Below the pieces are notes generated by a model. It made no database searches. It had not been told where the DNA came from and saw nothing but the letters and a program-made list of their open reading frames with translations. A DNA stretch of 64,000 nt from contig NZ_VRMG01000004.1 in NCBI RefSeq assembly GCF_008040105.1, positions 310,001-374,000 of the forward strand, read 5' to 3'. Each line of letters begins with the position of its first letter. Position 1 is the stretch's first letter. Positions 1-64,000 of this stretch are shown piece after piece. Position numbers and translations under genes: made by a program. The DNA comes from Lacisediminihabitans profunda (lineage in GTDB: Bacteria; Actinomycetota; Actinomycetes; Actinomycetales; Microbacteriaceae).

Positions 1-50
1 ACGGCGAAGACCGCCGCGGCAATCAGTCCGGCAATGTCGCCACCGCTCAT
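1..50 (-). CDS. DUF948 family protein, N-terminal fragment
   Basis: Only the first 16 codons lie in the window; the gene runs off the left edge. Reading the minus strand from the ATG at 50 gives MSGGDIAGLIAAAVFAV, the start of a single membrane helix. This fits the DUF948 family, whose members are short proteins with an N-terminal membrane segment and a coiled region. In actinobacteria such a gene commonly follows rpsD and precedes alaS, and here it follows rpsD on the same strand. The family call rests on this short segment plus gene order. Confidence 0.6.
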   Translation of the reverse strand, partial: MSGGDIAGLIAAAVFA

Positions 51-82
51 GAGATCCGCCAATCGTGTCAGTTAAACGAGAA

Positions 83-112
83 GGAGCGGACCGCCCGAAG
101 GCGATCCGCTCC
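83..112 (-). terminator. Rho-independent-like hairpin after rpsD
   Basis: The arms 83-95 and 100-112 form a 13-bp stem with a single mismatch. On the minus strand the loop is TTCG, a stable tetraloop, and the stem is followed by TTCTCGTTT. It lies 14 bp beyond the rpsD stop codon and before the DUF948 start, so it probably ends or attenuates the rpsD transcript. Confidence 0.7.
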
Positions 113-125
113 CACTGTATTCGCG

Positions 126-755
126 TTAGCGAGCGGCGTAGTACTCCACGACGAGCTGAACTTCACAGGTCACGGGAACCTCGGCGCGCTTCGGGCGACG
201 CACGAGGCGCGCCTGCAGCTTGTCGATCTCCACCTCGAGGTAGCCGGGCGTCTTCGGCAGAACGTCGACGTGACCGCCGGCCGCGGCAACCTGGAACGGC
301 TCCATGCCCTCGCTCTTGGGGTGAACGTGGATGAGCTGGCCCGGCTTCACGCGGAAGGACGGGCGGTCGACGCGCTGGCCGTCGACGAGGATGTGACGGT
401 GCACCACCATCTGGCGAGCCTGGGCGGTGGTGCGGGCGATCGCGGCGCGAACGAGAAGGGCGTCGAGACGCATCTCGAGCTGCTCGACCAGGTTCTCACC
501 GGTCAGTCCATCGGCGCGACGCGCCTCCTCGAACTGGATCTTGAGCTGGGCCTCGCGGATGCCGTACTGGGCGCGCAGGCGCTGCTTCTCACGAAGACGC
601 ACGGCGTAGTCGCTGTCGGTCTTGCGCTTGGTGCGGCCGTGCTCCCCCGGGGGGTACGGACGCTTCTCGAGGTACTTGGCGGCCTTCGGCGTGAGCGGAA
701 TGCCCAACGCACGCGACAGGCGCGTCTTGCTACGGGTACGTGACTGGGTAGACAC
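126..755 (-). CDS. rpsD: 30S ribosomal protein S4
   Basis: Small-subunit ribosomal protein that binds the 5' domain of 16S rRNA early in assembly and helps form the mRNA entry region. The protein is 209 residues, close to the usual S4 length. It begins STQSRTRSKTRLSRALG, an actinobacterial form without the four-cysteine zinc motif of some S4 proteins. The S4 RNA-binding fold lies at about residues 98-160 (RLDALLVRAAIARTTAQARQ, then VDGQRV and KPGQ). The start is a GTG at 755 with a GAAAGGAA ribosome-binding site. A TTCG-loop hairpin follows the stop codon. Confidence 0.97.
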   Translation of the reverse strand: MSTQSRTRSKTRLSRALGIPLTPKAAKYLEKRPYPPGEHGRTKRKTDSDYAVRLREKQRLRAQYGIREAQLKIQFEEARRADGLTGENLVEQLEMRLDALLVRAAIARTTAQARQMVVHRHILVDGQRVDRPSFRVKPGQLIHVHPKSEGMEPFQVAAAGGHVDVLPKTPGYLEVEIDKLQARLVRRPKRAEVPVTCEVQLVVEYYAAR

Positions 756-891
756 GGATTCCTTTCGATTCTCTTCGCCCCCACCGAGCGGATGTGCGCA
801 GCGGGGGCCCGTGCGTGAGCGCGGACAGATTGGGAAGAGGGGTTCGCCCGGGGTTTACTCCCCCAGGGCCACAGAGCATCCTAACAGATCC

Positions 892-2223
892 CTACTCGCC
901 GCGGATGATCCGCCGGAGCTTCTCGAGGCGGGCCCTGACCTCGCGCTCGTTGCCGTGCTCGGTGGGGGTGTAGTAGCTGGTGCCGAGCAGTTCGTCCGGC
1001 AGGTACTGCTGCTGCACGACGCCGAGGTCGGAGTCGTGCGAGTACTTGTACGCCTTGCCGTGACCGAGCCGTTTGGCCCCGGCGTAGTGGGCGTCGCGCA
1101 GGTGTTTCGGCACCCGGCCGATCTTGCCGGCCCGCACGTCGGCGATCGCCGCATCCAGCGCCATGTACGCGGCGTTCGACTTGGGGGCTGTGGCGAGGTA
1201 GACCACGGCCTCGGCGAGCGGGATGCGCCCCTCCGGCATCCCCACGTACTGCACGGCGTCGGCCGCGGCGACGGCGATCACGAGGGCCTGCGGGTCGGCG
1301 ATGCCGATGTCCTCCGCCGCGCTGATCATCACCCGGCGGGCGATGAACCGCGGGTCCTCGCCCGCCTCGATCATGCGCGCGAGGTAGTGCAGCGACGCGT
1401 CGACGTCCGAACCGCGCACCGACTTGATGAAGGCGCTGATCACGTCGTAGTGCTCGTCGCCGTTTCGGTCGTAGCGCAGCAGCGCCCGGTCCACGGCGAG
1501 CGAGACGATCTCGGCCGTCACCACCGGCTTGTCGGCGTCATCGGTGGATGTCGCGCTGAGCGCGGCCGCCTCGAGGGCGGTGAGGGCGCGGCGGGCGTCG
1601 CCCGAGGCGAGCCGGATGATCGCGGCCCGGGCATCCTCATCGAGGGCGATCCGGTCGTCGAGTCCGCGCGGGTCGGTCACGGCCCGGTCGACGAGCACGG
1701 CAAGGTCCTCGTCGCTGAGGGTCTCGAGAGTGAGCAGCAGGGAGCGTGAGAGCAGGGGCGAGATCACCGAGAACGAGGGGTTCTCTGTGGTGGCGGCGAT
1801 GAGGATCACCCAGCCGTTCTCCACGCCGGGCAGCAGCGCATCCTGCTGCGCCTTGGTGAAACGGTGGATCTCGTCGAGGAACAGCACTGTCGACACGCCG
1901 TAGAGGTCCCTGGCCGACATCGCCGCCTCCATCACCTCCCGCACGTCTTTCACACCGGCGTTCACGGCGGAGAGCTCGACGAACTTACGACCGGAACTGC
2001 GGGCGATCGCCTGGGCGAGCGTGGTCTTCCCCGTGCCGGGGGGACCCCAGAGGATCACGGAGACCGAACCCTGCTCGCCGGTCTTGTCCGAGGCGAGGCT
2101 CACCAGGGGCGAACCGGGCGTGAGCAGGTGACGCTGCCCGGCGACTTCGTCGAGGCTGCGCGGCCGCATCCGCACCGCGAGGGGCGTCGCGCCAGCGCGC
2201 AAGCCGAGCTGGGCATCCACCAT
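892..2223 (-). CDS. rarA: Replication-associated recombination protein A (RarA/MgsA AAA+ ATPase)
   Basis: AAA+ ATPase of the RarA/MgsA/WRNIP1 family, which acts at stalled replication forks together with RecA and single-strand DNA-binding protein. In the 443 residues the Walker A loop GPPGTGKTT is at 60-68, Walker B VLFLDEIH at 113-120, sensor 1 AATTENPS at 143-150 and an arginine finger at about 160. The C-terminal half has the tetramerisation region with [19 protein letters not shown] and RHLRDAHY-like segments (here [10 protein letters not shown]). The gene diverges from the cyclophilin gene, with a 123-bp intergenic region between the two starts. Confidence 0.95.
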
Positions 2224-2346
2224 GCCTCAATCGTACGTGCGGCCCCCGTCAACTCACTCCGGTCTCGCCTTCGGCGACAGCGACCACTCTCGGATACAGT
2301 GCATGGGGGCAAACCCCCTGCACCCTGCGGCACCGATGGAGGACAC

Positions 2347-3156
2347 GTGGCACCGAGCAAGAACGCCGAGCGCGACGCACGCGAGGCACGCGATCGGTTG
2401 CGACGCTACAACGCCCGTCAGGCGGTGCACACGCACCAGGTGAAGCGGCGCAAGCGCGACAACATCGCGGCCGTCGTGGGCGTTGTCGTGGTGGTGGCCC
2501 TCGCCACCCTCACCCAGGTGCTCTATTTCACCGCCGGACCCGGAGTGGCCACATCGGCGAGTCCCTCCGCCAGCCCATCGCCCAGCGCTTCGCCGGCGGC
2601 CACGAAGAACACCGGCAACGTGCCGGCGTCGACGATCGCCCAGGGACGCACCTGGACGGGCGAACTCGACCTCAACTCCGTGCCGCTCGCCATCGAGCTC
2701 GACGGCAAGGCGGCACCGCAGGCGACATCGGTGTTCATCTCGCTCGCCCAGAAGAACTTCTACACCACCACCGGGGCCACCTGCCATCGCCTGACCAATA
2801 GTCCGACGGCGAGCCTCATCCAGTGCGGCTCGGTGAATGGTGACGGCTCTGGCGACATCGGGTTCAGCTTCGGCCCGATCGAGAATGCGCCGGCCGATGG
2901 GGTCTACCCGGCGGGCACCATCGCGATGGCCCGCGGGGCCGGCGCGTTCAGCCAGAGCACCCAGTTCTTCATCACCTACGCCGCGACGACCCTCGACACG
3001 TCAACGGGCGGCTACACGGTCTTCGGCAAGGTCACGGGCGGCCTCGACGCCTTCGTGAGCGCCATCGCGAGCAAGGGCGTGGCGGCGACCGCCGCGAGCA
3101 CCACCGACGGCGCGCCCGTCGCGGCGACCAAGATCACGAAACTGACGCTTAAATAG
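2347..3156 (+). CDS. Membrane-anchored cyclophilin-type peptidyl-prolyl isomerase
   Basis: Cyclophilin-fold protein expected to catalyse proline cis/trans isomerisation outside the membrane. The GTG at 2347 was chosen because it follows GGAGGACAC; upstream in-frame sequence overlaps rarA on the other strand. The 269 residues begin with a charged cytoplasmic segment, then a membrane helix at about 40-61, a Ser/Pro/Ala linker and the cyclophilin domain from about residue 95. Conserved blocks include TCHRL, QCGSVNGDGSG, GTIAMARG and QFFITYA. The usual FHR and GGDP motifs are partly degenerate, so catalytic efficiency is uncertain. The location next to rarA and the DUF349 gene is typical of actinobacteria. 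Confidence 0.88.
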   Translation: MAPSKNAERDAREARDRLRRYNARQAVHTHQVKRRKRDNIAAVVGVVVVVALATLTQVLYFTAGPGVATSASPSASPSPSASPAATKNTGNVPASTIAQGRTWTGELDLNSVPLAIELDGKAAPQATSVFISLAQKNFYTTTGATCHRLTNSPTASLIQCGSVNGDGSGDIGFSFGPIENAPADGVYPAGTIAMARGAGAFSQSTQFFITYAATTLDTSTGGYTVFGKVTGGLDAFVSAIASKGVAATAASTTDGAPVAATKITKLTLK

Positions 3157-3255
3157 CGGCGCGGGGCCGCAGCGCCGCTGACGGCCCCTCCCGCGTGCAA
3201 TAGTCTGGAACCCGGTCATTTTCGATTCAGTGGCCCGAGCAGCAAGGTGAGGCTT

Positions 3256-4488
3256 TTGGCGACAGACGATCAGGCTCCGTGGGGCCGCGTTGACGAGACG
3301 GGTACCGTCTTCGTTCGCGAAGGCGATTCAGAGCGCGCCGTCGGGCAATTTCCCGACGGCAGCAAGGAGGAGGCCCTCGCCTACTTCCAGCGTAAGTACG
3401 TGGAGCTCGCCGGACAGGTGACTCTTCTCGAGCAGCGCATCAAGCGCGGCACGGCGGCCGCGGATGTCGCGAAGACGATCGCGGCCCTCAAGGTGACCGT
3501 GGCGGGAGCCAACGCGGTCGGCGACCTTCCGTCGCTCATCACCCGCCTCGACGCCCTCGACGGCGCCGTCGGCGAACTCACCGAGAAGCAGACCGCCGAG
3601 ACGAAGGCCGCCACGGATGCCGCCCTCGCCGAGCGTGAGGCCCTCGTCGTGGAGGCGGAGACGCTCGCCGCCCAGGACCCGGCCAAGGCGCAGTGGAAGG
3701 CCGTGAGCGCCACGCTCGACGACATCTTCGCGCGCTGGCAGAAGCACCAGCAGGACGGTCCCCGCCTGCCCAAGAACGAGAGCAACGAGCTCTGGAAGCG
3801 GTTCCGGGCCGCGCGTACCACCATCGAGACGCACCGCAAGGCGTTCTTCGCCGAGCTCGACTCCGTGCACAAGGACGCCCGCAGCAAAAAGCAGGAACTG
3901 GTCGAGAAGGCCGAGGCCCTCATCCCCAAGGGCCTCGACGGCATCCCGTCCTACCGCGGCCTGCTCGACGACTGGAAGGCCGCCGGACGCGCGGGCAAGA
4001 AGTTCGATGACGCTCTCTGGCTGAAATTCAAGGCGGCCGGCGACGCGCTCTACGCGGCGAAGACCGAGGTAGACGCGAAGGACAACGAGGAGTTCAGCGC
4101 GAACCTCGAACTCAAGCTGGCGCTCCTGACCGAGGCCGAGCCGCTCATCGCCGAGACCGACCGGGTGAAGGCCCGCGAGGCCCTGCTGTCGATCCAGCGC
4201 CGCTGGGATGCCATCGGCAAGGTTCCGCGAGACAAGGTGAAGCCCATCGAGGACCGGCTGCGCAAGGTGGAGACCGCCGTGCGCAAGCTCGACGAGGACC
4301 ACTGGCAGAAGAGCAACCCGGAGCGCATCGCGCGTTCGGAGGGGCTCGCGAGCCAGCTTCACGACGCGATCGCCAAGCTGGAGCGGGAGCTCGCCGAGGC
4401 CAAGGCCGGCGGAAACGCCAAGAAGATCAAGGATGCCGAAGAGGCCCTCGAGGCGCGCAAGGCGTGGCTCAAGGTGATCGGCTCGTAG
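3256..4488 (+). CDS. DUF349 repeat protein
   Basis: Protein of about 410 residues made of an N-terminal segment (WGRVDETGTVFVREGDSERA) followed by several helical DUF349 repeats of about 75 residues. The repeats contain motifs such as WKAVSATLDDIFARWQK, LWKRFRAARTTIETH, GLLDDWKAAGRAGKKFDDA and RWDAIGKVPRDKVKPIEDR. The family is Lys/Glu/Ala rich and probably forms a rod of alpha-helices; its molecular role is not established to my knowledge. A TTG start at 3256 is preferred because AAGGTGAGG sits 3 bp upstream; a GTG at 3247 is the in-frame alternative. Confidence 0.85.
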   Translation: MATDDQAPWGRVDETGTVFVREGDSERAVGQFPDGSKEEALAYFQRKYVELAGQVTLLEQRIKRGTAAADVAKTIAALKVTVAGANAVGDLPSLITRLDALDGAVGELTEKQTAETKAATDAALAEREALVVEAETLAAQDPAKAQWKAVSATLDDIFARWQKHQQDGPRLPKNESNELWKRFRAARTTIETHRKAFFAELDSVHKDARSKKQELVEKAEALIPKGLDGIPSYRGLLDDWKAAGRAGKKFDDALWLKFKAAGDALYAAKTEVDAKDNEEFSANLELKLALLTEAEPLIAETDRVKAREALLSIQRRWDAIGKVPRDKVKPIEDRLRKVETAVRKLDEDHWQKSNPERIARSEGLASQLHDAIAKLERELAEAKAGGNAKKIKDAEEALEARKAWLKVIGS

Positions 4489-4573
4489 CCTTCCCCGCCT
4501 CACCGTACCGGGCTCTCTCCACAGTTCCGGGCGGCGGCCATCGGCATCCGTCGGCGGTCGCGACCATGGAGGG

Positions 4574-5134
4574 ATGTCGCAACGGCTTCCCCGCGTGCTC
4601 TCGCGCGTCGACCTCCCCCTCGCGGAACTGACGGCCGCCCGCCTCGACGGGGAGGTCTACGCCGTCGACGAGTGCTTCAGCCCGCTCGACGAGTTCGAGG
4701 CGACCCAACATCGCGCGCTGGCGCTGCTCGCGAGCTTTCCGCGCCGGCTCATCGCCGAGCAGCACACCGCCGCCTGGGTGCTGGGCGCGCAGCCCGCTCC
4801 CCCGCCGGTGCACCAGTTCTGCGTGAGCATCGAGGCGAGGACCCGGCCGACGATCGCGCTGCGCATGTCGGTGCGCGAGGTGGTGATCGACGACGGCGAC
4901 CTGCTGCAGATGGCCGGGCTGGCGGTCACGACCCCGCTGCGCACCGCGGTGGATCTCGCCCGCTGCTCCCCGGTCTTTCGCGACCGGGACCTGCCGCTCG
5001 TGGCCGAGCTGATGCGCATCGGGGGCTTCGGCGTCGAGGACTGCGCCGAACTGCTCAACCGGCGGCGCAATCTGCCGGACAAGCGCCTCGCCCTCGCGCG
5101 GCTGGTCGCCGCGGCGTCGCTTCGGCAAATCTAG
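4574..5134 (+). CDS. AbiEi-like / hypothetical antitoxin-type protein
   Basis: A 186-residue protein resembling the middle part of AbiEi-type proteins common in Microbacteriaceae: RLIAEQHTAAWVLGA, then a beta-rich stretch, then the typical segment GLAVTTPLRTAVDLARCSP. It lacks the N-terminal winged-helix block and the C-terminal DUF559 nuclease part seen in the related protein at 51185-52093. No toxin gene is adjacent. The stop codon overlaps that of the convergent rel gene within a CTAG tetramer. I cannot assign a biochemical function; an orphan antitoxin remnant or a stand-alone DNA-binding regulator are both possible. Confidence 0.6.
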   Translation: MSQRLPRVLSRVDLPLAELTAARLDGEVYAVDECFSPLDEFEATQHRALALLASFPRRLIAEQHTAAWVLGAQPAPPPVHQFCVSIEARTRPTIALRMSVREVVIDDGDLLQMAGLAVTTPLRTAVDLARCSPVFRDRDLPLVAELMRIGGFGVEDCAELLNRRRNLPDKRLALARLVAAASLRQI

Positions 5135-7428
5135 CCGGCGCTGACCCGGTACACGTCGTAGACGGCGTCGATGCGTCGAACGGCGTTGAGAACTCCGTCG
5201 AGGTGCGTGGTGTCGCCCATCTCGAAGACGAAGCGGCTCAAGGCCAGACGATCGCTCGAGGTCGACACCGTCGCCGACAGGATGTTGACGTGGTTCTCGG
5301 AGAGCACGCGCGTCACGTCGGAGAGCAGCCCGGCGCGATCGAGCGCCTCGACCTGGATCTGCACCAGGAAGATGCTCGACGATGAGGGTGCCCACTCCAC
5401 GTCGACCATGCGCTCCGGCTCGTTGAGCAGGGACGTCACGTTGTGGCAGTCGGCCTGGTGCACGGACACCCCGGCGCCGCGGGTGACGAAGCCGACGATC
5501 GGATCGCCGGGCACCGGTGTGCAGCACTTGGCGAGCTTGACCAGGATGTCGGGCGCGCCGCGCACCAGCACGCCGGAGTCGCTGTTGCGGAGCGCCTTGC
5601 TGCGACCCTTCGTGGGGTACGGGATCTCCGCATCCTCGGTCTCGGCCTCGGTGTGGAGGGTGGCGAGTACCTTCTCCAGCACCGACTGGGTGGAGACGTG
5701 CCCCTCGCCCACCGCGGCGTAGAGCGCGGAGATGTCCTCGTACCGCATCTGGGCGGCGACCTCGCTGAAGGAGTCCTGGTTCATGAGCTTCTGCAATGGC
5801 AGGTTCTGCTTGCGCATGGCGCGGGCGATCGCATCCTTGCCCTGCTCGATGGCCTCTTCGCGCCGCTCCTTGGTGAACCACTGCTTGATCTTGTTGCGCG
5901 CGCGGGGGCTCTTCACGAAGTTGAGCCAGCCCTGGCTCGGCCCGGCATCCGGGTTCTTGGAGGTGAAGATCTCCACGACATCGCCGCTCGACAACGTGCT
6001 CTCGAGGGGCACCAGACGACCGTTCACCTTGGACCCCATGGTGCGATGGCCGACCTCGGTGTGCACGGCGTAGGCGAAGTCCACCGGGGTGGCACCCGCG
6101 GGAAGGCCGATCACCTTGCCCTGGGGGGTGAAGACGTAGACCTCCTTGGCCCCGATCTCGAACCGCAGCGAGTCGAGGAACTCGTTGGGGTCCGCCGTCT
6201 CCGCCTGCCAGTCGGTGATGTGCGCGAGCCACGCCATGTCGCCGTCGTCGCTGAGATCGCTCGCGGCACCCTTGCCGCCGTTCACCCGCTCCTTGTACTT
6301 CCAGTGCGCAGCGACACCGAACTCGGCGCGCTGATGCATCTCGTCCGTGCGGATCTGGATCTCGACCGCGCGGCCCTTCGGCCCGATCACCGTGGTGTGC
6401 AGCGACTGGTAGAGGTTGAACTTGGGGGTGGCGATGTAGTCCTTGAAGCGCCCGGGAATCGGGTTCCACCTGGCGTGAATCGAGCCGAGCACGGCGTAGC
6501 AGTCACGCACCGAACCGACCAACACGCGGATGCCGACCAGGTCGTAGATCTCGTCGAACTCGCGGCCTCGCACGATCATCTTCTGGTAGATCGAGTAGTA
6601 CTGCTTGGGGCGGCCCACGACCTTGCCCTTGATCTTCGACGCCTTGAGGTCGTCGTTGACCGCATCGATCACCTGCTGCACGAACTCCTCGCGCTGCGGG
6701 GTTCGCTGCTTGACCATGTTCTCGATCTCGACGTACATCTTCGGGTAGAGCACCGCGAAGGAGAGGTCTTCGAGCTCCCACTTGATGGTCTGGATGCCGA
6801 GCCGGTGCGCGAGCGGCGCGTAGATCTCGAGGGTCTCCTGCGCCTTCCTCGTCGCGGATTCGGTGGGCACGAAGCCCCAGGTACGCGCATTGTGCAGGCG
6901 GTCGGCGAGCTTGATCACGAGCACCCGGATGTCCTTGGACATCGCGACGACCATCTTGCGCACGGTCTCCGCCTGCGCGCTGTCGCCGTACTTGAGCTTG
7001 TCGAGCTTGGTCACGCCATCCACGAGCATGGCGATCTCATCGCCGAAGTCGTGTCGAAGCATGTCGAGGGTGTATTCGGTGTCCTCGACGGTGTCGTGCA
7101 GCAGCGCCGCGGCGAGGGTCTTCGGACCGATGCCGAGGTCGGCCAGGATCTGCGCCACGGCCACCGGGTGGGTGATGTACGGCTCGCCGCTCTTGCGCAG
7201 CTGCCCGCGGTGCGCGAGTTCGGCCGCCGCATAGGCCCGGTCGATGATTCCCAGGTCGGCCTTCGGATGGTGCAGCTTGGCCGTCTTGATCAGCAGGTCG
7301 ACAGCACCGACGGGCTGGGCCCGCGAAAAGATGCGAGGCAGAAGTGTGCGCAGCGACGGGGAGATCGTGGCTCCGGCCGAGCTGCCTGACGCCGGCGTGA
7401 GGGAACTGGGCGTCGTCGTTTCCGTCAT
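5131..7428 (-). CDS. rel: Bifunctional (p)ppGpp synthetase/hydrolase Rel
   Basis: Makes and degrades (p)ppGpp in the stringent response. The protein is 765 residues from the ATG at 7428, which has the strong site GCAGGAGGTGGAGCG just upstream. The HD hydrolase domain carries HRGQLRKSGEPYITHP (about 73-88) and HDTVEDT (111-117), so hydrolase activity should be intact. The synthetase domain has GRPKQYYSIYQKM, YDLVGIRVLV and the RFKD motif typical of bifunctional enzymes. TGS (EVYVFTPQGKVIGLPAGATP) and C-terminal ACT domains follow. It is the last gene of the minus-strand run after secDF and the rhodanese, with its own gap of 93 bp. Confidence 0.97.
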   Translation of the reverse strand: MTETTTPSSLTPASGSSAGATISPSLRTLLPRIFSRAQPVGAVDLLIKTAKLHHPKADLGIIDRAYAAAELAHRGQLRKSGEPYITHPVAVAQILADLGIGPKTLAAALLHDTVEDTEYTLDMLRHDFGDEIAMLVDGVTKLDKLKYGDSAQAETVRKMVVAMSKDIRVLVIKLADRLHNARTWGFVPTESATRKAQETLEIYAPLAHRLGIQTIKWELEDLSFAVLYPKMYVEIENMVKQRTPQREEFVQQVIDAVNDDLKASKIKGKVVGRPKQYYSIYQKMIVRGREFDEIYDLVGIRVLVGSVRDCYAVLGSIHARWNPIPGRFKDYIATPKFNLYQSLHTTVIGPKGRAVEIQIRTDEMHQRAEFGVAAHWKYKERVNGGKGAASDLSDDGDMAWLAHITDWQAETADPNEFLDSLRFEIGAKEVYVFTPQGKVIGLPAGATPVDFAYAVHTEVGHRTMGSKVNGRLVPLESTLSSGDVVEIFTSKNPDAGPSQGWLNFVKSPRARNKIKQWFTKERREEAIEQGKDAIARAMRKQNLPLQKLMNQDSFSEVAAQMRYEDISALYAAVGEGHVSTQSVLEKVLATLHTEAETEDAEIPYPTKGRSKALRNSDSGVLVRGAPDILVKLAKCCTPVPGDPIVGFVTRGAGVSVHQADCHNVTSLLNEPERMVDVEWAPSSSSIFLVQIQVEALDRAGLLSDVTRVLSENHVNILSATVSTSSDRLALSRFVFEMGDTTHLDGVLNAVRRIDAVYDVYRVSAG

Positions 7429-7521
7429 CGCTCCACCTCCTGCAGCCAAACTATCACCGCGAGATGCGCCCCATCGCCCGGTTCGCTGTGGGCGCTACCG
7501 CGGATCGCATGGCTGGGCGGC

Positions 7522-7860
7522 TCAGTCGACGCGAGGAGCGTCGACGCCATCCGCGACGATTTCGCCGCCGGCGTCCGTCCACGCCACCATGCCGCCGACG
7601 ACGTTGACGGCCTCGTAGCCGGCATCGAGGAGGGCGTTGGTGACGCGCACCGAACGGGAGCCGGCGTGGCAGACCACGAGCACCCGCTGGTCGGTGGGAA
7701 CGCCCTCGAGTCCCTCAGGCAGCATGGACATAGGCACGAGTGTGGCGACCGGGGAATGACCGCGATCCCACTCGTTCTGCTCACGCACGTCGAGCAGCAT
7801 CGTGCCGTCGGCGGTGAGCGCGATCGCCTCGGCGGCGCTGACCTCGCTGAACTGCTTCAT
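7522..7860 (-). CDS. Single-domain rhodanese-like sulfurtransferase
   Basis: A 112-residue rhodanese-fold protein. The active-site loop is CHAGSRS with the nucleophilic cysteine at residue 64; LLDVREQNEWDRGH (22-35) is the conserved N-terminal block and GYEAVNVVGGMVAW the conserved C-terminal block. Such proteins carry sulfur as a persulfide, but the acceptor cannot be told from sequence. The gene lies between secF and rel on the minus strand, 33 bp after secF, and may be co-transcribed with the Sec genes without a functional link. Confidence 0.92.
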   Translation of the reverse strand: MKQFSEVSAAEAIALTADGTMLLDVREQNEWDRGHSPVATLVPMSMLPEGLEGVPTDQRVLVVCHAGSRSVRVTNALLDAGYEAVNVVGGMVAWTDAGGEIVADGVDAPRVD

Positions 7861-7893
7861 CTTCTGTTCTCCTGCTGTGTCTGGCCGGTGTTG

Positions 7894-8883
7894 TTAGCTG
7901 GTGACGCTCGCCTGGCGCACCGCGTTTGTGCGCTTGTCGCGCTTCTTGATCGCCTCTTCCCCGCTGCGCAGGTGCGCATAGAGCGGGGCGGCGATGAAGA
8001 TTGTCGAGTACGTCCCGGCGATGATGCCGACGAAGAGGGCCAGCGAGATGTCGCGCAGAGTCCCGGCCCCCAGCGCGAAGGCGCCGATGAAGAGGATGGC
8101 TCCGACCGGCAGGATGGCCACGATCGACGTGTTGATCGAGCGCACGAGGGTCTGGTTCACGGCGAGGTTCACCGATTCGCCGAAGGTGCGGCGGGACTCC
8201 GCACCGTCTTCGCTCGTGGTCTCGCGAATCTTGTCGAACACCACGACGGTGTCATAGAGCGAGTAGCCGAGGATGGTGAGGAAACCGATCACCGCCGCCG
8301 GCGTCACCTCGATGCCGAAGATTCCGTAGAAGCCGGCCGTGATGATCAGGTCGTGCAGCAGGGCCACGATGGCGACGAGCGACATCTTCCAGGTTCGGAA
8401 ATACAGTGCCATCACGATCGCCGCGAGGGCGACGAAGATCACGAGGCCGGTGAGTGCCTGACGGGTGATGTCCTGGCCCCAGGTGGCCCCGATGAACGAG
8501 GCAGTCACGTTCTTCACCGGCACGTTGTACGCGGAGGCGAGGGCCTGCTGGATCTTCACGCTCTCCGTGTCCGACAGCTGATCGGTCTGGATGCGTACGG
8601 AGTCGCCACCGACGATCGAGACGCGCGGGTTGGAGGCGGGCGCGACCTTGGTCACCGTATCGCTGGCGAACGGCTGGCTGAGGTCGGTGGTGTGGGAGAC
8701 CTGGAACTGCGATCCGCCACGGAACTCGATCCCGAAGATGAACCCGCCACGGAGGATCGGAATCACGATCGCGGCGAGGATCATCACCGCGGCGATGCCG
8801 TACCAGATCTTTCGACGGCCGACGATGTTGTACGAGCGCTTACCGGTGTAGAGGTCATTTCCGAACTGGGCGAAGCTGGCCAT
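7894..8883 (-). CDS. secF: Protein translocase subunit SecF
   Basis: Membrane subunit of the SecDF complex, which uses the proton gradient to help pull secreted proteins through SecYEG. The 329 residues show the N-terminal helix (IWYGIAAVMILAAIVIPIL), the motif GIEFRGGSQ, an extracytoplasmic domain to about residue 135, and five further helices including HDLIITAGFYGIFGIEV and the GYSLYDTVVVFDKIRE motif. The ATG overlaps the secD stop codon by one base (TGATG), so the two are translationally coupled. Confidence 0.97.
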   Translation of the reverse strand: MASFAQFGNDLYTGKRSYNIVGRRKIWYGIAAVMILAAIVIPILRGGFIFGIEFRGGSQFQVSHTTDLSQPFASDTVTKVAPASNPRVSIVGGDSVRIQTDQLSDTESVKIQQALASAYNVPVKNVTASFIGATWGQDITRQALTGLVIFVALAAIVMALYFRTWKMSLVAIVALLHDLIITAGFYGIFGIEVTPAAVIGFLTILGYSLYDTVVVFDKIRETTSEDGAESRRTFGESVNLAVNQTLVRSINTSIVAILPVGAILFIGAFALGAGTLRDISLALFVGIIAGTYSTIFIAAPLYAHLRSGEEAIKKRDKRTNAVRQASVTS

Positions 8884-10616
8884 CAGGAATCCTTCCCCTT
8901 GGGGCTCTTACTGGACGTGGAGGCGCCCTGCGATTCGAGTTCTGCCGCCTTGCGCTCGGCGATGGTCTGGCGCTTCTGCACCTCGCGGCTCACCGAGGCC
9001 TTCTTGCTCGCCGACACGTTCACCGGGTCACGGAAGGTCGCGCGTCCGCGGTAGATGGCTCCGAGCGCCTTCGGGTCGAGGCCGCTGAACCGGTGCCCTT
9101 CGGCGAAGAACGGACGCCTCGCGATGATCTGCAGCATCGGGTGGGTGAACAGGGCCACGACGACCAGGTCGACGATCGTCGTGAGCCCGAGGGTCAGGGC
9201 GAAGCCCTTGACGTTTCCGACGGCCACGATGAAGAGGATCGCCGCGGCCAGGAAGTTGACGGTGTCGGAGGCGACGATGGTGCGGATGGCGCGCTTCCAG
9301 CCCGCCTCGACCGCGGACTCGAGCGGCCGCCCATCCCGCAACTCGTCCCGGATTCTCTCGAAGTAGACGATGAACGAGTCGGCCGTGATACCGATGGCCA
9401 CGATGAGGCCCGCCACACCGGCGAGCGAGAGCCGGTAGCCCTCCCGCCAGGACAGCAGCACCACCACCAGGTAGGTGATCACGGCGGCGACGACGAGCGA
9501 CGCCACGGTGAGCAGGCCGAGGGTGCGGTACTGCAGCAACGAGTACAGCACCACGAGGATGAGGCCGATGAGGCCCGCGAGCAGTCCGCTCTGCAGCTGG
9601 CTCGACCCGAGGGTGGCCGAGATGATGTCCTTGCTCTCCACCTTGAAGCCGATCGGCAGCGCACCGAACTTGAGCTGGTCGGCGAGCGTCTTGGAGCTCG
9701 CCTGCGTGAAGGATCCGGTGATCTGCGGCTTGCCGTCGGTGATCACGGCGTTGGTGGTGGGGGCCGAGATGATGCGGCCGTCGAGCACGATGGCGAACTG
9801 GTTGCGCACGCCGGTGAGTGCGTCGAGCCGGGTCGTGACCTCCGCGAACTGCTTGGTGCCCTTGGCATTGAAGACGATGTTGACCGCCCACTTGCCCGTG
9901 CTCGCACCCTGTGAGTTGGTGACCTGGCCGTTGGTCGCGTCGCTGATCGTCTCGCCCGCCACCTCGACCGGGCCGAGGATGTACTTGTAGGTCGAGGTGT
10001 CGTCACAGGTGATGAGCGGCTTCTTCGGGTCGGCCACGTTGGTGCCGGCCGCGTCGACCTTGTCGCAGCTGAAGTCGTTGAACTGCTTCTGCAGCGCCGG
10101 GGTCACCCACGCCAGGTCGCTCGCGTTCGTCGGACTCGTACTCGGCGTCGACGGCAGCGGGGTGTCAGACGCGCCGGGGGTCGGCGTCGCGCTCGGCGTG
10201 CCAACCGCGCTCGTGGGCGCCTGCTCCGAGACGAGCACCGGACGGAACTCGAGCTTGGCCGAGGACTCGATGCGGTCGATGGTGGCCTGGTCCGGGATTC
10301 CCGGGATGGAGACGACCACGTTCTGGCTGCCCTGGGTGTTGATCTCCGCCTCGGACACGCCGCTCGCGTCGATGCGCTGGCGGATGATCGCCACCGCCTG
10401 CTCGAGCTGCTGGCTCGACGGGGCCGACGCACCGTTGGCCACCACCGGGGAGAGGATGATCTGCGTGCCGCCCTCGAGGTCGAGGGCGAGCTTCGGCGCC
10501 CACGACGCGTGATTCCAGAGCACCGCCCCACCGTTGATCGCGGTCAGGCCCGCAACGATCACCAGAAGCCAGGTCAGAGACCGCAGAGCCTTCTTGACCG
10601 GGGTCGATCTTGCCAC
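8883..10616 (-). CDS. secD: Protein translocase subunit SecD
   Basis: Partner of SecF in the proton-driven SecDF complex. The 577-residue protein starts at a GTG. It has an N-terminal helix (LTWLLVIVAGLTAINGGAVL), the motif LDLEGGTQIIL, the P1 domain, and a Ser/Thr/Pro-rich insertion at about 135-168 that is common in actinobacterial SecD. The FAIVLDGRIISAP block and the C-terminal membrane half with GLIVAIGITADSFIVYFERI follow. A hydrophilic tail of about 60 residues, rich in Lys and Ser, extends into the cytoplasm. It lies 99 bp after yajC and is coupled to secF. Confidence 0.97.
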   Translation of the reverse strand: MARSTPVKKALRSLTWLLVIVAGLTAINGGAVLWNHASWAPKLALDLEGGTQIILSPVVANGASAPSSQQLEQAVAIIRQRIDASGVSEAEINTQGSQNVVVSIPGIPDQATIDRIESSAKLEFRPVLVSEQAPTSAVGTPSATPTPGASDTPLPSTPSTSPTNASDLAWVTPALQKQFNDFSCDKVDAAGTNVADPKKPLITCDDTSTYKYILGPVEVAGETISDATNGQVTNSQGASTGKWAVNIVFNAKGTKQFAEVTTRLDALTGVRNQFAIVLDGRIISAPTTNAVITDGKPQITGSFTQASSKTLADQLKFGALPIGFKVESKDIISATLGSSQLQSGLLAGLIGLILVVLYSLLQYRTLGLLTVASLVVAAVITYLVVVLLSWREGYRLSLAGVAGLIVAIGITADSFIVYFERIRDELRDGRPLESAVEAGWKRAIRTIVASDTVNFLAAAILFIVAVGNVKGFALTLGLTTIVDLVVVALFTHPMLQIIARRPFFAEGHRFSGLDPKALGAIYRGRATFRDPVNVSASKKASVSREVQKRQTIAERKAAELESQGASTSSKSPKGKDS

Positions 10617-10715
10617 AGGTAACTCAGCTTTCTACGCGTGCGCTGCGGAACTCGGCCACCGACACACTTCAGGCCCGGCGCGCAGGTCGCACGCGAGCAG
10701 TCATCAGGTTAGTGG

Positions 10716-11147
10716 TTACTCGCCTGGCTCGGTTTTCGGCTTGCGCACCGGCTTCTTCGCCTCGGGCTCGACGCGCTCACCGAATTCCGGCTCACCGGCC
10801 ACGATCGCGTTGTCCTCGTTGAGCTGGATCTCCGCAGGCTCCTCCTCGACGACGGCCTCGGTGTCCGTCTCCTCCGGCTGCGCGTAGTCGGCAACCTTGA
10901 GGATCGTCTGGCGGTGGATCTTGAGCACCGTTCCGGGGGTCGTCTCGATGAGGGCGACGTTGGTGTCCTCATCGATCGAGAGGATCGTTCCGTACAGGCC
11001 ATAGTTCGTCATGATCTCCACGCCCACGCCGATCGCGGCCTGGCGGGCGGCGGTCTCCTTGGCACGCTTGCGCGACGAACGGAACTGGAAGAAGACGAAT
11101 ACCGCCAGCGCCACGGCGATCAGGATGAGAGTGGGGTCGAACTTCAT
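10716..11147 (-). CDS. yajC: Preprotein translocase accessory subunit YajC
   Basis: Small single-span membrane protein that associates with SecDF. The ATG at 11147 is preferred (MKFDPTLILIAVALAVFVFF) because GGAAGG lies upstream; an in-frame TTG at 11165 is the only earlier alternative. The 143 residues comprise a helix at about 6-22, the KRAKE/AARQAAIGVGVEIMTNYGLYG segment and IVAGEPEFGE near the end. The acidic C-terminal tail, ending in KKPVRKPKTEPGE, is longer than in many YajC proteins. It is part of the ruvCAB-yajC-secDF run. Confidence 0.93.
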   Translation of the reverse strand: MKFDPTLILIAVALAVFVFFQFRSSRKRAKETAARQAAIGVGVEIMTNYGLYGTILSIDEDTNVALIETTPGTVLKIHRQTILKVADYAQPEETDTEAVVEEEPAEIQLNEDNAIVAGEPEFGERVEPEAKKPVRKPKTEPGE

Positions 11148-11221
11148 GGGGGTAGAACCTTCCAAGCGCTGAGGGGGGAAACACGGGGAGTCTAACCCTG
11201 CGTGCTGAGGACCAACTTGAA

Positions 11222-12271
11222 TTATAGGTCATCCCCGAAGAGCCCGACGCTGGCACTCGAGCTGGCGCTCGACAGGCCGAAATGCTTCCACGCCGCCCGT
11301 GTCGCAACCCTGCCCCGAGGGGTGCGAGTGAGCAGTCCGATCCGCACGAGGAACGGTTCGACGACTGATTCGATGGTCTCGGCCTCCTCGCCGACAGAGA
11401 CGGCAAGAGTGTTGAGACCGACGGGTCCGCCGTCGAACCTGGTGAGGATGATGTCCATCACCGCGCGGTCGAGCCTGTCGAGGCCGAGCTCGTCGACATC
11501 GTATAGCGACAGCGCGGCGTGCACCGCCTCGAGCCCGTGTCTCTCGTGCACGAGGGAGTAGTCGCGCACCCGGCGCAGCAGCCGGTTCGCGATTCTCGGT
11601 GTGCCCCGGCAGCGCCCGGCGATCTCGGCGAGGGCCGCGCGGTCGATGGGCAGGTCGAGCAGGGCCGCGGCGCGAACGAGTACCTGTTCGAGCTCCGCCT
11701 CCGAGTAGAACTCGAGGTGAGCGGTGAAGCCGAAGCGGTCGCGTAGCGGGTTCGGGAGCAGGCCGGACCGGGTGGTCGCGCCGACGAGGGTGAACGGAGC
11801 CAGATCGAGCGGGATGGAGGTCGCCCCTGCCCCTTTGCCCACCATGATGTCGATGCGGAAGTCCTCCATCGCCAGGTAGAGCATCTCCTCTGCGGAGCGC
11901 GCCATGCGGTGGATCTCGTCGATGAACAGGATCTCGCCCGGAACCAGCGAGGAGAGCACAGCGGCGAGGTCACCGGCGTGTTGGATTGCCGGGCCGCTCG
12001 ACATGCGCAACGGACGCCCGCTCTCCTGGGCCACGATCATGGCCAGGGTCGTCTTGCCGAGGCCAGGAGGGCCCGCGAGGAGAATGTGGTCCGGAGTGCG
12101 GTTCTGCAGCGTCGCCGCCTGCAGCAGCAGCTGGAGCTGAGCGCGCACCTTCGCCTGCCCGACGAACTCCGCGAGGGTCTTGGGGCGCAGTGCGCCCTCG
12201 AACGCGAGTTCGGCATCCGACTCCGGAGTCGGGCGCACGATGGCGACGGACAGGTCTTCCGAGTCGCTCAC
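11222..12271 (-). CDS. ruvB: Holliday junction branch migration helicase RuvB
   Basis: AAA+ motor that drives branch migration of Holliday junctions with RuvA. The 349 residues have Walker [10 protein letters not shown] at 67-75, Walker B ILFIDEIH at 114-121, sensor 1 GATTRSG and the C-terminal winged helix with [14 protein letters not shown]. The GTG start overlaps the ruvA stop codon by four bases (GTGA). A Ser/Ala-rich tail ([16 protein letters not shown]) extends past the usual end. Confidence 0.98.
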
Positions 12272-12909
12272 CGGCCGCTCGATCCGCGTGCGGAGGCCGC
12301 GCTCAGCGGCTGCTGGGGTCCGAGCCGGGTGAGGGCGAGGCGCAGCAGGGCCGGCACCGTCGCCGTCTCATCTCCGTCTGCGCTGGCGAGCGCCTCATCC
12401 ACGGCCTGGGCCGCGACACGCTCCGACCAGCCGAGACCGACCAGGGCCACGAGCACGTTGTCGCTCACGGTCGCGCGAACCATCGGCGCCCGCACCGCCG
12501 ACGTCGTGATGGCCTGCATCTTTCCGGCGAGCGAGACGACGATGAGCTTCGCGGTCTTCGGGCCGATGCCGGAGACCTTGCGGAAGGCCGCGTCGTCCTC
12601 GGTGGCCACGGCCGAGGCGACCTGGGTCGGCGTCATGGCCGCGAGCACGCCCATCGCCGACTTGGGGCCGACCCCCGTCACCCCGCGCAACAAGTCGAAT
12701 ACGGCGAGTTCATCGGTGTCGACGAAGCCGAAGAGCGAGAGGTCGTCTTCGCGCACGATGAGGGCGGTGCGAACCAGCGCCTCCGAACCGACGCGCAGTG
12801 AGAGGGCATGCTGCGGAGTCACGCTCACCGAGAGCCCGACTCCCCCGACCTCGATCACCGCCGTCGTTCCGGCCACCGCGAGCACGACGCCGCGAACAGA
12901 AGAGATCAT
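12268..12909 (-). CDS. ruvA: Holliday junction DNA helicase subunit RuvA
   Basis: Tetrameric protein that binds four-way junctions and loads RuvB. The 213-residue product starts [12 protein letters not shown] with the OB-fold domain. It then has the helix-hairpin-helix repeats [20 protein letters not shown] and [19 protein letters not shown], which contact DNA. The C-terminal RuvB-binding domain ([23 protein letters not shown]) follows. The start codon overlaps the ruvC stop within ATGA and the stop overlaps the ruvB start within GTGA, so all three are coupled. Confidence 0.98.
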
Positions 12910-13493
12910 GCTCCCAGCCTACGTTTGGGGGCCGACTTCGACGCGTTTCTCTCCGCGGCGAGCCATGCCTGCTGCGCCGGGGTGAGCGAGCCCGCTGGTC
13001 CCGCGACGGCCGCGCCGCGCTTCCAGGCGTGGCAGATCGCGATGGCCAGCGCATCCGAGGCGTCCGCGGGAGTCGGCAACTCGGCGAGGCCCAGCACTCT
13101 CGCGACCATGGTCGCGACCTGCTTCTTGTCCGCCGAGCCGTAGCCGCTGATCGCGGCCTTCACCTCGGACGGCGTGTGCAGCCCGACGACGAGCCCGCGC
13201 TTCGCTGCGAGGTGAAGTGCGACGCCGCTGATCTGGGCGGTGCCCATCACCGTGCGCAGATTGTGTTGGGCGAACACCCGCTCGAGCGCGACGGCGTCCG
13301 GCTTGTGGGTGTCGAGCAGGCGTTCGATCTCGTTGCCGAGGTGCAGCAGTCTCTGCTCGAGCGGCATCTCGTGCGGCGTGCGGATGACCGCGACCTCCAC
13401 GAGGGTCGCCTTCCGCGAGGCGGTGACGTCCACGATGCCGACGCCGCACCGGGTCAGCCCAGGGTCGATACCGAGCACCCTGATGCTGGCCAC
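12906..13493 (-). CDS. ruvC: Holliday junction resolvase RuvC
   Basis: Endonuclease that cuts Holliday junctions symmetrically. The GTG at 13493 gives MASIRVLGIDPGLTRCGVG, placing the first catalytic aspartate (IDPGLTRCG) near residue 9, as the family requires; longer in-frame starts overlap yebC. Further acidic active-site positions lie in ALERVFAQHN and in YGSADKKQVATMV and the ASDALAIAICH segment. The length of 195 residues fits, with a short basic tail ending KRRLGA. It begins 7 bp after the yebC stop. Confidence 0.96.
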   Translation of the reverse strand: MASIRVLGIDPGLTRCGVGIVDVTASRKATLVEVAVIRTPHEMPLEQRLLHLGNEIERLLDTHKPDAVALERVFAQHNLRTVMGTAQISGVALHLAAKRGLVVGLHTPSEVKAAISGYGSADKKQVATMVARVLGLAELPTPADASDALAIAICHAWKRGAAVAGPAGSLTPAQQAWLAAERNASKSAPKRRLGA

Positions 13494-13500
13494 CGCTTCG

Positions 13501-14262
13501 CTACTCGTCTTCGTCGAGCGTGGCCTGCACCTCGGGCGGAACCTCGAAGTTGCCGTAGACGTTCTGCACGTCATCGTCGTCATCGAGGGCATCGATGAGG
13601 CGGAACACCTTGCGCGCGGTCTCGGCGTCCACGGCGATGGTGAGACCGGGCACGAACTCCACGTCGGCCGAGTCGTAGTCGATGCCGGCCTCCTGCAGCG
13701 CGGTGCGCGCCGCGACGAGATCGTGCGCCTCGGTCACGATCTCGAAGCCGGCGCCGCGGTCGTTGACCTCTTCGGCTCCGGCGTCCAGAACGGCCGCGAG
13801 AATGTCGTCCTCGGTCACGGAGTCGGTCTTGGTGACCGAGATCACACCCTTGCGGCTGAAGTTGTAGGCCACGCTGCCCGGATCACCCATCGTGCCACCG
13901 TTGCGGGTCATGATGGTGCGCACGTTCGCCGCGGCGCGGTTGCGGTTGTCGGTGAGGCACTCGATGAGCAGCGCGACGCCGCCCGCGGCGTAGCCCTCGT
14001 AGATGATCGTCTGGTAGTCGACGGCTTCGCCGAGCTGGCCGGAGCCGCGCTTGACCGCCGAATCGATGTTCGAGTTGGGGACAGAAGTCTTCTTCGCCTT
14101 CTGGATCGCGTCGACCAGGGTCGGGTTGCCCGAGAGGTCGGCACCCCCGAGCTTGGCTGCGACTTCGATGTTCTTGATGAGCTTGGCGAACGACTTCGCA
14201 CGGCGAGAGTCTTTAATCGCCTTCTGGTGCTTGGTGGTTGCCCATTTGGAGTGGCCTGACAT
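13501..14262 (-). CDS. YebC/PmpR family protein
   Basis: Member of the YebC family (TACO1 in mitochondria). These were first described as transcription regulators and more recently as factors that help ribosomes on proline-rich stretches. The ATG at 14262 gives the typical start [23 protein letters not shown]. Other family blocks are [39 protein letters not shown] and [14 protein letters not shown]. The 253 residues fit the family. It precedes ruvC in a common bacterial arrangement. Confidence 0.95.
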
Positions 14263-14354
14263 GCTCAACATTCTACCCAGTGCCGCAATACAGACCCCGA
14301 CACCGATGGTCCGACAGGCTTGATCGGATGCCCGACCCGCTCTAGCCTCGCTGC

Positions 14355-14627
14355 ATGTGCCGAAACATCCACACTCTGCATAATTTCGAACCCGCCGCCA
14401 ACGAGGACGAGGTGCGGGCCGCTGCGCTCCAATACGTGCGCAAGATCAGCGGATCGACGAAGCCGGCCCGGGTCAATCAGGAAGCCTTCGATCGCGCCGT
14501 TCACGAGATCGCTCACGTCACGCAGCATCTTCTGGCGGACCTGGTCGCCACGACGCCGCCGAAGGATCGCGAGATCGAGGCGGCGAAGGCCAGAGAGCGC
14601 AGCGCCAAGCGGTTCGCGACCTCCTGA
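14355..14627 (+). CDS. DUF2277 family protein
   Basis: Short protein of 90 residues starting [20 protein letters not shown], the hallmark of DUF2277, with the second block [20 protein letters not shown] and [19 protein letters not shown]. The conserved cysteine at residue 2 and the histidines suggest metal binding, but the function is unknown. It is the only plus-strand gene within a long minus-strand block. Confidence 0.88.
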
Positions 14628-14644
14628 GCCGCCCCCAAAACCGC

Positions 14645-14675
14645 GAAGTGCTCGTGGAACCGGGTGTCGCCGGTC
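14645..14675. repeat. 31-bp copy of the pdxT 3' region
   Basis: This segment is identical over 31 bases and in the same orientation to 14962-14992, which lies inside pdxT and encodes the block [10 protein letters not shown]. The copy sits in the 310-bp gap between the DUF2277 gene and the pdxT stop. Read on the minus strand it is still in a frame giving [10 protein letters not shown], but the flanking codons do not continue a PdxT protein. Confidence 0.8.
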
Positions 14676-14821
14676 GAGCCGCGCGGCGGGAGAAATCCGG
14701 CCCGGCGGCGGGGAAATGTGCTCGCGGACGGAGTCGTAGCCCGCTCCACCACACCGCATCCCCCGCCGCGAACGTATGCCCGGCGCGACCCGACGCGCGA
14801 CGCGCTCCGCCTCCGCCATCC

Positions 14822-14900
14822 GAAAACGCAGGAGATTCGAGCGGCACGGCGGTGCATTGGTCCAAGAACCGCGCTCTCGCTTCGGATCTCCTGCGTTTTC
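14822..14900. repeat. 79-bp palindromic element in the DUF2277-pdxT gap
   Basis: The arms 14822-14843 and 14878-14900 are nearly complementary (GAAAACGCAGGAGAT followed by TCGA or CCGA), leaving a loop of about 34 bp. The arrangement resembles the 90-bp palindromes at 51 and 52 kb in size and plan, but the sequence differs. No gene covers it. The rest of the 14628-14937 gap shows no supported gene. It may act as a terminator for pdxT, which is transcribed toward it. Confidence 0.75.
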
Positions 14901-14937
14901 AGAACGCGGGACGGGGAGGGGCTCTGAGCGCTGCGGA

Positions 14938-15537
14938 TCAGGCGGCCGCGATCATCCGCAGGAAGTGCTCGTGGAACCGGGTGTCGCCGGTCATTTCGGG
15001 GTGAAACGAGGTGCCGAGCAGGTTGCCCTGCTCGACCGCCACCACGCGGCCATCGGCCAGAGTCGCGAGCGGCACGACGCTCGCTCCCGCCTCTTCGACG
15101 ACGGGTGCGCGGATGAAGACCGCGTGCAGCGGCGGATCCCCCAGCACCGGAATCTCGAGGTCGGTCTCGAAGGAGTCGAGCTGGGAACCGAACGCGTTTC
15201 GTCGCACGGCGATGTCGAGCCCGCCGAGGGTCTGCTGGCCGTTGATGCCGTCGAGCAGTCGGTCTGCCAGCATGATCAGCCCCGCACAGGTGCCGTACAC
15301 CGGCAGCCCGGACCGGATGGCGTCCTTGAGCGGCTGCGCGAGCCCGAACGTGCGCGACAGCTTGTCCATGACGCTGGACTCGCCGCCGGGAATCACGAGA
15401 CCGGCGACCTCGGCAAGCTCTTCCGGTCGACGAATCGGCCGGGCATCCGCCCCCAGGGAGCGGAGCACGGCGATGTGTTCGCGAAAATCGCCCTGGAGGG
15501 CGAGCACGCCGACGATCGGTGCGGGCTTACCAGCCAC
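14938..15537 (-). CDS. pdxT: Pyridoxal 5'-phosphate synthase glutaminase subunit PdxT
   Basis: Glutaminase subunit that hydrolyses glutamine and passes ammonia to PdxS for vitamin B6 synthesis. The GTG at 15537 yields [21 protein letters not shown]; earlier in-frame codons lie inside pdxS. The nucleophile is Cys84 in YGTCAGLI, the oxyanion region is GGESS at 51-55, and the His-Glu pair lies in SFHPEMTGD. The 199-residue length fits the family. Its start lies 11 bp inside the pdxS 3' end, so expression is coupled. Confidence 0.96.
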
Positions 15538-16429
15538 GTTCGGAGAGGCGGTGCGGTGCCGGCAGGTCGGACACGTTGATGCCGACCATCGCCTCGCCGA
15601 GTCCACGGGACGCGTCCGCGATCACCGTGGGGTCGTCGAAGAATGTCGTCGCCTTCACGATCGCCGCCGCGCGGGCCTCCGGGTTGCCCGACTTGAAGAC
15701 CCCCGAGCCGACGAACACCCCATCGGCGCCCAGCTGCATCATCAGCGCCGCGTCGGCCGGGGTCGCAACCCCGCCGGCCGTGAACAGCACCACGGGAAGC
15801 TTGCCGGTGCGTGCGATCTCCAGCACCAGCTCGTACGGGGCCTGCAGCTCCTTCGCCGCGACATACAGCTCGTCGTGGCTCTTCGCCGTCAACGCCGCGA
15901 TCTCCGAGCGGATGGTGCGGATGTGCTTGGTCGCCTCCGAGACATCCCCGGTGCCCGCCTCGCCCTTAGAACGGATCATCGCCGCGCCCTCGTTGATGCG
16001 GCGCAGTGCCTCACCCAGATTCGTGGCTCCGCAGACGAACGGCACGGTGAACGGCCACTTGTCGATGTGGTTCACGTAGTCGGCCGGTGACAGCACCTCG
16101 GACTCGTCGATGTAGTCCACCTTGAGCGCCTGCAACACCTGCGCCTCGACGAAGTGGCCGATGCGCGCCTTCGCCATCACCGGAATGGACACCTCGGCGA
16201 TGATCGACTCGATCAGGTCCGGGTCGCTCATCCGCGCCACGCCACCCTGGGAACGGATGTCGGCCGGAACACGCTCGAGCGCCATGACCGCGACGGCCCC
16301 AGCATCCTCCGCGATCCTCGCCTGCGCGGCGGTCACGACGTCCATGATGACACCGCCCTTGAGCATCTCCGCAAGCCCACGCTTCACGCGGCTCGAACCC
16401 AGGGTCTCGGTGGTTTCGCTGTCGTTCAC
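15527..16429 (-). CDS. pdxS: Pyridoxal 5'-phosphate synthase subunit PdxS
   Basis: Synthase subunit that builds pyridoxal phosphate from ribose 5-phosphate, glyceraldehyde 3-phosphate and ammonia. The 300 residues are highly conserved: [18 protein letters not shown], the lysine of [13 protein letters not shown] at residue 87 that binds the sugar phosphate, the second lysine in [13 protein letters not shown] near 155, and [22 protein letters not shown]. The GTG start follows GAGAGGCGACAA. It lies between the HIT protein gene and pdxT on the same strand. Confidence 0.98.
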
Positions 16430-16474
16430 TTGTCGCCTCTCTGATGCCTCGGTGCGTCGCGAGGCCTAACCATT

Positions 16475-17107
16475 CTAGGACGAAGCGGAGGGGGCCTCAC
16501 GCTGCGTCGACGCGGGCCAGCCGGCCGCGACATCCGCCCGAACCTCGCCGAGAAGCTTCGGGATCGCCTTGGTGCCGGCGATGATCGGGAAGAAGTTGGA
16601 GTCGAGCGCCCAGCGCGGAACTATGTGCTGGTGAAGATGCTCGGCAATGCCGGCACCGGCGATGCGGCCCTGGTTCATCCCGATGTTGAAGCCATCGCAG
16701 TTCGACACCGCGGTGAGCACGCGCATCGCCGTCTGGGTGAGGCTCGCCATCTCGGCGACCTCCTCGGCCGTGGCCTCGTCGTAGGTGGCCACGTGCCGGT
16801 ACGGGCACACGAGCAGGTGCCCGGAGTTGTAGGGGAAGAGGTTGAGCAACACGTAGCAGTGCTCGCCCCTGGCCACGATGAGCGCCTTCTCGTCGGTCAT
16901 CGACGGCGCGATGCAGAACGGGCACTCGTGCTTCTGAGGCTGCTGCCCGTTCTCGATGTAGACGAGTCGGTGCGGCGTCCACAGCCGCTGGAAGGCGTCC
17001 GGGACGGCGGCGAAGTCGTTCGAGGATTCGATCTCGACCCCGGCGAAGTCGGCGGCGCCGTAGGCGGCATCCGCCCGGCCGGGCTCGATCGTGGACTCCC
17101 CCGCCAC
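16475..17107 (-). CDS. HIT domain protein (Ap4A phosphorylase/hydrolase-like)
   Basis: Histidine-triad nucleotide-binding protein, 210 residues. The catalytic triad motif HLHQHIVP is at 157-164. An upstream zinc-type motif is ECPFC (61-65), paired with histidines such as RHVAT. LNLFPYNSGHLLVCPYRH is the nucleotide-binding block. This form is the actinobacterial HIT protein usually placed after thrS; it may cleave diadenosine polyphosphates, but the exact substrate is inferred. The GTG start lies 2 bp beyond the thrS stop, so the genes are probably one transcript. Confidence 0.93.
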   Translation of the reverse strand: MAGESTIEPGRADAAYGAADFAGVEIESSNDFAAVPDAFQRLWTPHRLVYIENGQQPQKHECPFCIAPSMTDEKALIVARGEHCYVLLNLFPYNSGHLLVCPYRHVATYDEATAEEVAEMASLTQTAMRVLTAVSNCDGFNIGMNQGRIAGAGIAEHLHQHIVPRWALDSNFFPIIAGTKAIPKLLGEVRADVAAGWPASTQREAPSASS

Positions 17108-17109
17108 GC

Positions 17110-19116
17110 TCAGACCTGCACCTTCGCGGCGATGGCCGCCGTGATCCTCGCGATCGCCTCGGCCACCGGCACTCCGTTGTCCTGGCTACCGTCGCGGTAG
17201 CGGAAGCTCACCGCTCCGGCCGCGCGGTCCTCTTCCCCGGCGATGAGCTGGTACGGCACCTTGGCCTTGGTCCAGTTGCGGATCTTCTTCGGCATCCGGT
17301 CGTTGCCGTGGTCGACCTCGGCGCGCACGCCGGCGGCCTTCAACTGGGCGATCACATCGTCGAGGTACGGTCCGTATTCCTCGGCGACGGGGATGCCGAC
17401 CGCCTGCACGGGAGACAGCCAGACCGGGAAGGCCCCGGCGTAGTGCTCGGTGAGCACGCCGAAGAAGCGTTCGATCGAGCCGAATAGGGCGCGGTGGATC
17501 ATGACGGGTCGCTGGCGGGTGCCGTCGGCCGCCGTGTACTCGAGCTCGAATCGCTCCGGCAGGTTGAAGTCGAGTTGCACCGTGGACATCTGCCAGGTGC
17601 GGCCGATGGCGTCGCGGGCCTGCACGGAGATCTTCGGCCCGTAGAACGCGGCCCCGCCCGGGTCTGGCACGAGCTCGAGACCGGACTCGCGGGCGACCTC
17701 GGCGAGGGTGGCCGTCGCCTCCTCCCAGACGTCGTCATCGCCGACGTACTTGTCGGGATCCTTGGTGGAGAGCTCGAGATAGAAGTCGGTCAGGCCGTAG
17801 TCCTTGAGCAGGGAGAGCACGAAATTGAGCGTCGTGGTGAGCTCGTCCTTCATCTTCTCCTTCGAGGTGAAGATGTGGGCGTCGTCCATGGTGAGCCCGC
17901 GCACGCGGGTCAGCCCGTGGATGACCCCGGACTTCTCGTTCCGGTAGACGGTGCCGAACTCGAAGAACCGCAGCGGCAGGTCGCGGTAGGAGCGCCCGCT
18001 CGAGCGGTAGATCAGGATGTGCATCGGGCAGTTCATCGGCTTGAGGTAGTAGTCGGCACCCTGGCGGGTGATCTCACCCTCCTCGTTGCGCGCCTCGTCG
18101 AGGTGCATCGGCGGGAACATCGCGTCCTTGTACCAGCCGAGGTGGCCGCTCTCCTCGAACAGCGCGCCCTTGGTGATGTGGGGGGTGTTGACGAAGGAGT
18201 AGCCCTCCTCCTCGTGACGGATCCGCGAGTAGTTCTCCATCTCCCGGCGGATGATGCCGCCCTTCGGATGGAAGACCGGCAGACCGGAGCCGATCTCCTC
18301 CGGGAAGGAGAACAGGTCGAGCTCCGCGCCGAGCTTGCGGTGGTCGCGCTTGGCGGCCTCCTCCTGGCGGGCCTGGTAGGCCCGCAGCTCGTCCTTGGTC
18401 GGCCAGGCCGTGCCGTAGACGCGTTGGAGCTGCTTGTTCTTCTCCGACCCGCGCCAGTAGGCGGCGGCGCTGCGGGTGATGGCGTAGCCGTTGCCGATCA
18501 GGCGGGTGTTCGGCAGGTGCGGACCCCGGCAGAGGTCCTTCCAGACGGTCTCCCCGGTGCGCGGGTCGACGTTGTCGTAGATCGTGAGCTCGGTGCCGCC
18601 AACCTCCACCGACTCGTTGTCGGCCGTCTCGTCAGCGCCGCCCTTGAGGCCGATGAGTTCGAGCTTGTACGGTTCGTCCGCCAGTTCCGCGCGCGCCTCG
18701 TCCTCGGTCACGACGCGGCGCACGAAGCGCTGGCCGGCCTTGATGATGCGTTCCATCGCCTTGTCGACGGCCTTGAGATCCTCCGGGGTGAGCGGGCTCT
18801 CGACGTCGAAGTCGTAGTAGAAGCCGTCGGTGATCGGCGGGCCGATGCCGAGCCTGGCCGCCGGATTGATCGACTGCATGGCCTGGGCGGCGACGTGCGC
18901 CGCCGAGTGCCTGAGGATGTTCAGGCCGTCGGTCGACGAGATCAGCACGGGTGCCGCCGTCTCCCCCGCGCGAATCTCCGCCGCCATGTCTCGAAGGTCT
19001 CCGTTGATCCGGACGGCGACGACGGCGCGGTCCGGGAACAGCTCGAACCCGGTCGTCGTCTCCGCCGCGGTGATCGACTCGAGGTTGGACTCGTGGCCGG
19101 CGGGCAATTCTGACAC
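17110..19116 (-). CDS. thrS: Threonyl-tRNA synthetase
   Basis: Class II aminoacyl-tRNA synthetase charging tRNA-Thr. The GTG at 19116 gives 668 residues; AGGAG lies 10 bp upstream. The TGS-like N-terminal domain is followed by the editing domain with [11 protein letters not shown] and a second metal site in the LCRGPHLP block. The catalytic core has [16 protein letters not shown] (zinc cysteine), [13 protein letters not shown] and [12 protein letters not shown]. The anticodon-binding domain is C-terminal. No T-box leader is visible in the short 86-bp upstream region. Confidence 0.98.
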
Positions 19117-19202
19117 GACGGGGGTGCTCCTAACGACGCAGGGTTGGTGTCTACAACTGTAGCGTCGGACAGGCGGGCGACCGGCGCAGAGGGCAGCCGA
19201 CG

Positions 19203-21062
19203 CTACGCCCCGGCCGACCTGGAGCGGCGAGGTCCGGAATCCGTCTTCTCCCAATAGTGCGGGCGCGTGAACAGTTGGCCGAGGCCCTTGTACGCCGCGA
19301 CGGAGTGCAGGATCCAGTGAATCGGCGCCAGCAGGGCGAGCGCCACGGCCGCAACGTCGCCTCGCCGAACCGGCCCGAACGCGGAGACCACGATCATCTC
19401 CGCCATCCCCACCGCGAACGCCGCGATTCCGCCGGTGAGCGCCCACGCGGGCAGCACAGTATCGATGACACCGGCGGGCAGCACGAGGGCTGTGAGCACG
19501 AGCAGGTAGAAGGGAATCACCATGAGCACAGCCATCGGGGTGAGGGCGACGAACAGGGCCGTGCCGGCGAACCGGGCGAACCCAAGCTGCCTGATGAGGG
19601 CGAGCGGCCTCCGGGAGTGCACCAGCGCGGTCTGCAGATACCCCTTGGTCCAGCGGCTGCGCTGACGGATGAAGGCAGGCACCGTCGCCGCGGCCGGCTC
19701 CTCGGTGGTCGACGCCACGGGTGCCAGGTGGTAACCCATCGCGCTCATCCGCACGCCCAGATCCACATCCTCCGACACGTTGTACGGATCCCAGCCGCCG
19801 AGTTCGATAAGCGCAGCGGTGCGAAAATGCTCCGAGGTTCCCCCGGCTGGCACGGCGAATCGCGACCGGCCGAGGGCCGGAAGCACCCGATCCGCCCAGG
19901 ACGACCGTTCGAGGGCGACCAGCCTGGTGAGCACGTTATCGTGCGCGTTCGAGTAGCTGATCGACGCCTGAACGCAGGCGAGGTCGCCCCCGGCGTGAGC
20001 GAAGGCGGCGACGGCCCTCCTCAACTGGTCGGGAGCCGGCACGTGGTCGGCGCCGTAGACGACGAGCAACTCTCCCCGGGCGACGAAGAGCCCGACGTTG
20101 CACGCCCGCGGCCTCGTCTCGGGAGCTCCAGCGGGCACGGTGACGATGCGAAAGCCCGGCGGGGGCGTGGCGGCGAGGATGGCGTCCCTCGTGGCCCGGT
20201 CCTCCTCCTCCACGAGGATGAGGACCTCGAGTCGATCGGCCGGGTAGTCGAGGCGCGACAGGGTCGCGATCATCCGAGGCACGGCGGACGCCTGGCGGAA
20301 CACGGGCACCAACACGGTGTAGAGGGGAAGCAGGTCGTCGAGAATCCGCGAGTCCGGCGCATTCGGCGTGTCAGCCCGTTCGCCGCGAACCGCCATCACG
20401 AGCACGAACGTCGCTGCCGCGAGGAACCCCGCACTCGCCGTCGCGACGACGACGGCGCCCATGGCCGACGGGGAGAGCACGGCCAGGGTGAATAGCACCA
20501 ACCCGAAGAGGATGCCGCCCACGGCCTGGCCGTTCGACACCACGACTCGAGCCGACAGGGACGGGTTCGTGCGCCACCGCTCGGTCGTGCCGTCCGCCGC
20601 AATCTCGGCCTTGAAGCTGCGCTTGACGGCGCTGCGGATGTCCCACGAGGTGGCGGCGACGAACTCCACCGGACTCTCGAGCACGCTCGCTATCGTCGCG
20701 GTCCTCGCGGCATCCGGCTCCCGCGCGGTCGCCACCAGCACGCTCCCGTTGGACTGGTCGCGCACGGGAACCCAGTTCTCGCGGAGGTAGCGCTCGGCCG
20801 GCCACTGTCGCACGAGATCACGATCGATCCCGATGGTGGTCAGGTCGACGGGCGCAACCTTCCACGCCCTCGCCATCACCTTGAGCAGCACGGCGGAATC
20901 CACCATGCCGAGGTTCACAAGAACCTCGTCGAGGCGATCCCCGGTCTTGGACTTCGCGGCGCGCGCAATCGCCAACTGATCATTCGTGACCAGCCCGGAA
21001 TCGAGCAGGAGCGCGGCAAAGCCGGCGCCCGTGACCGAAGGTTCCCCACCCACCAACGCCAT
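19203..21062 (-). CDS. Processive family 2 glycosyltransferase with N-terminal T2SSE/NfrB-type domain
   Basis: A membrane glycosyltransferase of about 620 residues. The N-terminal 150 residues ([40 protein letters not shown]) resemble the MshEN/T2SS-E N-terminal domain also found in NfrB-like proteins; in other proteins this domain binds nucleotides such as c-di-GMP. Two helices follow, then the catalytic domain with [27 protein letters not shown] and the processive motif QRSRWTKG. Several C-terminal helices form the export channel. The ATG at 21062 is preferred, with GGAG just upstream; a longer TTG start near 21098 is possible. The polymer is unknown. Confidence 0.85.
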
Positions 21063-21153
21063 GACTCCATGGTCGCCGCCTCGGATCAACGGCGGCAAGT
21101 CCCCAGTAGGGTGTCACCTCTTTGGGGAGCCCGCGCGCCGCCGGTGGATTCCG

Positions 21154-21927
21154 CTATTCGGTTGAAGGCTCGAGAGCGTCCGTCGCCCGCCGTGCGACGC
21201 TGAGCAAGCCCACGAGCACGACGATCAGCACGCCGAGGGCGGCGCTCACGGGGCCCGTCCCCCAGCCCAGGCCACCCCGCTCGTGCGGCAGTCCCGCCCA
21301 GTCGGCGAGGGAGGCACCGAGGGGTCTGGTGACGATGTAGGCGAACCAGAACGTCACTACCGGGTTCGCCCGGCCCGACCAGTGGGCGACGGCGGGCACG
21401 GCGATCACCAGGAGGAAGAGTGCTCCAGAGGCGAGGTAGCCGAGGTTCAGCGTCGTGGCCGTGAGATCTCCCACCGCCGTACCGAGCGCGAAGGTCGCGA
21501 GCACCGTCGCCCAGTAGAACGCCTCCCGCCGTCGGCTGGCGATGCTGTGGATGGACAGGGTCCCTTCCGTGAGAAACCAAGCCAGCAGGATGCCGGCGAG
21601 AGCAACGGCGAACATCCCGGTCGAGATCAGGTACGGCACTCCCAGCCCGATGTGAAGCACGTCGGCGGCCATGGTGCCGAACACACTCACCATCACCACG
21701 GCCAGCCAGTACGCCCACGGGAGATACCGCCGAACCGAGAATTGGATCGCGAGAGCGATGACCAGTGCCAGCGCGCCGCAGGCGACCGCGACCACCGGGT
21801 CGATGAGTCTCACGAAGTAGTCAGAGGTCGTCTCCCCCATGCCGGTTGAGGCGATCTTGATGGCCCAGAAGATCGCAGTCACCTCCGGCACCTTGCGCAT
21901 CACCCGCCGCGAGGCACCGTCGTTCAC
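21154..21927 (-). CDS. COG4705-type multipass membrane protein
   Basis: A 257-residue hydrophobic protein with about eight predicted helices. It contains KVPEVTAIFWAIKIASTGMG followed by ETTSDYF, and a second internal copy of the same plan, EAFYWATVLATFALGTAVGD followed by LTATTLN. This duplicated pattern is seen in the uncharacterised COG4705 membrane proteins. No enzymatic motif is visible. The GTG start at 21927 has a weak site upstream; ATG at 21900 is an alternative. It lies between the glycosyltransferase gene and a small membrane-peptide gene on the same strand. Confidence 0.7.
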   Translation of the reverse strand: MNDGASRRVMRKVPEVTAIFWAIKIASTGMGETTSDYFVRLIDPVVAVACGALALVIALAIQFSVRRYLPWAYWLAVVMVSVFGTMAADVLHIGLGVPYLISTGMFAVALAGILLAWFLTEGTLSIHSIASRRREAFYWATVLATFALGTAVGDLTATTLNLGYLASGALFLLVIAVPAVAHWSGRANPVVTFWFAYIVTRPLGASLADWAGLPHERGGLGWGTGPVSAALGVLIVVLVGLLSVARRATDALEPSTE

Positions 21928-21961
21928 CTACTCAGGCTCCACTCGGGTGCGAAGAAGCGAC

Positions 21962-22087
21962 TCACTCGTTCACGCCGAGGTCGAGCCGATCGCCCGCCTC
22001 TGAAAGCAGCACGACGGCACCCCAGACGGCCATGGCCACGAGGCCGACCACGAGCAGGGAGACCGCGGTCTCGGTGATCAATGCCAT
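21962..22087 (-). CDS. 41-residue single-span membrane peptide
   Basis: A small ORF with a very good ribosome-binding site (GGAGGTGTGTTC before the ATG at 22087). The product begins MALITETAVSLLVVGLVAMA and has one membrane helix at about residues 8-29, then an acidic tail ending DRLDLGVNE. The size recalls KdpF-like or other accessory membrane peptides, but no kdp genes are present. It lies 34 bp upstream of the COG4705 gene on the same strand and is likely the first gene of that transcript. Confidence 0.65.
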   Translation of the reverse strand: MALITETAVSLLVVGLVAMAVWGAVVLLSEAGDRLDLGVNE

Positions 22088-22167
22088 GAACACACCTCCG
22101 TGAGTACTGTTCCGACCAGTCGATACGGCCCAACCTTCGATGCTCGGCCGGGTCAACAAAGAAATGA

Positions 22168-22211
22168 CTAAGAATCATTCATTCGTGGGAGACTTCTTAG
22201 AGATTTCTTAG
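22168..22211. promoter_or_regulatory. Candidate response-regulator site with TTCTTAG half-sites
   Basis: The divergent region between the small membrane-peptide gene and the fused transferase gene holds TTCTTAG at 22194-22200 and again at 22205-22211, an exact 11-bp spacing on one helix face, plus an inverted copy (CTAAGAA) at 22168-22174. Direct repeats with an 11-bp period are typical binding sites for OmpR-type regulators, and one is encoded at 24855-25532. Confidence 0.45.
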
Positions 22212-22271
22212 CGCCTGAACGAAAAAATTTAGGGGCGACAACCCTGTTGTCCACGACTTGAGGAGCGCTCG

Positions 22272-24803
22272 ATGAGACTTTCCGTGCGACGGGCGTCGCG
22301 ATGGGTGCGGCGGGCGGTTCGGGCCCTGCGCTTCGAAACCGTCGCGTTCTGGCGGTCACGCCCGATTCTCCCGGGAACCGTTCTCTACGAGTCGTTCGCC
22401 GGCAACGGGGCGCTCTGCAATCCGGAGGCGATCTTCCGCGAGCTCCTCCGGGCCGCCGACCAGGGCCACCTGAGACACATCTGGGTGCTCGATGGCCCTC
22501 ACCGGCACCGCCGAATTCGACGCGAGTTCGCCGGCAACGACCGGGTGAGTTTCGTCGAGTACCGGTCGGCCGCCTACTTCCGGGCGCTCTCGACGACTCA
22601 ATACCTCATCAACAATGCGACCTTCCCGCCCGAGTTCAGCAAGCGGGCGGGTCAGGTCTACCTGAATACCTGGCACGGGACACCGCTCAAGAAGATGGGC
22701 TACGACATGCCCAACGGGGCGTTCGATTCAGCCAACACCCTTCGAAACTTCGTGCAGGCCGACTTCCTGCTCGCCCAGAATTCCTTCATGGCCGAACGGA
22801 TGTACGCGGGGGCCTACCGACTCAAGGGGCTGTACCGGGGAACCATCATCGAGGAGGGCTATCCCCGCCTCGACCGGCAGGTGCTCAACCAGGACCAGTT
22901 CCTCGCCGCGCGGGCGCGCCTCGCCTCCGATGGCATCGACCTCGGGAATCGAAGCATCGTCCTGTTCGCCCCGACCTGGAAGGGCGACTCGTTCTCCTCC
23001 CCCGCGGACGACGTGCAGCAACTCGTCGACTTCGTGTCCGACCTTCAGGGCCGGCTCGGCGAAGAGCGCTACATTGTCCTGCTCAAGACCCATCAGGTCG
23101 TGCACCAGTTCGCGCGTAACGACCCCCGGCTGCGCAGGATTCTCGTGTCGAACGAGATCCCCACCAACGTCGTGCTCGGGCTCAGCGGCTGCCTCATCAC
23201 CGACTACTCGTCCATCTTCTTCGACTTCCTGGCCACCGGTCGTCCGATCGTCTTTTACACGCCCGACATGCCCGACTACTCGAGCACCCGAGGCACCTAC
23301 TACCCGCCCGCCGAGTGGCCGGGCCCGCTCTGTTCGACGCCCGAGGAGGTCGCAGTGGCGATCGGCGGGCTCGCCAGCGACGACGCCGTCCACCCCGGCC
23401 CCCCGGAGCCCTATGGAACCTGGCGGGAGCGTTTCACCGGGCACGACGATGGCAACGCCTCGAGCCGCGTCGTGGACGTCGTCTTCCGAGGTCTCCGAGA
23501 CGGCTACAACCTCACCAGCATCGAGCAGAATCCGCGCACCTCGATGCTGCTCCACCTCGGGGGAATGCGGTCCAACGGGATCACGACGTCCGCCCTCAAC
23601 CTTCTCGGCGCGATCGATCACGAGAGGTTCGACGTCTCCGCGGTCTTCGCCAGGCCACGAGGAGAGCAGCAGCGCGAGAACCAGGCGCGCATCGACCCAC
23701 GCGTTCGGCAGTTCCCGCGGCTGGGTGGCATGAACGGCAGCAAGATCCTGCACCTCAGGCGACGAATGGCCGAACGTCTCCGAACGGCAGTGCACCGGTC
23801 GACCAGGGCTCAGGCCAGGTTGTGGGACGACGAGTGGATGCGCTGCTTCGGGGACAGCAGGTTCGACGTCGTGGCCGACTTCAGCGGCTACACCAGCTTC
23901 TGGGCGACTCTGCTTCTGCACGCACCGAAGGCACGGCGGTCGATCTGGCTGCACAACGACATGGCGGCGGAGACTCACCGGGTGATCAGGGGGCGCAAGC
24001 GAATGCAGCACACGCTCCCGGCCGTGTTCGACCTGTACCGCGAATTCGACTCGCTGGTGTCCGTCTCGGCGAGCCTGAGCGACGTCAACCGGCAGCACCT
24101 CGCATCGTACGGAATCGACGAGAAGAAGTTCACCTCCGCGCGCAATCTCCTCGACGCGGAACACGTGCTCAGCGGGGCGGAGCAGGAACTCCGGACCCTC
24201 GCGGACTTCCCACGCGATCCGGAGACCGAGGAAATCCTGGTGCCGGAGTGGGCGGACGGCCTGCTGGCCGACGACGGCACCACGTGGTTCATCACGGTCG
24301 GGCGCTACTCCACCGAGAAGAACCAGGACCGGCTGCTTCGCGCCTTCGCGATAGTGCATGCGGCCCAGCCGCTGGCCCGGCTGCTTCTGGTGGGCTACGG
24401 CCCGCTGCGCCATCACCTCGAACGGCAGATCGACCATCTCGGCCTGCGCGGTGCCGCCTGGGTGACCGGTCCGTACAGCAACCCCTTTCCGATCATGGCT
24501 GCGGCAGACTGTTTCGTGCTCTCGAGCAACTACGAGGGGCAGCCGATGGTGATCCTCGAGGCGGCGATCCTCGGCCTTCCGGTCGTCTCGGTGGACTTCG
24601 CCTCCGTGCGCGACGCCCTCCCCAACGGTTCGGTGCACGTCGTGGCCATGGATGACCAGGCCCTCGCCGTGGGCATGTTCGACTTTCTGCGCGGCGAGGT
24701 CCCGGGCGCGACTATCGACATCGGCGGCTACAACCGGGCGGCGGTCGAGGAGTTCTACCGCGCGACCGGGTCGCCCGTCACGAGAAGAGCCACGCAGCGC
24801 TAG
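22272..24803 (+). CDS. CDP-glycerol glycerophosphotransferase fused to a GT4-like glycosyltransferase
   Basis: An 843-residue two-domain cytoplasmic-face enzyme. The N-terminal half has the poly(glycerol-phosphate) transferase (TagF-like) motifs YLNTWHGTPLKKMGYDM, LFAPTWKGD, LLKTHQVVH and LITDYSSIFFDFLATG. The C-terminal half, from about residue 430, has GT-B features: WLHNDMAAE, TVGRYSTEKNQDRLLRAF and SSNYEGQPMVILEAAILG. It probably links glycerol- or polyol-phosphate units and sugars in a teichoic-acid-like or other wall polymer. The ATG at 22272 follows GAGGAGCGCTCG. Confidence 0.88.
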   Translation: MRLSVRRASRWVRRAVRALRFETVAFWRSRPILPGTVLYESFAGNGALCNPEAIFRELLRAADQGHLRHIWVLDGPHRHRRIRREFAGNDRVSFVEYRSAAYFRALSTTQYLINNATFPPEFSKRAGQVYLNTWHGTPLKKMGYDMPNGAFDSANTLRNFVQADFLLAQNSFMAERMYAGAYRLKGLYRGTIIEEGYPRLDRQVLNQDQFLAARARLASDGIDLGNRSIVLFAPTWKGDSFSSPADDVQQLVDFVSDLQGRLGEERYIVLLKTHQVVHQFARNDPRLRRILVSNEIPTNVVLGLSGCLITDYSSIFFDFLATGRPIVFYTPDMPDYSSTRGTYYPPAEWPGPLCSTPEEVAVAIGGLASDDAVHPGPPEPYGTWRERFTGHDDGNASSRVVDVVFRGLRDGYNLTSIEQNPRTSMLLHLGGMRSNGITTSALNLLGAIDHERFDVSAVFARPRGEQQRENQARIDPRVRQFPRLGGMNGSKILHLRRRMAERLRTAVHRSTRAQARLWDDEWMRCFGDSRFDVVADFSGYTSFWATLLLHAPKARRSIWLHNDMAAETHRVIRGRKRMQHTLPAVFDLYREFDSLVSVSASLSDVNRQHLASYGIDEKKFTSARNLLDAEHVLSGAEQELRTLADFPRDPETEEILVPEWADGLLADDGTTWFITVGRYSTEKNQDRLLRAFAIVHAAQPLARLLLVGYGPLRHHLERQIDHLGLRGAAWVTGPYSNPFPIMAAADCFVLSSNYEGQPMVILEAAILGLPVVSVDFASVRDALPNGSVHVVAMDDQALAVGMFDFLRGEVPGATIDIGGYNRAAVEEFYRATGSPVTRRATQR

Positions 24804-24854
24804 CCTGAGCAGAGGCTCGTGCCTCGATCTGGATTGGCTGATGCGGAGACCGTG

Positions 24855-25532
24855 ATGGCGAAGATCGCGCAAGAAGCGAAACCCCGCTTGCTGCTGATCG
24901 AAGACGACCCGCAACTTGGGCCGTTGATCGCCCAGGTGCTCGCGGACGCCTACGACGTGACCCTGGTCGCGGACGGGCTGCTCGGCACGGAGGCGGCCCT
25001 GGCCGCCGACTTCGACGTGATGATCGTCGACCGGAGGCTTCCGTCGCTCGACGGCCTCCGCGTGATCGAAACTCTTCGCGGCAAGCGGGTGACCACCCCG
25101 ATGCTGATCCTCACCGCTCTCGGCACCGTCGGCGACAAGGTGAGGGGCCTCGACGCCGGGGCGAACGACTACCTCGTGAAGCCATTCGAATTCGACGAGC
25201 TCTTCGCGCGACTGCGGGCACTTCGTCGGGTATTCACGGGCGAGGGGGCCGTGATCTCGATCGGCCAGTGGGAGTTCTACCCGGAGAGTCGGGCCATCTA
25301 CTCACCGTACAACGGCCGGGTCCTGCTGACCTCCCGCGAGACAGCGCTCCTGCAACTTCTTGCCGAGCATCCGCAGCGCACCTTCAGCCGCCATCAGATC
25401 CTGCGCGCGGTCTTCGGCAGCGACGACAACCCGGGCACGGTGGACACCTACGTGCACTACCTTCGGCGCAAGACCGACGTGGCCATTGTCACGACGGTGC
25501 GCGGCCAGGGCTACCGACTGGGCCAACTGTGA
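24855..25532 (+). CDS. OmpR-family response regulator
   Basis: DNA-binding response regulator of 225 residues. The receiver domain has the acidic pocket IEDD (15-18), the phosphorylated aspartate Asp59 in IVDRRLPSLDG, Thr87 and Lys109 in DYLVKPFEF. The C-terminal winged helix has LLTSRETALLQLLAEHP, VDTYVHYLRRKT and VRGQGYRLG. The ATG at 24855 follows GCGGAGACC. The stop overlaps the histidine kinase GTG within GTGA. Likely targets are the neighbouring envelope genes, which carry direct repeats upstream. Confidence 0.94.
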   Translation: MAKIAQEAKPRLLLIEDDPQLGPLIAQVLADAYDVTLVADGLLGTEAALAADFDVMIVDRRLPSLDGLRVIETLRGKRVTTPMLILTALGTVGDKVRGLDAGANDYLVKPFEFDELFARLRALRRVFTGEGAVISIGQWEFYPESRAIYSPYNGRVLLTSRETALLQLLAEHPQRTFSRHQILRAVFGSDDNPGTVDTYVHYLRRKTDVAIVTTVRGQGYRLGQL

Positions 25533-26557
25533 GCCGAGACGACGGAGACGACAGGCGCACCGACGCGCTCGCCGACAGCGACGCCGACGCCGTGCGGCGA
25601 GCCTCCCGACGGGTCGGCTGGCAGATCACCCTGGCCACGGCGGTCGTGGTGTTCGCGGCGATCGGCGCGGTCTTCTTCTTCGTGCTCTCGAGGATCAGGC
25701 CCGGAGAACTGTTCGAACTCGTGCCGGACCGGAACAACATCGACATCAGCGCCAACGACCTCCTCCTCCTCGCCCTCGTACTGGGCACCGTCGGCGTCGT
25801 GCTGGCCGGCGTACTCAGTTGGATCATCGCCCGACGTGCCGTGCGCCCGCTCGGGGACGCCCTGCGCATTCAGCGGGCGTTCATCGCCGACGCCAGCCAC
25901 GAGTTGCGCACTCCGCTGACGGTACTCGACGCGCGCCTCCAGGTGCTTCAGCGTTCCCTCGCCGCCGACGACCCCTCGACACCCGTCGTCGCTGAGTTGC
26001 GGCGGGACGCGCGATCGCTCATGGATGTGGTCAACGATCTGCTCGAGGCGGCCGAGGCGGCGAGCAGCCGCGGAGACGACACCGGCCCCGAGGATCTCAC
26101 GGAAATCGCCGAGCTCGCCGTGGAGTCGATGCGGGTGGTCGGCCAGGACCGCAACGTGGGTATCGAACTCGATGCCCCCGGGCCCCTGTTCACCCCCTTG
26201 CCCGCGGTGAGCGCCCACCGCTGCCTCGTCGCCCTGCTCGACAACGCGCTGCGCTACTCACCGGACGGGTCGATGGTGACGGTGACATTGCGCGGCACCA
26301 AGAACAGGGTCAGCCTCGAGGTGAAGGACCAGGGGCCCGGCATCCGGGGCATCTCACCCGACCGCGTCTTCGACCGGTTCGCCAAGTCGGGCGACGCCAC
26401 GGGCGGCGGCGGCACCACTCGAACCGGGTTCGGCATTGGCCTGGCACTCGTGCGCGACATCGCGGTGAGCCACGGTGGCACAGTGTCGGTCAAGGAGACC
26501 TCGGCGAACGGCACCGTCGTCGTTCTCACCGTCCCGCGGGCGAGCGAACGGGGCTGA
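25529..26557 (+). CDS. Membrane sensor histidine kinase
   Basis: Partner of the preceding response regulator. From the GTG at 25529 the protein has 342 residues with two membrane helices at about 31-53 and 77-101, separated by a short extracytoplasmic loop of about 23 residues, too small for a large ligand-binding domain. The phosphorylated histidine is His124 in DASHELRTPL. The ATPase domain has the N-box LDNALRYSPDG, the G1 box KDQGPGI, FDRFAKSG and the G2 box GFGIGLALV. The small sensing loop suggests it responds to the membrane state or a partner protein. Confidence 0.94.
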   Translation: MSRDDGDDRRTDALADSDADAVRRASRRVGWQITLATAVVVFAAIGAVFFFVLSRIRPGELFELVPDRNNIDISANDLLLLALVLGTVGVVLAGVLSWIIARRAVRPLGDALRIQRAFIADASHELRTPLTVLDARLQVLQRSLAADDPSTPVVAELRRDARSLMDVVNDLLEAAEAASSRGDDTGPEDLTEIAELAVESMRVVGQDRNVGIELDAPGPLFTPLPAVSAHRCLVALLDNALRYSPDGSMVTVTLRGTKNRVSLEVKDQGPGIRGISPDRVFDRFAKSGDATGGGGTTRTGFGIGLALVRDIAVSHGGTVSVKETSANGTVVVLTVPRASERG

Positions 26558-26562
26558 CGCTG

Positions 26563-26584
26563 GATTCTTCGCCGATTCTTGGCC
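26563..26584 (+). promoter_or_regulatory. Candidate 11-bp direct-repeat site upstream of the GT39 gene
   Basis: Two adjacent 11-mers, GATTCTTCGCC and GATTCTTGGCC, differ at one base and lie just after the histidine kinase stop codon and 50 bp before the next start. The half-site TTCTT and the 11-bp period match the arrangement at 22194-22211, which suggests one regulator acts at both. Confidence 0.4.
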
Positions 26585-26634
26585 GGACCTTCCTCAGAAT
26601 GTCTGGCGAGGTTCCCTCGAAACGGAAGGCACGG

Positions 26635-28161
26635 ATGAACCACCGTTCGACGGCCGCAGCACGCTTGCCGCGAGGCTTCGGCTGGCTGACGGCCGCGCTC
26701 GGGGCCGCCGCCGCCGTGCTGTCCGCCACCGGCTCGTGGGTCCCGTCGCTGTGGGGCGATGAGGCGGCGAGTCTGCTCTCCGCCCAACGACCGCTCCCGA
26801 GCCTCTTCGTCATGCTCGGCCATGTCGACGCCGTCCACGGCGCATATTATCTACTTCTCCACGGGTGGATCCGCCTCGCCGGCACGACACCCTTCGCCCT
26901 GCGGCTACCCAGCGCGATCGCCGTCGGTCTCGCGGTCGCGGCGGTCACCCTGATCGCGGCGCGCCTTCGCTCCCCCCGCCTCGCGGTCGCCGCGGGGATA
27001 ATCTGCTGCATCGTCCCGCGAGTGACCTACATGGGCGAGGAGGCCAGGTCGTACGCCGTGAGCGCCGCGGTCGCGGCCTGGCTCACGTACCTTCTGGTCG
27101 AGATCGTGCGACGGCGTTACCCGCCAGCGTGGCTCTGGGTCGCCTACGGCGCCTTCCTCGCCGCCGGCGTGTACCTGTTCCTCTTTCTCGGCCTCCTGGT
27201 CGTGGCCCACGGCATCGTGCTGGCGGCGTCTCGCGTCGGACGGGCGACTCTTATCCGCTGGACGGTGGCCTGCGCCGCGGCGTTGCTCGCCGCCTCCCCC
27301 CTCGTCTTCTGGGCGATCGATGAGCGACGACAGATCGCCTACCTCGCCTCGCGCACCGAGGTGAGCTTCGGCACGCTCAGCGTGAGCCTCTGGTTCGGCA
27401 GCGTTGAGTTCGCCGTGATTGCCTGGCTCCTCATCATCGTGGCCCTCGCCGTGCCGCTCGTGGCGCACATTCGCCGGCGCGATCGCGCGAGTCGACCTCC
27501 TCCGCACCTGCCGAGTGTGGAGCTCGTCGCTGCGACCTGGCTGCTCGTGCCGTCGATAATCCTCGTGACCAGCCAATTCTTTGTCGCCGACTTCACGGCC
27601 CGCTACCTCTCGTACTGTGCGCCGGCCGCCGCCCTGCTGATCGCGTGCGGAGTGGATCGGCTGGCTTCGCGCCGTGGCTGGGCGATCACCGCCGCCGTCG
27701 CGGCCGTGGTGGGCCTCGCGGTTCCCGCCTACCTTGCTCAACGCGGACCGTATTCCAAGAACGACAGCGACTGGTCGGCGATCAGCGCCACCCTCGGCGC
27801 TCGGGCGCAGGCGGGAGACGCGGTGGCCTTCGATGAGAGTGTTCGGCCCTCCAGACGGCCCCGGCTCGCACTGCGCACCTACCCCGCCGGATTCGCCGGT
27901 CTCGAGGACGTGATGCTCGAGACCCCGTATTACCGCAACACGTCCTGGCCGGATCGCGTCCACAGCCTCGCGACGACCGCGAGTCTCGGTCGCCTTGCCG
28001 CCGTCGACAGGCTGTGGCTGGTCGAGTACGCGACGCCGACCCACATCGATTCGTACGGCATCGACACCCTGGCCGGACTGGGATTCGCCCGCACCGCCGA
28101 GTACCGCACCCACCGGAGTGTCATCATTCTCTTCACCCGGCAGCCGACCTCCGGCAGGTGA
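26635..28161 (+). CDS. GT39-type (dolichyl/polyprenyl-phosphate sugar) membrane glycosyltransferase
   Basis: A 508-residue GT-C membrane enzyme. The first loop has the catalytic-type acidic pair in SLWGDEAASLLSAQRP, followed by DAVHGAYYLLLHGWIRL, characteristic of the PMT_2/ArnT-like family that uses polyprenyl-phosphate sugars as donors. About ten helices follow, and the C-terminal domain is extracytoplasmic. The ATG at 26635 is preferred (GGAAGGCACGG upstream); an earlier in-frame ATG at 26599 is possible. It follows the kinase gene by 77 bp and probably completes the envelope locus. The acceptor is unknown. Confidence 0.85.
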   Translation: MNHRSTAAARLPRGFGWLTAALGAAAAVLSATGSWVPSLWGDEAASLLSAQRPLPSLFVMLGHVDAVHGAYYLLLHGWIRLAGTTPFALRLPSAIAVGLAVAAVTLIAARLRSPRLAVAAGIICCIVPRVTYMGEEARSYAVSAAVAAWLTYLLVEIVRRRYPPAWLWVAYGAFLAAGVYLFLFLGLLVVAHGIVLAASRVGRATLIRWTVACAAALLAASPLVFWAIDERRQIAYLASRTEVSFGTLSVSLWFGSVEFAVIAWLLIIVALAVPLVAHIRRRDRASRPPPHLPSVELVAATWLLVPSIILVTSQFFVADFTARYLSYCAPAAALLIACGVDRLASRRGWAITAAVAAVVGLAVPAYLAQRGPYSKNDSDWSAISATLGARAQAGDAVAFDESVRPSRRPRLALRTYPAGFAGLEDVMLETPYYRNTSWPDRVHSLATTASLGRLAAVDRLWLVEYATPTHIDSYGIDTLAGLGFARTAEYRTHRSVIILFTRQPTSGR

Positions 28162-28207
28162 CTTTTGTCACCTCGGCCCGCCCCCTGCCGAGGCTAGTGT
28201 CGTAGAC

Positions 28208-29134
28208 ATGGAACAAGCCGCCGCCGAGCCCCTCGTCCACATTCGGGATTTCCGCATGGACTTCGGCAGCACGACGGTCGTGAAGGACCTGTCGTTCGAT
28301 ATCAATCGCGGAGAGACGTTCGGTTTCCTCGGCTCGAACGGATCCGGCAAGACCACGACCATCCGCGCGCTGCTCGGCATCTACCAGCCCACAGGGGGCA
28401 TCCTGCACATCAATGGCCAGCCGTTCTCCCCCGAGAACGGCGATCGGCTCGGCTACCTGCCCGAGGAACGGGGACTCTACAAGAAGGAGTCCGTGATCGA
28501 CGTGATGACCTACTTCGGCCGTCTCAAGGGCCTGAGCAAGCACGACGCCGCGGCCTGGTCGCACCGCTACCTCGAACGGGTCGCCCTGCCGGACAAGGCG
28601 AAGCTCAGGCTCGACAAACTCTCCGGCGGAGAGCAGCAGAAGGTGCAGCTCGGGGTGACGATCATGAACGACCCGGAGCTCCTCATCCTCGACGAACCGA
28701 CCAAGGGCTTCGATCCGGTCAACCGCCGGCTGCTCATGGACATCATCGACGACCAGAAGAAGGCGGGCGCCACCGTGCTCATGGTCACCCACCAGATGGA
28801 AGAGGTGGAGCGACTGTGCGACCGGGTGATCCTGCTCAAGGACGGGCGGGCCGAGGCGTATGGCACCATTCCCGATGTGCAGGATCAGTATGGGGGAACC
28901 ATGATCCGGCTCACCTACTCCGGCGAGATCCCGGATTCACCGCACTACGAGGCGAGCCTGCGGGACCGCAACTACGCCGAGCTCACCGTGATCGGCAAGG
29001 TGGATGAGGCCATCATCCTGCGCGAGTTGGTCGACGCCGGTGTGCTCGTGCGCAGCTTCACGACCACCCGGCTGAGCCTCGACGACATCTTCGTCAAGGT
29101 GTACGGCGACGAGAACGAACTGGTGGGGGCCTAG
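28208..29134 (+). CDS. ABC transporter ATP-binding protein
   Basis: Cytoplasmic ATPase of a two-gene exporter. Of 308 residues, Walker A GSNGSGKT is at 42-49, the signature LSGGEQQ at 138-144, Walker B LLILDEP at 158-164, and the H-loop is in MVTHQMEEVE. The C-terminal 80 residues match the DUF4162 extension found in ATPases of the NatA/YhaQ type, often paired with NatB-like permeases. The permease gene begins 2 bp after the stop. The substrate is not evident; sodium or peptide/antibiotic export are known roles of relatives. Confidence 0.94.
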   Translation: MEQAAAEPLVHIRDFRMDFGSTTVVKDLSFDINRGETFGFLGSNGSGKTTTIRALLGIYQPTGGILHINGQPFSPENGDRLGYLPEERGLYKKESVIDVMTYFGRLKGLSKHDAAAWSHRYLERVALPDKAKLRLDKLSGGEQQKVQLGVTIMNDPELLILDEPTKGFDPVNRRLLMDIIDDQKKAGATVLMVTHQMEEVERLCDRVILLKDGRAEAYGTIPDVQDQYGGTMIRLTYSGEIPDSPHYEASLRDRNYAELTVIGKVDEAIILRELVDAGVLVRSFTTTRLSLDDIFVKVYGDENELVGA

Positions 29135-29136
29135 TC

Positions 29137-30354
29137 ATGGCACGGCACAATCTCGGCACTGTCGTCTCTTTCGAGGTGACACGCAACCTCACCAAGCGCC
29201 GATTCTGGATCTCGACGCTCATCGTCCCCGTGATCTTCGGAATCGTGATCGCCCTCGTCGTGCTGTCGAACACGGCGACCGACAAGAGCGTGAACTCGCA
29301 GAAGAACGCCAAGCTCACCTTCAGCTACAGTGACGCCTCCGGCTACATCGACCCGGCGCTCGTCGCCTCGTTCGGCGGAACTCTCGCAGCGGATCCGAAG
29401 GCAGCCATCGCCGCCGTCAAGTCCGGCGCGCTCGACGCCTATTTCGCCTATCCGGCGGACCCCACCACGCAGACGACCAGGGTCTACGGCGTCGACGAGG
29501 GGATCTTCCAGAACGGCAAGTACTCCTCCGTGGCCACCGCGCTCCTCGTGGCGAGCGCCGAGGCGAAGATCGGCGACGCGAAGCTGTCGACCCTCGCCCA
29601 GGGCGCCGCGCCCGTCGTGTCGACCACCTACAAGGACGGCGTGGAGGCGGGCGGCATCGGCGGCGTCATCCCTCCCCTGCTCTTCCTGGCGATCTTCTAC
29701 ATCGTCATCCTGCTGCTGGGCAACCAGATGCTCACGTCGACCCTCGAGGAGAAGGAAGACAGGGTGAGCGAGATGATCCTCACCACCCTCAACCCGACCA
29801 CCCTCGTGGTGGGCAAGGTGGTCTCCCTCTTCATCGTCGGTATCGTGCAGATGATCGTGTTCACCCTGCCGATCATCATCGGTTACGTCTTCTTTCGCAC
29901 CGCCCTGAACCTGCCGGAGTTCGACCTCTCCTCCCTCGACATCAACCCGTGGCAGATGGTCGTCGGCGCGTTGCTGCTCGCCGGCGGCTTCACCCTCTTC
30001 ACGGGCACCCTTGTCGCGGTCGGCGCCATCATGCCCACGGCGAAGGAGGCAGGGCAGGTCTTCGGCATCATGATGGCCCTCATCTTCGTGCCGTTTTACG
30101 CGGTTTCGCTGGTGGTCTCCGACCCGCACGCCTTCATCGTGCAGTTGTTCACGTACTTTCCCTACAGTGCGCCCGTGACCGCGATGCTGCGGAACGGATT
30201 CGGCTCGCTGAGCCCTCTCGAGGCGACCATCGTGATCGTTGAGCAGTTCGCCCTCGGCATCATCGTGCTTCGCCTCGCCGTGCGCCTCTTCCGCTACGGA
30301 TCAATCGAGTACTCCAAGAAGGTCTCGCTCAAGACCGCGTTCGCCCGGTCGTAG
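29137..30354 (+). CDS. ABC-2 type (NatB/YhaP-like) permease
   Basis: Membrane partner of the preceding ATPase, 405 residues. An N-terminal helix at about 24-46 (ISTLIVPVIFGIVIALVVL) is followed by an extracytoplasmic domain of roughly 130 residues and then five to six helices, including LLFLAIFYIVILLLGNQM and the family block STLEEKEDRVSEMILTTLNP at the membrane entry. This layout is typical of ABC-2 permeases of the NatB group. Confidence 0.92.
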   Translation: MARHNLGTVVSFEVTRNLTKRRFWISTLIVPVIFGIVIALVVLSNTATDKSVNSQKNAKLTFSYSDASGYIDPALVASFGGTLAADPKAAIAAVKSGALDAYFAYPADPTTQTTRVYGVDEGIFQNGKYSSVATALLVASAEAKIGDAKLSTLAQGAAPVVSTTYKDGVEAGGIGGVIPPLLFLAIFYIVILLLGNQMLTSTLEEKEDRVSEMILTTLNPTTLVVGKVVSLFIVGIVQMIVFTLPIIIGYVFFRTALNLPEFDLSSLDINPWQMVVGALLLAGGFTLFTGTLVAVGAIMPTAKEAGQVFGIMMALIFVPFYAVSLVVSDPHAFIVQLFTYFPYSAPVTAMLRNGFGSLSPLEATIVIVEQFALGIIVLRLAVRLFRYGSIEYSKKVSLKTAFARS

Positions 30355-30364
30355 GCTCGACACC

Positions 30365-31315
30365 ATGGCAATCATCGTGCAGTATTCCCGATTCGGCGGG
30401 CCCGAGGTGCTCGAGGTGGTCGAGGTTCCGACCCCGACGGCGCCCGTCGACGGCGTCGTCGTGGAGGTCCGGGCGGCCGGGGTGAACCCGATCGACTCGA
30501 AGCTGCGCTCCGGACTTCGGTCGAGCGCTCCCCTGACCGGGCCGAGGCGGGTCGGGTCGGATGCCGCGGGGGTCATCGTCGAGACCGGCGCGCTGGTCGA
30601 CGGCTGGTCGGTGGGAGACGAGGTGATCGTTCGCGGTGCGGATGGCGCATACGCCAGCCACCTGGTCGCGTACCCGCGCCAGCTCGTCGCCAAGCCGAAG
30701 TCCCTGTCCTGGGAGCAGGCGGCCGCGATCGGCGTTCCGGCCGGTACCGCGTTCCAGGTCCTCACCTCGCTCGGCGTCACCCGCGGCGACACCCTCCTCG
30801 TCCACGGCGGCTCCGGCGCCGTCGGGCAGGCCGCCGTGCAGTTCGCGCACGCCTGGGGCGCCACCGTCGTCGCCACCGCCAGCGAAGCCAACCACGCCAG
30901 GCTCGCCGAGCTCGGCGCGATCCCGGTCGCGTACGGGCCGGGGCTCACCGATCGGGTGCGGGCCGTCGCGCCGCAGGGCATCGACGTCGCCCTGGACGCA
31001 GCGGGCACCCCCGAGGCGATCGAGACTTCCCTCGCGCTCGTCGCCGACCACAACCGGATCGGCACGATCGTGCTCGGGGCGAAGGCCGCCGAACTCGGTA
31101 TCCGGGCCTGGTCCGGCGGAAGCCCGGTGCCGCTGACCGCTCAGGAACAGGCGCTGCGCCGCGAGGCCATCGACGCCGTGGCCGAACTCGTTCGCCGAGG
31201 CGAATTCCAGATCGAGATCTCCCGTCGGCTGCCGCTCAGCGCGGCGGCAGAGGCGCAGCGCGAGAGCGAGACCGGTCACGTGCGTGGCAAGATCGTGCTC
31301 CTGCCCGGGGTCTAG
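30365..31315 (+). CDS. Zinc-independent MDR oxidoreductase (quinone reductase-like)
   Basis: NADP(H)-dependent oxidoreductase of the medium-chain reductase superfamily, 316 residues from the ATG at 30365. The N-terminal substrate domain has VVEVRAAGVNPIDSKLRSG; the nucleotide-binding motif is LLVHGGSGAVGQAAVQFA at about 150-167. The catalytic zinc cysteine and histidine are absent, as in quinone reductases (QOR). The stop codon overlaps that of the convergent gene at 31312 within a CTAG tetramer. The substrate is unknown. Confidence 0.9.
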   Translation: MAIIVQYSRFGGPEVLEVVEVPTPTAPVDGVVVEVRAAGVNPIDSKLRSGLRSSAPLTGPRRVGSDAAGVIVETGALVDGWSVGDEVIVRGADGAYASHLVAYPRQLVAKPKSLSWEQAAAIGVPAGTAFQVLTSLGVTRGDTLLVHGGSGAVGQAAVQFAHAWGATVVATASEANHARLAELGAIPVAYGPGLTDRVRAVAPQGIDVALDAAGTPEAIETSLALVADHNRIGTIVLGAKAAELGIRAWSGGSPVPLTAQEQALRREAIDAVAELVRRGEFQIEISRRLPLSAAAEAQRESETGHVRGKIVLLPGV

Positions 31316-31641
31316 TCGCGTTCAACGTGCTGCGGCACCGAGTGCGTCGGCGGGGCGGACCTCTCCCCTTCGTGACCCCGTCTGGACGCCACGTGGTGCT
31401 GCTCCGTGGAGGCCGCGAGGAAGGTCGCCCAGACGGCCGCCACGGCATCCTCCTGCCGCAGGAAATAGCCGATCAGATGCCGCCGCTCGGAGGCCCTGTC
31501 CCAGGTCACGGCGCGAAACCAGACGTCGGGCCGCAGCCCGAATTCGAGACGGCGCACCACACCGATGGGCGCAACCTGCGCCGGATACCGCACGATCCAC
31601 TCGACCGGCACGGCCATGCGCACCGGGTGCCACTCGGCCAC
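31312..31641 (-). CDS. Hypothetical small protein
   Basis: A 109-residue protein starting at a GTG preceded by AAGGAGCAAG. Its core, RRLEFGLRPDVWFRAVTWD and ERRHLIGYFLRQEDAVAAVW, looks like a compact alpha/beta fold; the C-terminal 30 residues are hydrophilic and probably disordered. I do not recognise a named family. Support comes from the ribosome-binding site, the compact non-repetitive composition and the fit between its two neighbours. Confidence 0.55.
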   Translation of the reverse strand: MAEWHPVRMAVPVEWIVRYPAQVAPIGVVRRLEFGLRPDVWFRAVTWDRASERRHLIGYFLRQEDAVAAVWATFLAASTEQHHVASRRGHEGERSAPPTHSVPQHVERD

Positions 31642-31687
31642 CTTGCTCCTTGTCGTTCGGAGCAGCCGGGCCCTGCAGAATTTCAGG

Positions 31688-31984
31688 TTACTTGACGGCG
31701 ATGACCTCGACGAGCCTGATGTCGGGATCCTTCGCGAGCAGCTCCGCTCCGTGCTCGCCGAGCGCGGCGGGAATCGCCCCGCCCAGGTGGGCCTGCCGCC
31801 CCTCCTCCGTCTCGAACGTGTCGAAGATCCCGAAGGTGTTCTCGTTCACGCGGAAGCCGTACCACGTCTTCGTTTCCGGCTCATTCATCACGATCTCGCG
31901 GGCGCCACTCACGAACTCCCACACGTCCTGCTCCTTGCCGGGCTTCGCCTCGACGAGCGCCAGCACTCCGAATTTCAATGCCAT
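31688..31984 (-). CDS. Antibiotic biosynthesis monooxygenase (ABM) domain protein
   Basis: A 98-residue protein of the dimeric alpha/beta-barrel ABM family: FGVLALVEAKPGKEQDVWEF, TKTWYGFRVNENTFGIFDTF and GRQAHLGGAIPAAL are typical. Members include YgiN-type quinol monooxygenases and many uncharacterised proteins. The ATG at 31984 follows GAGGAGACCGAA. It lies 46 bp upstream of the 31312-31641 gene on the same strand. The substrate is unknown. Confidence 0.85.
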   Translation of the reverse strand: MALKFGVLALVEAKPGKEQDVWEFVSGAREIVMNEPETKTWYGFRVNENTFGIFDTFETEEGRQAHLGGAIPAALGEHGAELLAKDPDIRLVEVIAVK

Positions 31985-32166
31985 TTCGGTCTCCTCAGTG
32001 ATAGCGGCGCGGTGGCCCCAGAATCTGCCGGACACCGGTCGTGAGTCGAGTCTAGGAACGCGCCGCCGGCACGCGTCGGGCACAAAGGCCCTGTCTGGTC
32101 CCCGCGGCACGAATACTGTGTGTGCCACGCGACGACTCTCGCGACCGCAGGCAGGGAGATCAACCG

Positions 32167-33135
32167 ATGGCCACCCTCACCGACCGCTATGTTTGGGCCG
32201 TCGTCCGCACCGTTCCGAGCGCCAGGCGCGCCGACGTCGAGGCCCGGGTCCGGGCATCCGTCCACGACGCGATCACGGCCAAGCTCGCGGGGGGCAGCGC
32301 TGTTGAGGCGGCCGAACTCGACGCGATCACGGAGTTGGGCGACCCGGACAGGCGCGCCGCCGAGTACGTCGGGAGGCCGTCTTATCTCATCGGCCCCGCC
32401 TACTTCTTCGACTATCGGAGGGTGCTGATCGTCGTCGTCTCGGTCGCCGCACCCGCCATGTTCGTCGCCCTGATGCTTGCCCAGCTGATCGTCCGGAGCA
32501 ACCCTCTCGATGCCCTGGGCACCGCCCTGAGCGCGGCGTTCTCCGTTGCGGTGCAGGCGGCATTCTGGACCACGCTCGCCTTCGCGGTGATCGAACGCAC
32601 CGCACCGGAGCGGCGCGACCGGGCCACGCTCTGGAAGCCCGCCCTGCTGCCGAAGGTGCCGACCGCGGAGAAGATCGGGATCGGCTCGACGATCGCCGGC
32701 GTTCTCGGCTACCTGCTGTTCATCGGCCTGATCGTCTGGCAGGGCAACATCTGGGTGGTGCGCACGGCAGGCGGCGAGAGGACCGCCGTGCTCGACCCGG
32801 CGCTGTGGACCTTCTGGCTGCCCTGGTTCATCAGTGTCGCCGTACTCGAGATCGTCTTCGTCGCGGTCTCCTATGCGGTCGGGCACTGGACCTGGTCGCT
32901 GGCCTGGGCCAACGTCGCGCTCAATCTGGTGTTCGCCGTGCCGGCCGTCTGGCTTCTCGCGACCGACCAGGTCTTCAACCGCGCATTCCTGGACATGATG
33001 GCGATGCCCACTGACGTTGTGCGGATCGTCTCGGCGGTCTTCGAATTCGTGGTGGTGCTCGTCGCCGTGCTCGACGTCGTCGACGGGTTCCGCCGGGCCT
33101 GGCGCAGTCAGCGCGCCGTGCACGCCGAGGCGTAG
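32167..33135 (+). CDS. Membrane protein with HAAS-type N-terminal signalling domain
   Basis: A 322-residue protein. The first 80 residues (RYVWAVVRTVPSARRADVEA, then ITELGDPDRRAAEYVGRPSYLIGP) resemble the helical HAAS/DUF1700 domain that often precedes membrane segments. Seven or so helices follow, ending with FEFVVVLVAVLDVVDGFRRAW. In relatives, the HAAS domain is paired with PadR-type regulators, but none is adjacent here. The ATG at 32167 follows AGGGAGATCAACCG. Confidence 0.75.
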   Translation: MATLTDRYVWAVVRTVPSARRADVEARVRASVHDAITAKLAGGSAVEAAELDAITELGDPDRRAAEYVGRPSYLIGPAYFFDYRRVLIVVVSVAAPAMFVALMLAQLIVRSNPLDALGTALSAAFSVAVQAAFWTTLAFAVIERTAPERRDRATLWKPALLPKVPTAEKIGIGSTIAGVLGYLLFIGLIVWQGNIWVVRTAGGERTAVLDPALWTFWLPWFISVAVLEIVFVAVSYAVGHWTWSLAWANVALNLVFAVPAVWLLATDQVFNRAFLDMMAMPTDVVRIVSAVFEFVVVLVAVLDVVDGFRRAWRSQRAVHAEA

Positions 33136-33463
33136 GCACGCCAGGGCTCTCCTCAGCGCCGAGGACTGCGGCGCCGCCAACAGGCATGCTCGTCTAGCCC
33201 TTACCCGAAGGCTTTCAGACGGCGAGTCGGCGGTGCCACAGCTGGTATCGGTTCCCTGCTGCCTCCAGTATGCGCCTGTATTCGTCGAGATACACTCAAC
33301 TACTTGACGGATGCCGCCGTCAGCGGGAGCGTCGACTAACGGGAGCGTCGACCTACATCTGCGACAACGCATTGGCGATGTCGGAGCGCCGCCGATTCGA
33401 ACCGCTATTTGCGATCGCCAGCGAGCTTGGAGAGTCGCGCTGATAGCCACGGGCTTCGCTTCG
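33136..33463. other. Gap without supported genes
   Basis: This 328-bp region between two convergent genes has no supported ORF. It contains a direct duplication of CGGGAGCGTCGAC (positions about 33336-33360), and on the minus strand a GGTTCGAATC sequence that looks like a tRNA T-loop but has no matching stem. Its AT content appears higher than that of the flanking genes. Confidence 0.5.
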
Positions 33464-35491
33464 TTAGGCACCGCATTGACCGACGGAGGTGTTGTTGCAG
33501 AGGGGGAAAAACAGCTGTCCGGCGATGGATATATTGAGGATCTGACCGGGCGTCCCGGCACTCAGACTGACTTGCACCGGCGCGCTGACGGCGTAACCAT
33601 TGGGATCTGAGGAGGCGGTGACATGGCCTGTCGCGACGCCCTGGGCGACCGATGTCAACACGAAGTCGAGGGTGCTCCTGGGCGCGTCCACGATGGAACA
33701 ACTCGAACAGAGCGACAGGTCCACATAATTCATATGACCCGTGCCGGATGCGTCGATCACGAGTGACCCCATGTGTGTCTCCCAAGTCCCAGCGAAAGCC
33801 GCGCCGATGTTCGCCCCGGCCGTCGAAGACGGCGTGGGTGCCGGTGTGCCAGCAGCTGAGGAAACGCTCCCGAAGGCCAGCGCTACCACCGTCTGCGTGA
33901 CATGGACTGTTGGCGACCACGTCTTGGCGTCCCCGCTGCTAAAAAAGGTCGACTCACCGTTCGTGCTGCCGCCGGTTGTCATGTCAACGGCTGCCGCGAG
34001 CCATTTGCCGTTGCCGTAGGCCACGCCGCCAACAGCAGTGTCGGCCGGCACGATCGGGTCGCCGACAGCCCAGGACCGACCGTCCTTGCTCACAGCCACG
34101 ACGACGCGGTCACCGACCGAGTTCGCCTGGCTGTCAGCCCATGTGTCATCAGCGAGTGTCCATTGCCCCGCCCCGTACGCGATCTGTCCTAACGTCCACC
34201 CGCTGATGGTCCCCCCGCTGATGGTCCCCCCGTTTGCCCAATTGATGCCATCGCTACTGGTGTACGTCGTGAGGCCGCTGGTGTTCATCGCGGGGCTGCC
34301 CACGGCAATCCATTGACCGTCCCCATAGGCCACCGACCCCAGAGAGCCGGTGAATACCGAATTGCTGACGCTGGATGAGGCAACCTGATCCCAGTGCACC
34401 CCGTCAGCGCTCCCCCACACAACGGCGGCCGGGATGCCCGGGCTCGATGCCAGTGCGCCCACGGCGGTCCAGCGGCCGTTACCATAGGCGACAGCGGAAA
34501 TGGGGTCGGGCACTGTCGCCGCCAGGTTCCATGCGTGCAGGTCCGTGCTCTCCAGCAGGGTGGAGCCTGAAAGGCTGCCAACCTCGGCGATCCATGTTCC
34601 GTTCCCCCAAGCCAGGACCGGGACGCCATCGCCATGGGACGGTATGACACCTGCGGGGTTCCAGAGGCGGCCGTCGCTACTGGTAACGATCGTGGTCTGC
34701 TGCTCGTTGGCGTTCTCGGCGGCGACCCACAGTCCCGCTCCGGCTTCGGTGGATTGTTCGTACGTTCGACCGGTCCCCACATCCACCAGGGTCAGCGTGG
34801 ATGCCGGCCGCCCGGGCCGAACCGCGGTCACGCCCGCCGGTGCGTAACCAGGCCACACCGTGCCCCGGATGGTGGCCGTGGACAGTGTGATGAGCGTAGG
34901 TGGCGTGAGCGGGTTCCCGCAGTTGCACTTCACCCGCGGCGTGCCGGTCGAATCGACCATCACGGCGGTGCCGGCCTGGAGCACCGACAGCTCAGAGAAG
35001 GCCACACCACCCCGAAAACCATGGTTCTCCACTAGCGTGTCGCTCGTCAACAACACCGGCGTCAGCTTCGTGACATAGGACGCGATGTCTTTGACTGCGA
35101 TGCCCAGAACGCCGGCCCACGCCACGGCCTTCACGTGATGCTGGGCCAGGAAAGCGACCAGTTTCTGAGGGTCACACACGTGCTGGTCGCCGCTGCCGCC
35201 GTACAGCCCAGGAGCGGTCCCCGTGGCTACGAGCATGTGGGCCCTCTGATCGGACGGCAACGTCTTGCGCAACGCGTTGTTTTCGGCGAGCGTATTGGCC
35301 GCAACATTCACCGCGGGACCGGTTGCGACCGAATCCGTGAATGGGTTGGGACCCGGGGATGACGCCGGCACCAACGTCACCGGGGCCACGGCCTGCGACC
35401 CGACAACCACGATCACCGCCGCCGAAACCGCGATGACCGCGACACAGACCGTGATTACAACAGCCCAGCGACTCGACATCCAGCGTCTCAT
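33464..35491 (-). CDS. Membrane-anchored protein with DUF6777-like domain and six propeller-type repeats
   Basis: A 675-residue envelope protein. It begins with an N-terminal membrane segment (WAVVITVCVAVIAVSAAVIV). A DUF6777-like domain follows (SDQRAHMLVATGTAPGLYGG, CDPQKLVAFLAQHHVKAVAW), with later cysteines in KCNCGNP. Six repeats of about 45-50 residues have the pattern S-DG-x-W then YGNG-x-W-x-A-x-G, suggesting a beta-propeller. The C-terminal domain of about 110 residues (GTWETHMGSLVIDASGTGHM) contains two cysteine pairs. The start at 35491 is chosen because it overlaps a leader ORF stop within ATGA. Ligand and role are unknown. Confidence 0.8.
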   Translation of the reverse strand: MRRWMSSRWAVVITVCVAVIAVSAAVIVVVGSQAVAPVTLVPASSPGPNPFTDSVATGPAVNVAANTLAENNALRKTLPSDQRAHMLVATGTAPGLYGGSGDQHVCDPQKLVAFLAQHHVKAVAWAGVLGIAVKDIASYVTKLTPVLLTSDTLVENHGFRGGVAFSELSVLQAGTAVMVDSTGTPRVKCNCGNPLTPPTLITLSTATIRGTVWPGYAPAGVTAVRPGRPASTLTLVDVGTGRTYEQSTEAGAGLWVAAENANEQQTTIVTSSDGRLWNPAGVIPSHGDGVPVLAWGNGTWIAEVGSLSGSTLLESTDLHAWNLAATVPDPISAVAYGNGRWTAVGALASSPGIPAAVVWGSADGVHWDQVASSSVSNSVFTGSLGSVAYGDGQWIAVGSPAMNTSGLTTYTSSDGINWANGGTISGGTISGWTLGQIAYGAGQWTLADDTWADSQANSVGDRVVVAVSKDGRSWAVGDPIVPADTAVGGVAYGNGKWLAAAVDMTTGGSTNGESTFFSSGDAKTWSPTVHVTQTVVALAFGSVSSAAGTPAPTPSSTAGANIGAAFAGTWETHMGSLVIDASGTGHMNYVDLSLCSSCSIVDAPRSTLDFVLTSVAQGVATGHVTASSDPNGYAVSAPVQVSLSAGTPGQILNISIAGQLFFPLCNNTSVGQCGA

Positions 35492-35598
35492 AGTGAACAC
35501 CGTGACCGACTGGAGGTCGGACCGCCGGACGACCAGGCGGTGGCGGGCAACAACACTCCCCCCGCGGCGGCGATTACGACGAACCGTGGAGCACTCAT
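35488..35598 (-). CDS. 36-residue leader ORF coupled to the propeller protein gene
   Basis: A short ORF preceded by GAGGTGGGTC. The product, beginning MSAPRFVVIAAAGGVLLPAT, looks like a short hydrophobic or signal-like peptide with a Ser/Arg-rich tail. Its TGA overlaps the next ATG by four bases (ATGA), the classic sign of translational coupling. I infer that it mainly helps initiation of the downstream gene; a functional peptide is possible. The rest of the 35599-35916 interval shows no supported gene. Confidence 0.5.
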   Translation of the reverse strand: MSAPRFVVIAAAGGVLLPATAWSSGGPTSSRSRCSL

Positions 35599-35916
35599 GA
35601 CCCACCTCGGCTATCTTCGGGTGACGCGACATCGAGCAGGTGGGGCCGAGTGTAGACCTCCCCCAGACGCGGGCGAAAGAGGCAAAGCCGACCGTGGCCA
35701 TCGTGGCGGTTGACGGTCGGAAATTCGTCAGTTCCAGACGGGCGCGGATGTCATTTTCAACCCGCTATCGGTGCTGGCGGGTGCCATCAGCGTTTTAGTT
35801 GCATGGACCGGCGTCGCGGTACGCGCTGCCGTCTACGCGGTTGTCGTGAACCGTATCGGACGTGACGGCCACAATTCGATATTGCGTAGTTATTACGTAG
35901 AGCCCTCGGACCTAGA

Positions 35917-35949
35917 AAACCCCCGGAATCTCAATGATTCCGGGGGTTT
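35917..35949 (-). terminator. Terminator of the tRNA operon
   Basis: Arms 35917-35930 and 35936-35949 form a perfect 14-bp stem (AAACCCCCGGAATC and its complement) with a 5-base loop. On the minus strand it is followed by TTTTCTAGG, and it lies 7 bp beyond tRNA-Val(GAC), so it should end the Gly-Cys-Val tRNA transcript. The T-rich stretch on the other side would also allow it to work in the plus direction. Confidence 0.85.
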
Positions 35950-35955
35950 CTTTTG

Positions 35956-36027
35956 TGAGCGATACTGGGATCGAACCAGCGACCTCTTCCGTGTCAGGGA
36001 AGCGCGCTACCGCTGCGCCAATCGCTC
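35956..36027 (-). tRNA. tRNA-Val (GAC)
   Basis: Folds into a standard cloverleaf: acceptor GAGCGAT pairs with ATCGCTC, the anticodon arm is CTTCC-CTGACAC-GGAAG with anticodon GAC, and the T-loop is GGTTCGATCCC. CCA is not encoded. It is the third gene of the minus-strand tRNA run and is followed by a strong terminator. Confidence 0.95.
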
Positions 36028-36066
36028 AAGCTTCTTTTCTATTCTATCTCGTGCGGTCTATCTCCG

Positions 36067-36137
36067 AGGTGGCGACGGGATTTGAACCCGTGTGGACGGC
36101 TTTGCAGGCCGCTGCCTCGCCTCTCGGCCACGCCACC
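36067..36137 (-). tRNA. tRNA-Cys (GCA)
   Basis: Acceptor GGTGGCG pairs with CGCCACC; the anticodon arm GCGGC-CTGCAAA-GCCGT carries GCA; the T-loop segment is GGTTCAAATCC. The length of 71 bases fits tRNA-Cys. It sits between tRNA-Gly and tRNA-Val(GAC) on the minus strand. Confidence 0.95.
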
Positions 36138-36190
36138 ATGTGTGGTTCCCCATACTGCCCTAATATTCAGCCACCATGGAACTTCACTCG

Positions 36191-36262
36191 AGCGGATGAC
36201 GAGATTCGAACTCGCGACCCTCACCTTGGCAAGGTGATGCGCTACCACTGCGCCACATCCGC
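36191..36262 (-). tRNA. tRNA-Gly (GCC)
   Basis: Acceptor GCGGATG pairs with CATCCGC; the anticodon arm TCACC-TTGCCAA-GGTGA carries GCC; the T-loop segment is GTTCGAATC. It is the first gene of the minus-strand tRNA operon and lies 29 bp from a promoter-like sequence. Confidence 0.95.
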
Positions 36263-36291
36263 ACTTGCACGCATTCCTGCGTGCTTGGAAG

Positions 36292-36321
36292 ACTCTATCT
36301 GATGCTGCGGGAGAGAGCCAA
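36292..36321 (-). promoter_or_regulatory. Candidate promoter of the tRNA Gly-Cys-Val operon
   Basis: On the minus strand TTGGCT (36316-36321) and TAGAGT (36292-36297) are separated by 18 bp, close to the housekeeping sigma consensus. The predicted transcript would start near 36285, at a small palindrome (36267-36284) just before tRNA-Gly. Confidence 0.45.
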
Positions 36322-36429
36322 TCCAGATTGGTGCGTGTCGCCCAACCGAGGTCATTTCGGCCACATTCCGGGGTTGCCGGCGGTCGTGTTTCTGAACAGG
36401 GCCGCGGATATGGCAGGATTGTCCACGGC

Positions 36430-36502
36430 GGGCGATTGGCGCAGTTGGTAGCGCGCTTCCTTCACACGGAAGAGGTCATCGGTTCGAGTCCGGTATCGCC
36501 CA
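36430..36502 (+). tRNA. tRNA-Val (CAC)
   Basis: Acceptor GGGCGAT pairs with ATCGCCC; the anticodon arm CTTCC-TTCACAC-GGAAG carries CAC; the T-loop is GGTTCGAGTCC. It is transcribed away from the three-gene operon and has its own promoter region in the 36322-36429 interval, where no clear consensus could be fixed. Confidence 0.95.
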
Positions 36503-36538
36503 CATCACAGCCCGCGCAGTGCGGCCACCATCGCTTGC

Positions 36539-36727
36539 TCAGGCCGGCTCGACCTCCGGGCCGCCGAACTGGGTGAACACGACGGGCGAGTAGATGCCCG
36601 GCAGACCGTTCGCGGCGAGCAACTCTTCGTGCATGGACACCGGTTCGGCCTCGAAGAGCGGCCAGGGCGGATGCCGGTGGCCGTCACGAGCGTCCGGCGG
36701 CAGCGCCGTACAAGGAGCCGCCAACAT
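36539..36727 (-). pseudogene. C-terminal remnant resembling DUF2071 (YqjF-like)
   Basis: A 62-codon reading frame whose second half, HPPWPLFEAEPVSMHEELLA then ANGLPG and YSPVVFTQFGG, resembles the C-terminal end of DUF2071/YqjF proteins, which typically end with a PWPL block, a helix ending in AAGLP and a short strand. The N-terminal two-thirds is missing; instead the Amt-like gene ends 20 bp upstream. I infer a decayed gene beside tRNA-Val(CAC). A genuine short protein cannot be excluded. Confidence 0.4.
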
Positions 36728-36747
36728 GCGCCCAGGACCCGCCCAGA

Positions 36748-37812
36748 CTAGGCCTGGCGGTCGCCGGCCCGGCCTCTCAGGGGTTCGGTGGGCCGCGACC
36801 GTCCGATCCGGCGGAGAGTGGCCCAGAGGATCGCGCAGACGGCGAATGACCAGACCGCTGCGGCGATCACCGCCAGCGCCTGCCCCATCAACACCTCGGG
36901 CTGGCCGGTGTAGATGAAGCTGACGTCGGTGGCGAGCCCTCCGATCAGCACGAGGCCGATCCCCGCGCCCACGCTCACGGTCGGCAGGAGGCTGGCGGAC
37001 CCGCGCCGCGGAAGCAGCAGGCACACCGCCCCGCTCAGCGCGCCCACCAGCACTCCGATGGCCGGTTCGAGGTTCGCGCACGCGGGAGTCGCGGCCGCGA
37101 GCCCGCCGATCAGGCCCGTCACGACGCCCAGCGGGGTGTTCGCGCGATCCCGCACCCTCTCGACCAGGGCGCCCGCGAGGGCCCCGGCCAGCGGCATCAG
37201 CACCGCATTGAGCACGATGAGTGAGGTGTGCGAGTCGATGGCAAGCTCGAGTGCGACGAGCCAGCCCAACCACGCGGCCCACATCGCTAGCGTCGGCCAG
37301 AGCACCCGCCCCCACGATTCGACCGGAGCAACGACCCACACCTGTGACCGCCGCTCGATCCACAGCACGGCTCCCCCGCCGCTACCGGCCGCCACGAGCG
37401 CCGGCAGGGCCGCCCCGATGTCGATGAAACCGAGGCCGGTGCCGAAGGGATCGAACCAGGTGCCGAACACCGTTGCGAGCGCCGGAAGTGCCACGAAGGC
37501 TGTCGCGAGGGCGCCGAAGACCAGCACGGGCAGGCGGCGGCCCGGAGCGCGGACCGGCGAGGTAACGACCACGGCGAAGAATGCGCAGAGTGCCGCGATC
37601 GGGGCGATGAACAGCGGGGCGAACCCGGGCGGTCTCAGGGCGACGAGCACGAGCCCCATGGCGGCGCCGACCGCCGCGATCGCGGCGAGAGCCGACCAGG
37701 CGCCGCGAGAACTCCGGCCGGCGAGCCGGTTCTGCACGAGCGTGAAGAACGATGCGGACGCGAGAACGGCGGCAGCACCGAGCACGCTCAGCCACACGCT
37801 GGTCGCGGTCAT
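36748..37812 (-). CDS. Amt-like membrane protein lacking pore histidines
   Basis: A 354-residue protein with about ten helices. The stretches GVVTGLIGGLAAATPACANL, LVGALSGAVCLLLPRRG and GAGIGLVLIGGLATDV align with AmtB (GAASGAVAGLVAITPACNIL, GLLAGAVCAFAID, VGIHLVGGLLG). The two pore histidines of AmtB (His188 and His337 of the neighbour at 37930) are replaced, and the only histidine in the protein lies in DSHTSL. The N-terminal part is shortened. It follows amtB on the same strand after a hairpin. It is probably not an ammonium channel; a sensor or assembly role is possible. Confidence 0.75.
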   Translation of the reverse strand: MTATSVWLSVLGAAAVLASASFFTLVQNRLAGRSSRGAWSALAAIAAVGAAMGLVLVALRPPGFAPLFIAPIAALCAFFAVVVTSPVRAPGRRLPVLVFGALATAFVALPALATVFGTWFDPFGTGLGFIDIGAALPALVAAGSGGGAVLWIERRSQVWVVAPVESWGRVLWPTLAMWAAWLGWLVALELAIDSHTSLIVLNAVLMPLAGALAGALVERVRDRANTPLGVVTGLIGGLAAATPACANLEPAIGVLVGALSGAVCLLLPRRGSASLLPTVSVGAGIGLVLIGGLATDVSFIYTGQPEVLMGQALAVIAAAVWSFAVCAILWATLRRIGRSRPTEPLRGRAGDRQA

Positions 37813-37880
37813 GGCATCCTCCCGCGGCCGGCCCCCTGGATCGTCACCGGGCCAGTCTCACACGGCCCGTGACACAGCGA

Positions 37881-37909
37881 GGGGTGCCGCCCCGAAAGGA
37901 CGGCACCCC
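37881..37909 (-). terminator. Hairpin between amtB and the Amt-like gene
   Basis: GGGGTGCCG at 37881-37889 pairs perfectly with CGGCACCCC at 37901-37909; an outer stem (CACAGC with GCTGTG) extends it. On the minus strand it follows the amtB stop by about 20 bp. No U-run follows, so it may attenuate rather than end transcription. It also closes the Amt-like gene's leader. Confidence 0.55.
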
Positions 37910-37929
37910 GCGTGCTGTGATTCTGTGGG

Positions 37930-39201
37930 TCAGACCGTTTCGAGCGCGTAGCCCTCTTCGCCGTGCACGATGGTGTCGACTCCGGCGACCTCATCCTCGT
38001 TGGTGATGCGGAAGCCCATCGTCTTCTGGATGATCCAGCCGATCGCGTAGGCCAGCACGAAGGAGTAGATCAGGATGCCGAATCCGGCGAGGGCCTGCAC
38101 CCCGAGCTGCTTCAAGCTGCCCGTGTCGATCAGGCCGATTCCGCTTCCGAAGATGCCGATGTAGAGCGTGCCGAGCAGACCGCCGACGAGGTGGATACCC
38201 ACGACGTCGAGCGAGTCATCGAACCCGAGCTTGAACTTGAGGTCGATCGCGAAGGCACACACCGCACCGGCGAGCAGTCCGAGAACGATTGCCCAACCCG
38301 GGGTCAGGATGTTGCAGGCCGGGGTGATGGCGACGAGACCGGCGACGGCTCCCGACGCGGCACCGATCGAGGTCGGCTTGCCGTCCTTGATCTTCTCCAC
38401 GATGAGCCAGCCGAGGATGGCGGCGGCGGGGGCCGCGAGGGTGTTGATCCAGGCGATGGCGGCGACACCGTCGACAGCGGCCTCGGAGCCGGCGTTGAAT
38501 CCGAACCAGCCGAACCAGAGCAGCGCGGCGCCGAGGAGGGTGAGGGGCACGTTGTGCGGCTTGGACAGGCCCTTCTTGAAGCCGACGCGCTTGCCGAGCA
38601 CGAGCGCCAGGGCAAGACCAGCCGCGCCGGCGTTGATGTGAACGGCGGTGCCACCGGCGAAGTCATTCACGCCGAGGATGTGGGGCGCCCAGCCGTCCGT
38701 GAGGTTGAAGACCCAGTAGGCGACCGGGAAGTACACGACGGTCGCCCAGACACCGGCGAACACCATCCACGCACCGAACTTCGCGCGGTCGGCGATCGCG
38801 CCGGAGATGAGGGCCACGGTGATGATGGCGAAGGTGGCCTGGAAGCCGGCGAAGGCGAGACCGTTGAGGTCGGCCGACATGGCGCCGCCCTTGCCGATTC
38901 CGACGAGCTTGCCGAGACCGAACAGGCCAGAGGGGTTTCCGAGCCAGCCGGAGATGAGCGGCGGCCCGAAGGAAAGACCGTAGCCGTAGAGCACCCAGAG
39001 CACTCCGATGAGGCCCATGGCGCCGAAGCTCATCATCATCATGCTGATGACGCTCTTGGCCCGCACCATGCCGCCGTAGAAGAAGGCGACACCGGGGGTC
39101 ATGACCAGGACGAGGGCGGCGGCCACGAGGAGCCACAGCGAATTCAAGTTGAGTGTGATGCCGTCAGTAGTGGCATTCGTTAGGACCGACAATGCGACCA
39201 T
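37930..39201 (-). CDS. amtB: Ammonium transporter (Amt family)
   Basis: Eleven-helix ammonium channel of 423 residues. The pore histidines are His188 in GGTAVHINAGAAGLAL and His337 in VVGIHLVGGLLG; the gate and recruitment region is intact (MTPGVAFFYGGMVR, NAGSEAAVDG). The product ends with a C-terminal tail of about 35 residues, where PII (GlnK) proteins usually bind; no glnK lies next to it here. Candidate GlnR boxes are present in the upstream region at 39339-39385. Confidence 0.96.
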   Translation of the reverse strand: MVALSVLTNATTDGITLNLNSLWLLVAAALVLVMTPGVAFFYGGMVRAKSVISMMMMSFGAMGLIGVLWVLYGYGLSFGPPLISGWLGNPSGLFGLGKLVGIGKGGAMSADLNGLAFAGFQATFAIITVALISGAIADRAKFGAWMVFAGVWATVVYFPVAYWVFNLTDGWAPHILGVNDFAGGTAVHINAGAAGLALALVLGKRVGFKKGLSKPHNVPLTLLGAALLWFGWFGFNAGSEAAVDGVAAIAWINTLAAPAAAILGWLIVEKIKDGKPTSIGAASGAVAGLVAITPACNILTPGWAIVLGLLAGAVCAFAIDLKFKLGFDDSLDVVGIHLVGGLLGTLYIGIFGSGIGLIDTGSLKQLGVQALAGFGILIYSFVLAYAIGWIIQKTMGFRITNEDEVAGVDTIVHGEEGYALETV

Positions 39202-39338
39202 GGGTTGGGGTTGCCTCTCTCTATTTCACAGGGCTCCCGTCGGCGTCTGCTCTCGATCGGTTCAACGGGCCGCCGATCCGATCCGCCTCGGGATGGGGCT
39301 AGTTTGGTGGGCCGACATTTCCGAAGCACTGTCACCGT

Positions 39339-39385
39339 GTTTCACCCCTGTTACGCCCGTGGCGTGAATGTAAACATCGTGTTTC
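39339..39385 (-). promoter_or_regulatory. Candidate GlnR-type nitrogen regulator boxes upstream of amtB
   Basis: On the minus strand the amtB leader holds GTAAC-N6-GAAAC (39339-39354), the actinobacterial GlnR half-site pair, and a second similar pair GAAAC-N6-TTTAC (39370-39385). They lie 138-184 bp upstream of the amtB start and could control nitrogen-limited expression. The remainder of the 266-bp divergent gap to nhaA shows no other clear feature. Confidence 0.5.
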
Positions 39386-39467
39386 GCCATTCCGTGGATC
39401 CGCCTCACGAGCGAGTCCGGGGCGGCGGGGCGACCGCCGTAGACTCGAATGCGTCGACCGGAGGCCA

Positions 39468-40610
39468 GTGAAAATCCTGAGAAGTGAGCGCTATGCGGCC
39501 TTCCTGCTCCTCGGCGCTGCAATTCTCGGAGTGATTCTGGCGAACACCGCCTGGGGACCCGCGCTTCAGAACGCCAAGGACTTTCCCCTCGACATCCCCT
39601 GGCTGGGACTCCACCTCACGGCCGGGGACTGGGTCAAAGACGGATTGCTCGCCGTCTTCTTCTTCATCGCCGCGATCGAACTGCGCCACGAACTCGCGCA
39701 CGGCGAGCTCGACAGCGCACGGAAGGCCCTCGTCCCCACCGTCGCGGCGGTCGGCGGCGTGATCGTGCCGGCCATCATCTTCCTGATCGTGGTGCGCGAC
39801 CCGGCGCTGTCCGTCGGCTGGCCGATTCCCACCGCGACCGACATCGCCTTCGCCCTCGGGGCGCTCGCCCTCGTCGGCCGCGCACTTCCTTCCCGGGTGC
39901 GCGCCCTGTTGCTCGCACTCGCCGTGATCGACGACCTGATCGCGATCATCATCATCGCGGCCTTCTTCACCAGCGACCTGCAGCCAATTCCCCTGCTCGT
40001 GGCCGTTCCGGTCGTGCTGCTCTTCGGCTGGCTGAGCGGCCGGGCGCGCTCCGCACCGATCGTCGCGCTGCTCATCGTGCTCGGGATCACCACATGGGTG
40101 CTCGTGCACCTGTCGGGCATCCACGCGACGATCGCCGGCGTCGCCCTGGGACTCATCATGGCGGGGAAGAGCGCTGGCAAGACCCGTCACGCCCTCGAAC
40201 CGGTGAGCAACGGCTTCATCCTGCCGGTCTTCGCGTTTGCGGCGGCGTTCGTCGCGCTGCCTGCGGTGGGCATCGCCGACCTGAGCCCCGTGTTCTGGGC
40301 GATCGTCATCGCCCTGCCTGTCGGCAAGCTCATCGGCATCACCGGCGGGGCGGTGATCGCCACTGCCATTGCCGGCCGCGGAGGCCCGAAGGGCATCCCG
40401 CTCGGAGACATCGTGGCGGTGGCCGGCCTCGGGGGAATCGGATTTACCGTCTCCCTGCTCATGAACGAACTCGCCTATGCCCACGACCACGAGATCGCCG
40501 TGCAGGGCACCCTGGCGGTGCTGGTCGCCTCGGTGATCGCGGCCGTGATCGGCGTCTCGCTCACGGCGGCGCGCTCCCGCCACTACCGCTCGGGGCGCGC
40601 CAAGGCCTGA
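39468..40610 (+). CDS. nhaA: Na+/H+ antiporter NhaA
   Basis: Twelve-helix sodium/proton antiporter of 380 residues, which extrudes Na+ in exchange for protons. Conserved blocks are FFFIAAIELRHELAHGEL, GWPIPTATDIAFALGALAL (the unwound helix with the first half of the ion site), LLLALAVIDDLIAIIIIA with the essential Asp pair, and GGIGFTVSLLMNELAY. The GTG start at 39468 follows GAGGCCA. The element at 40624-41210 begins 13 bp after the stop codon. Confidence 0.96.
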   Translation: MKILRSERYAAFLLLGAAILGVILANTAWGPALQNAKDFPLDIPWLGLHLTAGDWVKDGLLAVFFFIAAIELRHELAHGELDSARKALVPTVAAVGGVIVPAIIFLIVVRDPALSVGWPIPTATDIAFALGALALVGRALPSRVRALLLALAVIDDLIAIIIIAAFFTSDLQPIPLLVAVPVVLLFGWLSGRARSAPIVALLIVLGITTWVLVHLSGIHATIAGVALGLIMAGKSAGKTRHALEPVSNGFILPVFAFAAAFVALPAVGIADLSPVFWAIVIALPVGKLIGITGGAVIATAIAGRGGPKGIPLGDIVAVAGLGGIGFTVSLLMNELAYAHDHEIAVQGTLAVLVASVIAAVIGVSLTAARSRHYRSGRAKA

Positions 40611-40623
40611 CCCCGTTCGCAAG

Positions 40624-41210
40624 GTGTGCTGCCCAGGCAGGTTGGTTGGGTGTGACGACTCGCTTCAGTCGGTGAACGTGAGCGAGGTCCTCCTGTCCCA
40701 CGCTGATGCTGCTCCGCCGCACGCCGGTCGCCGCGATGCCGGAGGCTGGACCTTCTCGGCCCTCTGGCGTTGCCGCCCGCGTCGGTCGGGCCGTGTTCTG
40801 CAGGACGGGTCCCGGTGGTGTGGGTGCCTACCCCACAGACTCCAGTTATGCAGGACAGGTTGTGCAGGACAGCTCGGGCAGGACAGCTTGTGCAAGACAG
40901 TTTGTGCAGGACACGGCAGGGGTGTGGCGACCGGAAGGGTCCCGGTCTGCAGGACGCTCCCGTCGGTTCTGCACCTGCCGTCCTCGCTGTCCGCCCGAGG
41001 CGTCCTGCACAACCGGTCCTGCCGTCCTGCACCACCCGTCCTGCAGAACTGGAGTCTGGCGGGGCGGGCACCCGTGGACGCCCGAGCCGTCCTGCACAAC
41101 CCGTGCCAGCGACCGGGGAATGCCGCACAGTGGCGGGGACGCAGGCCCCACACCGCGATCGGAGCCGGCCCACCCATCAGCTGGTTAACCAGCGTCCCTG
41201 GGCAATGCAG
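40624..41210. repeat. Large foldback element, copy A
   Basis: A 587-bp non-coding element that fills the gap between convergent nhaA and the ZapE gene. The ends are GTGTGCTGCCCAGG on the left and CCTGGGCA plus six bases on the right. Internally, TGCAGGAC-type motifs on the left arm (for example 40799, 40849, 40863) and GTCCTGCA motifs on the right (for example 41002, 41038) form an imperfect hairpin. Thus 40836-40856 is complementary to 41038-41058 with one mismatch. A 452-bp core is shared with copy B. Left flank CAAG and right flank CTAG could be target duplications. Function unknown. Confidence 0.8.
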
Positions 41211-42245
41211 CTAGATGTGGCCGGCGGTGAGGGCGATGAGTCGTGACGTCGCGCGCAGGTACTTCTTGCGATAGCCGCCGGCCAGCATCTCTTCGGGGAA
41301 GATCTCGTCGAGCGGTGTTCCCGTCGCGATGATGCGCACCTGGGCGTCGTAGAGGCGGTCGACAAAGGCGACGAACCGGAGCGCATCCGTCTGGTTGGCG
41401 AGTTCGTGAACGTCGGTGAGGGCGATCGCGTCTAGTCCATCGACGAGCTTGAAATAGCGGGAAGGGTGCACCGAGGCGAGGTACCGCACCGCATCGTCGA
41501 AACTGTCGACGGTGATCTCGCCCTCCACCGCGGCGATCGCGGCGTCGAGGTCACCCTCGGCCACCGTGGCGGCGTGCCCCTCGAAGTGACGGCGGCGGTA
41601 GTCGAGGCCGTCGATGCGGAGGGTGGTGAAGCGGGCGGCGAGGGCATCGATCTCCCGCAGGAAGTCCTGTGCGGCGAACCGGCCCTCGCCGAGGGCATTC
41701 GGCGGGGTATTCGATGTCGCGGCGATCCTCGATCCGGATGCCACCAGGTCGGACAGTAGCCGCGACATCAGGCGCGTGTCCCCCGGGTCGTCGAGTTCGA
41801 ATTCGTCGATGCAGATGATGGAGGCACCCTTGAGCAGGGCCACCGTGGGCGCGTAGCCGAGCGCCCCCACCAGCGCGGTGTATTCGATGAAGGTCCCAAA
41901 GTATTTGCGTCCGGGCATGAGGTGCCAGAGGGCGGCAAGGAGGTGGGTCTTGCCCACGCCGAAGCCACCGTCGAGGTAGACCCCCGGGAGCGAGGCCGGT
42001 GCGCGGCGACGGGAGAAGAGGCCACCCGATCGTCCGGAATTCGCATGCGCGAAATTGCGGATGGCCGCGACTGCCGCCCCCTGTGACGGAAAGTCGCGGT
42101 CGGGCCGGTAGGAGTCGAGCGTGGCCGACTGGAACTGCCGCGGCGGGACGAGTTGCTCGACGATCTCGGTGCCGCTGAGCGTCGGCCGGCGATCCAGCAG
42201 ACTCTCCGGATTCGACAGGCCGAAGAAATCCTGGTCAGCGCTCAC
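41211..42245 (-). CDS. zapE: ZapE/AFG1-like ATPase
   Basis: AAA-type ATPase of 344 residues. Walker A GGFGVGKT is at 93-100 and Walker B IICIDEF at 143-149; the motif FDTRLMSRLL-like (GDTRLMSRLLSDL) follows. In Escherichia coli ZapE acts on the division ring under stress; mitochondrial AFG1/LACE1 handles respiratory proteins. Actinobacteria usually carry one copy, and the exact role here is inferred. The stop codon lies inside the CTAG flank of foldback element A. The gene diverges from the sulfurtransferase gene. Confidence 0.88.
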   Translation of the reverse strand: MSADQDFFGLSNPESLLDRRPTLSGTEIVEQLVPPRQFQSATLDSYRPDRDFPSQGAAVAAIRNFAHANSGRSGGLFSRRRAPASLPGVYLDGGFGVGKTHLLAALWHLMPGRKYFGTFIEYTALVGALGYAPTVALLKGASIICIDEFELDDPGDTRLMSRLLSDLVASGSRIAATSNTPPNALGEGRFAAQDFLREIDALAARFTTLRIDGLDYRRRHFEGHAATVAEGDLDAAIAAVEGEITVDSFDDAVRYLASVHPSRYFKLVDGLDAIALTDVHELANQTDALRFVAFVDRLYDAQVRIIATGTPLDEIFPEEMLAGGYRKKYLRATSRLIALTAGHI

Positions 42246-42416
42246 TCGTGCCTCGCCCCTGCCTTGAAGATCCGGTCCCGAAAATGTGTCGAACTCTTAC
42301 GGGGGGCCACCTGAAGCCTCGCGCAGTGCGTAGATTCGTTACGGGTACTTCTCAACCCTAGCTGCCCGCAAACACGCACACCGTCGCCCGCACGAGGCGT
42401 CAACTGGAGGTTCTTC

Positions 42417-43319
42417 ATGACCGTCGAGGTCGATCCATCCCCGAAATTCGCCGAGTACGCCCACCCGGAGCGGCTCGTGAGCACCGAGTGGCTCCAGGCG
42501 CGGCTCGGCACCCCCGGCCTCGTCGTCGTCGAATCAGATGAGGACGTGTTGCTCTACGAGACCGGCCACATTCCCGGCTCCGTCAAGATCGACTGGCACA
42601 CCGACCTCAACGACCCGATCGAACGCGACTACATCAACGGCGAACAATTCGCGAAACTGGTCGGATCGAGGGGCATCGCCCGCGACACGACCGTCGTGAT
42701 ATACGGAGACAAGAACAACTGGTGGGCCGCCTATGCGCTGTGGGTGTTCACCCTGTTCGGCCACGAAGATGTGCGGCTTCTCGACGGCGGCCGCGCCAAG
42801 TGGGAGGCGGAGGGCCGCGAATACACGACGGATGCCCCGGCCGTCGCCCCCGTGGACTACCCCGTCGTCGAGCGCGACGACGCGGCCATCCGCGCCTTCA
42901 AGGACGACGTGCTCGCGCACTTCGGCCGCCCGCTCATCGACGTGCGATCCGTGGAGGAGTACACCGGGCAGCGCACAACCATGCCGGCCTACCCCGAGGA
43001 GGGCGCCCTGCGCGCCGGCCACATCCCCACCGCGCAGAACGTGCCGTGGGCGAAGGCCGTCGCCGAGGACGGCGGCTTCAAGCCGCTGGCGGAGCTCAAC
43101 TCCATCTATCGGGACGGTGCGGGGCTGCGGGACGGCGATGACGTGATCGCCTACTGCCGCATCGGCGAGCGGTCGAGCCACACCTGGTTCGTGCTCACCC
43201 ACCTGCTCGGCTTCGAAGGGGTGCGCAACTACGACGGATCCTGGACCGAGTGGGGTTCCGCGGTGCGCGTGCCGATCGTCAAGGGCACGGAGCCGGGAGC
43301 GGTACCCGTCGGTCGCTAG
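42417..43319 (+). CDS. Thiosulfate/mercaptopyruvate sulfurtransferase
   Basis: Two-domain rhodanese of 300 residues. The N-terminal non-catalytic domain has [19 protein letters not shown] and [19 protein letters not shown]; the catalytic domain has Cys247 in [16 protein letters not shown] and [12 protein letters not shown]. This loop (CRIGERS) is that of actinobacterial thiosulfate sulfurtransferases (CysA/SseA-like). The next gene encodes SufE, so the pair may supply persulfide sulfur for Fe-S clusters. The ATG at 42417 follows GGAGGTTCTTC. Confidence 0.92.
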
Positions 43320-43369
43320 TCCTCCCGGTCACGCGGCAGCGGGACAGCGCGGTGGGATACTGGAGAGCC

Positions 43370-43810
43370 ATGACAGAACGCGATCTCCCCGACTCTCTCA
43401 TCCAGATTCAGGACGACTTCCTCGAACTCGACCAGCGGGACCGCCTCGTGCTGCTGCTGGAGTTCGCCAACGAACTCCCCGAACTCCCGCCGCGTTACGC
43501 CGAGCACCCCGACCTGTTCGAGCGGGTGGAGGAGTGCCAGTCGCCCGTCTACATCTTCGTGGAGGTGGACGACGACCGGATCGTGCACCTGTTTGCGACG
43601 GCGCCCAAGGAGGCTCCGACCACTCGCGGGTTCGCTTCCATCCTGGCTCAGGGCCTGAGCGGTCTCACCGTCGAGCAGGTGCTCGACGTGCCGGACGACT
43701 TCCCGAACACGATCGGGCTCACCGAGGCGGTCAGTCCGCTTCGCATCCGCGGCATGACCGCGATGCTCGGGCGCACCAAGCGACAGATCCGGGAGAAGAT
43801 CGCCGCGTGA
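43370..43810 (+). CDS. sufE: SufE family sulfur acceptor
   Basis: Fe-S assembly protein that accepts sulfur from a cysteine desulfurase. In 146 residues, DDFLELDQRDRLVLLLEFAN and the acceptor Cys56 in VEECQSPVYIFVE are typical, with PTTRGFASILAQGLSG and LRIRGMTAML following. The ATG at 43370 follows CTGGAGAGCC. It sits 50 bp after the sulfurtransferase gene and overlaps the next gene by four bases (GTGA). Confidence 0.92.
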   Translation: MTERDLPDSLIQIQDDFLELDQRDRLVLLLEFANELPELPPRYAEHPDLFERVEECQSPVYIFVEVDDDRIVHLFATAPKEAPTTRGFASILAQGLSGLTVEQVLDVPDDFPNTIGLTEAVSPLRIRGMTAMLGRTKRQIREKIAA

Positions 43811-44529
43811 TCCTCACGCGCGTCTTCCCCGGGCCGGGCGAACCGATCGACACGGATGCGGAGGATGCGCGGGCGCGCCTCGCCGGGCTGTACGAGCCCG
43901 GCGCCGACCGCTGGCTGCGCCTCAACCTCGTGGCGAGCGTCGACGGCAGCGCGGCGGGAGCCGACGGCACCTCGGAGTCCCTGAGCAATCGCGCGGACCG
44001 CAAGATTCTCGGCGTGATCCGGCGCCACAGCCAAGTCGTGCTGGTCGGCGCCGCGAGCGTGCGCGCGGAGGGCTACCAGCTCCCGCGCACCGTGCCGCTC
44101 GCCGTGCTGACGGGCAGCGGCGACCTCACTGGCCATCGCCTTGAGCCGGAGCTCGCGCCCGATCGACTGATCGTCCTGTGCCCGGCGAGTGCCGAACCCG
44201 CCGTTCACGAGTCCCTCGGCGGCATCGCCGCCCGCATCGTCACCATCCCGGACCTCGACGGTCGGCTCGCGGCGACATCCGTCGTCGGCTCGCTGGCCGC
44301 CCTCGGCTTCAACCGCATCGTCTGCGAGGGCGGTCCGACCCTCGCCGCCCAGCTTCTCGACGCCGGGCTCGTGGACGAGCTCTGCCTCTCGACGAGCCCG
44401 AGGATCGGCGCCGGCCGCCTGCGACTGCTGGGCGACCGCCCGATCGAGGAGAGGCCCCTCGAGCTCAGGCAGTTGCTGGTCGACGACGGCGGCGGGCTCT
44501 ACGCGCGCTGGTTGCTTCGCGGGAGCTGA
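43807..44529 (+). CDS. RibD C-terminal-like pyrimidine reductase family protein
   Basis: A 240-residue dihydrofolate-reductase-fold protein of the RibD_C family: LNLVASVDGSAAGADGTSES, ADRKILGVIRRHSQVVLVGA, RIVCEGGPTLAAQLLDAGLV and DELCLSTSPRIG. Members reduce pyrimidine intermediates in riboflavin synthesis or related compounds. It stands alone without other rib genes, so the substrate is uncertain. The GTG overlaps the sufE stop codon by four bases, which shows coupling. Confidence 0.88.
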   Translation: MILTRVFPGPGEPIDTDAEDARARLAGLYEPGADRWLRLNLVASVDGSAAGADGTSESLSNRADRKILGVIRRHSQVVLVGAASVRAEGYQLPRTVPLAVLTGSGDLTGHRLEPELAPDRLIVLCPASAEPAVHESLGGIAARIVTIPDLDGRLAATSVVGSLAALGFNRIVCEGGPTLAAQLLDAGLVDELCLSTSPRIGAGRLRLLGDRPIEERPLELRQLLVDDGGGLYARWLLRGS

Positions 44530-44536
44530 ATCGCGG

Positions 44537-45736
44537 TCAGTCGCCGGGAGCCGCCAGCGGCGCAGTTGCCAGCCAGTGCGCGATCGCGGCATTCCACCGC
44601 GGCGGGTCGTAGTTCCACAGCTTGGTGTGACGCGCCCCGCTGAACGACTCGAAGGTCACGATGTCGGGCCTCGCCTCGGCGAGGGCTCGAGACGCGGTCG
44701 GCGGGACGAACCCGTCGTCCTCGCTGTGCATGAGCAGGATCGGCAGGTCGAGTTCGTCTGACCGTCTAACGAAGTCGAGCCGGCCGATGTCGATCGCGGC
44801 ACCCTGCCCGGTGAGGCGCCTCGCCCACTCGGCCCCGATGAGAGCGATCACCCCGGACCACACCGGCCCGGGCAACCGCAGAAGCGTGCCCTGGAAGCGG
44901 AGGGCCGTCACCCAGTCCACGACCGGAGAGTCGAGCACGAGGCCACGCACGACACCCGTCAGAGCGGACCGGGAGACCGCCTGCAGCACCGTCGCCCCGC
45001 CCATCGACCAGCCCATCAGCACGACATCGGTCGCCCCGTGGTCGACGGCGTACTGGATCGCGGCCTCCACGTCACGCCATTCCGTGTCGCCGAGGCCGTA
45101 GCGACCGTCGAGGCTCGGCGGCGCCTCTCCATCGTTCCGGTACGAGATGAGCAGCGAGGTGTAGCCGGCGTCGCGGAAGACCGGGATCGCCCGGATCGCC
45201 TCCGCACGACGCACCGCGCGCCCGTGCACCTGGATCACCCAGCGCGTGCTCGGCCCGGCGGCCGGAACGAGCCAGGCCGGTGCCGGTCCGAACTCCGTCG
45301 CGATGTCGACGTCCTCGAAGGGCACCCCCAGTTCGGCCGGGGTGAGGAAGAACCAGCCGCTGATCCGTCCGCGGGTTGCCTTCGCCAACTCTCCGGAATC
45401 GACCGAGATCACTCGGCGGGTGACCGTGTGATCCGACCGGCGGATGATCTCGCCGAGCTTGGCATGTCCGGCTCCGTCAGCGAACCAGAAGCTGTATTCG
45501 CCGGGAAGCAGGGCATCCGGCGTGTCACTGAGGGTGATCGTCGCGGCCTCGAGATCCACCGACAGCACCACGACGTCCTCCGGACGACGCCGCGGTGGCG
45601 TCACCACCGTGCGGGCGACCACCACCGTGAGCACGCTCGATGCGACGGCACCGAGGCTCACTGCTGCTCCGGCGGCCAGCAGGCTCGCGGTCAACCAAGG
45701 GAAGCCCCGGACGGCGTGCCTTCGAGAATCTGCCAC
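44537..45736 (-). CDS. Membrane-anchored alpha/beta hydrolase
   Basis: A 399-residue protein with an N-terminal membrane segment at about 14-42 (LTASLLAAGAAVSLGAVASS). An extracytoplasmic region of about 120 residues has a beta-rich character (VVVLSVDLEAATITLSDTPD). The hydrolase domain follows, with the nucleophile elbow GWSMGGATVL, the Asp in HSEDDGFVPP and the His in SGARHTKLWNYDP. The oxyanion-type IQVHGRAVRRAEAIR motif starts the domain. It may be an esterase or acyl-carrier hydrolase acting at the cell surface; the substrate is unknown. Confidence 0.87.
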   Translation of the reverse strand: MADSRRHAVRGFPWLTASLLAAGAAVSLGAVASSVLTVVVARTVVTPPRRRPEDVVVLSVDLEAATITLSDTPDALLPGEYSFWFADGAGHAKLGEIIRRSDHTVTRRVISVDSGELAKATRGRISGWFFLTPAELGVPFEDVDIATEFGPAPAWLVPAAGPSTRWVIQVHGRAVRRAEAIRAIPVFRDAGYTSLLISYRNDGEAPPSLDGRYGLGDTEWRDVEAAIQYAVDHGATDVVLMGWSMGGATVLQAVSRSALTGVVRGLVLDSPVVDWVTALRFQGTLLRLPGPVWSGVIALIGAEWARRLTGQGAAIDIGRLDFVRRSDELDLPILLMHSEDDGFVPPTASRALAEARPDIVTFESFSGARHTKLWNYDPPRWNAAIAHWLATAPLAAPGD

Positions 45737-45758
45737 AGTCGAACTTTAGTCTTCAGTC

Positions 45759-46355
45759 GTGCCCGAAAAACCCGCAGGACAATCGGTGCCGGCCGTCTTC
45801 ACCGCCGCGCTCCACTCTGTTCGCCGCGCCCGGCTGCGCTCCGAGCTCACCCTCACCGAGATCCCCGCGCCCGGCAATCTCGCGCCGTACAGCATCGCGC
45901 TCGCGGCGGACGTGACGCCAGCCCGCCACGAGGCAGACTCCGACCTCGGCACTGGCCGGTTCATCCTGCTCTACGACCCGAGCGAGCCCGAGGCGTGGGG
46001 CGGCCCCTTCCGCATCGTCTGCTTCGCCCAGGCACCGCTCGAGACCGACATCGGACTCGACCCGTTCCTCGCGGACGTCGCGTGGTCCTGGCTCGTGGAC
46101 GCGCTCGATGCGAGGGGCGCCAAATACATGGCAGCCGCCGGCACCGCCACCAAGATCCTCTCGACCGGCTACGGCGAGCTCGCCAGCCAGGGCGACGGTG
46201 CCCAGATCGAACTCCGGGCCTCCTGGAGCCCACTCGACCACGACATCACCGCACATGTGGAAGGCTGGGGTGAGTTGTTGTGCATGCTGGCGGGCCTCCC
46301 GCCGGCCGTCGAAGGAGTCAGTTTGTTAGCGGCGCGTCGAGCTGCACGTGAGTGA
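45759..46355 (+). CDS. DUF3000 family protein
   Basis: A 198-residue actinobacterial protein starting at GTG: FTAALHSVRRARLRSELTLT, LAPYSIALAADV and the terminal block AHVEGWGELLCMLAGLPPAV are typical of DUF3000. No enzymatic motif is recognised. The gene overlaps the following ribonuclease D gene by 8 bp, the usual arrangement in this order, and diverges from the hydrolase gene. Confidence 0.9.
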   Translation: MPEKPAGQSVPAVFTAALHSVRRARLRSELTLTEIPAPGNLAPYSIALAADVTPARHEADSDLGTGRFILLYDPSEPEAWGGPFRIVCFAQAPLETDIGLDPFLADVAWSWLVDALDARGAKYMAAAGTATKILSTGYGELASQGDGAQIELRASWSPLDHDITAHVEGWGELLCMLAGLPPAVEGVSLLAARRAARE

Positions 46356-47604
46356 CACCGAACACGACCCCACCCCACCGGAGGCCGTGGCGGTCGAACA
46401 GGCAGCCCATGCACTCGTCTCCGCGATCGAATCGCGGGAGGAGTACCTGCGCGCGGTGGAGACGATCGCGGCCGGTCACGGGCCGATCGCCATCGATGCC
46501 GAGCGGGCATCCGGGTTCCGGTACTCGCAGCGCGCGTACCTGATCCAGGTGTTCCGCCGCGGGGCCGGGGTGTTCCTCTTCGACCCGCCGGCCATTGGGG
46601 ACTTCGCCGAGCTCAACGACGTGATCGCCGACGAGGAGTGGGTGCTGCACGCGGCAAGCCAGGACCTCGCCTGCCTGCGCGAGGTGGGACTCGACCCCAC
46701 GCACATCTTCGACACCGAACTCGGTGCACGCCTGGCCGGACTGCCCAGGGTGGGACTCGGCACGGTCGTGGACGAGCTGCTCGGCATCCACCTCGCCAAG
46801 GAGCACTCGGCGGCCGACTGGTCGACGCGGCCGCTCCCCCAGTCCTGGCTCGTGTACGCCGCTCTCGACGTTGAACTTCTCGTCGATCTGCGGGATGCCA
46901 TGGCCGGCCTGCTCGATGAGGCGGGCAAGACCGCGATCGCCGCCCAGGAGTTCGCCGCGGTGCTCACCCGGGAGGCCAAGCCGTCCAAGGGCGAGGGCTG
47001 GCGTCGACTCTCCGGACTGCACACCGTGCGGGGCCCGCGCAACCTCGCCGTCGCCCGGGAACTCTGGGAGGCACGCGACGCGTTCGCCCGGGAGACCGAC
47101 ATCGCCCCCGGACGACTCGTGCCGGACTCGTCGCTGATCGCGGTGGCGAAGGCCATGCCCGAGTCGAAGCAGGCCCTCGCGGCAATGCGGGAATTCAACG
47201 GCCGGGCCAGCCGATCCGAACTGTCCCGCTGGTGGGCGGCCATCGAGGCCGGCCGGATCAGCGAGGACCTCCCCGCGCTACGGGTGCCCGGAGAGACGAT
47301 GCCACCGCCCAGGATCTGGTCGGATCGCAACCCGGAGGCCGACAAGCGACTCAAGACCGCCCGTGCCGCGGTGACCGAGGCGTCGACCGACCTCAGCATC
47401 CCCGTCGAGAACCTCCTCACCCCGGAGCTGCTGCGCCGCCTCGCCTGGGCCCCGCCCTCGCCGCTGGACCTCGCCGCCGTGCAGGAGCGGCTCGTGGACC
47501 TCGGCGCGCGCCCCTGGCAGATTGACGCAATCGCACAGGTAGTTCTCGATGCCTTTGTCGAAGCCAACCAAACTCCGCTCCAGACTGACGAATCGGATTC
47601 GTAG
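46348..47604 (+). CDS. rnd: Ribonuclease D (3'-5' exonuclease with HRDC domains)
   Basis: Protein of 418 residues with an N-terminal DEDD exonuclease domain: IAIDAERASGFRYSQRAYLI supplies the first acidic pair, EWVLHAASQDLACLRE the second block, and LPQSWLVYAALDVELLVDLR the third (YxxxD). Two HRDC domains follow (LWEARDAFARETDIAPGRLV and the later RRLAWAPPSPLDL region). It probably matures stable RNAs. Read-through with DUF3000 is likely. Confidence 0.93.
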   Translation: MSDTEHDPTPPEAVAVEQAAHALVSAIESREEYLRAVETIAAGHGPIAIDAERASGFRYSQRAYLIQVFRRGAGVFLFDPPAIGDFAELNDVIADEEWVLHAASQDLACLREVGLDPTHIFDTELGARLAGLPRVGLGTVVDELLGIHLAKEHSAADWSTRPLPQSWLVYAALDVELLVDLRDAMAGLLDEAGKTAIAAQEFAAVLTREAKPSKGEGWRRLSGLHTVRGPRNLAVARELWEARDAFARETDIAPGRLVPDSSLIAVAKAMPESKQALAAMREFNGRASRSELSRWWAAIEAGRISEDLPALRVPGETMPPPRIWSDRNPEADKRLKTARAAVTEASTDLSIPVENLLTPELLRRLAWAPPSPLDLAAVQERLVDLGARPWQIDAIAQVVLDAFVEANQTPLQTDESDS

Positions 47605-47677
47605 GAACAAGCAAACGATTCCTGTCGAAAAATCGGCCAGCCTAGGATCGAAGGAGACCCAAGACAGTGGAGGCATA

Positions 47678-48880
47678 GTGGCCGAGAGACATGAAGTTGT
47701 GTTCGTCGATGGGGTTCGCACCCCGTTCGGACGCGCCGGCGAAAAGGGAATGTACTGGAACACCAGGGCGGATGACCTGGTCGTGAAGGCGATGGTCGGG
47801 TTGCTGGACCGCAACCCGGACGTTCCCAAGGATCGCATCGACGACGTCGCCATCGCGGCCACGACCCAGCAGGGCGACCAGGGCCTCACCCTCGGACGCA
47901 CCGCGGCCCTCCTCGCCGGACTGCCCAAGTCCGTGCCCGGTTTCGCGATCGATCGCATGTGCGCCGGCGCGATGACCTCGGTCACGACCCTCGCCGGCGG
48001 GATCGCCTTCGGAGCCTACGACCTCGCCCTCGCCGGTGGAGTCGAACACATGGGACGCCATCCGATGGGCTTCGGCGCCGACCCGAACCCCCGATTCCTC
48101 GCCGAGAAGCTCGTGAGCGAGGAGGCCCTCAACATGGGCTCCACCGCCGAGCGGATCCACGACCGCTTCCCGCAGCTCACCAAGGAGCGCGCGGACACCT
48201 TCGCGATGCGCAGCCAGCAGAAGGCAGCGGCGGCCTACGAGGCGGGCAAGATCCAGCCGGATCTCATCCCGGTCGCCACCCGCAGCGAGAGCGGCTGGGG
48301 CCTCGCCACGCGCGACGAGGCGCTTCGCCCGGGCACCACCATGGAGGGCCTCGCCGCCCTCAAGACGCCGTTCCGCCCGCACGGCCGGGTCACGGCCGGC
48401 AACTCGTCCGGGCTCAACGACGGTGCGACCATCAGCCTGCTCGCGAGCGAGGCGGCCGCGAAGGAACTCGGCCTCTCGGCCAAGATGAAGCTCGTGAGCT
48501 TCGCCTTCGCCGGTGTCGAACCGGAGATCATGGGCATCGGCCCCGTGCCATCCACCGAGAAGGCCCTCAAGAAGGCCGGACTCGACATCACGGACATCGG
48601 GCTGTTCGAGCTCAACGAGGCGTTCGCGGTACAGGTGCTCTCGCTGCTCGACCACTTCGGCATCGACGATGATGACCCCCGGGTCAACCAGTGGGGCGGC
48701 GCGATCGCGATCGGCCACCCGCTCGCGTCATCCGGTGTTCGACTCATGATCCAGCTCGCCGCCCAGTTCGCGGAGCGACCGGATGTCCGCTACGGCCTCA
48801 CCGCCATGTGCATCGGCCTCGGCCAGGGCGGCTCGGTCATCTGGGAGAACCCGTTCTACAACGGAAAGAAGAAGAAGTAA
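47678..48880 (+). CDS. fadA: Acetyl-CoA acetyltransferase / 3-ketoacyl-CoA thiolase
   Basis: Thiolase of 400 residues, the thiolytic step of fatty-acid beta-oxidation. The GTG at 47678 has GGAGGCATA upstream. The nucleophile is Cys95 in IDRMCAGAMTSV; the second histidine is in WGGAIAIGHPLASSG and the second cysteine in TAMCIGLGQGGS. The gene ends overlapping the fadB start by one base (TAATG). The two form the FadAB complex. Confidence 0.94.
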   Translation: MAERHEVVFVDGVRTPFGRAGEKGMYWNTRADDLVVKAMVGLLDRNPDVPKDRIDDVAIAATTQQGDQGLTLGRTAALLAGLPKSVPGFAIDRMCAGAMTSVTTLAGGIAFGAYDLALAGGVEHMGRHPMGFGADPNPRFLAEKLVSEEALNMGSTAERIHDRFPQLTKERADTFAMRSQQKAAAAYEAGKIQPDLIPVATRSESGWGLATRDEALRPGTTMEGLAALKTPFRPHGRVTAGNSSGLNDGATISLLASEAAAKELGLSAKMKLVSFAFAGVEPEIMGIGPVPSTEKALKKAGLDITDIGLFELNEAFAVQVLSLLDHFGIDDDDPRVNQWGGAIAIGHPLASSGVRLMIQLAAQFAERPDVRYGLTAMCIGLGQGGSVIWENPFYNGKKKK

Positions 48881-50997
48881 TGGCGCAGTTCGACGACCTC
48901 CGGGCCCTGTCGCAGGACGAGGTTGTCACGCACTCCCTCGTGCGTGACGTTCCCCTCTCGGGCGGAAAGACACTCGCGCTCATCACCCTCGACAACGGCA
49001 GGGACCACACGCGCCCGAGCACCCTCGGTCCGCTCACCCTGCTCGAGTTCGGCGAGACGCTCGCCGCCCTGAAGGATCGTGCGGCTGAGGGCGAGATCGC
49101 GGCGGTCGCGGTCACCGGCAAGCCATTCGTCCTCGCGGCGGGCGCCGACCTGAGCAAGGTCGGCGACATCCCGGACCGGGCGACGGCGAAACACCTCGCC
49201 CAGCTCGGCCACCAGGCGCTCGGCGCCCTCGGCGACCTTGGCGTGCCGTCGTTCGTCTTCATCAACGGCCTCGCCCTCGGCGGAGGGCTCGAGATCGGCC
49301 TCAACGCCGACTACCGCACCGTTGACCGAAGCGTTGCCGGAATCGCGCTGCCCGAGGTCTCCCTCGGCATGATTCCCGGCTGGGGCGGCGCCTGGCTGCT
49401 GCCCAATCTGATCGGGATCGAGAACGCGCTCAAGGTGATCGTGGAGAACCCGCTGAAGAACCGCATGCTCAAGGGCCAGGACGCCTTCGATCTCGGCATC
49501 GCGGACGCGATCTTCGACTCGGTGAACTTCCTCGAGGACTCCATCGCCTGGGCCGACGATGTGCTTTCCGGCGAGATCAAGGTCAAGCGGCCGAACGAGC
49601 CGGGCAAGATCGAGCGCGCGGTCAAGTGGGATGTCGCGGTCGGCATCGCCCGCAAGTCGCTCGAGAGCAAGATCGGCACGGTCGCCAAGTCGCCGTACGC
49701 CGCGCTCGACCTCATCAAGGCGGCCAAGAACACCGACAAGGCCACCGGATTCGCCGCCGAGGACGAGGCCCTCGCCAACCTGGTCTCCGGGGACCAGTTC
49801 CAGGCGAGCATCTACGCCTTCAACCTCGTGCAGAAGCGGGCCAAGCGTCCGGCCGGTGCCCCCGACAAGGCACTCGCCCGACCGGTCACCAAGGTCGGCG
49901 TGATCGGCGCCGGCCTCATGGCCAGCCAGTTCGCGCTGCTCTTCGTGCGTCGCCTCAAGGTGCCGGTGATCATCACCGACCTCGACCAGGCTCGCGTCGA
50001 CAAGGGGGTGGAGTACATCCACAACGAGATCGACACTCTCCTCGGCAAGAAGCGCATCTCGCCGGACGAGGCGAACCGCCTGAAGGCGCTCGTCACCGGC
50101 ACCACGGACAAGGCCGAATTCGCCGACTGCGACTGGGTCATCGAAGCCGTGTTCGAGGAGCTCGAGGTGAAGCAGCAGGTGTTCGCGGATGTCGAAAAAT
50201 ACATCTCCGAGACCGCGGTGCTCGCCACCAACACCTCGTCGCTCTCGGTCGAACAGATCGGCGCGAAACTCGACCATCCGGAACGTCTCGTCGGGTTCCA
50301 CTTCTTCAATCCGGTGGCCGTGATGCCGCTCGTCGAGGTCGTCAAGGCGCCGAGCACTGATGTCGCGACGCTCAGCACGGCCATGGTGACGGCCGCCGGG
50401 CTCTACAAGAATGCTGTCATCACCACGGACACTCCCGGTTTCGTCGTCAACCGCATCCTCGCCAAGGTTCTCGGCGAGGCGATGCACGCGGTGGACACCG
50501 GCACGCCATTCGAGGTCGTGGAGGAGTCGACGAAGCCATTCGGGCTCCCGATGACCCCGTTCCAGTTGCTCGAGCTCGTGGGGCTCAAGGTGGGGGCGCA
50601 TGTGCTCGACACGCATCACGCGGCGTTCCCCGACAGGTTCTTCGAGAGCCAGAACCTTCACAAGCTCGCGGAGCTCGGCCATATCTTCGAGCGGGACTCC
50701 AAGGGCAAGGTGAAGGGCATCGACAAGAAGGCCCGCGACATCGTGGCCGGCGGCACGACCCCGATGACGGCGGTCGAGCTGCAGACGCGCATCGAGGACG
50801 GCCTGGCGGACGAGATCCATCGGATGCTGGAGTCGAATGTCGTGGCCGCACCGGAGGACATCGACCTCTGCCTCATCCTCGGGGCCCGTTACCCCTTCCA
50901 GATGGGCGGCGCGACGCCGTACCTCGACCGGGTGGGGGCCTCGGAACGGGTCTTCGGCGACACCTTCCACCACCCGCCGATCCGCGGCGCCGAGTAG
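48880..50997 (+). CDS. fadB: Fatty acid oxidation alpha subunit (enoyl-CoA hydratase / 3-hydroxyacyl-CoA dehydrogenase)
   Basis: Bifunctional protein of 705 residues. The N-terminal crotonase domain has FINGLALGGGLEIGLNADYR and the catalytic glutamate in ALPEVSLGMIPGWGG. The dehydrogenase domain begins with VGVIGAGLMASQFALLF and has the dyad in FHFFNPVAVMPLVEVV. The ATG overlaps the thiolase stop codon by one base. The pair is translated as a unit. A 3-hydroxyacyl-CoA dehydrogenase C-terminal domain is present from about residue 530. Confidence 0.95.
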   Translation: MAQFDDLRALSQDEVVTHSLVRDVPLSGGKTLALITLDNGRDHTRPSTLGPLTLLEFGETLAALKDRAAEGEIAAVAVTGKPFVLAAGADLSKVGDIPDRATAKHLAQLGHQALGALGDLGVPSFVFINGLALGGGLEIGLNADYRTVDRSVAGIALPEVSLGMIPGWGGAWLLPNLIGIENALKVIVENPLKNRMLKGQDAFDLGIADAIFDSVNFLEDSIAWADDVLSGEIKVKRPNEPGKIERAVKWDVAVGIARKSLESKIGTVAKSPYAALDLIKAAKNTDKATGFAAEDEALANLVSGDQFQASIYAFNLVQKRAKRPAGAPDKALARPVTKVGVIGAGLMASQFALLFVRRLKVPVIITDLDQARVDKGVEYIHNEIDTLLGKKRISPDEANRLKALVTGTTDKAEFADCDWVIEAVFEELEVKQQVFADVEKYISETAVLATNTSSLSVEQIGAKLDHPERLVGFHFFNPVAVMPLVEVVKAPSTDVATLSTAMVTAAGLYKNAVITTDTPGFVVNRILAKVLGEAMHAVDTGTPFEVVEESTKPFGLPMTPFQLLELVGLKVGAHVLDTHHAAFPDRFFESQNLHKLAELGHIFERDSKGKVKGIDKKARDIVAGGTTPMTAVELQTRIEDGLADEIHRMLESNVVAAPEDIDLCLILGARYPFQMGGATPYLDRVGASERVFGDTFHHPPIRGAE

Positions 50998-51036
50998 CCT
51001 CACTCCCCCGCCGAACCCACCCCTCCGAAGTCCCAG

Positions 51037-51127
51037 CCTTCCGAAATCCATGCATTCTTCGCCGTCACCCGGCGTGTTGACACAGACACACCGGACTCGC
51101 CGAAGGATTGCATGGATTTCGGAAAGG
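51037..51127. repeat. Palindromic element copy 1 (90-bp type)
   Basis: Left arm 51037-51061 and right arm 51101-51127 are nearly perfect complements (core GAAATCCATGCA), enclosing a shorter stem (CCGGCGTGT with ACACACCGG). The same element in the same orientation is at 52201-52290, and the two bracket the AbiEi/DUF559 gene. This copy lies beyond the fadB and AbiEi/DUF559 stop codons. It may also terminate transcription. Confidence 0.85.
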
Positions 51128-51184
51128 GCGGAGTGGACGAGGGCGGCGCGGCTGAGGCGGCGGGCGGGGACGCGGGGCGGGACG

Positions 51185-52093
51185 TCAGCGGCGGCGAGAC
51201 AGGTGCTCGCCGCGCGCCATGACGGCCTGGATCATGCTCAGGGTGGCCGGCCAGTCGAACATCACCATGAAGTAGCTGATCCGGATCACGTGGTAGCCGA
51301 GCGCCTCCAGGAACGCGTCGCGCAGCCGGTCGGCATTCATCGTCTTCGCAACCTGCGCGGGCGTCATGTCTTGGGTGTACTTCGCTGCGCCATCCACCTC
51401 GATGGCGAGACGGTCTCCGATCAGGAGGTCTATCCATCGCTCGCCCAGCACGGGAACCTGCAGCCTGGTTGCGATTCCGACCGTCGCCAGCCTGCATCGG
51501 CAAATGCTTTCCGGGTAGCTATCGCTCTTTCCGTCGGCGCGATCCAGAATGCACTGCCGTCGCGCCGGCAGCCGTGCGCGCAGCCACGCGATGCCCTCGG
51601 AGTCGAGAGTCCCGAGGCGCAGGGCCGAATCGACGCAGGCGACGGCGTCTTCCTCGGACTCCGTCGTCGCCACCTGGAGCAGGCAGTCGAGCAGCCCCAC
51701 CCGAAGTCGTGTGGCGAGGGTCGGCGCCTGGACCCGGCCACGGTGAACGACAGTTGTCTCCCCCACCGCCTCGCTCAGGCGCCGATAGCAATCCTCCTCC
51801 GTCCTCAGGCGGCTCGACTCGTGCGCGACGTGGACGTGCAGGGGAAACTCGTGCGGCACAGAAAGGCCATAGGTCGTCGCGGCTGACACCGACGCCAGGC
51901 GCCCGCCCACCCTCAGGGCGCGAATGTATTCCTCCCGCGTGCTCGGGAGCGCGTACCAGCCCTGGCGGGGGCGGAGCAGCACGCCCGAACGAACCGCCGC
52001 CGTCAACGCGTGGCTAGACGCCCCGAGGGCGAGGAGCTCTCGCGTGGCCATCACTCCGCCGTGTCGACGGATGACTTCGGGCAGCGAGCGCAT
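51185..52093 (-). CDS. AbiEi-type winged-helix protein with DUF559 nuclease-like C-terminus
   Basis: A 302-residue protein with an N-terminal AbiEi_4-type winged helix (RRHGGVMATRELLALGASSH, AVRSGVLLRPRQGWYALP), a middle block (TLATRLRVGLLDCLLQVA) and a C-terminal DUF559/Vsr-like restriction fold (ERWIDLLIGDRLAIEVDGAA, RDAFLEALGYHVIRISYF). The acidic residues in DLLIGDRLAIEVDG fit a nuclease site. No AbiEii toxin is adjacent. It is flanked on both sides by the 90-bp palindromes, so it may belong to a mobile cassette. Function unproven. Confidence 0.82.
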   Translation of the reverse strand: MRSLPEVIRRHGGVMATRELLALGASSHALTAAVRSGVLLRPRQGWYALPSTREEYIRALRVGGRLASVSAATTYGLSVPHEFPLHVHVAHESSRLRTEEDCYRRLSEAVGETTVVHRGRVQAPTLATRLRVGLLDCLLQVATTESEEDAVACVDSALRLGTLDSEGIAWLRARLPARRQCILDRADGKSDSYPESICRCRLATVGIATRLQVPVLGERWIDLLIGDRLAIEVDGAAKYTQDMTPAQVAKTMNADRLRDAFLEALGYHVIRISYFMVMFDWPATLSMIQAVMARGEHLSRRR

Positions 52094-52200
52094 TCCCCCA
52101 GTGTGCGAATGCGTGCCGCCTCGGTCCTCCGTCTCCCCTCATCCGTGAGTGGACGCCAGCGCGACCGGCCTGTGGAGGAGATGCCGTGCGCCGCCCGCCG

Positions 52201-52290
52201 CCTTCCGAAATCCATGCATTCTTCGCCGTCACCCGGCGTGTTGACACAGACACACCGGGGTGGGCGAAGGATTGCATGGATTTCGGAAGG
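52201..52290. repeat. Palindromic element copy 2 (90-bp type)
   Basis: Arms 52201-52225 and 52265-52290 pair almost completely. The sequence is nearly identical to copy 1 at 51037-51127, including the loop region with GTGTTGACACAGACACACCG. It lies 108 bp upstream of the AbiEi/DUF559 start and 42 bp beyond the aldo/keto reductase stop. Confidence 0.85.
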
Positions 52291-52331
52291 GCCAGGCGGG
52301 CGGCGCTAAGGGGGGCGGCGCGATGAGGGGG

Positions 52332-53305
<974 letters not shown>

Positions 53306-53309
<4 letters not shown>

Positions 53310-53689
53310 TCGGTGGGGGTCCTTCCCTGATAGGTCGCGATCTTGAAATCGATCGCGGCCAGGCTGTTGGTCATCTCGTCGAGCTGCGCCGCGACGTTGA
53401 TGCGATGGATGAGCAGAAGTTCCAGTCGGTCGGCGACCGTCGACTCGCCGGTTCGCACGAGCTCGACGTATTGCCGCACACGGGCGATGGGCAGTCCCGT
53501 GGACCGCAGCTTGGTGAGGAAGCCCACCCAGCGCACGTCGGCCTCGGAGTAGCGTCGATGGGTCGAGGACGCGCGGTCGACTGGCGTGAGCATGAGGCCG
53601 GTGCGCTCGTAGTAGCGGAGCGTGTGGGTCGAGAGACCGGTGAGCTCGGCGGCCTCGGAGATCGAGTGGGTCGATTCGGTTACCGTCAT
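53306..53689 (-). CDS. MerR-family transcriptional regulator
   Basis: A 127-residue regulator with the typical N-terminal helix-turn-helix and wing ([40 protein letters not shown]) and a C-terminal dimerisation coiled coil. No metal-binding cysteines are present, so it is more likely to sense organic or redox stress than metals. It is the first gene of a two-gene transcript with the aldo/keto reductase. Its own promoter carries a 20-bp dyad at 53704-53723. Confidence 0.92.
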
Positions 53690-53703
53690 GCCCCAAGGCT
53701 AGA

Positions 53704-53723
53704 ACTTAGAGCGCACTCTAAGT
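53704..53723 (-). promoter_or_regulatory. MerR operator/promoter dyad
   Basis: On the minus strand ACTTAGAG-TGCG-CTCTAAGT forms a perfect 8-bp inverted repeat 14 bp upstream of the MerR start. TTGACT overlaps the left arm as a candidate -35 element, the arrangement expected for MerR-type control of a long-spacer promoter. It probably autoregulates the regulator and reductase. Confidence 0.65.
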
Positions 53724-53733
53724 CAAACCGGGC

Positions 53734-55683
53734 TCAGTTGGGGCGTTCCGAGCCGAGCCGACGTTGCTCCTCGACCGAGTCGGGCAGCGGGCGTGCCACA
53801 GGGATCTTGCTGCCGAGCACCTGGGCCACCACGTCCCGCGCGATGCGCTGCGGGGTGAGGCCGACCTCCTCGAGTATCTCGGCCCGGGAGCCGTGCTCGA
53901 GGAACTCGTCGGGCAGCCCGAGCTCGTTGAGGGCCGTGTCGACCCCCGCCTCGCGCAGGTCCTGGCGGATGCGTGTGCCGATTCCCCCCACTCGGATGCC
54001 GTCCTCGATCGTCACGACCAGGCGGTGTTCCGCGGCGAGATCGACGACGCTGCGCGGAACCGGCACGACCCAGCGCGGGTCGATCACGGTGGCGCCGATC
54101 CCCTGCGCCGCGAGCCGCTCCGCCACCTGCAGTCCCAACTCCGCCATCGGGCCGACCGTCACGATCAGCACGTCCCGATGGGCCGCCTCCACGAGGACAT
54201 CCACCCCGTCGGCGGTGCGGCGCACGGCCGTGAGCTCGTTGCCGACATTTCCCTTCGAGAATCGAACGACGGTCGGCGCATCCTTCACCGCCACCGCCTC
54301 GCCGAGTTCCTCGCGAAGACGAGTCGCGTCCCGGGGCGCGCTCAGCCTGATGTTGGGGATCACCTGCAGGATGGCGAGGTCCCACATTCCGTGGTGGCTC
54401 GGTCCGTCCGGGCCGGTCACGCCCGCGCGGTCGAGCACGAAGGTGACTCCCGCCTTGTGCAGGGCCACATCCATGAGCACCTGGTCGAAGGCCCGGTTGA
54501 TGAAGGTCGCGTAGAGCGCGACCACCGGGTGCAGGCCGCCGAAGGCGAGCCCCGCGGCGGAGGTGACCGCGTGCTGCTCGGCGATGCCGACGTCGAAGAC
54601 GCGGTCGGGATACTTGGCGGCGAGCTTGTCGAGCCCGGTCGGCCGCAGCATGGCGGCCGTGATCCCCACGATGGTGGGATCGGCATCCGCGAGCCTGACG
54701 ATCTCCTCGGAGAACACCGAAGTCCAGGACGGCCGGTCGCTGCCTCCGATGGGCTCCCCCGTCTCCGGGTCGATGTGCCCGACGGCGTGGAACTGGTCGG
54801 CCGCGTCGAGCAGCGCGGGCTGGTAGCCCTTGCCCTTCTGCGTGATCGCGTGCACGATCACCGGAGCACCGTAGTTCTTGGCCTGACGGAGGGCCTCCTG
54901 CAGCGCATGGATGTCGTGGCCGTGCACCGGACCGATGTACTTGATGTCGAGGTTGGAATACAGCGCCTCGTTGTTCGAGAACCGGCTGAGAAAGCCGTGC
55001 AGTCCCCCACGCACCCCGCGGTAGATGGCCTGCCCTGGTTTGCCGAAACGATCGAAGAGCCTGCGGCTGGAGACGTAGAGGTCCCGGTAGGAGCGGCGGG
55101 TGCGCACGTCGTTGAGGAACCGGGCCATGCCGCCGATGGTGGGCGCGTAGGAGCGGCCGTTGTCGTTCACGACGATCACGAGGTTGCGGCTGTTGTCGTC
55201 GCTGATGTTGTTGAGGGCCTCCCACGTCATCCCACCGGTGAGGGCGCCGTCGCCGACGATCGCGACGACATGGCGATCCTTCTGACCGGTCATCTGGAAG
55301 GCGCGTGAGATGCCGTCGGCCCAACTGAGCGAACTGGACGCGTGTGAACTCTCCACGATGTCGTGCACGGACTCCGAGCGTTGCGGATACCCCGCGAGCC
55401 CTCCCCGCTCCCGAAGGCGCGAGAAGTCCTGCCGACCGGTGAGCAGCTTGTGCACGTAGGACTGGTGTCCGGTGTCGAAGACGATGGCGTCATTCGGCGA
55501 GTCGAACACCGAATGAACAGCCATCGTCAACTCGACGACGCCGAGGTTCGGACCGAGGTGGCCCCCGGTCTTGGAGACCTCCGCGATGAGGAATTCCCTG
55601 ATCTCGGCGGCCAGTTCGACGAGTTGTTCCGTGCTCAGCGCGTCCAGGTCACGGGGACCGTGGATGCTCTCGAGAAGGCTCAT
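53734..55683 (-). CDS. dxs: 1-deoxy-D-xylulose-5-phosphate synthase
   Basis: First enzyme of the MEP pathway to isoprenoids, joining pyruvate and glyceraldehyde 3-phosphate with thiamine diphosphate. In 649 residues the GDGALTGG diphosphate-binding motif is at 144-151, His42 lies in KTGGHLGPNLG, and the transketolase pyrimidine domain begins at about residue 320 with DRVFDVGIAEQHAVTSAAGL. The C-terminal domain ends LDEL-like (LNELGLPDEFLEHG). It lies 9 bp after the acn stop codon. Confidence 0.97.
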   Translation of the reverse strand: MSLLESIHGPRDLDALSTEQLVELAAEIREFLIAEVSKTGGHLGPNLGVVELTMAVHSVFDSPNDAIVFDTGHQSYVHKLLTGRQDFSRLRERGGLAGYPQRSESVHDIVESSHASSSLSWADGISRAFQMTGQKDRHVVAIVGDGALTGGMTWEALNNISDDNSRNLVIVVNDNGRSYAPTIGGMARFLNDVRTRRSYRDLYVSSRRLFDRFGKPGQAIYRGVRGGLHGFLSRFSNNEALYSNLDIKYIGPVHGHDIHALQEALRQAKNYGAPVIVHAITQKGKGYQPALLDAADQFHAVGHIDPETGEPIGGSDRPSWTSVFSEEIVRLADADPTIVGITAAMLRPTGLDKLAAKYPDRVFDVGIAEQHAVTSAAGLAFGGLHPVVALYATFINRAFDQVLMDVALHKAGVTFVLDRAGVTGPDGPSHHGMWDLAILQVIPNIRLSAPRDATRLREELGEAVAVKDAPTVVRFSKGNVGNELTAVRRTADGVDVLVEAAHRDVLIVTVGPMAELGLQVAERLAAQGIGATVIDPRWVVPVPRSVVDLAAEHRLVVTIEDGIRVGGIGTRIRQDLREAGVDTALNELGLPDEFLEHGSRAEILEEVGLTPQRIARDVVAQVLGSKIPVARPLPDSVEEQRRLGSERPN

Positions 55684-55692
55684 CCGGTCAGC

Positions 55693-58512
<2,820 letters not shown>

Positions 58513-58637
58513 TGCGCGTCTCCCTTACTGAGCCCTGCCTGCTACCGGTGCCAATCCTTGCTTTCGACCAGACCGCCTGCCAGCAAGGCAAGCCTAAGTC
58601 TCGTCGGTCAGTTCAGCGAGGGCGTTCGGTGCAAAAC

Positions 58638-58655
58638 TATCTTGATGTCAAGATA
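58638..58655 (-). promoter_or_regulatory. Palindromic operator candidate upstream of acnA
   Basis: TATCTTGA-N2-TCAAGATA is a perfect 8-bp inverted repeat, 126 bp upstream of acnA, in a locally AT-rich stretch that contrasts with the surrounding GC-rich DNA. It contains a TTGACA-like -35 element on the minus strand. It resembles MarR- or TetR-family operators, but no such regulator gene is adjacent. Confidence 0.5.
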
Positions 58656-58704
58656 AATAGTACACGGAATGGACGCCGCGGGCCGCAGCGACCCTTCGCT
58701 CGGC

Positions 58705-59433
58705 TCACTCGGCGCTTCGCTCGCCGGCCTTCGCGTAGACGGCCCGGACGAGGAGCCAGGTGACCCAGAGCAGGCCGGCGTAGAGCGGAACCCCCAGCAG
58801 GAGCTTCATCGCCGCGAGCCACTCCACGTTGCGCGCCCAGTAGAGCGGAAGCTCCACGACGAGGCGCAGGGCGAAGAGGCCGGCCCAGAGCCACGTGGCG
58901 AGGTAAAGCACGCGCCGCTTCGACCGGTTCTGCCGCCACTCGAATCCCTCGTTGGTGAGGAAGCCGACGATCACGCCGATGAGCGGCCAGCGCACCGCGA
59001 TGCTCACGAGGAGCACGCTGACGCTTGCGACGTTGATGACGATGCCCGGCAGGAAATTCTGCTCCGCGCGCCCGGACAGCAGCGCCAGCGCGGCCGAAAC
59101 ACCGATGCCGATGATGCCAGCGAGGGCCTGCGAGACCGGGCTGCGAGTAACAAGGCGCACGACGACGAAGACCACGGCGAGTGCTACTGGAGCCAGCACC
59201 GCGAGGGTCACGTCCCTGGTCAGGGTGTAGATGACGAGAAAGCCGAGGCCCGGCAGGATCGACTCGACGAGCCCGCGAACCCCGCCGATCGCCGCGAGGA
59301 GCGATCGGGCGGTCGGCACCTCCCCCGGCGTCACCTGGCCGAGGCCGCTCTTGCGGAGGGCGTCGCCGAGACTCTGCCGAAAGCTCGGGAGCTCGGTGTC
59401 CCTGTCGTTCTCGTCGTCGGCCCGGGCGGACAT
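58705..59433 (-). CDS. DUF3159 membrane protein
   Basis: A 242-residue membrane protein with about six helices. The N-terminal segment RQSLGDALRKSGLGQVTPGE and the helical blocks GFLVIYTLTRDVTLAVLAPV, FLPGIVINVASVSVLLVSIA and RVLYLATWLWAGLFALRLVV are typical of DUF3159. The ATG overlaps the DUF3710 stop codon by one base (TGATG). It is part of the dut-DUF3710-DUF3159 run; the function is unknown. Confidence 0.93.
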   Translation of the reverse strand: MSARADDENDRDTELPSFRQSLGDALRKSGLGQVTPGEVPTARSLLAAIGGVRGLVESILPGLGFLVIYTLTRDVTLAVLAPVALAVVFVVVRLVTRSPVSQALAGIIGIGVSAALALLSGRAEQNFLPGIVINVASVSVLLVSIAVRWPLIGVIVGFLTNEGFEWRQNRSKRRVLYLATWLWAGLFALRLVVELPLYWARNVEWLAAMKLLLGVPLYAGLLWVTWLLVRAVYAKAGERSAE

Positions 59434-60068
59434 CAGAGCGTCGACGCCTCGTTGTCCTCTGCCGTCCCCGCACTCTTGGGCATGTGCAGGGGAATCAGGT
59501 CGCGGGGCGGCATCGGCGTCTTGCCGCGCACCACCACGACGCTGCGGAACAGTTCCTCGATCTTGGCGGCCGCCTCGGCATCCACTGCACCCTCGCCGGC
59601 GATCACCCCGCGCAGGAACCAACGCGGTCCGTCAACGCCGATGAAGCGCGCGAGCCTGGTGGAGTTGGGCTGGCCGGCCGTCGCGGCCGGGATCTCGGCA
59701 AGCAGTTCCGGGCCGAACGGACCGACCGTGAGGGTGGTCTTGCCCCCCTGCTTGGCGATCTGCTCGGTGATCTGCTCGCGGATCTCGTGCCAGAGTCCCG
59801 TGGTGCGGGGCGCGGCGAACGGCTGCACCTGCAGCGTGGAGCCGGCGAAGTCCAGTCCGACGGCGACGACGCGCTGGCTTCCCTCCTCCACCTCGAGGCG
59901 GAGCTGGAGTCCCTCGCGGGGAAGGATCTTCACCCCGCCGAGGTCGACGTAGGGACGCACCGGGTTGGCCTCGGCCTCGTCCAGAGGACCTTCGGTCGCG
60001 CGATCGGCAGGCGCAGACTTGGGCTGCTCCTCGCCGCCATCGATTTCTGCTGAACTGGTGTCGCTCAC
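59433..60068 (-). CDS. DUF3710 family protein
   Basis: A 211-residue protein with an acidic N-terminal segment and a folded core from about residue 36: RPYVDLGGVKILPREGLQLR, GLWHEIREQITEQIAKQGGK, GPELLAEIPA and GPRWFLRGVIAG. These match DUF3710, an actinobacterial family of unknown function encoded after dut. Start and stop codons overlap those of dut (ATGA) and DUF3159 (TGATG), so the three genes are one translational unit. Confidence 0.94.
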   Translation of the reverse strand: MSDTSSAEIDGGEEQPKSAPADRATEGPLDEAEANPVRPYVDLGGVKILPREGLQLRLEVEEGSQRVVAVGLDFAGSTLQVQPFAAPRTTGLWHEIREQITEQIAKQGGKTTLTVGPFGPELLAEIPAATAGQPNSTRLARFIGVDGPRWFLRGVIAGEGAVDAEAAAKIEELFRSVVVVRGKTPMPPRDLIPLHMPKSAGTAEDNEASTL

Positions 60069-60523
60069 GAGCCGTCTCCTTGGGTCTTGACGCGGTAACC
60101 GGTCGAGCCGAAGCCCGAATCTCCTCGATGGCTTCCGGGAAGCTCATCGACCGGCACGAAACGGGCCTTGGTCACCGGCATGATGACGAGTTGCGCGATC
60201 CGGTCACCGACTGCGACAGAATACGGCACCGATCTGTCAGTGTTCAGCAGGGTGACCCGGATCTCGCCGCGATATCCGGCATCGACGGTCCCGGGGCTGT
60301 TGACGATGGTGATGCCGTGTTTTGACGCGAGCCCACTGCGCGGCACGACGAAGGCGACATAGCCGTCGGGCAGCGCGATGGAGACTCCGGTGCCCACGGT
60401 CGCCCTCTCGCCGGGTTCGAGGGACACTGCCTCCGCCGCCGACAGATCGGCGCCGGCATCTCCCGGGTGTGCGTATCCCGGAACGGTGTCGGCGACGATG
60501 AGTATCTCCACAGTTTCTGCCAC
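60065..60523 (-). CDS. dut: dUTP diphosphatase
   Basis: Trimeric dUTPase that converts dUTP to dUMP and keeps uracil out of DNA. The GTG at 60523 gives 152 residues. All five motifs are visible: motif 1 (AHPGDAGADLSA), motif 2 (PRSGLASKHG), motif 3 (PGTVDAGYRGEI), motif 4 (GDRIAQLVIMPV) and the C-terminal glycine-rich motif (GDSGFGSTG). The start diverges from the DUF3093 gene with a 74-bp shared upstream region. Confidence 0.96.
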   Translation of the reverse strand: MAETVEILIVADTVPGYAHPGDAGADLSAAEAVSLEPGERATVGTGVSIALPDGYVAFVVPRSGLASKHGITIVNSPGTVDAGYRGEIRVTLLNTDRSVPYSVAVGDRIAQLVIMPVTKARFVPVDELPGSHRGDSGFGSTGYRVKTQGDGS

Positions 60524-60597
60524 GTCACGAGGGTAGTGCAGAACGCGCCGGGGCCAGCAGGGCGGGCGGGCACAGCAAAGTCTGATCGAATAGCACC

Positions 60598-61053
60598 ATG
60601 ACGATTTACCGAGAACGCCTCTGGGCCTCACCCTGGGTGTTCATTTCGACCGCACTGGTGATCCCGGCGAGTCTGCTGGTCTTCCTGCCGATCAACTTCT
60701 TCGTCGGGGTGGTCGTCTCCATCGCGCTGTACGCCGCCTGTGTGGTCGTTCTCGTGGCGACCTCTCCGTTGATCGAGGTCACGAGCGACCACCTCTCGGC
60801 CGGAAGCGCGACCCTTCCTCTGGCCTTCGCGGGAGAGGCCAAGGGCTTCGAGGGCGAGGAGGCCACGCTCGAGCGCGGCCAGAGACTGGATGCCCGGGCC
60901 TGGCTCCTGATCCGAGGCTGGGTCTCCTCCGTGGTCACCGTGCAGGTGACCGACGCGAACGATCCGACGCCGTATTGGCTGGTCTCGACTCGCCGACCGG
61001 GGGAACTGATAAGGGCCCTGGCCGAAGCCAAGGCCCAACAGTTACGTTCCTAA
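60598..61053 (+). CDS. DUF3093 membrane protein
   Basis: A 151-residue protein with two adjacent N-terminal helices (about 13-55) and a C-terminal beta-rich cytoplasmic or extracellular domain: YRERLWASPWVFI, VTSDHLSAGSATLPL and YWLVSTRRPGELIRAL are the conserved blocks of DUF3093. Its gene is commonly found between dut and the DUF4193 gene in actinobacteria. Function unknown. Confidence 0.92.
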   Translation: MTIYRERLWASPWVFISTALVIPASLLVFLPINFFVGVVVSIALYAACVVVLVATSPLIEVTSDHLSAGSATLPLAFAGEAKGFEGEEATLERGQRLDARAWLLIRGWVSSVVTVQVTDANDPTPYWLVSTRRPGELIRALAEAKAQQLRS

Positions 61054-61081
61054 ACAATTGCTGCCCTGAGCAGTTACTGCC

Positions 61082-61375
61082 CTAGGCCGCGCACTCCTGG
61101 CAGATCGGACCGAGCTTCTCTTCATGATCGAGTTGCGAGCGGTGCTTCACGAGGAAGCAGTTCACACAGGTGAACTCATCTGCCTGGGGCGGCAGCACGA
61201 CGACGTCGAGGTCGAGGTCTGAAAGGTCGGCTCCTGGGAGCTCGAACCCGCCAGGGTTGTCGGCGTCATCGACGTCAACGACACCTGACATTTTGTCCGG
61301 AACGCGCTCTTTAAGAGCCTCGATCGACTCGGAGTCGTCGTCGGTCTTACGAGGTGCGTCGTAGTCGGTTGCCAT
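61082..61375 (-). CDS. DUF4193 zinc-binding-type protein
   Basis: A 97-residue acidic protein starting MATDYDAPRKTDDDS, the family hallmark. The C-terminus has four cysteines arranged as FTCVNCFLVKHRSQL and GPICQECA, which is expected to bind zinc. The ATG at 61375 fits the family; an ATG two codons upstream is the alternative. Function unknown. It converges with the DUF3093 gene. Confidence 0.93.
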   Translation of the reverse strand: MATDYDAPRKTDDDSESIEALKERVPDKMSGVVDVDDADNPGGFELPGADLSDLDLDVVVLPPQADEFTCVNCFLVKHRSQLDHEEKLGPICQECAA

Positions 61376-61573
61376 GCCCATCCACTTCTTTATGCGTCAA
61401 TTGATCTCAATCGGCGGCCACAGTTTGCATCATCGGCTCGCGAATAGCAAACCACTGCAAAAAGACCGTGAATCCGACGCCTGTTGAACTTCCGGCACGC
61501 CCGGTATATTCCCGCGAAATCAGGGTCGGGCGTGACACCCTATGAGAACCAGTGACCGCGAGAGGCGTTCAGC

Positions 61574-62623
61574 ATGCAAGACCTGAAAGTTATCGGAGTG
61601 GAGAACGGCGCACTCCTCGTCGCGTCCCATGAGGGGACCCGTTTTCGGGTAGCGATCGACGAGGTGCTGCAGTCGAAGCTCCGCCAGACAATTCACGAGC
61701 CCGGCGTCGGGCGCAAGCTCGCGCCGAAGGAGATCCAGGCCCACATCCGGTCCGGGATGTCCGCCCAGGACGTGGCATCCATCACCGGCGTGCCGCTCGA
61801 CTACATCCAGAAGTTCGAGGGTCCGGTGCTCGCCGAACGCGAATATGTCGTCACCTCGGCCCTCGCGGTGCCCGTGCACACCGCCATGGAGACCGACCCG
61901 CTCGGCGAAGGTTCGACCTTCGGCACCGTCATCCGCGAACGCCTCTACGACCTGGGCGCAATCAACGAACGCTGGGCGAGCTGGAAAGAGGTGGGCAGCG
62001 GCTGGGTCGTGAAGCTCGCCTTCACCGCCGAGCAGATCGACCACGACGCCCGCTGGCGCTTCGACCCCAAGAAGGCCGCCCTGGCCCCGCTCAACAGCGA
62101 GGCCGTCGCGCTGTCCCAGCAGGGCGAGATGGTGAGCCCCCTCGTGCCGCGCCTTCGCGCCGTGAACGACGAGGAACGCCGGCCCGACCAGTCCCGCTTC
62201 GATAGCGGCGCCTTCACCGACAACGACCTCGGCCGACCCGAGCCCGTCGCGTACCTCGAGCCGGTGTCGTACGGGCGCCTGGACGACGCGCCGACCGCCG
62301 TGTCGGATGCCGCGATCAACCGCGCGCCGGCGGCCGAAGAGTCAGAGTCGAACCAGACCGCCGATCTCCTCGAGGCGCTCCGGCGACGGCGTGGAGAGCG
62401 CGAGCTCGCCAATTTCCCGGAAGAGGACGACGTCAAGGCCTCGCATCCGTCCGGCGGAATCCGCCTCGTCGACATCCCGCTTGACTTCGACGACGACGAT
62501 TCGTCACGAGACACGGCACCGCAGCCGACGGTGCTGCATCCGAAGTCCGCGAAGAAGGGCCGGGCCACGATGCCGAGCTGGGACGAGATCGTGTTCGGCG
62601 CCCGCTCGGACGAAGACCACTGA
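61574..62623 (+). CDS. sepH: Septation protein SepH
   Basis: Actinobacterial cell-division protein, shown in Streptomyces and mycobacteria to bind and stimulate FtsZ assembly. The N-terminal DUF3071 domain of 349 residues has MQDLKVIGVENGALLVAS, GRKLAPKEIQAHIRSGMSAQ (helix-turn-helix-like) and ALAVPVHTAMETDP. A middle linker is disordered, and the C-terminal end KGRATMPSWDEIVFG is the conserved tail. Foldback element B starts 23 bp after the stop codon. Confidence 0.93.
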   Translation: MQDLKVIGVENGALLVASHEGTRFRVAIDEVLQSKLRQTIHEPGVGRKLAPKEIQAHIRSGMSAQDVASITGVPLDYIQKFEGPVLAEREYVVTSALAVPVHTAMETDPLGEGSTFGTVIRERLYDLGAINERWASWKEVGSGWVVKLAFTAEQIDHDARWRFDPKKAALAPLNSEAVALSQQGEMVSPLVPRLRAVNDEERRPDQSRFDSGAFTDNDLGRPEPVAYLEPVSYGRLDDAPTAVSDAAINRAPAAEESESNQTADLLEALRRRRGERELANFPEEDDVKASHPSGGIRLVDIPLDFDDDDSSRDTAPQPTVLHPKSAKKGRATMPSWDEIVFGARSDEDH

Positions 62624-62646
62624 TCCGGCGCCTTAGCCGCCGCTAG

Positions 62647-63110
62647 TTTTACTGCCCAGGCAGGCTGAACCTTCTCGGCCCTCTGGCGGTGCCGCCCGCG
62701 TCGGTCGGGCCGTGTTCTGCAGGACGGGCCCCGGAGGCGCGGATGCCTACCCCACAGAATCTGGTTATGCAGGACAGCTTGTGCAGGACACGGTTGGGGT
62801 GTGGCGACCCGAACGGTCCCGGTCTGCAGGACGCTCCCGTCGGTTCTGCACCAATCGTCCTCGCCATCCGCCCGAGCCGTCCTGCACAACCCGTCCTGCC
62901 GTCCTGCACAACCCGTCCTGCCGTCCTGCACAACCCGTCCTGCACAACTGGAGTCTGCGGGGCGGGCACCCGTGGACGCCCGAGCCGTCCCGCACAACTC
63001 GTGCCAGGGGCAAGGGAGTGCCGCACAGCGGCGGGGACAGGCGGGCCCCACACCGCGATCGGAGCCCGCCCACCCATCAGCCGGTTAACCAACGTCCCTG
63101 GGCAGCACAC
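62647..63110. repeat. Large foldback element, copy B
   Basis: A 464-bp element closely related to copy A at 40624-41210 but lacking about 105 bp near the left end. It again lies between convergent genes, here sepH and the phosphatase. Left flank CTAG plus six bases precedes TGCCCAGG; the right end is CCTGGGCAGCACAC followed by CTAG. The right arm contains a tandem 22-bp repeat (62877-62942). Arms 62755-62775 and 62937-62957 pair with four mismatches. No ORF is credible because copies differ by frame-shifting indels. Confidence 0.8.
62877..62942. repeat. Three perfect tandem 22-bp repeats inside element B
   Basis: Three contiguous identical 22-bp units (62877-62898, 62899-62920, 62921-62942), each containing two GTCCTG cores and one CTGCACAAC, form the right arm of the foldback. 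Copy A has related but diverged units in the same place. Confidence 0.85.
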
Positions 63111-64000
63111 CTAGTCCCGAATTGCGAAGGCCCCGAACCGCAACAGCGGAATTGCCGTCTCCTCCGGCGACCATGACCCGTGCTGGCCGACCATGGACCG
63201 GCCATGCTGGGCGACCGGCCGCGAGTCGTAGTAGGCGATGCCCTTGCGGGCGGCGACGATGATGTCCCCGATCCGCGGCACGACCTCCCGGTCGACGCGC
63301 GGCCCGAACCAGCCGGACTCGATCGCCTCGTCGCGGGAGACTATCCACGACCGGCTCCCCTCCGCCGCGCGCCACCGCTCGAGCACGGCCTGACGGTGGC
63401 CGAGGCTCGCGTCCGGTTCGAAGTGCAGTTGCAGCGCCCGAGGCTCACCGGCGACGAAGCGGATGCCGTCCACGAGCCCCGGATCGGTGTCGAACAGGAT
63501 GTGGGAGCTCTGCGGCACGTCGAGCACGCCGTGGTCCGCCGTGAGCACGAGGCCCTCCCGGGCGCCGAGGTCGGCGGCGAAGGCACGCACTGTGGAGTCG
63601 AGCTCCTCGAGCACCGAGGTCCACAGCGGCGACTGCCAGCCGTGCGAGTGCGCGGCCTGGTCGAGCTCGGGAACGTAGACGTAGAGCAGTGCCCGGTCCA
63701 CGGAGTCGAGAACGCGCCTGGCCTCCTCGAAGCGATCCGTCATCGTCGCGCCGCCGCGGTATTCCGCGCCCCGCAGCACCGCCCGGGTGAAACCGGACGA
63801 GCGGTAGCGTTCCGTGCCGATCGCGAACGACCGCACGCCGCGATCCCGAGCCCGTTCGAAAAGGGTGGGCACTCGCTGCCAGGTCTCCGGATCGAGGCGG
63901 TCGTCCCAGCCGCTGAGCTGGTTGACGACGCGGTCGTTCGCCGCGTCGAGCACCGTATAGCCGACGAGCCCGTGAACACCGGGTGGCTCCCCCGTCGTGA
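63111..64000 (-). CDS. Alkaline phosphatase family protein (nucleotide pyrophosphatase-like), partial
   Basis: The gene enters from the right edge; the visible 296 codons are the C-terminal part. It begins TTGEPPGVHGLVGYTVLD, continues with NQLSGWDDRLDPETWQRVP and has a metal-binding set in DRALLYVYVPELDQAAHSHG and LVLTADHGVLDVP typical of type I phosphodiesterase/nucleotide pyrophosphatases. The N-terminal nucleophile region is outside the window. Its stop codon lies in the CTAG right flank of foldback element B. Confidence 0.85.
   Translation of the reverse strand, partial: TTGEPPGVHGLVGYTVLDAANDRVVNQLSGWDDRLDPETWQRVPTLFERARDRGVRSFAIGTERYRSSGFTRAVLRGAEYRGGATMTDRFEEARRVLDSVDRALLYVYVPELDQAAHSHGWQSPLWTSVLEELDSTVRAFAADLGAREGLVLTADHGVLDVPQSSHILFDTDPGLVDGIRFVAGEPRALQLHFEPDASLGHRQAVLERWRAAEGSRSWIVSRDEAIESGWFGPRVDREVVPRIGDIIVAARKGIAYYDSRPVAQHGRSMVGQHGSWSPEETAIPLLRFGAFAIRD

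Follow-up and report, generated by a model that had tools for sequence, protein, structure and literature searches.

IS481-type ends, a captured gene end and a palindromic repeat array in a dispersed foldback element of Lacisediminihabitans profunda

REP and BIME sequences are short palindromes, which lie between genes in alternating orientation. In eukaryotes, Pack-MULEs and gene-capturing Helitrons hold fragments of host genes between transposon ends and have amplified them. For bacteria, one publication describes MITEs and mobile insertion cassettes (MICs) as IS-related elements without an own transposase, which can be activated by the cognate transposase of a related IS (PMC3129680). TIMEs are presented as non-autonomous elements derived from Tn3 that mobilise segments of plasmid DNA (PMC4133298). 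Within the IS481 family, ISArsp12 is listed with the IR TGTACTGACCGGACACGTTG and the DR CCTAGA (PMC6305408), and TnRErm46 is reported to target CTAG with rescue of the stop codon (PMC6794481).

Here, a foldback element (A) of L. profunda is described. It lies between nhaA and zapE within a window of 64,000 nucleotides, which is the whole stretch of DNA that was analysed, and a second copy (B) is present in the same window (Table 1). The element has IS481 ends and lies at CTAG sites, orthologous sites are empty in relatives, and its interior consists of a captured gene end and a repeat array.

Table 1. Positions of elements A and B, their parts and their flanks in the window.
Feature	Positions	Strand	Remarks
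nhaA, Na+/H+ antiporter	39468..40610	+	left neighbour of A; PF06965, 6.8e-99
Left flank GCAAGG of A	40619..40624		expected place of the left target-duplication copy; CTAG absent
IS481-type left end of A	40625..40712	+	TIR, 5' UTR and opening codons of a transposase gene otherwise lost; right limit approximate
Captured 3' end of Amidohydro_3 gene in A	40713..40767	+	internally deleted here; limits approximate, by eye
Captured palindromic repeat array (large hairpin) in A	40768..41141		TGCAGGAC in left arm, GTCCTGCA in right arm; limits approximate
Longest stem of A, left arm	40831..40873	+	86% complementary to 41021-41063
Longest stem of A, right arm	41021..41063	+	pairs with 40831-40873
IS481-type right end of A	41142..41209	+	last codons of the lost transposase and TIR
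Right target copy GCTAGA of A	41210..41215		minus-strand TAG in it is the zapE stop codon
zapE, AFG1-like ATPase	41211..42245	-	right neighbour of A, convergent to nhaA; PF03969, 2.9e-60
Left target copy GCTAGT of B	62642..62647		flank reading
Element B	62648..63109	+	architecture as in A; IS left end mostly missing
Right target copy CCTAGT of B	63110..63115		gives TAG stop to the following minus-strand gene

Ends and copies of the element

The original prediction placed A at 40624-41210 and B at 62647-63110. Both blocks are real, but each of these limits is off by 1 nt, and A occupies 40625-41209. The termini 5' TGTGCTGCCCAGGCAGGTTGG and 3' CCAGCGTCCCTGGGCAATGCA, the TGCAGGAC and GTCCTGCA units in the respective arms and the flanking genes nhaA and zapE were found as predicted. 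The element had further not been recognised as a known MITE, IS, REP or RNA family, and this no longer holds for its outer ends, which belong to the IS481 family of insertion sequences; in this respect only was a known family recognised.

Query positions 3-74 and 523-595 correspond to the two ends of full-length elements of ~1.1 kb, two of which are present in G012, a genome of the same genus, and three in G040. In G040 the element ends are TGTACTGCCCGGGGACGTTGG and CCAACCTGCCTGGGCAGTACA, and an intact frame of 330 aa is present, which reaches 336.5 bits with NF033577 (transpos_IS481, cut-off 224) and displays the rve and LZ_Tnp_IS481 domains; the transposase frames of both full-length G012 elements are interrupted. 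Compared by BLASTN with the full-length IS in L062, the left end of A corresponds to IS nt 1-72 (78%) and 113-141 (86%), and the right end to IS nt 1042-1104 (81%). The right end matches the last transposase codons, and the left end, which is fullest in copy L036, reaches the transposase start. The DDE transposase gene is absent from the element, and its remnant is confined to the parts matching the two IS ends. The exact TIR pattern matched 111 stretches in named genomes; among the 80 matches listed, the host names are ones which we take to be actinobacterial.

The element is short, carries no transposase, occurs in multiple copies and shares its TIRs with an IS, which are the features of a MITE, and the sharing of TIRs with full-length elements places it in the IS481 family. 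Judged by its sequence, A is a non-autonomous IS481-family derivative of the MITE or mobile-insertion-cassette type.

An intact cognate transposase was not found in the 171-contig assembly of L. profunda, where a search at E 1e-20 revealed two interrupted IS481 frames, L221 (G000:C2:1-3200) and L222 (G000:C34:1-1800). Both adjoin CTAG and have a somewhat different TIR, starting TGTAGTTCCCGGGGACGT; the transposase match of L222 starts at the contig end. Furthermore, L285 (G000:C117:71000-73200) is a decayed fragment of the cognate IS, in which 28 bp agree fully with the right end of L002 and adjoin IS nt 112-315 at 75% identity. In the element copy L015 (G000:C65, ~45769-46429), which has CTAGG on both sides, the left end is of the TGTAGTTCCCGGGGACGTTG kind and so belongs to the other IS481 group. 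This hints at a possible hybrid, on which the other IS481 group of the genome could act.

The original prediction was right in that the element is dispersed in repeated copies, bears terminal inverted repeats and can form a large foldback. Instead of only two copies, at least 37 loci were counted in the L. profunda genome (4.02 Mb, 171 contigs). Searching this genome with A gave 148 matches, of which the 32 strongest, apart from A itself (100%), show 71-92% identity. Since 40 of 109 first-look candidates were scored, all copy counts are lower bounds. Among the 40 loci read (L001-L040), three (L037, L039 and L040) are arrays without element ends and 37 are copies or fragments; at the thresholds used, both ends are present in 15 of these, which are 320-691 bp long, and one or both are missing in 22. 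Allowing up to 3 mismatches, the TIR pattern has 31 matches in the genome vs 0 with a reversed control. In the window, TGCAGGACAG with at most 1 mismatch has 16 matches vs 3.6 expected, a number reached by 0 of 100 shuffles, and all 16 lie inside A and B.

Thirteen complete copies are 73-92% identical over shared columns, with a median of 86%. Due to this divergence, transposition has to be deduced from old traces; the family seems to be an old one, which is probably no longer moving. Within Microbacteriaceae, the interior was found at E 1e-8 solely in the L. profunda genome (1 of 398 genomes, 2 candidates scored per genome). The phage collection gave no match to the element, and in the plasmid collection two Arthrobacter records match, both with the IS right end only.

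Target sites, stop codons and empty orthologous sites

CTAG is present at 23 of the 30 ends of the 15 complete copies (left 10/15, right 13/15, both 8/15). The 6-bp target duplication is identical in two of the 15, five of six bases are alike in six more, and overall the duplication is mostly degraded; A itself has no CTAG on the left. Insertion at CTAG with a target duplication agrees with the IS481 family, for which NCTAGN is given (PMC6794481).

A predicted gene ends with the TAG inside the flanking CTAG at 13 of 15 complete and 11 of 22 incomplete copies. The 22 other CTAGs of the window, which do not flank an element, comprise 6 stops, 9 sites inside called genes and 7 intergenic ones. 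Against these, the 13 of 15 yields p 0.0005 in Fisher's test, or p 0.03 with the within-gene CTAGs left out, the genes being called by codon usage and the two stop-codon counts coming from similar, not identical callers. This association is expected here, as both the CTAG targeting and the role of the stop codon are already known from TnRErm46 (PMC6794481).

The genes next to the 15 complete copies are convergent in eight cases, co-directional in five, never divergent, and unclassed in two. For nhaA and zapE, 12 congeners were compared. Both genes are convergent without the element in seven, at a spacing of -4 to 65 bp, and in G002 a single CTAG serves both stop codons. In the remaining congeners, a relative of nhaA lies on the same strand in G011, no nhaA was found in the fetched flank of three, and zapE itself was not found in one. 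A similar arrangement is seen at 5131-5134 of the window, where one CTAG provides both stops of two convergent predicted genes, an unoccupied example of the presumed target.

The captured interior and the palindromic array

The interior of the foldback is foreign to the IS; in it, the 3' end of an amidohydrolase gene of the chromosome is joined to a palindromic array. The candidate donor is locus L220 (G000:C76), which harbors an Amidohydro_3 gene (PF07969, 1.8e-54). In the element, the IS left end is followed by the gene-end homology and the array, and parts of the array are ordered as behind the donor gene. Copy L013 encodes a stretch of 32 aa, of which 26 (81%) are identical to the Amidohydro_3 protein at residues 450-481; at the DNA level, L013 is 86.5% identical to the donor gene over 104 nt (E 2e-32). 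For L024, the identity is 73% over a 148-nt span (E 2e-27), and shorter stretches are present in L033, L036, L002, L005 and L012; the part of the gene end that is kept differs between copies. In A, it was assigned via the alignment of copy L002 to L220, longer stretches being available in L013, L024, L033 and L036.

Two side observations concern this interior. In L024, L035, L036 and L007, repeated 13-bp TAGTTGTGCCGCC-like units, some with CTAG, are located where the captured gene end meets the array. In L013 (1358-1960) a loop contains an expanded short tandem repeat of CCGCTAT units, apparently due to slippage.

The amidohydrolase gene is present in 9 of 12 congeners (E 1e-60), and therefore a transfer from gene to element is the likely direction. 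The reverse, in which the element would have come first and decayed copies of it would have become the array at this gene and the remaining arrays without element ends, is improbable. It would fit that six element-free arrays, including the donor locus, carry the ACTCCAGTT extension or a one-base variant as in the element (a seventh, L219, departs more), and that the core motif was found within 1400 nt behind the orthologous gene in 0 of 11 relatives (9 congeners and 2 others), which makes the array at this place particular to the L. profunda lineage. Nevertheless, the element holds coding sequence of a gene whose orthologues exist in congeners, the two congeners with the palindrome have no TIR string within 300 nt of it, and the donor locus is also devoid of such a string.

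The paired palindrome GTTGTGCAGGAC...GTCCTGCACAAC (exact, spacer 0-30) is found in 3 of 398 Microbacteriaceae genomes, L. profunda, G002 and G009, which represent one genus, and controls gave 0. For TTGTGCAGGACR, 203 occurrences were counted in L. profunda (control 1); the counts are 13 for G002, 10 for G009 and 0-5 for the 76 further genomes searched. GTTGTGCAGGAC and its reverse complement stand in convergent order at 43 of 45 strand switches in the L. profunda loci and at 9 of 9 in those of the two congeners, the p values of which are overstated because the L. profunda loci are related by descent. Of 16 array clusters without element, 4 have convergent, 7 co-directional, 1 divergent and 4 unclassed neighbours; since only 4 of 16 are convergent, a placement of such arrays between convergent genes as a rule was dropped. 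No mover or binder of the palindrome, seen so far in one genus, was found. At G009:C143:5550-9030 (L216), two inverted palindrome arrays surround ~3 kb of genes. This locus was considered as a larger element and dismissed, since on visual inspection two frames between the arrays resemble 5-oxoprolinase subunits.

A structured non-coding RNA family, with its fold under selection, appears slightly less probable still than the reversed direction. The large foldback of the original prediction is confirmed. Folded as DNA, 40624-41211 reaches -176.8 kcal/mol; 100 shuffles average -139.5, and none of them attains this value (z -6.6). As RNA, each of the 15 complete copies folds more stably than its shuffles do on average, whichever strand is taken, with z from -2.3 to -13.9 and only 15 shuffles per copy. 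Furthermore, the copies differ by 2.8% in the TGCAGGAC core, by 8.0% in paired columns and by 15.6% in unpaired non-core array columns (permutation of paired vs unpaired columns, p 0.0008), a comparison that is indicative only, as it uses 13 copies and classes taken from the consensus. However, folding of both strands is expected of any inverted repeat, and the conserved 8-mer fits a sequence signal or homogenisation as well as a fold; constraint on a sequence signal and homogenisation among copies could both cause the low core variation. The covarying stems suggested by the original prediction did not appear. For 13 complete copies, all but L033 and L036, RNAalifold revealed a double change in 5 of 102 predicted pairs and a covariation term of +2.39 kcal/mol, which is unfavourable. 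With so few compensatory changes, there is no support for a conserved RNA fold. In line with the prediction that no known RNA family is involved, 4 tRNAs were the only Rfam matches of the window at the gathering threshold, and on the element one match stayed below it (21 bits vs a gathering score of 100).

Least probable is an extragenic repeat of the REP/BIME type moved by a RAYT (Y1 transposase) instead of an IS derivative, since this would leave the IS481 ends and CTAG sites unexplained and PF01797 (Y1_Tnp) matches in 0 of 20 genomes (L. profunda and 19 relatives; controls match in 5 of 14), even though the array behaves like a REP family, being a short palindrome in convergent order that is also present without the element. 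A REP-like movement of the palindrome alone by another enzyme is possible.

Proposed origin and comparison with known systems

The derivation from IS481 that is preferred here would have started with an IS481 copy that was left with little of its transposase gene and acquired a chromosomal segment in a single event. Through the shared ends, an IS481 transposase supplied in trans could then have spread this hybrid to dozens of loci. Insertions would have survived mainly at CTAG sites in which a gene ends with TAG, since duplication of the target restores the stop there, and the copies would have decayed afterwards. Located behind the stop codon, the hairpin may act on both strands in termination or in the protection of mRNA 3' ends. 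Such a putative two-way 3'-end hairpin is the best guess for an effect on the neighbouring genes; that element-free arrays do not lie specially between convergent genes speaks mildly against a role at 3' ends. Taken together, this account of IS481 ends, CTAG sites, one capture, spread in trans and survival at stop codons, with the 3'-end hairpin as its putative part, is regarded as highly probable.

A further-reaching idea is rather speculative. Here, the mini-transposon, which targets stop codons, would be a vehicle for the GTTGTGCAGGAC array, a ready-made 3'-end signal conserved in sequence and active in both directions. Dozens of genes would have received this signal, and a single capture might in this way have rewired many 3' ends of transcription units in the species.

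The element represents a traceable capture of a gene end by a prokaryotic mini-transposon: a candidate donor locus persists in the genome, and congeners have sites without the element. Furthermore, an insertion which preserves the stop codon and carries a strong two-way hairpin could add a 3'-end element while leaving the gene unbroken. MITEs, MICs and the CTAG targeting of IS481 are already known; the new part is the captured interior. In the literature covered, which does not extend to most subscription papers or to ISfinder, no description was seen of a mini-element from IS481 that contains a host gene end and a repeat array, nor of the palindrome.

Compared to the IS481 insertion sequences ISArsp12 and TnRErm46/ISRe46, the element shares a TIR starting with TGT, the CTAG target and the 6-bp duplication. 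In contrast, it has no transposase gene, measures 320-691 bp and contains a captured gene end together with a palindrome array. With the bacterial MITEs and MICs it has in common that it is IS-related and without an own transposase. However, a MITE is a simple internal deletion, whereas the foldback of the element is made of a gene end and a repeat array, and a MIC carries a whole passenger gene instead of these two parts. The TIMEs differ by Tn3-type ends of 38 bp and a composite structure, whereas here the ends are those of IS481 and the captured DNA lies inside a single element. Like REP and BIME sequences, the captured array is a short intergenic palindrome in alternating orientation; unlike them, it comes without a RAYT match in the genome, and its paired pattern is confined to 3 of 398 genomes of the family, all of one genus. 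The likeness to Pack-type transposons is one of analogy only, since the element is prokaryotic, belongs to another transposase family and contains a single captured segment.
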